Virus record (IMG/VR): IMGVR_UViG_3300007722_002006
Span: 1-22,400 of that record
Source of the DNA: a virus
Length of the DNA: 22,400 bases
Direction: 5' to 3' (one strand)
Part shown: in pieces, positions 1 through 22,400 of the stretch
How the letters are laid out: each line of letters opens with the position of its first letter
How positions within the stretch are numbered: position 1 is the first letter of the stretch
The notes under the pieces: model-generated
Told to the model about the DNA's origin: nothing
Databases searched by the model: none
The model's input: only the letters and a program-made list of their open reading frames with translations
Position numbers and translations under genes: made by a program

Positions 1-117
1 AGAAGCCCTTTGGCCGGATGTAAGTTTCACACAGCACGGACTTGCTTTCGCCCACAGAAACCCTTTGATGATTGCTGCCCGTAGATCGGAGATTGTGATA
101 GGTCTAACAGTCGTCAT
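1..117 (-). CDS. Partial hypothetical protein, N-terminal 39 residues
   Basis: An open frame begins at the ATG at 117 on the minus strand and runs off the left edge of the window without a stop, giving 39 residues. The ATG overlaps the stop of the preceding gene as ATGA (stop at 116-114), the coupling style used by other genes in this leftward run. It begins MTTVRPITISDLRAAIIKG and has a CC pair near residues 28-29. No family can be named from so short a piece. Because the overlap is tight and the frame stays open, it is probably a real gene. Confidence 0.55.
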   Translation of the reverse strand, partial: MTTVRPITISDLRAAIIKGFLWAKASPCCVKLTSGQRAS

Positions 118-800
118 TGGTTCCTTTCGGTGACGGTGAGCATACGATCAACGAGATCGTGGGCGGAGACACGAAGTTCCAGTACCGTGGGGGCGAGAGC
201 ATCCTGAGCGGCAACCTGAGCGGCAACCATAACGGCAACCCGAACGGCAGCCTGAGCGGCAACCCCAGCGGCAGCCTGAGCGGCAGCCTGAGCGGCATCC
301 CGAGCGGCAACCCCAGCGGCATCCCGAACGGCAGCCTGAGCGGCAGTCGCGTTTTCGCGGACCGCTTTCAAAACTGGAAGAATCGTTGGGTAGTTGTCGG
401 CATCGACAGGCTGCAACGATTCCAAAGTTTCGGCCTGAGAAGTGAGTCCCGCGAGCCGTAACCATGCGGGGGTTTGCACCCTGACAAGCCAATCGGTAGC
501 CAACCAAGCGCGAGTTTCTTCCTGCTCGGATGTGCCCGCAGAATTGACTAAACGCTGAATGTAACGTTTCAATTCTTGCCGTCGGTCGTCATCCGAATCG
601 TCATTCCATGTGCGCAAAAACGCTGCTATCACAGGCGAAACACATTCAGGGTGATCCGACCAAGGCTCACCTGCAATGAAAGCGACAGCCTCAAGGACAC
701 AGGCGCCGTCTTCTAGTGACTTGTGTGCGCCTTTTTCGAGTGTGAGTGTGTCAATGTTTAGTGATGGTGTCATGGTGGTTCCCTTTTCGTCGGTGGTCAT
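114..800 (-). CDS. Ala-rich hypothetical protein with a 12-bp repeat-encoded C-terminal helix
   Basis: This is a 228-residue protein of unknown function. Residues 11-130 form a compact-looking domain with GACVLEAVAFIAGEPWSDHP, a segment ending in SPVIAAFLRTWND, and later DWLV and PAWLRLAGL. I recognise this pattern from Ala-rich hypothetical proteins of actinobacteria and their phages, none with an assigned role to my knowledge. Residues about 155-200 are a four-residue repeat of the type (V/D/A)AA(Q/R/G), encoded by twelve 12-bp units at 203-346 and predicted to be one long helix. The end (LELRVSAHDLVDRML) is again non-repetitive. The start at 800 overlaps the upstream stop as ATGA and has GAGGAA before it. 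An ATG at 773 with AAAGGGA seven bases upstream is a reasonable alternative. Alanine content differs sharply from the genes to its right, which may point to transfer of this block. Confidence 0.8.
   Translation of the reverse strand: MTTDEKGTTMTPSLNIDTLTLEKGAHKSLEDGACVLEAVAFIAGEPWSDHPECVSPVIAAFLRTWNDDSDDDRRQELKRYIQRLVNSAGTSEQEETRAWLATDWLVRVQTPAWLRLAGLTSQAETLESLQPVDADNYPTILPVLKAVRENATAAQAAVRDAAGVAARDAAQAAAQAAAGVAAQAAVRVAVMVAAQVAAQDALAPTVLELRVSAHDLVDRMLTVTERNQ
203..346. repeat. 12 x 12-bp tandem repeat (minisatellite) inside the Ala-rich gene
   Basis: Twelve consecutive 12-bp units can be laid out without a gap. The plus-strand forms are CCTGAGCGGCAA, CCCGAACGGCAG, CCCCAGCGGCAT and close variants. 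The unit length is a multiple of three, so gain or loss of units keeps the gene in frame. The minus-strand reading gives four-residue helical repeats. No unit contains a stop in several other frames, which creates long spurious open frames here (Pro/Leu-rich, Ser/Gly-rich and Cys/Arg-rich). Confidence 0.95.
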
Positions 801-1273
801 TGTCGTTCCTCATCTCCCCAAGCATAGAAGGGGATGTTATCTCCATCTTCGGCCATAGACTCGTCGAACGCTTCGACATCCTCAGATTCCTCTAAAAATA
901 TAATCGACTCACGGTACTGAGATAAGGCGAGGTCGAAAGCGGTCTCTGCTATTTTCAATATCTCTTTGGCAACAATGGTATTGTCTGATGCGATCTTCAG
1001 CAGCCTACTCGCTTCCTCTGCTGCGACATTATCGTAAACCTTTCGGTATTCAACATCTTCCAAACGGCCCGAAAAGTATCGCTCTGCGCCGGTCTGGTCG
1101 CTTTTAAAAGCCAAGGCGTAGGCGGCTACTTCTTTTGCGAATGCTTCAATGGGGGAGAAAGTTTCGGAACACGAAATCTCATTCTCTTTTTGCAGAGCTG
1201 GGTCTTTGTAGGAAATAAGTTGAGACTCATCTCGTGGGTCATATTGGGGATAATCTGGATCATAAGGTTCCAT
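797..1273 (-). CDS. Acidic helical hypothetical protein
   Basis: A 158-residue protein of no recognised family. The first 25 residues are rich in Pro, Asp and Tyr and look disordered. Residues about 40-130 are Ala/Glu/Lys-rich with heptad-like hydrophobic spacing, for example EAFAKEVAAYALAF and AKEILKIAETAFDLALSQYR, which suggests a helical bundle or coiled coil. The C-terminus is strongly acidic. No signal peptide or membrane segment is visible. It overlaps the upstream gene by 14 nt and the downstream gene by 4 nt (ATGA), so it is probably co-transcribed with both. It resembles its two upstream neighbours in composition, but I cannot show homology by eye. Confidence 0.75.
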   Translation of the reverse strand: MEPYDPDYPQYDPRDESQLISYKDPALQKENEISCSETFSPIEAFAKEVAAYALAFKSDQTGAERYFSGRLEDVEYRKVYDNVAAEEASRLLKIASDNTIVAKEILKIAETAFDLALSQYRESIIFLEESEDVEAFDESMAEDGDNIPFYAWGDEERQ

Positions 1274-1799
1274 CTGATGACTCTCCGTTTTTGTTTAATG
1301 AGCGCTCATACTTAAATAAGTCTTCCCACTTTTGCTGTTCTTTTGCTCCGGCCTTGATCTCGTTTTTTAGATTGAAAATTCGTCTGGCGTCTATAACCCG
1401 CCTTCTCATATGGTCATCATTTTCTTCTTTTAATCGCACATTTTCTGCGGCTATCAAAGTACTGAAGTGTTCGAGATTAGGGTTCGCTTTCCTGAGTTCT
1501 TCGCACGCTGCCTCGTAAGCCTCGTCGGCAGCCAGTTCGGCGTTCCGACATGCATCCGCTGCGGCCAGTAATAGGTCGCGGCTGATAACGGCAGATGCAG
1601 CCCTAGCGGTCTCATGAGCAATATCCGATGCGAGGTAGTCCGCTCTCATGATATCCGAGATTGTCTTGTGCGCTAATCGAAACTTTTTAAGTGCTTCTTT
1701 ATCTACTTCTTGGCTATCATATTCCTCACCCGCAAATATCGCAGCGGAAACTACAGCTTCGTAGCGTGAATCTTTGTCACCGGGCTTATCTGTATTCAT
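1260..1799 (-). CDS. Ala/Glu-rich coiled-coil hypothetical protein
   Basis: A 179-residue protein, almost entirely predicted helix. The middle third is Ala-rich (ARAASAVISRDLLLAAADAC, then NAELAADEAYEAACEELRKA). The last third is charged and coiled-coil-like (NVRLKEENDDHMRRRVIDAR). I recognise no domain. The start at 1799 lies four bases beyond the upstream stop, with a GGAG about 11 nt before the ATG, so translation is probably coupled. The density of short Ala-x-x-Ala runs links it in style to the flanking genes. A structural or scaffold-like role is possible but unsupported. Confidence 0.75.
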   Translation of the reverse strand: MNTDKPGDKDSRYEAVVSAAIFAGEEYDSQEVDKEALKKFRLAHKTISDIMRADYLASDIAHETARAASAVISRDLLLAAADACRNAELAADEAYEAACEELRKANPNLEHFSTLIAAENVRLKEENDDHMRRRVIDARRIFNLKNEIKAGAKEQQKWEDLFKYERSLNKNGESSDGTL

Positions 1800-1803
1800 T
1801 TAC

Positions 1804-2145
1804 TCAATCTTCTCCATTATTACTGGCATCGTAATATTTCTTGCGGGCAATTAGACAAGACTTATTGAAAACGCCTTGTGCCTCGATGATGGCGGCGTCA
1901 AGTTCATCCTGAGCGGAATTCAAAATATAAGCCTTGCTTTTGGCAAGTGCTTCATCAAATTCTGAGTGTAAGCGAATCGACAAAGCAAGGCTCTTATTCA
2001 ATGCCTTAAGTGCCGCTACCCGCTGAGGCTCATCAGCGATCAAGCAGAGGTCGAAACATCTACGAGCCTCATTCCTGGCGTCTATCCACTGGTCTTCTTT
2101 GTCATGCCAAAGTTCGTCAAGTTTACTGTCACTTTTACTTTTCAT
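1804..2145 (-). CDS. Helical hypothetical protein
   Basis: A 113-residue, mostly helical protein of unknown family. It is charged at the N-terminus (MKSKSDSKLDELWHDKEDQW) and has two Ala/Leu-rich helical stretches, ALKALNKSLALSIRLHSEFD and LDAAIIEAQGVFNKSC. AGAGGA lies about 7 nt before the ATG at 2145 and serves as a good ribosome site. The gene start lies inside a 37-codon open frame at 2135-2248, so its expression may be coupled to that small frame and to the promoter at 2256-2264. Confidence 0.75.
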   Translation of the reverse strand: MKSKSDSKLDELWHDKEDQWIDARNEARRCFDLCLIADEPQRVAALKALNKSLALSIRLHSEFDEALAKSKAYILNSAQDELDAAIIEAQGVFNKSCLIARKKYYDASNNGED

Positions 2146-2248
2146 CCGATTTCCTCTTTTTTGATATAGCGGCGGTGATTACGTTCGGCATAGCATGTTC
2201 GGCATACGCGACTTCCGCTTTGGGGGCGATACGTGTTGGTTTTGTCAT
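2135..2248 (-). CDS. Small 37-residue leaderless ORF
   Basis: This short frame starts with the ATG at 2248, seven bases after the -10 hexamer of an extended -10 element (TGTGGTAGGGT) read on the minus strand. The same geometry occurs before several clear genes here. It encodes 37 residues beginning MTKPTRIAPKAEVAYAEHAM and ending KKRKSDEK, which is basic and without a recognisable domain. It overlaps the next gene by 11 nt in another frame. It may be a real small protein, or a translated leader that couples ribosomes to the downstream AGAGGA site. Confidence 0.5.
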   Translation of the reverse strand: MTKPTRIAPKAEVAYAEHAMPNVITAAISKKRKSDEK

Positions 2249-2255
2249 AAGGATG

Positions 2256-2264
2256 ACCCTACCA
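2256..2264 (-). promoter_or_regulatory. Extended -10 promoter (TGGTAGGGT) for the leftward helical genes
   Basis: On the minus strand the sequence reads TGTGGTAGGGT. The TGTGG part is identical to the promoters at 5208 and 8413, but the hexamer TAGGGT is poorer. The ATG at 2248 follows after exactly seven bases, where the first transcribed base is expected. Confidence 0.5.
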
Positions 2265-2284
2265 CATAAACCGTGTAGGTGCTG

Positions 2285-3571
2285 TCATTTGTAAATAAAA
2301 TCTCCGAAAGGCTGCGGCAGTAAGGAGAATTCATCTAAATGAGCTTCAACTTCATTCACGAACGCCTCAAAGACATGTCGAACAACAGGGATATTTACGG
2401 CATTCCCTAGTTGCTTATAAGCCAAGCCGTCACGCTGACCAGAAAGGTCAAAATCTCCAGAAAAGCCTTGCAATCGCGCCGCTTCTCTCGGAGTTATGAC
2501 CCGACGCCTCGGTCCAATGATGGAAGTCTGATTTATCGCCACAAGCGCGGGCAAATAGGTCAATCGCTTCGCACGAATGCCGGAAGGTCGTAACTGCATC
2601 GCTGTATCCCAAAGTGATACAGAATCTTGTGCCTGCCATTCCAACTTTCTGCGGGACGGAGGGAAGTCCGATAAATTATCGTTCTCCCTCAGCCATTCAT
2701 CAATAATATCACGGTTATCACAATAAAGTTTAGAGTTCTTCTCTATAAACTTAACTTTCCATCCAGGTGTCCCCTCGGGGGAAACTGGAGTATCAGTGAA
2801 GTAGTCAGCCCAAATAGGAAATCCGTCCAACTGACGACCCCTGTTGGTCGTAACTCTGATGACAAACTGATCCCAAGCGTCGATTATTCGAATATTATCA
2901 GATGATAGACGATATTCGTCGCCAATTTCATTTTCGTCTTGAAGAAACATCAGTTCAAGCTCATTATGAGACCAAGGATCGTGATCCCATAGCTCGCTTG
3001 CTTTATAAGCGACTGATGGCTTGATTGGATCTAAAGTTTTCATCTGATTTCCGACATAAACCCCCGTAATAAACACTCGGTCTCGAATTTGTGGGGTCCC
3101 ACCCTCGGAAGGGTGCAATAAATGGGGGGAAAAGATGGTTGGTTGATCAGAAACTAAATATCCAAGTTCTCTAAGAGAACTAATGATCACATTATACTCA
3201 TGACGGTGACGTGGACCTATAAGGTTTTTGACATTCTCAAGAATAAACAACTTTGGTCGTTTGGCTTCCAAAATGCGAAGGATGCTCCAAAACAGTGTCC
3301 CCCGAGTCTCTTCCATCCCCAACTGTTTGCCGGATTTGGAAAACGGCTGGCAAGGGAACCCTGCGCAAAGCACATCGTGGTCGGGGATAGAGATTTCGTT
3401 CTCAGTTAAAGGAACTATGTCACCTTCCGGTTTTATTCCCCAATTACGGAAATAAATATCAGAAGCATGAGAATCAATTTCCGATGCAAAGACACATTCT
3501 CCACCTAAAGATGTCATGGCGGCATGAAAACCACCAATTCCAGAAAAAAGGTCAATAAAAGTAAATGACAT
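2285..3571 (-). CDS. dcm: DNA (cytosine-5-)-methyltransferase
   Basis: A complete 428-residue C5-cytosine DNA methyltransferase. Its motifs occur in the family order. Motif I is FIDLFSGIGGFHAA (residues about 5-18, AdoMet binding). Motif IV is CAGFPCQPFSKSG with the catalytic Cys of PCQ near residue 75. Motif VI is ENVKNL. Motif VIII is QIRDRVF (family QxRxR). Motif X is KQLGNAVNIPVV. About 160 residues between motifs VIII and IX would form the target-recognition region. No restriction endonuclease is seen beside it, so it is an orphan enzyme that probably protects phage DNA or marks it. It starts directly after the stop of a small zinc-ribbon gene (TGA then ATG), so the two are probably co-expressed. 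The target site cannot be read from the sequence. Confidence 0.96.
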   Translation of the reverse strand: MSFTFIDLFSGIGGFHAAMTSLGGECVFASEIDSHASDIYFRNWGIKPEGDIVPLTENEISIPDHDVLCAGFPCQPFSKSGKQLGMEETRGTLFWSILRILEAKRPKLFILENVKNLIGPRHRHEYNVIISSLRELGYLVSDQPTIFSPHLLHPSEGGTPQIRDRVFITGVYVGNQMKTLDPIKPSVAYKASELWDHDPWSHNELELMFLQDENEIGDEYRLSSDNIRIIDAWDQFVIRVTTNRGRQLDGFPIWADYFTDTPVSPEGTPGWKVKFIEKNSKLYCDNRDIIDEWLRENDNLSDFPPSRRKLEWQAQDSVSLWDTAMQLRPSGIRAKRLTYLPALVAINQTSIIGPRRRVITPREAARLQGFSGDFDLSGQRDGLAYKQLGNAVNIPVVRHVFEAFVNEVEAHLDEFSLLPQPFGDFIYK

Positions 3572-3784
3572 TCAACTCACACTTTCAATGGGGGAAAAAA
3601 GAAAAGATTCATCATAACCAGAAATTATTTGAATATACCTTGGGTTAGAATTACAAGTAACTTTTGTTTGATGAGGACCTGATGAACCACAGAACCAGCA
3701 CAACTCATGGTCAACCTTATTTATGGTCCAACAGCAACCACAATCGCACTCGAACCCTTTAACATAAAGATTATTGTCATTCAT
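3572..3784 (-). CDS. Small zinc-ribbon-like protein
   Basis: A 70-residue protein with two cysteine clusters, CDCGCC near residues 14-19 and CWFCG near residues 29-33. The layout suggests a single zinc-binding fold. Its function is unknown. It lies immediately before the methyltransferase with no gap, and its ATG overlaps the stop of a 31-codon frame as ATGA. That makes a tightly coupled trio of tiny ORF, zinc-ribbon protein and methyltransferase. A DNA-binding or regulatory role would fit the context but is not shown. Confidence 0.75.
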   Translation of the reverse strand: MNDNNLYVKGFECDCGCCWTINKVDHELCWFCGSSGPHQTKVTCNSNPRYIQIISGYDESFLFSPIESVS

Positions 3785-3876
3785 GGCAACAAAAGTCGGG
3801 GGGAAAGGTAAATCTTCTCAGCCTCTTTAGACAATATATATATATCTCTATATGCTATGTAGATGATGTTGATCAT
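3781..3876 (-). CDS. Small 31-residue ORF with a very strong ribosome site
   Basis: The ATG at 3876 follows AAGGAGGGG with ideal spacing, one of the strongest Shine-Dalgarno sequences in the window. The frame encodes 31 residues (MINIIYIAYRDIYILS, then a charged stretch and PRLLLP). Its TGA overlaps the ATG of the zinc-ribbon gene (ATGA). The N-terminal half is hydrophobic and Tyr/Ile-rich, because the DNA there is an AT-repeat (ATATATATAT at about 3835-3845). It is probably a translated leader feeding ribosomes into the zinc-ribbon and methyltransferase genes, or a micro-protein in its own right. Confidence 0.5.
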   Translation of the reverse strand: MINIIYIAYRDIYILSKEAEKIYLSPRLLLP

Positions 3877-3986
3877 GATAACCCCTCCTTGGGGGACCAT
3901 GTCTATCACACAAGACGCTGAACGGGGGGCTTCTTCTTCTTTTTTTTTTCTTACAATATTTTCCTGCGACCCGCTTTGTCGGAATT
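3877..3986. other. Intergenic leader of the methyltransferase unit
   Basis: This stretch separates two minus-strand genes. It contains a T-rich tract on the plus strand (TCTTCTTCTTTTTTTTTTC around 3940-3952), hence an A-rich tract in the minus-strand transcript. It also contains a short G-rich stretch at 3926-3931 and the Shine-Dalgarno of the 31-residue ORF. I see no clear extended -10 box on the minus strand and no good terminator hairpin. Confidence 0.5.
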
Positions 3987-4205
3987 CTAGTCGCTTTCTG
4001 CCTGTCGATCGGACGATATCTTGTCCATCAACTGAATCAGGAACCCGTTTGCTGCCTCTTTTTCTTCATCTTGAATTGCATTGACAAGAAAGCCGCATAT
4101 GAGCCTCAAGTCGATAAGATCGAGGAAGTCAGATGCTTTAATCTCAATTAGCTCGTCTTGGCCTAGTTTCTCTGCTTCCTCAATCTTATCAAAAATTGTC
4201 GTCAT
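3987..4205 (-). CDS. Small acidic hypothetical protein
   Basis: A 72-residue acidic protein, predicted largely helical (FDKIEEAEKLGQDELIEIKA, then DLIDLRLICGFLVNAIQ). No domain is recognised. Its ATG overlaps the upstream stop by 4 nt (ATGA), so it is translationally coupled to the zinc-finger-like gene before it. It is the last gene of its cluster before a gap of about 110 bp. Confidence 0.65.
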   Translation of the reverse strand: MTTIFDKIEEAEKLGQDELIEIKASDFLDLIDLRLICGFLVNAIQDEEKEAANGFLIQLMDKISSDRQAESD

Positions 4206-4495
4206 TCCAAACTCTCCCTGTCGTAAGATATTCTGTGGCCTTCAAGAACCCTGTATGAGTGTTCTGAGGAATAATATATCTTAGCATAGGCTTTCCTCCC
4301 CGGCTCATCATACGCATCGCAACTCGGATTCGCACAGAGAAATAGAGCCTTAAAAGATTGTGGTTCTGACAGTATGTGGACTGCATCAATTAGAGATAAC
4401 TTATTTCGGCAGTAAGCACAGTACTTCTCTGGATAAGGAAAACCTTCTATCTTTTTCCCTAGCAAGTTTCCTCTAAAGAAGTCATTTATACTCAT
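4202..4495 (-). CDS. Small zinc-finger-like protein
   Basis: A 97-residue protein with paired cysteine motifs, CAYC near residues 26-29 and CANPSC near residues 54-59, followed by DAYDEPGRKAYA. The spacing CxxC-x24-CxxxxC followed by DAY resembles small phage zinc-binding proteins of the form CPYC...C.xCDAYV, whose role is not established. The start at 4495 overlaps the upstream gene by 14 nt. Zinc binding is likely from the cysteines; the function is unknown. Confidence 0.7.
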   Translation of the reverse strand: MSINDFFRGNLLGKKIEGFPYPEKYCAYCRNKLSLIDAVHILSEPQSFKALFLCANPSCDAYDEPGRKAYAKIYYSSEHSYRVLEGHRISYDRESLE

Positions 4496-4697
4496 TGAAC
4501 AGTCCTATCAGTTTCTCAACCTCAGCTTCGAGGTCATGAAAACACTTGAGAACATTGTGGAGATGCCTAGCATCAAAACCCTCCTTGGAAGGAAATTCTA
4601 TCCACCAGTTGGGATCAAGGGCGCTATATTCCCTGAAGGGCTCGATGATAAGGCGAGTTTCAGTATGGTTGTTATTCGCGAATACTCTAGGCTCCAT
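4482..4697 (-). CDS. Small hypothetical protein, leaderless start
   Basis: A 71-residue protein with a mixed N-terminal half (RLIIEPFREYSALDPNWWIE) and a helical C-terminal half (HLHNVLKCFHDLEAEVEKLI). No family is recognised. The ATG at 4697 stands six bases after the hexamer of TGCTATAAT on the minus strand with no room for a ribosome site, so the mRNA is probably leaderless. It heads an overlapping three-gene unit (4697 to 3987). Confidence 0.7.
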   Translation of the reverse strand: MEPRVFANNNHTETRLIIEPFREYSALDPNWWIEFPSKEGFDARHLHNVLKCFHDLEAEVEKLIGLFNEYK

Positions 4698-4703
4698 GCC
4701 TAC

Positions 4704-4712
4704 ATTATAGCA
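4704..4712 (-). promoter_or_regulatory. Extended -10 promoter TGCTATAAT
   Basis: Read on the minus strand, this is a perfect -10 hexamer TATAAT with the TGn extension. The ATG at 4697 follows after six bases, implying a leaderless transcript. It lies just downstream of the stop of the DUF2746-like gene. Confidence 0.7.
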
Positions 4713-4717
4713 TAGTG

Positions 4718-5068
4718 CTAGGGGGTTTCGTCGTTCATTTCTTTCTTCAGGTGGACAAGCTCATGGTTTGACTGCCACATGTTAGACTGGTCAAGCCGAT
4801 CATCAAGTTTGTCTACTTTTTCGTCGATTCCAGTTACCTGAGCGCTTAGGTGGGTTAAGAGAATCACACTCTGATCGGAAACTCCACGATTTTCGTTGTG
4901 CTGAGCGGTGTTCTCTTCACGGAAGAGATCCGAATCTTTCTTGGCCCGCCTATGCTGCTTGTTGTTTGATACCAAAATAGCGACTATGCCACTAGCAGCT
5001 GTGATTAACGATATAACGACTGGAACGATAATTACTTCTGCGACTGATGTAATGTTAGACATAGACAT
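4718..5068 (-). CDS. DUF2746-like single-pass membrane protein
   Basis: A 116-residue protein with one N-terminal membrane segment (residues about 9-33, including VIIVPVVISLITAASGIVAI and a following LV). A basic stop-transfer KQHRRAKK follows, then a soluble helical tail with heptads (LTHLSAQVTGIDEKVDKLDD) of coiled-coil type. This layout matches the DUF2746 family common in actinobacteriophages, some of which are annotated as holin-like, though that role is not established. Starts at 5068 and 5062 are both possible; AAGGA is spaced better for 5062. A promoter at 5108-5116 (TGCTATCCT) and an inverted repeat lie upstream. Confidence 0.75.
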   Translation of the reverse strand: MSMSNITSVAEVIIVPVVISLITAASGIVAILVSNNKQHRRAKKDSDLFREENTAQHNENRGVSDQSVILLTHLSAQVTGIDEKVDKLDDRLDQSNMWQSNHELVHLKKEMNDETP

Positions 5069-5096
5069 CCTTGAAAGAGAGGTGCAGCGCTAAGCG

Positions 5097-5117
5097 TTGC
5101 TATATCAAGGATAGCAA
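5097..5117. promoter_or_regulatory. Operator-like inverted repeat overlapping a minus-strand -10 box
   Basis: A perfect 7-bp inverted repeat, TTGCTAT and ATAGCAA, with a 7-nt spacer. It includes much of the leftward extended -10 element TGCTATCCT (minus strand, 5108-5116). A dimeric repressor binding here would block leftward transcription. It could also form a small hairpin in the leader. Confidence 0.45.
5108..5116 (-). promoter_or_regulatory. Extended -10 promoter TGCTATCCT (leftward)
   Basis: On the minus strand TGCTATCCT lies about 40 nt before the membrane-protein start. The opposed rightward promoter at 5210 shares the hexamer TATCCT, so the two form a divergent pair about 100 bp apart. 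Confidence 0.5.
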
Positions 5118-5207
5118 GATACAACTTATGAAGCCACACTTCTTATAGTGAGGAAAAGAATAAGAAATTTATAAAAAACACACAAATCGAAGCACGGCTC
5201 CGTAAAG

Positions 5208-5218
5208 TGTGGTATCCT
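5208..5218 (+). promoter_or_regulatory. Extended -10 promoter TGTGGTATCCT (rightward)
   Basis: TGTGG is identical to the promoters at 8413 and 13676; the hexamer is TATCCT. No ATG or open frame follows within 600 bp, so the expected transcript from about 5225 would be non-coding. Confidence 0.55.
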
Positions 5219-5224
5219 TTCTTT

Positions 5225-5385
5225 AGGCAAGAAGAATCTTGCTGGATGTGATCACAACTTCAGACGGGGAACAGGGTACTATTGGCTTAAGCCAAGAAAT
5301 CCTCCTTAGCGAGCCCTTGCTTATATCGGGCATTATTTCGCTTTAAAAACACCTCTAATACTACTTAAGCACTCCGTGCTTTTAT
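5225..5385 (+). ncRNA. Candidate structured small RNA ending in a terminator
   Basis: This stretch runs from the expected start of the promoter at 5208-5218 to a terminator-like hairpin and has no plausible open frame. Visible structure in order: a 6-bp hairpin GCAAGA/TCTTGC with an AGAA loop (5227-5242), a TGTGATCACA palindrome (5247-5256), a 14-nt palindrome TTGGCTTAAGCCAA (5282-5295), a two-part stem (AGCGA 5308-5312 with TCGCT 5338-5342, and GCCC 5313-5316 with GGGC 5328-5331), then the terminator. Between the last two structured parts lies GAAATCCTCCTT, apparently unpaired, which contains the anti-Shine-Dalgarno-like CCTCCTT. Such C-rich loops are used by known small RNAs to pair with ribosome sites. 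The RNA's existence is inferred from signals only. Confidence 0.4.
5367..5385 (+). terminator. Hairpin terminator AAGCAC/GTGCTT followed by T-rich tail
   Basis: A 6-bp stem (5367-5372 with 5376-5381) closes a three-base TCC loop and runs into TTTTAT. The stem is short but the form is that of an intrinsic terminator on the plus strand. Confidence 0.5.
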
Positions 5386-5631
5386 AAAGGCAACACAAAC
5401 CCTTCTGAAAAAAGATTCTGAAAAGGGAAGTAATGTAAAGAATATTTCCTCTACTTTACACCCCACCCTACTATTGTCATATAAATAGTAGTAGTCCTAT
5501 AAATAGTAATAGTTCTATAAGAATTATTATCTATACAATTCTAATAATAGTATATTAGTAAGTATAGTAATCATAAGTATACTAATACTTGTATTGCTAT
5601 AAAGTCTTTATCTTCTGAGATATCTATGTCA

Positions 5632-5680
5632 AGAATCTTTTTCAGCCAAAAAAAGGCTTACGCGTAATTTTTTTTAAAAT
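5632..5680. repeat. Direct repeat copy 1 with TTACGCGTAA palindrome
   Basis: A 49-bp unit containing AGAATCTTTTTCAGCC, a run of seven A, GGCTTACGCGTAA, a run of eight T and AAAAT. AGCC/GGCT can form a short stem over the A-run. TTACGCGTAA (5658-5667) is a perfect 10-bp palindrome. Confidence 0.9.
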
Positions 5681-5689
5681 AAAGGCTTC

Positions 5690-5736
5690 AGAATCTTTTT
5701 CAGCCAAAAAAGGCTTACGCGTAATTTTTTTAAAAT
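5690..5736. repeat. Direct repeat copy 2 with TTACGCGTAA palindrome
   Basis: Identical to the unit starting at 5632 except that the A-run has six bases and the T-run seven. The start-to-start distance is 58 bp and the palindromes lie 57 bp apart (5658 and 5715). The stem AGCC/GGCT followed by a T-run resembles a weak plus-strand terminator. Confidence 0.9.
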
Positions 5737-5853
5737 TTTGCCCTTCAGCGTATTTTAACTTTTCGAAGTGAAGATGCCAGAATGGCAATAGTGCAGTGAG
5801 CCATAAGGGATATGGGAGAATTCCACAGGACGGGAGCGTTATCATCGAATGTG

Positions 5854-5862
5854 TGCTACGAT
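5854..5862 (+). promoter_or_regulatory. Extended -10 promoter TGCTACGAT
   Basis: TGCTACGAT within TGTGTGCTACGAT. The expected start near 5870 would give a leader of about 50 nt that begins just before two competing hairpins, ahead of the gene starting at 5922. Confidence 0.5.
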
Positions 5863-5878
5863 CTCACCAGCCCACCTG

Positions 5879-5909
5879 AGGGCTTTACGACATAGCCCTA
5901 TTTTGGGCT
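5879..5909 (+). promoter_or_regulatory. Attenuator-like leader with mutually exclusive hairpins
   Basis: AGGGCT (5879-5884) can pair with AGCCCT (5894-5899) and is followed by ATTTT, a weak terminator form. The same AGCCC (5894-5898) can instead pair with GGGCT (5905-5909). The two folds cannot coexist. They sit between the promoter at 5854 and the gene at 5922, as in an attenuator, though the stems are only 5-6 bp. Confidence 0.35.
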
Positions 5910-5921
5910 GGATGGAGATGT

Positions 5922-6305
5922 GTGAACGAGTTCTATGAGTTCCTTATGCACGATTTAAACCTTGTCTCGGAGGAGTTTGAAACTGATTCTGAGTGTGCGC
6001 ACGAAATTTGCAAGCTCTTGAGTGTTGACGATTTCCCGATCCCGGAGACGTTCTTCCGAATGTATACAGCCTCAGTTGATATCGACTATGTGGCATTTTA
6101 CAATGCCGCCAGCTTCTTTTCTGGTGCCGGACTCTTAAGTATCGACTGTGATTGCCCAGAGTCAGATAAATACTTGTGTGATATTGCTGGGATTCTTGAC
6201 AGCGCCTTCTTCGAGAAGGGGAGATCAGAGAAGACTCTTGAAACCGACGTTTACAGTTCAATCTGTGATCACATTGACGATCTAAGAAAGGACATTTTAA
6301 CGTGA
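5922..6305 (+). CDS. Acidic hypothetical protein
   Basis: A 127-residue acidic protein starting at GTG 5922, with GGAG a few bases upstream. Sequence features are an acidic helical N-terminus, a central YVAFYNAASFFSGAGLLSID, several cysteines (including DCDCPESDKYLC near residues 85-97) and a charged C-terminus. I recognise no family. Its TGA overlaps the GTG start of the deformylase gene, so the two are translationally coupled and co-transcribed. It is the first gene of the rightward half of the genome segment. Confidence 0.75.
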   Translation: MNEFYEFLMHDLNLVSEEFETDSECAHEICKLLSVDDFPIPETFFRMYTASVDIDYVAFYNAASFFSGAGLLSIDCDCPESDKYLCDIAGILDSAFFEKGRSEKTLETDVYSSICDHIDDLRKDILT

Positions 6306-6823
6306 TAATCAAATTTCCGAATGAAAAACTGGAAAGCGTTTCAGGAGAAGTTGTAGGTAATCTCACTTTAGATGAGGTATCTAAACTTTGTGAGCGTATG
6401 CGAAAAGAATGCTGGGAAGTTGGAGGGTTCGGTATCTCTGCAGTTCAAATTGGTGAACCGTTCAGGATCTTCGGAATTTACTCTCAGGCTGTTAGGGATT
6501 TGGTTTTTTTTATTGATCCAGAAATCTTTCATTTAGCAGGTCCTTCAATCGAAAATGAAGGCTGTTTATCAATTCCAGGTTATGAATGGAAAGTCGAAAG
6601 GTTCTATGAGGTCGGCTTGAATTACTTCGATCTGAACTTTAATTTGATGTCTGATAAGTTTGTGGGAATTGAAGCACGAGTAATCCAACATGAGATGGAT
6701 CACCTCGATGGCATTCTGCTTGTGGACTCTCTTAGTTCAGATGATTTCGATATATTTGTCTCTTATTTCCTTGGTAAGAAACCAGTTGGAGAATATGATC
6801 CTCCGCTCATCAAGATGACATGA
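6302..6823 (+). CDS. def: Peptide deformylase
   Basis: A 173-residue metal-dependent peptide deformylase, which removes the formyl group from the N-terminal Met of new proteins. All three family motifs are present. Motif 1 is GFGISAVQ at residues 42-49 (family GxGLAAPQ, with Ser and Val replacing Ala and Pro). Motif 2 is EGCLS at 86-90 with metal ligand Cys88. Motif 3 is QHEMDHLDG with His130, Glu131 and His134. The catalytic residues are therefore intact. The C-terminal tail past the last motif is short, as in the short deformylases reported from cyanophages. Start is GTG at 6302, overlapping the upstream stop. Phage deformylases are thought to help translate phage proteins in the host. Confidence 0.94.
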   Translation: MIIKFPNEKLESVSGEVVGNLTLDEVSKLCERMRKECWEVGGFGISAVQIGEPFRIFGIYSQAVRDLVFFIDPEIFHLAGPSIENEGCLSIPGYEWKVERFYEVGLNYFDLNFNLMSDKFVGIEARVIQHEMDHLDGILLVDSLSSDDFDIFVSYFLGKKPVGEYDPPLIKMT

Positions 6824-7014
6824 CTGAGTACAGGTTCGACTTGACCGCTATCGAAGCGGCCTATCTGAATGCCGCTGTTGTCGATTTCTTTCACAAAATG
6901 AGGGTTGCTTCAGAACAGGATTCTGTTGTTCTATTTGATGATGATCGGTACAGGATTGCCAAGAACTTGTGGAAGAAGATCGAGGAAGAGATTCCTATCA
7001 TTACACCAAAATAA
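6820..7014 (+). CDS. Small hypothetical protein
   Basis: A 64-residue charged protein, mostly helical (LTAIEAAYLNAAVVDFFHKM; NLWKKIEEEIPI). No family is recognised. Its ATG overlaps the deformylase stop (ATGA), so it is coupled to it. It ends just before the promoter of the HNH gene. Confidence 0.7.
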   Translation: MTEYRFDLTAIEAAYLNAAVVDFFHKMRVASEQDSVVLFDDDRYRIAKNLWKKIEEEIPIITPK

Positions 7015-7016
7015 TG

Positions 7017-7025
7017 TGATATTAT
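7017..7025 (+). promoter_or_regulatory. Extended -10 promoter TGATATTAT
   Basis: TGTGATATTAT lies with seven bases between the hexamer and the ATG at 7033. There is no Shine-Dalgarno sequence, so the HNH mRNA is probably leaderless. Confidence 0.6.
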
Positions 7026-7032
7026 ATAGTTG

Positions 7033-7392
7033 ATGGAATATAGATTTTACATGAGTTCGGATGCGTGGAGACTGCGGAAGCGTATGTTCTTCAGCACTCA
7101 CGAGAAAAAATGCAGAGCCTGTTCAAGCAGGAATAGGATTCATTTGCATCACAAAACCTACATCCGACTCGGGAACGAGCGTGACGCAGATCTTGTTGCC
7201 CTTTGCTTTATTTGCCACGCAGCGCTTCACCTGAAGCAGCAGCAAAGCGGAGAAAATTTATGGAGGGTGACGGAAGAATTTATCCGGGGGAAGAAGAAGA
7301 GGAAGAAGAGAGTCGCAACGAAAAAGAGGCCATCAATGAAGAAGAAAAAAACTTCGACAATCAGACAGCGGTCACCTAGGAAAGTGGTATAG
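7033..7392 (+). CDS. HNH endonuclease
   Basis: A 119-residue HNH nuclease. The visible motif set is CRAC near residues 31-34, HLHHKTY near residues 43-49 with the catalytic His pair, then LVALCFICHAALH with the second CxxC and closing His. These zinc and metal residues give a complete small HNH domain. The C-terminal third is extremely basic (GKKKRKKRVATKKR and following), probably for DNA binding. It could be a free-standing homing-type nuclease or an HNH packaging factor; its position away from terminase and portal favours the former. ATG 7033 is chosen over the TTG at 7030 because of its distance from the promoter. The stop TAG lies inside the next promoter's -10 box. Confidence 0.9.
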   Translation: MEYRFYMSSDAWRLRKRMFFSTHEKKCRACSSRNRIHLHHKTYIRLGNERDADLVALCFICHAALHLKQQQSGENLWRVTEEFIRGKKKRKKRVATKKRPSMKKKKTSTIRQRSPRKVV

Positions 7393-7393
7393 T
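7385..7393 (+). promoter_or_regulatory. Extended -10 promoter TGGTATAGT for thyX
   Basis: AGTGGTATAGT overlaps the last codons and the stop of the HNH gene. The thyX ATG at 7401 follows after seven bases, so the transcript would be leaderless even though an AGGA is present in the spacer. Confidence 0.65.
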
Positions 7394-7400
7394 AGGAATT

Positions 7401-8213
7401 ATGATTTACGCAAAGATTATTGCTGACAGCATTACTGCTAGTGGAGATCGTTTGACGACGATGGAAGTCCGGATGCATCGATTCATGCTGCCTGAAATGA
7501 ATACTCATCGGGTTTTCTCACGGAACTCTGCAAGTTCTCGGGCTATTCCGATTTTTAAGCAGATCGCTAAAGTCTCAGAGCATCCGGCATACCCTGTAGA
7601 GTGGGGGCAGAACAAGGCAGGTATGCAGGCTGGTGAACCGCTTTCGGGGAGCAAAACTAGAAAAGCAAAGAGAATCTGGAAGAAAGCATCAAAGTCTGCC
7701 ATTAAGCACTGTAGGGCCCTTGAAGCACTCGGTGTCCATAAGCAAGTTTCCAATCGCATTATTGAGCCGTTTATGTGGCATACGGTTATTGTTAGTTCAA
7801 CTGAATGGACTGGATTCTTTGCGCAGAGGTGTAGTGAGTTGGCTCAGCCCGAGATTAGGGCTGTAGCGATTGCCATGCAGACAGCGTACAGGAATTCTGT
7901 TCCTCATTTCATTGTTAGGGGGGAATTTCATCTCCCATACCTTCACCCGGAAGAATTTTGTTTAGATGACATTAAAAAAATCAAGATTTGTATTGCCAGA
8001 TGCGCTCGGGTGTCTTATTTGACTCATAACAATGAGAGATCTATTGCGAAAGACTTACAACTGTTTGACAGACTTATGAGTGCCGATCCTCCTCATTGGA
8101 GCCCTATGGAACATGTGGCAACTCCTATTGATGATGGTCTGAACCCCGCTGGGAACTTCAATGGGTTCGCTCAGATAAGACACAATTCTCATTGGTGGTT
8201 TGATGGTTCCTAA
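7401..8213 (+). CDS. thyX: Flavin-dependent thymidylate synthase
   Basis: A 270-residue ThyX, which makes dTMP from dUMP using methylene-tetrahydrofolate and a reduced flavin. The signature THRVFSRNSASSR at residues 35-47 corresponds to the family RHRxxSxNxxSxR, with Thr in the first position as in many phage enzymes I recall. Later segments typical of the family are FFAQRCSELAQPEIRAVA and HWSPMEHVATP. The length suits phage ThyX. Together with the class II reductase downstream it makes a deoxynucleotide supply set. The start at 7401 is favoured by the promoter and by the family N-terminus. It overlaps the next small gene by 11 nt. Confidence 0.95.
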   Translation: MIYAKIIADSITASGDRLTTMEVRMHRFMLPEMNTHRVFSRNSASSRAIPIFKQIAKVSEHPAYPVEWGQNKAGMQAGEPLSGSKTRKAKRIWKKASKSAIKHCRALEALGVHKQVSNRIIEPFMWHTVIVSSTEWTGFFAQRCSELAQPEIRAVAIAMQTAYRNSVPHFIVRGEFHLPYLHPEEFCLDDIKKIKICIARCARVSYLTHNNERSIAKDLQLFDRLMSADPPHWSPMEHVATPIDDGLNPAGNFNGFAQIRHNSHWWFDGS

Positions 8214-8394
8214 GTCGGTTCTCTGTTTGGCCAAGAGTCATGAGAAGTGTGTCACTAATGGCTGTGAGTGTGCATGTCATCATGATACTGATTGCGACTG
8301 CTTTACTTGTCGTATCAGATCTGTCGGATTTGGGCGTGTCCCTGGTGGTAGTAGGTCTGTGAAAGGCTTTACTTCAAGACCTGACGACTTCTAA
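8203..8394 (+). CDS. Small Cys-rich, probably zinc-binding protein
   Basis: A 63-residue protein with a dense Cys/His block from residue about 8 to 35 (C, HEKC, then GCECACHHD, then DCDCFTC). The pattern would bind one or two zinc ions. The C-terminal half is basic and Gly/Ser-rich. No named family is recognised. It begins at ATG 8203 within the end of thyX and precedes the endolysin promoter. Confidence 0.7.
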   Translation: MVPKSVLCLAKSHEKCVTNGCECACHHDTDCDCFTCRIRSVGFGRVPGGSRSVKGFTSRPDDF

Positions 8395-8414
8395 GCGCTT
8401 TAGAGTCTTTGCTG

Positions 8415-8423
8415 TGGTATAAT
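8415..8423 (+). promoter_or_regulatory. Extended -10 promoter TGGTATAAT for the endolysin
   Basis: TGTGGTATAAT, the best form of the promoter motif seen in this window, identical over 11 bases to the one at 13676-13686. The endolysin ATG is 48 nt downstream with a GAGG ribosome site, so this transcript has a normal leader containing a TTCTGCAGAA palindrome. Confidence 0.7.
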
Positions 8424-8471
8424 TGTATTATTGAAGTTTTCTGCAGAATAATCAAAATGAGGTTCTAACTG

Positions 8472-9302
8472 ATGAATATTGTAACTCGCGCTGAATGGGG
8501 TGCCCGTGAGCCCTTCCAGCCGTATACAAATCTGGTCGGGTCGGAAGGTGAACTCGCCCATCACACCGGCGACGGGGTTGCTAGAGACCCAGCCACCACC
8601 GATTACCCGGCGATGATGCGACAAATCCAAAACAGTCACATGGCCAAAGGTTGGAACGATTTTGCTTATGGTCATGCTGTCGGCGGAGGAAGAATCTTTA
8701 TGGGCAGAGGGTTCGGGGTAGTAGATGCGGCCGACCTCGATCGTGGATACCTCATGCACTCTGTGCTCTGGTTGGGTGACTCCACTGTGAACGAAATTCC
8801 AGATCAAGACATGGCGTTAGTCTGGGCTGTGTTCGATGAACATAACCGTATATACGGCAAAAAGTTTGAAGGCGGACACCGTGATGTCAACCCGACTGGT
8901 TGCCCCGGCGACAACATTTACAGTAAATTACAGCAGGGGCGCTCTGCGTCAAATGCAGTTCAAGCTTTTTCTACAATTAAACCAAGGAGTCCTGAAATGA
9001 ACACGATTATTAATTCTTCTGGAGGCCGCGAATGCTTCGCCCTCCGTTCCAATGGAGAAGTCTGGAACCAGTGGCAGGAACTGCCTGCGGTCACTTTCTC
9101 AGCTTGGAACAAGACGCTCGATGGCGATCGCTGGGAAACTCTCGCCAAGCCGTTACTGGTCGGCAAAGCCGTATGGCTGAACCTCGCCGGTGATTACGGG
9201 TTCGGTTTCCTCAATATGACTGCTATCCAGAGCGGTCCGGGGGAAGCGTTTGTGCTACATGTCACTAACGAACTTAACAAGTTTTTCGCAGGTCTGAAGT
9301 AG
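8472..9302 (+). CDS. Endolysin, N-acetylmuramoyl-L-alanine amidase (PGRP/Amidase_2)
   Basis: A 276-residue endolysin that would cut the amide bond between muramic acid and the stem peptide of peptidoglycan. The N-terminal amidase domain (residues 1-155) opens VTRAEWGARE and carries zinc ligands in HHTG (His30/31) and in GHRDVNPTGCPG (His136, Cys144). Residues about 176-276 form a separate C-terminal domain, probably for wall binding (SNGEVWNQWQELP, GDRWETLAKPL). There is no signal peptide, so release would need a holin. Within the frame, ATG 8997 (Met176) is preceded by AAGGAG at the best spacing and may yield the C-terminal domain alone. It has its own promoter at 8415 and is followed by a long hairpin. 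Confidence 0.92.
   Translation: MNIVTRAEWGAREPFQPYTNLVGSEGELAHHTGDGVARDPATTDYPAMMRQIQNSHMAKGWNDFAYGHAVGGGRIFMGRGFGVVDAADLDRGYLMHSVLWLGDSTVNEIPDQDMALVWAVFDEHNRIYGKKFEGGHRDVNPTGCPGDNIYSKLQQGRSASNAVQAFSTIKPRSPEMNTIINSSGGRECFALRSNGEVWNQWQELPAVTFSAWNKTLDGDRWETLAKPLLVGKAVWLNLAGDYGFGFLNMTAIQSGPGEAFVLHVTNELNKFFAGLK
8984..9302 (+). CDS. Internal in-frame start: separate C-terminal domain of the endolysin
   Basis: AAGGAG at 8984-8989 stands seven bases before ATG 8997, which is in the endolysin frame. It falls exactly between the amidase domain and the C-terminal domain. Translation from it would give a 101-residue product starting MNTIINSSGG. Several known endolysins (for example Lys170 and clostridial CD27L and CTP1L) make such a short wall-binding product that assembles with the full-length enzyme. 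The Shine-Dalgarno match is better than that of the full-length start. Coordinates include the ribosome site. Expression is inferred. Confidence 0.6.
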
Positions 9303-9377
9303 CCTGAATCAAGTTTCCAGTAGGGAAGATCGTCATGGAGCCGGAAAGATCACTTCTTGGTCCATGATATGAAAAAA
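9303..9377. other. Short intergenic stretch after the endolysin
   Basis: No gene is visible. A 7-bp inverted repeat, TCATGGA (9333-9339) and TCCATGA (9361-9367), lies just before the long perfect hairpin. Confidence 0.5.
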
Positions 9378-9423
9378 ATAATAGCAGAAGCCGGGGCGTA
9401 CACACCCCGGCTTCTGCTATTAT
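9378..9423. terminator. Perfect 19-bp hairpin, bidirectional terminator-like, overlapping a promoter
   Basis: Arms 9378-9396 and 9405-9423 are perfect reverse complements over 19 bp with an 8-nt loop (CGTACACA) and a GC-rich top. It lies between the endolysin and sugar-cassette genes. The flanking A-run at 9372-9378 gives a good U-run for minus-strand reading, while in the plus direction the tail is UAUUAUAUA. The 3' arm contains TGCTATTAT, the promoter of the next gene. Confidence 0.8.
9415..9423 (+). promoter_or_regulatory. Extended -10 promoter TGCTATTAT for the sugar cassette
   Basis: It sits at the end of the hairpin's 3' arm, six bases before ATG 9430. The resulting mRNA would be leaderless and would not include the hairpin. 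Confidence 0.6.
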
Positions 9424-9429
9424 ATACAC

Positions 9430-10305
9430 ATGAACTTTGACGAAACGACATTAGAGAAAATCCTTGGAAGAAAGCAGCACACGTTCCCCTCGTTATATGA
9501 CGATTGCGTAGACTCCTACACAGATAGCACAATCCTAATAACGGGGGCAAAGGGGAGTTTGGGTGTTGGTGTTCAGAATTTCCTTTATCGGAATAAAATT
9601 AGATGTAATCTGATCGCCACTGATATCGTTACCGGCCCTGAAGATGATAATGAAAAAATCTTGAATGTCGCAAGTTGGCCTGATGTTGCAAAAGTTGTTC
9701 GGAGGTATAATCCTGATGTCATATTTCATTTCGCAGCCGACAAACACGCTCCTGCGGGAGAGGAAACTCCAGAAGAGACAATTAAGATTAACATAGGTGG
9801 TACACAAAACTTACTGGACGCCTGTGATGAAAATACAAAGATAATATTAGCTAGCACGTGCAAGTCGGGCAATCCAGAGACCGTTTACGGCGCAACTAAG
9901 TTGATCGCTGAGCGACTGGTGCTAAATAGGGGGCATAATGTTGCCAGGTTCTACAATGTTGTGGAAACTTCCGGCAATGTTTTCGAGATTTGGAATGAAC
10001 AGGCGATGTCTGATCACACAGTCACAGACTGCGGACGATATTTTATTTCTTTAGATGAAGCAATTTCGTTAGTTATGTTTACTGGAATTCAAGAATCTGG
10101 CCGGTACACGATTGACCCAGGGAAGATTCGAATTATGGAAGATGTTTATCAAGATTTATATGGTGGAGATGCCGGAAGGCTCTCAGAGCCTAGGCGTGGC
10201 GATCGGGTTACCGAGCTGAGAATTGCTACCTCAGAAAAATTAAAAAGCGTTGACAATTATCCATTCGAAGAGATCGGAAATGATCACGATGTACTATGGA
10301 AATAA
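9430..10305 (+). CDS. NAD(P)-dependent sugar-nucleotide dehydratase/epimerase (PseB/FlaA1-like)
   Basis: A 291-residue short-chain dehydrogenase of the PseB/FlaA1/CapD group, which act on UDP-GlcNAc as 4,6-dehydratases or epimerases. The Rossmann motif is GAKGSLG (residues 39-45). FHFAADKHAP and NIGGTQNLLDAC match the family core. The active-site segment reads STCKSGNPETVYGATK (142-157), with Lys145, Tyr153 and Lys157 in place. The acid that precedes Lys in the family (STDKA) is Cys144 here. The later segment TVTDCGRYFISLDEAISLVM is also typical. It is somewhat shorter than FlaA1 (about 333 residues). It heads an overlapping operon with an aminotransferase and acyltransferase. The Asp-to-Cys change may alter or weaken dehydration; epimerase activity is an alternative. 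Confidence 0.88.
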   Translation: MNFDETTLEKILGRKQHTFPSLYDDCVDSYTDSTILITGAKGSLGVGVQNFLYRNKIRCNLIATDIVTGPEDDNEKILNVASWPDVAKVVRRYNPDVIFHFAADKHAPAGEETPEETIKINIGGTQNLLDACDENTKIILASTCKSGNPETVYGATKLIAERLVLNRGHNVARFYNVVETSGNVFEIWNEQAMSDHTVTDCGRYFISLDEAISLVMFTGIQESGRYTIDPGKIRIMEDVYQDLYGGDAGRLSEPRRGDRVTELRIATSEKLKSVDNYPFEEIGNDHDVLWK

Positions 10306-11401
10306 GCCGGATATAAAAGATATCGACATTCAAAAAGTAGAGAGCGTTCTGAGAAGTGGAAGTCTAGCTCAGGGGATGTTCGTTGAACGCCTTGAAGACA
10401 GGATGAAGAAACTCTGTAATAGGGAGAGCGCAGCGGCCTTTTCGAGCGCAACATCGGCATTTGAGTGCTTATGGGATTATCTCGATCTCGGAGAGGGAGA
10501 TGAAGTTATCTTGTCTCCAATGACCTTCAAGTCTGTTCCGATGTCGATTATTCGATCCGGTGCCACTCCAGTATTCGTTGACACTAACTACTTATCCCTT
10601 GCCGATTGGTATTTAGTTAAAGATCTTATAAATTCAAACACAAAAGCAATTGTAGTGACAAATCTCTATGGAATGCCAGATCCGCACTTGAACATGCTAT
10701 TTGATGCTATTTCAGATAGAGATGACATTTTTCTTATCGAGGACAACGCTCAGGCGATTGGTGCAAAGTATGCAGATTCACGCCCAGTGGGATCTTGGGC
10801 TTCACGATCAGATTTTTCCATTTTCTCTTTCTACGCCACCAAAAATATTACTAGCATCGAGGGCGGAGTTATTTTATTCGATGACGACACAAACTTCTTT
10901 CACCAGTATAGAAACAATGGCACTGCGAAGAATATTGCGGGGGAAACTTGTTTAGGAACTAACATGAGAATGAGTGATGTAGCAGCGACACTCGGGGTCT
11001 CTCAGTTAGAGCGACTTGAGCATGTTACGATGATTCGCAATGAACAGGCTAAAATTTATAGGTCAATATTAAGTATTGACAATCCTCAGCTATCATATCT
11101 TCCTCACGGCTCAACTCACGCTTTTCACCACTACACCGTTTTGCTGCCATATAATGTTGATCGAGCGATGTTCATATCAGAGATGTCTCTTGCTAGTATT
11201 TCGATTGGCATTTACTATGAATACCTCCTGAACTACGATGAGACTTTCTCAAAGACTTTGCACCTAAATAAGACTCCAGAAGCGAAGGGTCAGTCTAAGA
11301 GGTGTGTTTCGTTACCTTTGGGGACTAAGTTGAACAGGAAAGATATTATCTATATCGCCAATACGTTCAATCGAATTCTAGAAAAAGTGAGGAGCAATTG
11401 A
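10289..11401 (+). CDS. DegT/DnrJ/EryC1 sugar aminotransferase (PseC-like)
   Basis: A 370-residue PLP-dependent aminotransferase, which transfers an amino group to a keto-sugar nucleotide. The N-terminus MYYGNKPDI followed by VLRSGSLAQG is typical of the family. AFSSATSAF is the PLP phosphate region, and IEDNAQAIGA carries the Asp that contacts the PLP nitrogen. The Schiff-base lysine is Lys185 in FYATKNITSIEGG. All key residues appear intact. The start at 10289 fits the family N-terminus; ATG 10280 and a TTG at 10250 are in frame upstream. It overlaps the dehydratase gene by 17 nt and would use that enzyme's keto product. Confidence 0.92.
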   Translation: MYYGNKPDIKDIDIQKVESVLRSGSLAQGMFVERLEDRMKKLCNRESAAAFSSATSAFECLWDYLDLGEGDEVILSPMTFKSVPMSIIRSGATPVFVDTNYLSLADWYLVKDLINSNTKAIVVTNLYGMPDPHLNMLFDAISDRDDIFLIEDNAQAIGAKYADSRPVGSWASRSDFSIFSFYATKNITSIEGGVILFDDDTNFFHQYRNNGTAKNIAGETCLGTNMRMSDVAATLGVSQLERLEHVTMIRNEQAKIYRSILSIDNPQLSYLPHGSTHAFHHYTVLLPYNVDRAMFISEMSLASISIGIYYEYLLNYDETFSKTLHLNKTPEAKGQSKRCVSLPLGTKLNRKDIIYIANTFNRILEKVRSN

Positions 11402-12132
11402 TGTTTATAGATTACTTTGTCCATCCTTCCGCCTCAGTTTATGGGGATGTCATGATCGGGGCCGGGACAATAGTTGGTCCCAATGCCGTCATACTTGGCC
11501 CCGTCAATATTGGGTCTAACTGTTGGATTGGTCCAAATGCTATCATCGGGACTCCTGCCGAGGATGTGGAGATGATGGTAAAGGCGGAGTTGCCAAGATA
11601 TCCAAATTACTTTGCAGAGATTGGGCAAATTAATGAGATGCTTTGGAATATTGATCATGGGGAAGGTGTCGTCATCGGACACAATACTGTGATCAGAGAA
11701 CAAGTCACGATTCACCAAGGGACAGTCCATAGCACAATAATTGGGGATAACTGCTTCGTTATGAATAAGTCTCATGTTGGGCACGACTGCGTTATCGGAA
11801 ATAACGTCCGCATCTCTCCGTCAGCCATGATTGGAGGGCATTGTTGGATTGATCGCTACTCTAACATTGGTATGGCGGCTACTATTCATCAGAATATTAG
11901 AATTGGGTTTGGGGCGATGATCGGAATGAATGCAGCGGTAGTAAAGGGCGTGCTTCCTTACTCGACAGTTGTCGGAGTTCCGGCGAAGTTTTCTGGAATG
12001 AATTGGGTTATGGCGAAGAAACTCGAAGTTTCAGAGGACTCAATGCGTATGCTTGAGAAAAGTTACAATTCCGAGGCGCATCCCCCTTCCGAGTTCGTTT
12101 CCATGCTTGCGGAGCACGGCCAATGGGGATAG
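11401..12132 (+). CDS. LpxA-like left-handed beta-helix acyltransferase
   Basis: A 243-residue acyltransferase built of hexapeptide repeats (for example GAGTIVGPNAVILGPVNIGS near residues 20-39). It carries the LpxA-type elements REQVTIHQGT and KSHVGHDCVIGNN, with the His pair that includes the catalytic base of LpxA. A Gram-positive host would lack lipid A, and the gene lies between an aminotransferase and glycosyltransferases. An N-acyl- or acetyltransferase for an amino sugar nucleotide is therefore more likely than LpxA proper. ATG 11401 shares a base with the TGA of the aminotransferase gene (TGATG), so translation is coupled. The C-terminal 50 residues lie outside the helix repeats. Confidence 0.85.
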   Translation: MFIDYFVHPSASVYGDVMIGAGTIVGPNAVILGPVNIGSNCWIGPNAIIGTPAEDVEMMVKAELPRYPNYFAEIGQINEMLWNIDHGEGVVIGHNTVIREQVTIHQGTVHSTIIGDNCFVMNKSHVGHDCVIGNNVRISPSAMIGGHCWIDRYSNIGMAATIHQNIRIGFGAMIGMNAAVVKGVLPYSTVVGVPAKFSGMNWVMAKKLEVSEDSMRMLEKSYNSEAHPPSEFVSMLAEHGQWG

Positions 12133-12683
12133 TAGATGTGACTGTCGTCACCCCCACCATCCCTGTCAGGTCGAAGATGTTGAGCGAGTGCATGTTATCT
12201 GTGGCTAACCAAACTGTAACCCCGAAGGCACACTTGATCTCTGTTGACTTCGAAAGAATCGGGGCAGCAAGAGTGTTGAATAAAATGATTTCAGCAGTAA
12301 CTACGGAATGGATTGCCCCTCTAGCGGATGATGACTTATTTTATCCAAACTATCTAGAAAGGCTTCTTGACGAGGCTGGAGACGCGGACATGATATATCC
12401 ATGGACAGAAGTCGTCGGTACCAGAAATGGATGGAATCCGAACTCATATCTTGACCTAGAAAGACTCAAGTCCAATAATTACATTCCTGCAACTGTCCTG
12501 ATGAGGAAGTCGGCTTGGGAGGACGTAGGTGGATACCCAGAGGTGGTGTGCGAGGATCATGCGCTCTGGCTCAAGTTAATGGAGCATGGAAAAGTAATAA
12601 AATGTTTGCCAGAGATCCTGTGGCAGTACCGGTTTCACGGAAGAAATATTTCTGATGGAACATATGCCCCCCATGAGGTATAA
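12123..12683 (+). CDS. Family 2 (GT-A) glycosyltransferase, short
   Basis: A 186-residue GT-A glycosyltransferase. It opens VTVVTPTIPVR and SVANQT, the usual nucleotide-binding start. The acidic metal motif is LADDDLFYP near residue 72, then GGYPEVVCEDHALWLKLME supplies the catalytic-type acidic ED. It is shorter than usual GT2 enzymes, lacking C-terminal extensions, but the core is complete. It overlaps the acyltransferase by 10 nt. Its TAA stop lies within the TATAAT of the next gene's promoter. Confidence 0.85.
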   Translation: MGIVDVTVVTPTIPVRSKMLSECMLSVANQTVTPKAHLISVDFERIGAARVLNKMISAVTTEWIAPLADDDLFYPNYLERLLDEAGDADMIYPWTEVVGTRNGWNPNSYLDLERLKSNNYIPATVLMRKSAWEDVGGYPEVVCEDHALWLKLMEHGKVIKCLPEILWQYRFHGRNISDGTYAPHEV

Positions 12684-12684
12684 T
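12679..12684 (+). promoter_or_regulatory. -10 box TATAAT overlapping a stop codon
   Basis: A perfect TATAAT hexamer lies six bases before ATG 12691. It is preceded by GAGG rather than by the usual TGn. The TAA stop of the preceding gene (12681-12683) is inside it. Confidence 0.5.
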
Positions 12685-12690
12685 AGCCAA

Positions 12691-13386
12691 ATGAAGAAAA
12701 TCGCAATCGTAATGCCGGTGCTAAACCAGTTCGAATTAGGGATAAAAGCCCTTGAATCAGTACAAGTGTCGCACCACGCCTATTGGCAACCATTCATCAT
12801 TGACAACTGGGATGTGAACAAGGGGGTTGCTGCCGCATGGAATCTCGGAACCAAGCGAGCCATTGATGCGGGGTTTAATTACATATTGATAATCAATGAC
12901 GATGTCGTCTTAGCCCCGAATACGCCAGAGCATCTTTCTAGTGTCATCGACAATGACGACATTGGGCTAGCGTCGGCAACTAACTTTAGAGATACCATGA
13001 GTCCCATTGAGGTGAAGAACTCTTCTCATGTATATTATGAGAATGATATTATTGACGCCCCTGACTTTTCATGTTTTATGATTACTCCAGATACATATGA
13101 CCACATTGGGGACTTTGACGAGGGATTCTCTCCGGCTTACTTCGAGGACAACGATTACTGCTACAGGACTATCTTGTCAGGTCTGAAATGTGTGCGCTCT
13201 CAGTCGGCGATGTTTTATCACTACGGGTCAAAGACCAACGAGGGAGGGAATGTCCTATCTCATTCAGCATTTTCGGCTAATAGGAACAGGTTTGTTTCGA
13301 AGTGGGGAGGATTTCCAGGGGGAGAAACTTTTACAAAACCTTGGAATGATAACGCCCTAAATTGGCGTGATTCTCGTAAAGAGTGA
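12691..13386 (+). CDS. Family 2 glycosyltransferase
   Basis: A 231-residue GT2-type enzyme starting MKKIAIVMPVLNQFELGIKA. NKGVAAAWNLG and ILIINDDVVLAP supply the nucleotide- and metal-binding acidic pair. FSCFMITPDTYDHIGDFDEG and YFEDNDYCYR match the acceptor and catalytic region of rhamnosyl- or galactofuranosyl-type enzymes (family D-x-D-F-F-x-E-D pattern). I choose ATG 12691 because it follows the -10 box by six bases and gives the normal GT2 N-terminus. An upstream in-frame start at 12655 would add residues outside the family. The product transferred is unknown. Confidence 0.88.
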   Translation: MKKIAIVMPVLNQFELGIKALESVQVSHHAYWQPFIIDNWDVNKGVAAAWNLGTKRAIDAGFNYILIINDDVVLAPNTPEHLSSVIDNDDIGLASATNFRDTMSPIEVKNSSHVYYENDIIDAPDFSCFMITPDTYDHIGDFDEGFSPAYFEDNDYCYRTILSGLKCVRSQSAMFYHYGSKTNEGGNVLSHSAFSANRNRFVSKWGGFPGGETFTKPWNDNALNWRDSRKE

Positions 13387-13403
13387 TCATCACCGCAAAC
13401 TGA

Positions 13404-13412
13404 TGCTACACT
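13404..13412 (+). promoter_or_regulatory. Extended -10 promoter TGCTACACT
   Basis: Seven bases separate the hexamer from ATG 13420, which is in frame with the downstream Shine-Dalgarno-led start at 13495. The transcript may be leaderless or have a 75-nt leader with a GGCCT/AGGCC stem. Confidence 0.5.
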
Positions 13413-13494
13413 GCCTCAGATGGACACACAGAGGCCTCACAGGGGACAGCAGGCCACGTGTCAGAGCATAGATCGTGAAAGAAAAGGAGAAAAA

Positions 13495-13668
13495 ATGGCA
13501 AAGGTAAAAATTAGCAGAGAAAAACTTCCAGATTGTACGGAAAGCGAGATCATCATCTATCCAGATGGAGACAGATCCCGTCCTCGTATCGGGGTCTTAA
13601 AGTTCGAGAAGGGTCTTTCCAAATTGGAACTTGACCCAGGATTTTCTCCCTACCGGAGTATGAACTGA
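13495..13668 (+). CDS. Small basic hypothetical protein, possible second start at 13420
   Basis: A 57-residue protein beginning MAKVKISREKLPDCTE, with segments SEIIIYPDGDRSRPRIGVL and KFEKGLSKLELDPG that suggest a small beta-rich fold. No family is recognised. AAGGAG five bases before ATG 13495 is a strong ribosome site. The frame is open upstream to ATG 13420, which stands seven bases after an extended -10 box. A leaderless 82-residue form with a polar N-terminal extension is therefore also possible. It lies alone between glycosyltransferase genes. Confidence 0.7.
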   Translation: MAKVKISREKLPDCTESEIIIYPDGDRSRPRIGVLKFEKGLSKLELDPGFSPYRSMN

Positions 13669-13677
13669 CATCTAGTG

Positions 13678-13686
13678 TGGTATAAT
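13678..13686 (+). promoter_or_regulatory. Extended -10 promoter TGGTATAAT
   Basis: TGTGGTATAAT, identical to that at 8413-8423. It is followed by a leader of about 50 nt with a stem GTTGC/GCGAC (13694-13698 with 13706-13710) and AGGAGGA before ATG 13743. Confidence 0.7.
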
Positions 13687-13742
13687 TTCCAGAGTTGCGA
13701 ACGTAGCGACACAACTTTTATATTGAGTGAAGTAGGAGGAAC

Positions 13743-14924
13743 ATGAACGATGGCAGAATTAAAGTAGTGATTTTCGGGGTTGATGATGACGTCATTTTCG
13801 ATGAGTCAATCAACACAGTCTCTCGTAGAACTGCTATGACATGGAGTAGGGATATCGCAGAGGCTAGGCCGAATCTTATTATTACTTTTGGAGATCTTGA
13901 TGACTTCGATGGTCTAGTAGACTCTGCGCTGCACATTCGCAGGAAATGGCTTCATTTCTCTAGTGACAGGTTTGAGGAGCTTAAAGGGAGCTATAAGTCT
14001 ATTGTTGACAATTTCTTTACCTTTTCATTAAATGACAAAAGAGATTTTTCTGAGCCTCTAGTTTCCGTCATTACACCGACATACAATACTTCTAATATGT
14101 TCTGGCCGTACCGCTCTTTGATGGGTCAGTCATACAAGAACTGGGAATGGATTGTCTACGATGATGGCTCCACAAGTGAAGAAACTTTAAACTCTATCCG
14201 CCAAATTGCAGATATGGACCCTAGAGTCCAAGTCTTTCTCGATGCCCACTCTGGGGTTATCGGTGAAGTGAAGAAGAATGCCTTCAGCTTGGCTAATGGC
14301 GACTATCTGGTTGAACTTGATCATGATGATGAGCTTTTGCCAAATGCCCTTTCTGATGTCGTTGAGGCTTTCGCTAGGTTCCCTGATTCTGGTTTTTGCT
14401 ACTCGGACTGTGCCGAAGTTATCGGAGAAGATCACGAGGACGCCACATATCCTGACGGCTGGGGTTTTGGTTACGGAAGTTACCGTACCGAGTTTTATCG
14501 TGGGCGAAATTATCAAGTAATGAATTATCCATCGGTTAACCCAAAGACTGTCCGTCATATTGTAGGAATGCCTAATCATGTCAGAGCATGGAGGAAGTCT
14601 TTTTATCAGACCGTGGGGGGGCATGATAAGCGCCTCCACGTTGCGGACGATTATGAGATTTTAGTAAGGACTTTCCTTCACACTAGGATGGTTCATATCA
14701 AGAGGTTTGGATATATCCAATATCATCACGATAACAACGCCCAGAAAGCTCGCAATGCTGACATTCAGAGGCTTGTCAAAATGACTTGGATTGCCTATGA
14801 GGATGACATCCACAACCGCCTTGTTCAACTTGGGGTTGATGATTTCATTTGGCGAGATGGTGTTGTCCACTGGGACACCGAGAACCCTCAGGTTGCACAA
14901 ATTGCAAATTATGAGATGAAATGA
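13743..14924 (+). CDS. Family 2 glycosyltransferase with an N-terminal extension
   Basis: A 393-residue protein. Residues 1-100 form an N-terminal domain of unknown role (IKVVIFGVDDDVIFDE; LIITFGDLDDFDGLVDSA). From about residue 105 the GT-A core begins: SVITPTYNTSNMF, then WEWIVYDDGSTSEE, then the metal motif YLVELDHDDELLPNA. VGMPNHVRAWRKSFYQTVGG and HVADDYEILVR follow with the catalytic-type acidic pair. The GT2 assignment is secure; donor and acceptor are unknown. AGGAGGA lies at good spacing before ATG 13743, and the gene has its own promoter. The tRNA-like gene begins seven bases after its stop. Confidence 0.9.
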   Translation: MNDGRIKVVIFGVDDDVIFDESINTVSRRTAMTWSRDIAEARPNLIITFGDLDDFDGLVDSALHIRRKWLHFSSDRFEELKGSYKSIVDNFFTFSLNDKRDFSEPLVSVITPTYNTSNMFWPYRSLMGQSYKNWEWIVYDDGSTSEETLNSIRQIADMDPRVQVFLDAHSGVIGEVKKNAFSLANGDYLVELDHDDELLPNALSDVVEAFARFPDSGFCYSDCAEVIGEDHEDATYPDGWGFGYGSYRTEFYRGRNYQVMNYPSVNPKTVRHIVGMPNHVRAWRKSFYQTVGGHDKRLHVADDYEILVRTFLHTRMVHIKRFGYIQYHHDNNAQKARNADIQRLVKMTWIAYEDDIHNRLVQLGVDDFIWRDGVVHWDTENPQVAQIANYEMK

Positions 14925-14931
14925 TATCTCA

Positions 14932-15001
14932 GCCCGATGCTCTGGATGAGCGAGTGATGCTTCTAACTTTACTTTGGTAGGTTCGATTCCTACATTGGGC
15001 A
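14932..15001 (+). tRNA. Shortened tRNA-Arg(UCU)-like gene
   Basis: The acceptor stem pairs GCCCGAT (14932-14938) with ATTGGGC (14994-15000), with one G-U pair. The T arm is perfect (GTAGG TTCGATT CCTAC), and the anticodon loop CTTCTAA gives UCU for Arg. Departures from the norm: there are no bases between the acceptor and D stems, and the D arm GCTC TGGAT GAGC has only a five-base loop. The anticodon stem is seven pairs long with G-U and U-U pairs (AGTGATG/CTTTACT), and the variable loop is three bases. CCA is not encoded (A CTA follows). It may be a working phage tRNA with compensating changes, a decaying copy, or a tRNA mimic. Confidence 0.6.
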
Positions 15002-15025
15002 CTAAACAAAGGTGAATGTATTGAA

Positions 15026-16018
15026 ATGAATGTAAAAAAAATTGGATGGTTTAGCCCTCCGGGTCTTGGTGAAGGGATGGGATATGGATATGCCGCAGTG
15101 AGGGTAATAAAGGCCCTCCAGAATAATCATGTCCAAGTTCTGTACGACAACAAAGATGCCAAGTGTCACATCTCTTTTGTACAGCCTGAATATTATAGCG
15201 GGCTAAATGATCAGTTCCGTATAGGATATACTCCGTGGGAGTCATCTGCGATCCCTGAATCTTGGCCTCGTATTATGCGTGATATGCAAGAGATTTGGAC
15301 TCCATCTAAATATTGTGCTTCAGTGTTTGAAGAATATAATGTCAATAAGGTCATTAGAGTTGTCCCCCACGGAATTGATCCAGACGTTTGGAAGATAGAG
15401 AATAGATATCTTACCGACAAGTTCGTTTTCTTGCATGTCGGAGGTCCGACTGCCAGAAAGGGGGGACAGAGAGTTGTAGATGCTTTCCTTGATTTATTCG
15501 ATGGCAACAAAGATGCTGTATTGATTTTAAAATCTAATGAGGCAACTGAGTGCAGGTATTATGATAAGAAAGAGAATTTCCACAGCGCAACAGATCATGA
15601 TCAAATTCTGGTCATTGATCGCCCTGTTGATGTTGAGGATTTGGTTGAAGTCTACAACAAAGCCCACTGTTTAGTTTATCCTACGAATGGCGATGGTTTT
15701 GGACTTATCCCCTTTCAGGGTATAGCGACAGGTCTTCCGACTATTGTGACTAATGCCACCGCCTGCGCTGATTTTGCTGAGATGTCAATTCCGCTAGATT
15801 CCAGCCCGGCTCCGGGCGTAGGTGTTCATCTTGGCAATTGGGTTGAACCAGATGCGGATGATCTTCGGGATAAGATGAGGTACGTTTTCGATAACTTCAA
15901 CGAGGTCAAAGAGAAGACTCTGCATTCCGCCAATTTGATTCACAGCAACCAGACTTGGGATCACATAGGCAAGATGATAATTGGAATTCTTGGGGAGAAA
16001 ATCTCAGAAACTTTGTGA
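15026..16018 (+). CDS. Family 4-like (GT-B) glycosyltransferase
   Basis: A 330-residue GT-B enzyme. The N-terminus IGWFSPPGLGEGMGYGYAAV contains the glycine-rich acceptor-side loop. RVVPHGIDPDVW is the typical linker motif between domains, and FLHVGGPTARKGG starts the donor domain. NGDGFGLIPFQGIATGLP is the donor-binding EGFGLxxxEAMAxG segment, with Asp in place of the first Glu and Gln in place of the second, a catalytically relevant position. No signal peptide is seen. ATG 15026 follows AAAGGTG by about 11 nt, a somewhat long spacing. It is the last gene of the glycosylation block. Confidence 0.88.
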   Translation: MNVKKIGWFSPPGLGEGMGYGYAAVRVIKALQNNHVQVLYDNKDAKCHISFVQPEYYSGLNDQFRIGYTPWESSAIPESWPRIMRDMQEIWTPSKYCASVFEEYNVNKVIRVVPHGIDPDVWKIENRYLTDKFVFLHVGGPTARKGGQRVVDAFLDLFDGNKDAVLILKSNEATECRYYDKKENFHSATDHDQILVIDRPVDVEDLVEVYNKAHCLVYPTNGDGFGLIPFQGIATGLPTIVTNATACADFAEMSIPLDSSPAPGVGVHLGNWVEPDADDLRDKMRYVFDNFNEVKEKTLHSANLIHSNQTWDHIGKMIIGILGEKISETL

Positions 16019-16045
16019 TAATTACCACCTCATTGACCGGTTAAG

Positions 16046-16054
16046 TGGTATGAT
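16046..16054 (+). promoter_or_regulatory. Extended -10 promoter TGGTATGAT for the reductase
   Basis: AGTGGTATGAT. A transcript starting near 16061 would carry a leader of about 77 nt, nearly half of which is a long hairpin. Confidence 0.6.
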
Positions 16055-16085
16055 TTATAGACGTCCAATCGGGCAAAGAGTCTGC

Positions 16086-16120
16086 AGGGGTAGGCGCTAC
16101 TTTTGTGGCGAGCCACCTCT
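16086..16120 (+). promoter_or_regulatory. Hairpin leader RNA of the ribonucleotide reductase gene
   Basis: Extended imperfect stem: AGGGGT (16086-16091) pairs with ACCTCT (16115-16120, one G-U), GG (16093-16094) with CC (16113-16114), and CGCTAC (16095-16100) with GTGGCG (16105-16110, one U-G) over a TTTT loop. That is 14 pairs interrupted by a single A bulge and an AG bulge. It ends nine bases before AGGAG and has no U-tract after it, so it is not a terminator. Its place ahead of a B12-dependent enzyme gene suggests a cis-regulatory element. I do not see the standard cobalamin riboswitch core. A dedicated RNA motif upstream of nrdJ genes has been described, and comparison with it would be decisive. 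Confidence 0.55.
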
Positions 16121-16138
16121 AAATATATAGGAGAAAAA

Positions 16139-19100
16139 GTGGAGAACGAGAACTATCTAAGTTTTAAATTGCCTGACGATTTTATTTCCCAGTACGAGGG
16201 GAGAGATGTTCCGTGGGGGTTCCCGATTGGGTCAGGAAATTCCCTTGGTGAACTTACCTTTCTTACTAAATATTCTAGGAGAAAGAAAGACGAGACAAAG
16301 GAGCGCTGGTTCGAAACTTGCCGGAGAGTAATTGAGGGAACTTTTACCATCCAAAAGGATTGGTGCAAGGAAAGTCGCCTTCCGTGGAATGAACGCAAAG
16401 CCCAATCTACCGCCCAAGACGCTTACGAGAGGCTCTTCGTGGGTAAGTGGACTCCTCCCGGCAGAGGCTTGTGGATGATGGGAACGGAGTTTGTTCATGC
16501 AAAGAAGAACTCTGCTGCTCTACAAAGTTGCAGCTTCCTTTCTACTGAACATATTTCTTCACGTAGCGTCTATGATGCTACTTGGCCGTTTATTCGACTT
16601 ATGGAAATGTCCATGCTCGGTGTCGGGGTAGGCTTTGATACCAAAGGGGCGGGGAAGCTGGAGATCCATGATCCATCTAGTGATTACAAGGTTTTTGTAA
16701 TCCCCGATACTCGTGAGGGCTGGTGTGATTCTGTAGGGATGCTTCTTGAATCATATTTCTTCGCCAATAGAAGCATGGTTACTTTTGACTACAGCGAGAT
16801 TCGCCCTTCGGGGGAGCCCATCCGGGGCTTCGGTGGCGTCTCTGCTGGCCCTGATCCTCTGGTCGCCCTTCATAAGATGCTCAATGAGCAGTTTGCGGGG
16901 AGGGCGGGCGAGAAAGTTAGTTCTACTGACATTGTTGACATTTCCAATAAGATTGGGAAATGTGTTGTCTCCGGGAATGTCAGGCGCTCAGCTCTCATAT
17001 CTCTTGGCAATTCTGACGATCAAGATTTCCTTGATTTGAAGAATTGGGAAATCAACCCTGTACGGATGGGGCCTAATGGTTGGGGACATACCTCTAATAA
17101 TTCTATCATTGCCAATGTTGGTGACGACTTCTCAAATATTGCCGATCTCATTGCGAAGAATGGAGAGCCAGGGATTTTGTGGCTTGATCTTTGCCAAAAG
17201 TACGGGAGACTTGCTGACCCTATCGACAATAAGGATCATCGCGCTCGCGGCTCGAATCCTTGTGCCGAGCAGACTTTGGAGTCTGGGGAATGTTGCACGT
17301 TGGTAGAGAATTTTATTTCTCGTCATGACTCTTTTGAAGATTTTGAGAAAACATTGAAAGTCTCGTACCTCTATGCAAAGACTGTAACTCTTCTCCCGAC
17401 CCATTGGCCTGAAACTAACGCGATTATGCAACGTAATCGCCGGATCGGATGTTCAATCTCTGGCTTCGCCCAGTTTGCGGAGGCCTATGGTTGGACAACT
17501 TTGCGGGGTTGGCTTGATGATGGATATGATCACATTCAAATGTTAGATAACAAGTATTCAGAGTGGCTGGGTTGCCGTCAGTCAATTAAGACAACGTCCG
17601 TAAAACCATCTGGGTGTCGTCCTTGGGATGCGCTAACTGTAACATCTCGTGGGATCCTTACCCTTCAGGAGATGTTCAAAGATCACCCGGAAGACACACA
17701 GTGGCATCCAAGTGGGGATTCAGTTGTAACTGAAGATGGAGTTAAGAAAGTCAGTCAGACTTACGATAATGGTAAAAAGCAGGTCATGCGAGTAGGTATG
17801 ACCGGAAAAATGGAAGTTGAGTCTACATTAAACCACCAATGGTTTGTGACAAAGCGAAGAGCTAGGAACTATGGGGAGAATAGGCACGATGACGTAAACG
17901 AGTGGGTTAAGGCGGAAGACCTAAGGGTCGGTGACGTTTTGGCCCTGACTCCCGGACTGTATGAAAATACCAGCTCCGCACCCCTAAAGGTAGTGAACCG
18001 CAGGCACATTAGTATGAGATCTGACGCCAAAGAAATCTCGCAGCCAAGTGAAATGAATTCTGATTTATCTTGGCTAATAGGCTACATGTGGGGCGATGGA
18101 AGTCAGTCTTTAGGTCATTGGAGAATTCGTTTCAGTGACGATGATCGTTCAATTCTAGAAAATGCACAAAGAATCATCAAGGACAACTTTGGGATCGAAG
18201 GAACCATCTCAAAGAGTGGATCATCTGAAGGTATGGACCTATGCATTGCGTCTAAGTATTTATGGCATTGGTTTATTTTAAATGGCATTTTCAAGTATGA
18301 TCTCTCGACAGAGGAGTTAGATTTGATTCCCTATGTAGTCAGGTCCAGTTCAAGAGAGCACGTCATAGCGTTTATTGCCGGAATGATTGATGCTGAGGGT
18401 GGCTTCTATAGGGTAGGCGAAAGAACAACTGTCCAGATAACAAATAGTGACACTAGACTTGCCAAGCATATGCAGCATGTATCCTCATCAGTGGGGATTC
18501 TGCTTAGCCGAAGCGTGAACAAGGGTGAATCAGAAGGGCACTATGGGGCCCCAATTGAGCATCTCTATGTATGGTCTAATGGTTCCGATATTAAATCCTT
18601 AGAGTTGCTGAAGAGTCTTTCCGTAAAGGGGGCTAGATTTGAGCACTCTAATGGGTGGGCTACCCAAAGCAAGTCAAAGCCATACGGGGAGGTCTGTTAT
18701 ATGGAAGACCTTGGAGAGAAGGAAACTTTTGATTTTGAGGTTCCGGACGGTCACTACTATTACAATGGAGCAGTAAAGTCCCACAACACTGTGTCATTAC
18801 TTTTCGGTGTTACTCCCGGTGTGCATTGGCCTACTGCGGATGTTTATATTCGTCGTATGAGATTGGCGTCTAACGACCCTCTAGTTGATGCCCTTGCGGA
18901 TGCTGGATACCATACTGAACCTGACGTGATGGACCCCAAGCATAGTGTTGTTGTGGAACTTCCAACTAAGGGGCCGGATGTCCGCACAGAGAACGAGGTC
19001 TCAATGTGGGAGAAGACACAACTTGCAATCCTTGCTCAGCGACATTGGGCGGACAATCAGGTGTCTGTTACTGTGACTTTCAAGGAGGATGAGCGGGATC

Positions 19101-19333
19101 AGATTGGAGCATTGTTGAGTTCTGTTGATGGTCAACTTAAGTCTATTTCTATGCTCCCAATTCTTGAGGCTGGGGGAGCATATGCTCAGATGCCTTATGA
19201 GCGGATTGGGATAAAGACTTGGGAAGATATGTGTTCTCAGACGAAGAAGATAAAGTGGAAGAGTCTGTACGCAGGGAAGTCTTTGGATGCAGCTGGCGAA
19301 GCTTTCTGCTCGAATGACAGCTGCATTGTCTAA
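16139..19333 (+). CDS. nrdJ: Class II (B12-dependent) ribonucleoside-triphosphate reductase with intein
   Basis: A 1064-residue precursor that becomes a 673-residue monomeric adenosylcobalamin-dependent reductase after intein removal. It reduces ribonucleotides to deoxyribonucleotides. Family residues are in place: Cys131 in LQSCSF, the radical Cys375 in NPCAEQ with Glu377, its partner Cys386 eleven residues later, and the C-terminal shuttle pair Cys1057/Cys1062 in FCSNDSCIV. IRPSGEPIRGFGG is typical of the Lactobacillus leichmannii-type enzyme. A 391-residue intein (residues 493-883) interrupts the KPSG/TVSLLFGV segment. GTG 16139, five bases after AGGAG, is the start; the ATG at 16103 falls inside the leader hairpin. 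A strong terminator follows. With ThyX it supplies deoxynucleotides without oxygen or a small subunit. Confidence 0.95.
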   Translation: MENENYLSFKLPDDFISQYEGRDVPWGFPIGSGNSLGELTFLTKYSRRKKDETKERWFETCRRVIEGTFTIQKDWCKESRLPWNERKAQSTAQDAYERLFVGKWTPPGRGLWMMGTEFVHAKKNSAALQSCSFLSTEHISSRSVYDATWPFIRLMEMSMLGVGVGFDTKGAGKLEIHDPSSDYKVFVIPDTREGWCDSVGMLLESYFFANRSMVTFDYSEIRPSGEPIRGFGGVSAGPDPLVALHKMLNEQFAGRAGEKVSSTDIVDISNKIGKCVVSGNVRRSALISLGNSDDQDFLDLKNWEINPVRMGPNGWGHTSNNSIIANVGDDFSNIADLIAKNGEPGILWLDLCQKYGRLADPIDNKDHRARGSNPCAEQTLESGECCTLVENFISRHDSFEDFEKTLKVSYLYAKTVTLLPTHWPETNAIMQRNRRIGCSISGFAQFAEAYGWTTLRGWLDDGYDHIQMLDNKYSEWLGCRQSIKTTSVKPSGCRPWDALTVTSRGILTLQEMFKDHPEDTQWHPSGDSVVTEDGVKKVSQTYDNGKKQVMRVGMTGKMEVESTLNHQWFVTKRRARNYGENRHDDVNEWVKAEDLRVGDVLALTPGLYENTSSAPLKVVNRRHISMRSDAKEISQPSEMNSDLSWLIGYMWGDGSQSLGHWRIRFSDDDRSILENAQRIIKDNFGIEGTISKSGSSEGMDLCIASKYLWHWFILNGIFKYDLSTEELDLIPYVVRSSSREHVIAFIAGMIDAEGGFYRVGERTTVQITNSDTRLAKHMQHVSSSVGILLSRSVNKGESEGHYGAPIEHLYVWSNGSDIKSLELLKSLSVKGARFEHSNGWATQSKSKPYGEVCYMEDLGEKETFDFEVPDGHYYYNGAVKSHNTVSLLFGVTPGVHWPTADVYIRRMRLASNDPLVDALADAGYHTEPDVMDPKHSVVVELPTKGPDVRTENEVSMWEKTQLAILAQRHWADNQVSVTVTFKEDERDQIGALLSSVDGQLKSISMLPILEAGGAYAQMPYERIGIKTWEDMCSQTKKIKWKSLYAGKSLDAAGEAFCSNDSCIV
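17615..18787 (+). mobile_element. Intein with LAGLIDADG homing endonuclease in the reductase gene
   Basis: A 391-residue in-frame insertion begins at Cys (CRPWDALTVTSRG, block A). It has TLNH as block B and ends AVKSHN, with Thr as the first residue after it. These are the usual splice residues: Cys1, the TxxH histidine, penultimate His, final Asn and a Thr +1 nucleophile. Two LAGLIDADG motifs, WLIGYMWGDGS (about 18071-18103) and FIAGMIDAEGG (about 18371-18403), give an intact dodecapeptide homing endonuclease with both acidic residues. Removing it restores KPSGTVSLLFGVTPG, a conserved reductase segment. There is no frameshift, so splicing and homing are probably active. Confidence 0.94.
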
Positions 19334-19350
19334 CTAAATTGCCTTTGTGT

Positions 19351-19388
19351 AAAGAAACTATGCTTATTCGCATAGTTTCTTTGCTTTT
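19351..19388 (+). terminator. Strong intrinsic terminator after nrdJ
   Basis: A perfect 13-bp stem (19351-19363 with 19370-19382) with a six-base TTATTC loop, followed by GCTTTT. A second AT-rich stem-loop (AAAAAC/GTTTTT around 19397-19416) follows. This insulates the structural genes from the reductase unit. Confidence 0.85.
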
Positions 19389-19432
19389 GTGCAAGAAAAA
19401 CTCTGGTTTTTTGCTTGTTAACGCGTTATCTG

Positions 19433-19441
19433 TGATAATAT
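19433..19441 (+). promoter_or_regulatory. Extended -10 promoter TGATAATAT
   Basis: TGTGATAATAT with seven bases between the hexamer and ATG 19449 and no ribosome site. It would start the structural-gene transcript as a leaderless mRNA. Confidence 0.55.
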
Positions 19442-19448
19442 CAATAAC

Positions 19449-19784
19449 ATGGCAAAGAAATTAAAGAATATTCAAGTAGTTACAGAAGACCTCTATGGGG
19501 TCTGCTTATGGCAGATGTCAGATGGAGCCTGCCTTGGTGACGATGAGGGGCGGATGCTTTCGCTTGAGGGTCATATGAGTGACCCAAAGGTTGAGGGCAG
19601 GATGAGAGATTCCGCTGTTTCATATTTAGGATCAGAGGCGCTTCTAGGGAAGCCCCTGTGGATGTCGGGAAGTAGAAAACTAACCGACAACGAACACGAT
19701 GATCAGATGGAACGAATGATTGACGGGTATATACCTGACCCGGTTGATTCAGTAAAGCAGTTACTTAGAGGAGGAGCCGTATGA
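19449..19784 (+). CDS. Small conserved-looking protein preceding the portal
   Basis: A 111-residue protein with EDLYGVCLWQMSDGACLGDD, EGRMLSLEGHMSDPKVEGRM and a C-terminal YIPDPVDSVKQLLRG. I recall similar small proteins (DLYGVxxW.MPDG...GDDEG...IPDPxD) directly upstream of portal genes in other phages, with no established role. It overlaps the portal start by 4 nt (ATGA) and is probably co-expressed with it. A virion or packaging-related role is an inference from position. Confidence 0.75.
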   Translation: MAKKLKNIQVVTEDLYGVCLWQMSDGACLGDDEGRMLSLEGHMSDPKVEGRMRDSAVSYLGSEALLGKPLWMSGSRKLTDNEHDDQMERMIDGYIPDPVDSVKQLLRGGAV

Positions 19785-21439
19785 GGCAAATTGCCGCGAC
19801 TATGGTGGGGGAGAATAAGGACTTTATTGAGATTGATGATGTGACCAGTTCTTATACTAATGAGACATCGATAACCGTAACTGAGTCAAGAGATGTATTC
19901 AAGCTCGATATCGATTTGGAGAAGCAGCCCAAGAAGGTTCAGAAGTTGGCTAAGCGCTTCCAAGAAGGAGCTGACGGAACCAAGTCGGCCTTTGTTGATC
20001 CAGAGATGCGTAATGGGTATGGGCTGTTCGACATCGTTGAGCCTCCATATAATCTTGAAATATTAGCCTCCCTTTTTGAAGAGAATGCTGTTCACCACGC
20101 AAGCGTCCTTGCGCGTACTATGAACACTGTCGCTCTTGGTCACCGTTGGGAAGACACACCAAAGACGAAGAAAAGGATCGAGAAGGCTTCGTCCAAAGAG
20201 GGAGATGGTCTGACTAGGTTGAGGGACGAACTTCAACGTGAGGAGGATCGTCTTGAAACGCTTTTTGAAGATTTCAATATTGATGAAGATTTTATCGAAA
20301 CTCTTATCAAGGTTTGGGTCGATTACCTTACTGTAGGGAATGGCTATCTGGAGATAGGACGAAATCGCAATGGGTCGATCGGGTACATTGGCCACATTCC
20401 GGCAGTCTTCGTTCGTGTGAGGAGAGCTCGTGACGGATTCGTCCAGAGAGCATCCTCTAAGTTTATTTTCTTTAGAAATTTTCAAGATACAAAGACCCCA
20501 AATCCTGTCGGGGCAGATGCTAACCCTAATGAGATTGTCCACTTTAGACAGTATAGCCCTACAAATACTTATTACGGAGTCCCGTCCGCAGTTGCCGCTA
20601 TGGGCGCAATTATTGGAGACAAGTTCGCTAAAGAGTACAATATTGACTACTTCGAGAATAAGAGCATCCCTCGATATGCGATTATCCTGAAAGGCGCTAA
20701 TCTTTCACAAAAGTCCAAGCAAGAGGTAGTTAACTATTTTAAGAATGAAGTCAAAGGCAATAATCACGGAACACTCTTTATTCCCCTCCCCGCAACTCTC
20801 GGGCGGGATGTAGATATAAAATTTGAAAAGCTTGAGAACGGAGTCCAAGAGGCTTCGTTTGACAAGTATCGTAAATCCAATCGTGACGAGATTACGGTGG
20901 CCAACAGGGTCCCTGCTCCTAAGATCGGCATTTACGATAACGCTAACCTCGCTGTGTCTCGGGATGCAGATAAGACTTTCAAGAATCAGGTCGTGGGGCC
21001 TGACCAGAAAGTTCTTGAAAATAAACTTAACCGAATTATCAAAGAGTTTACTGACAAAAAGATTCTTAAGTTTGCGGAGATTGATGTCATCGATGAGGAT
21101 CTTCGTTCAAGAATTTGGGACAGATACTTGCGGTCCGAAGTTATGGTACCGAATGAGGTTCGTGCCAAGATTGGGCTTACAGCCCTTGAGGGTGGGGACG
21201 CGGTTCTTCCGTATCCATCACGTCTTGCTCAAGAAAAGCAGGAGTTCGAAATGGAGCAGGCGAAGGCAGGAGTTCCGACCCCTGGGAAGCCGGGGGCTCC
21301 AGAAGGAAACTCTAATGCTCAGGCAGGAAGTCCACCGAAGTCAATTCAGGACAGCGTTGCAGGAGAAACTACTTCTGCCGATTCTACTACAGGAAGAGCG
21401 GAACGTGGAGCAAATCAAGACTCCACTCCGCCAATTTAA
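19781..21439 (+). CDS. Phage portal protein (PBSX/HK97-like)
   Basis: A 552-residue portal protein, which would form the dodecameric ring through which DNA enters and leaves the capsid. Diagnostic stretches are EPPYNLEILASLFEENAVHH, DYLTVGNGYLEIGRNRNG, EIVHFRQYSP, TYYGVPSAVAAMGAI and ANRVPAPKIGI, in the order typical of PBSX-type portals. Residues about 1-60 and the Pro/Gly/Ser-rich tail (from about 490) look flexible. The ATG overlaps the upstream stop, with GGAGGAG shortly before it. No terminase gene is seen upstream in this window. Confidence 0.93.
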   Translation: MRQIAATMVGENKDFIEIDDVTSSYTNETSITVTESRDVFKLDIDLEKQPKKVQKLAKRFQEGADGTKSAFVDPEMRNGYGLFDIVEPPYNLEILASLFEENAVHHASVLARTMNTVALGHRWEDTPKTKKRIEKASSKEGDGLTRLRDELQREEDRLETLFEDFNIDEDFIETLIKVWVDYLTVGNGYLEIGRNRNGSIGYIGHIPAVFVRVRRARDGFVQRASSKFIFFRNFQDTKTPNPVGADANPNEIVHFRQYSPTNTYYGVPSAVAAMGAIIGDKFAKEYNIDYFENKSIPRYAIILKGANLSQKSKQEVVNYFKNEVKGNNHGTLFIPLPATLGRDVDIKFEKLENGVQEASFDKYRKSNRDEITVANRVPAPKIGIYDNANLAVSRDADKTFKNQVVGPDQKVLENKLNRIIKEFTDKKILKFAEIDVIDEDLRSRIWDRYLRSEVMVPNEVRAKIGLTALEGGDAVLPYPSRLAQEKQEFEMEQAKAGVPTPGKPGAPEGNSNAQAGSPPKSIQDSVAGETTSADSTTGRAERGANQDSTPPI

Positions 21440-21450
21440 AGGAGATTTAA

Positions 21451-21714
21451 ATGCAATATACATCTTTCACCAATGCCGACACTTTAGTTTCTGGCGGGCG
21501 GGCTATTGTCCACGGCTTTGCTATTAGGGCAAGTGCGGGGGCAGTCGTTAATATTCACGACAGTTCAGATACTAGCGGGGTTCCCGTTTTCACACTGGCA
21601 ATCGCGACTGGAGCAACGGAACTTTATGACTCAGCAAAGGGCGTTCCATTTAATGCCGGGATTTATATCAAAGTTCTTTCCGGCACGGCTGTTGGCACCA
21701 TTTTCTGGGAGTGA
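21451..21714 (+). CDS. Small beta-rich hypothetical virion protein
   Basis: An 87-residue protein of predicted beta strands rich in Gly, Ala, Val and Thr (TLVSGGRAIVHGFAIRASAG; AGIYIKVLSGTAVGTIFWE). No family is named. AAAGGAG before ATG 21451 is a strong ribosome site. It follows the portal by 11 nt and is probably co-transcribed. The composition resembles capsid decoration or fibre-associated proteins, which is an inference. Confidence 0.7.
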   Translation: MQYTSFTNADTLVSGGRAIVHGFAIRASAGAVVNIHDSSDTSGVPVFTLAIATGATELYDSAKGVPFNAGIYIKVLSGTAVGTIFWE

Positions 21715-21743
21715 TTAAAAAAATTGCTAAAGGAAGCATGTAG

Positions 21744-21752
21744 TGATATAAC
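21744..21752 (+). promoter_or_regulatory. Extended -10 promoter TGATATAAC
   Basis: AGTGATATAAC in the 73-bp gap before the gene at 21788; the expected start near 21759 leaves a leader of about 30 nt. Confidence 0.45.
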
Positions 21753-21787
21753 TTCATCTATAGGTTATTTTTGGAAGTTGAGTTTTT

Positions 21788-22126
21788 ATGGCAAAACCTG
21801 CAGTTTACCATCTAAATATTAAGATCGGTGACACCGAGACTGTCACTGTCACTATGCAAGACGCCGATGGCGTTGCGATCGATATTTCTGGACGAACATA
21901 TTCTGCTCATGTCAGATCTAAGGCTAGTTCTTTGTTGGCTTTGGCAACTTTCAATTGCGCCATTGTTGACGCTGAAGGTGGTATTTTTTCTGCCACTCTT
22001 CCCGCATCTGTCACTGCCGATCTTTCCCCTGCGAACGCGGTCTGGGATCTTCAGGAAATTAACGGGATCGTTGTGACAACTTTGTTGGCTGGCGATGTCG
22101 TAATATCGTGGGACGTTACTAGATGA
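21788..22126 (+). CDS. Small beta-sandwich-like protein next to the fibre gene (BppU-N-like)
   Basis: A 112-residue protein with the layout of the small domain found at the N-terminus of BppU-type baseplate proteins and of many free phage proteins. It shows [20 protein letters not shown], then [18 protein letters not shown], then alternating strands and [20 protein letters not shown]. This resemblance is by pattern only. It overlaps the collagen-like gene by 4 nt (ATGA). A structural role at the fibre or baseplate base is likely from context. Confidence 0.7.
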
Positions 22127-22400
22127 GCCAGTCTATAACTCTCAGGATGCCTGGCGTTACTTCTAGCCAGCTGCCTTCTAGTTCTATCATTGCCGTTGGG
22201 TCTAGTGTTTCTGGTCCTGTTGGTGCTACCGGTCCGCAAGGTTTGACAGGTTCAACAGGTCCGCAAGGTCCGCAAGGTTCGCAAGGGTTGACAGGTTTGA
22301 CAGGTCCGCAAGGTTTGACAGGTTCGCAAGGTGTTCAGGGTCCTACCGGTGCTACCGGTGCCACTGGTGCTGATTCGTCTGTCGTCGGCCCGACGGGTTC
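22123..22400 (+). CDS. Collagen-like fibre protein, partial
   Basis: The frame starts at ATG 22123 and remains open to the window end (92 full codons). Residues 1-34 are a non-repetitive start ([20 protein letters not shown]). From about residue 35 a Gly-X-Y repeat begins ([19 protein letters not shown] and on), encoded by repeated GGTCCGCAAGGTTTGACA-like units. Collagen-like triple helices are common in phage tail fibres and other virion appendages. The DNA repeats invite length change by recombination. The C-terminal part lies outside the window. Confidence 0.88.
22219..22373 (+). repeat. Collagen-encoding tandem repeats
   Basis: Short 9- and 18-bp words such as GGTCCGCAA, GGTTTGACA and GGTGCTACC alternate with near-perfect reuse and encode Gly-Pro-Gln, Gly-Leu-Thr and Gly-Ala-Thr triplets. 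Confidence 0.8.

Follow-up and report, generated by a model that had tools for sequence, protein, structure and literature searches.

The endolysin gene and its surroundings

The window, i.e. the whole stretch of DNA that was analysed (22,400 nucleotides, positions 1 to 22,400 of IMG/VR virus record IMGVR_UViG_3300007722_002006), represents a 22.4-kb piece of a tailed-phage genome. Since the best relatives of its portal protein belong to Streptomyces phages (42–46% identity), the host of the phage is likely to be Gram-positive and actinobacterial. An endolysin gene of 276 codons begins with an ATG at 8472 and ends with a stop codon at 9300–9302. The features of the gene are listed below, together with the comparison with L002, a related endolysin from IMG/VR (SD, Shine–Dalgarno sequence).

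8459–8464, plus strand: GAGGTT, the SD belonging to the full-length start, with a 7-base spacer to the ATG at 8472 (seen in the sequence; duplex −6.3 kcal/mol)
8472–9302, plus strand: endolysin open reading frame, 276 amino acids, PGRP-type amidase and C-terminal domain (matches to phrog_1493 and PGRP structures)
8478–8936, plus strand: PGRP/amidase domain, residues 3–155 (PGRP structures, E down to 7e-12)
8685–8702, plus strand: decoy GGAGGA with ATG (Met77) within the amidase (stronger SD pairing, poor spacing, conserved GGG motif)
8937–8996, plus strand: linker, residues 156–175, where conservation of the protein is lowest (in columns 161–170, one residue in 10 is identical to L002)
8984–8989, plus strand: AAGGAG, the internal SD, separated by 7 bases from the internal ATG (seen in the sequence; AGGGG at equal distance in L002)
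8997–8999, plus strand: internal start codon ATG, Met176 (seen in the sequence; kept in L002)
8997–9302, plus strand: predicted second product, 101 amino acids, free C-terminal (putative wall-binding) domain (read from the sequence)
9006–9113, plus strand: PLL-lectin W-motif, one β-propeller blade, residues 179–214 (phmmer and profile matches to PLL3)
9129–9299, plus strand: second half of the C-terminal domain, residues 220–276 (58% identical to L002 over residues 222–276)

Neither Pfam nor NCBIfam named a domain anywhere in the endolysin, and the assignment of the amidase was obtained from the PGRP structures and from endolysins of phrog_1493 (E = 4.9e-11). The residues His30, His31, Tyr66, His136, and Cys144 are invariant between the window endolysin and L002; we take these to be the positions expected for zinc binding or catalysis in PGRP amidases, and they presumably have that role here. 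The N-terminal amidase region is common to the window protein, the phrog_1493 endolysins, and the endolysin of Streptomyces phage Sycamore (28.8% identity over residues 1–156), whereas the C-terminal domain of the window protein has no similarity to theirs.

Upstream of the endolysin, a gene for a phage-encoded peptide deformylase (6302–6823, plus strand; E = 5.5e-32) is followed by ThyX at 7401–8213. Because no holin adjoins the endolysin, the small protein encoded at 4718–5068 on the opposite (minus) strand, whose N-terminal part has a single membrane-like segment and whose tail is charged, is a possible holin or spanin-like candidate. The protein encoded at 114–800 (minus strand) has an Ala/Gln-rich C-terminal tract (AAQAAAQAAAGVAAQAA...), and the same DNA gives near-regular repeats in other frames too. 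Between the endolysin stop codon and the next gene lies an inverted repeat that is almost perfect and has a core rich in G+C (9378–9423, plus strand; −36.2 kcal/mol, z −9.8). It has a run of A at its left, making it terminator-like when read on the minus strand, and it may act as an insulator between the endolysin and the downstream nucleotide-sugar gene. The latter belongs to a block of sugar genes (9430–16018, plus strand) encoding a nucleotide-sugar epimerase/dehydratase, an aminotransferase, a hexapeptide-repeat acetyltransferase-like protein, and several glycosyltransferases, which may modify virion or wall sugars. A tRNA-Arg with the anticodon TCT is found at 14932–15002 (plus strand); AGA (85) and AGG (88) are the commonest arginine codons in the window's genes. 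An intein bearing a LAGLIDADG endonuclease domain (about residues 520–895) interrupts the B12-dependent ribonucleotide reductase at 16103–19333 (plus strand).

The predicted internal start site and its statistics

The preliminary description of this DNA had reported AAGGAG, seven bases, and an ATG at 8997 in the endolysin frame, located at the boundary between the amidase and the C-terminal domain and giving rise to a 101-residue product. These points were all borne out. The SD at 8984–8989 is separated by the spacer TCCTGAA (8990–8996) from the ATG at 8997–8999, which shares its frame with the ATG at 8472, and the frame read from there to the stop codon yields 101 residues beginning with MNTIINSS. 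Met176 falls outside both domains, after the amidase homology (PGRP, residues 3–155) and three residues before the PLL-lectin homology, which starts at residue 179.

To what extent the site differs from chance was examined by counting and by modelling. In the window's genes, an SD equally strong at workable spacing was present at 158 of 5534 codon positions (2.9%) and at four of 118 internal ATGs, and when the codons upstream of Met176 were replaced with random synonymous ones, an SD this strong arose with P = 0.024. SD pairing by itself separates the Met176 site from chance only weakly. Total initiation was estimated with a simplified model of the RBS-calculator type, distinct from the original RBS calculator, which comprises SD pairing, spacing, start codon, and local mRNA folding. 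Of the 196 internal in-frame starts scored across the window's genes, Met176 (8,790 arbitrary units) came first. Within its own gene, it exceeded the next internal site, Met77 (1,797), almost fivefold, and the remaining internal sites of the gene were below 210. By the criterion of PMC9430671, initiation at Met176 in the simplified model was clearly above the background of the gene. The mRNA accessibility predicted at the internal site was a little lower than the average (0.37 vs. 0.43).

The internal site had also been described as stronger than that of the full-length start. This was correct only in the window gene and only for the pairing of the SD (−8.0 vs. −6.3 kcal/mol). It did not apply to the modelled total, which was 1.5 times higher for Met1 than for Met176 (about 13,300 vs. 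8,800 arbitrary units), leaving Met176 clearly second in the gene.

We rejected Met77 as a second internal start, as it is located within the amidase and poorly spaced from its SD, which the codons of the GGG motif impose (P about 0.5 when synonymous codons are drawn at random). The SD and ATG of Met77 are conserved in L002 too. Thus, since the Met77 site is coding-driven yet conserved, conservation alone is no proof of function.

Homologues were searched for with protein and alignment scans and a degenerate-pattern scan of viral contigs, with scans of genome contigs, and with tblastn of phage genomes. L002, which is 65% identical across the entire length, was the sole full-length relative found; the viral contigs, genome contigs, and phage genomes yielded no others. 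L003, L005, and Sycamore were related in the amidase only, and L007 and L008 were rejected as chance pattern matches. The neighbourhood of L002 (L002:1165–4509) differs from that of the window, as its endolysin is followed directly by genes for head packaging (terminase, portal) and does not lie in a sugar-gene block.

The conservation of the internal SD and ATG, suggested earlier as a check, was found in this relative, although one sequence lends limited support (n = 1): L002 keeps Met176, and AGGGG is located 7 bases upstream, its pairing with the anti-SD including one G-U. The internal SD of L002 is weaker, with 32% of random synonymous versions attaining the same strength. In the simplified model, its internal site ranked second of 32 internal sites in the genes of L002, with a total of 8,800 vs. 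14,400 arbitrary units for the full-length start. Alignment of the two genes showed that similarity returns at the SD after the nearly unconserved linker, and that Arg172 is encoded by AGG in both, this being the sole AGG/AGG pair among nine conserved arginines.

A PLL-type blade in the C-terminal domain

Pfam, NCBIfam, and PHROGs did not name the C-terminal domain. When compared with solved structures, residues 179–214 matched most of the W-motif repeats of the lectin PLL3 (6t96), both as a single sequence (phmmer, E = 9.8e-6) and as a two-sequence profile (E = 5.3e-8); these E-values are summed over several lectin repeats, and single repeats score weakly. In the profile search, PLL, PLL2, and other PLL/PHL lectins came next, and repeat after repeat was aligned. 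For each of five PLL3 repeats, none of 500 shuffles reached the pairwise score of residues 179–214. The blade makes up roughly the N-terminal 40 residues of the short product, which begins where the blade segment begins.

PLL lectins are seven-bladed propellers in which each W-motif blade is four-stranded and the sugar sites are located between adjacent blades (PMC6943638). The seven tandem W-motifs per chain that are a trait of this family were not seen in the window protein, where one motif is recognisable, fused to an amidase and followed by about 57 further residues that matched no family. A second PLL blade in this second half was not supported, as it scored like shuffled sequence. The structure predictions had too low confidence to be used (mean pLDDT 33.5 for the full-length protein and 40.3 for the 101-residue product).

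A PLL-repeat probe, in which the joint between the two repeats was filled from the repeat pattern, detected no PLL-type blade in other phage proteins among the phage records, and no report of a PLL-type wall-binding domain in an endolysin was found in open-licence papers or phage records. The ligand of the domain is presumably a wall sugar, and this type of putative wall-binding module is apparently unreported among endolysins.

Two predicted products and their possible assembly

An internal start at this layout has been shown experimentally for Lys170, LysIME-EF1, CTP1L, CD27L, CS74L, and LysP7951, with AAGGGGG (CTP1L, CS74L) and GAGGGAG (CD27L) as SD variants; the ratio of full-length to short chains is 1:3 in Lys170 and LysIME-EF1, 2:2 in CTP1L and its relatives, and 1:5 in LysP7951 (PMC9430671, PMC4777826). 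Knocking out the internal site of CTP1L resulted in monomers and lower activity (PMC4777826), and about 50% of the endolysins of phages with Gram-positive hosts are predicted to carry an internal start (PMC9430671, PMC4777826). These proteins have been called type II iTSS endolysins (PMC12203907). In common with them, the window gene has an N-terminal catalytic domain, an in-frame SD and start codon at the domain boundary, and a second, here predicted, product consisting of the C-terminal domain alone. It differs in that their products have been proven experimentally, whereas the window case is known from sequence and probably has an actinobacterial host, and in that its C-terminal domain has a PLL-lectin blade motif, of which we found no report in endolysins.

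The reading that we prefer, with a probability of roughly 0.6, is that of a type II iTSS endolysin with two starts. Ribosomes starting at the ATG at 8472 would produce the 276-residue amidase with its wall-binding domain, and those starting at the ATG at 8997 the free 101-residue wall-binding domain. The free domains would then associate with their counterpart in the full-length protein, and the resulting complex would contain one or a few amidases and several wall-binding sites. Production of both proteins is the more secure part of this proposal and appears probable; assembly of the full-length and short chains is an evenly balanced matter.

The principal alternative is that Met176 is an ordinary structural methionine, that AAGGAG arises from Pro-Arg-Ser codons, and that only the full-length enzyme is made in meaningful amounts. 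The frequency of equally strong SD sequences (2.9% of codon positions) is compatible with this, as is the conservation of another site in this gene, Met77, that probably has no function, and in a published screen, portal genes used as controls gave 15% predicted sites, presumed to be false (PMC9430671). However, Met176 has the top total initiation score of the 196 scored internal sites, its spacing is good, its position is exactly at the domain boundary, and the homologue has retained the site within a diverged linker, so that we consider a chance origin somewhat unlikely. A different view is that an amidase gene was once fused to a separate lectin-domain gene and that the internal start is the leftover ribosome site of the latter, now without function. 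The SD and ATG do look like those at the beginning of any ordinary gene, conservation is lacking in the linker, and the relatives of the C-terminal domain belong to a different protein family, but no unfused relative was found in the collections searched, and any such fusion is not recent, because two proteins that are 65% identical both retain the site. We regard this as the least probable of the explanations.

The short product might also be made and act alone, as a free wall binder that occupies or tunes sites, thereby affecting timing or shielding released phage from enzyme trapped on debris. Precedents are provided by LysJavan488, which makes two polypeptides whose interaction was unobserved, and by the isoforms of Ms6, which affect lysis timing (PMC9430671). 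On the other hand, descriptions of heteromultimers are confined to endolysins in which the internal start yields nothing but the wall-binding domain, and all studied endolysins of this kind that the review names form them (PMC9430671). One PLL blade would also probably be unstable as a monomer. We regard independent action as improbable, though less so than the fusion relic.

If the two-start endolysin is the correct reading, the blade itself suggests what the additional chains could be for. Since a single PLL blade can neither close a propeller nor form sugar sites between blades, partner chains would be needed, and by analogy the free C-terminal chains could join the full-length chain to complete a propeller ring. 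In the most specific form of this idea, the internal start exists for a lectin ring in which several 101-residue chains and one amidase-bearing chain close the propeller, internal translation sets the stoichiometry of the oligomeric head, and the sugar sites are formed at the seams between chains; we offer it as speculative and rather doubtful. Each chain would then contribute one recognisable blade, or two if the second half is a diverged blade. The Ralstonia solanacearum lectin RSL is trimeric and builds a six-bladed propeller from short chains (PMC10306066), serving here as a precedent for an oligomeric propeller by analogy, with no sequence relation to the window protein being claimed. By design, fragments of WD40 blades have given oligomers with six to nine blades (PMC6805158).

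Few internal starts in endolysins have been proven, and the reason for them varies from case to case. If real, the present one would add to this group an amidase that carries a PLL-type lectin blade and comes from a phage whose host is likely actinobacterial, and it would provide a structural reason for extra wall-binding chains, i.e. that the blade needs partners.
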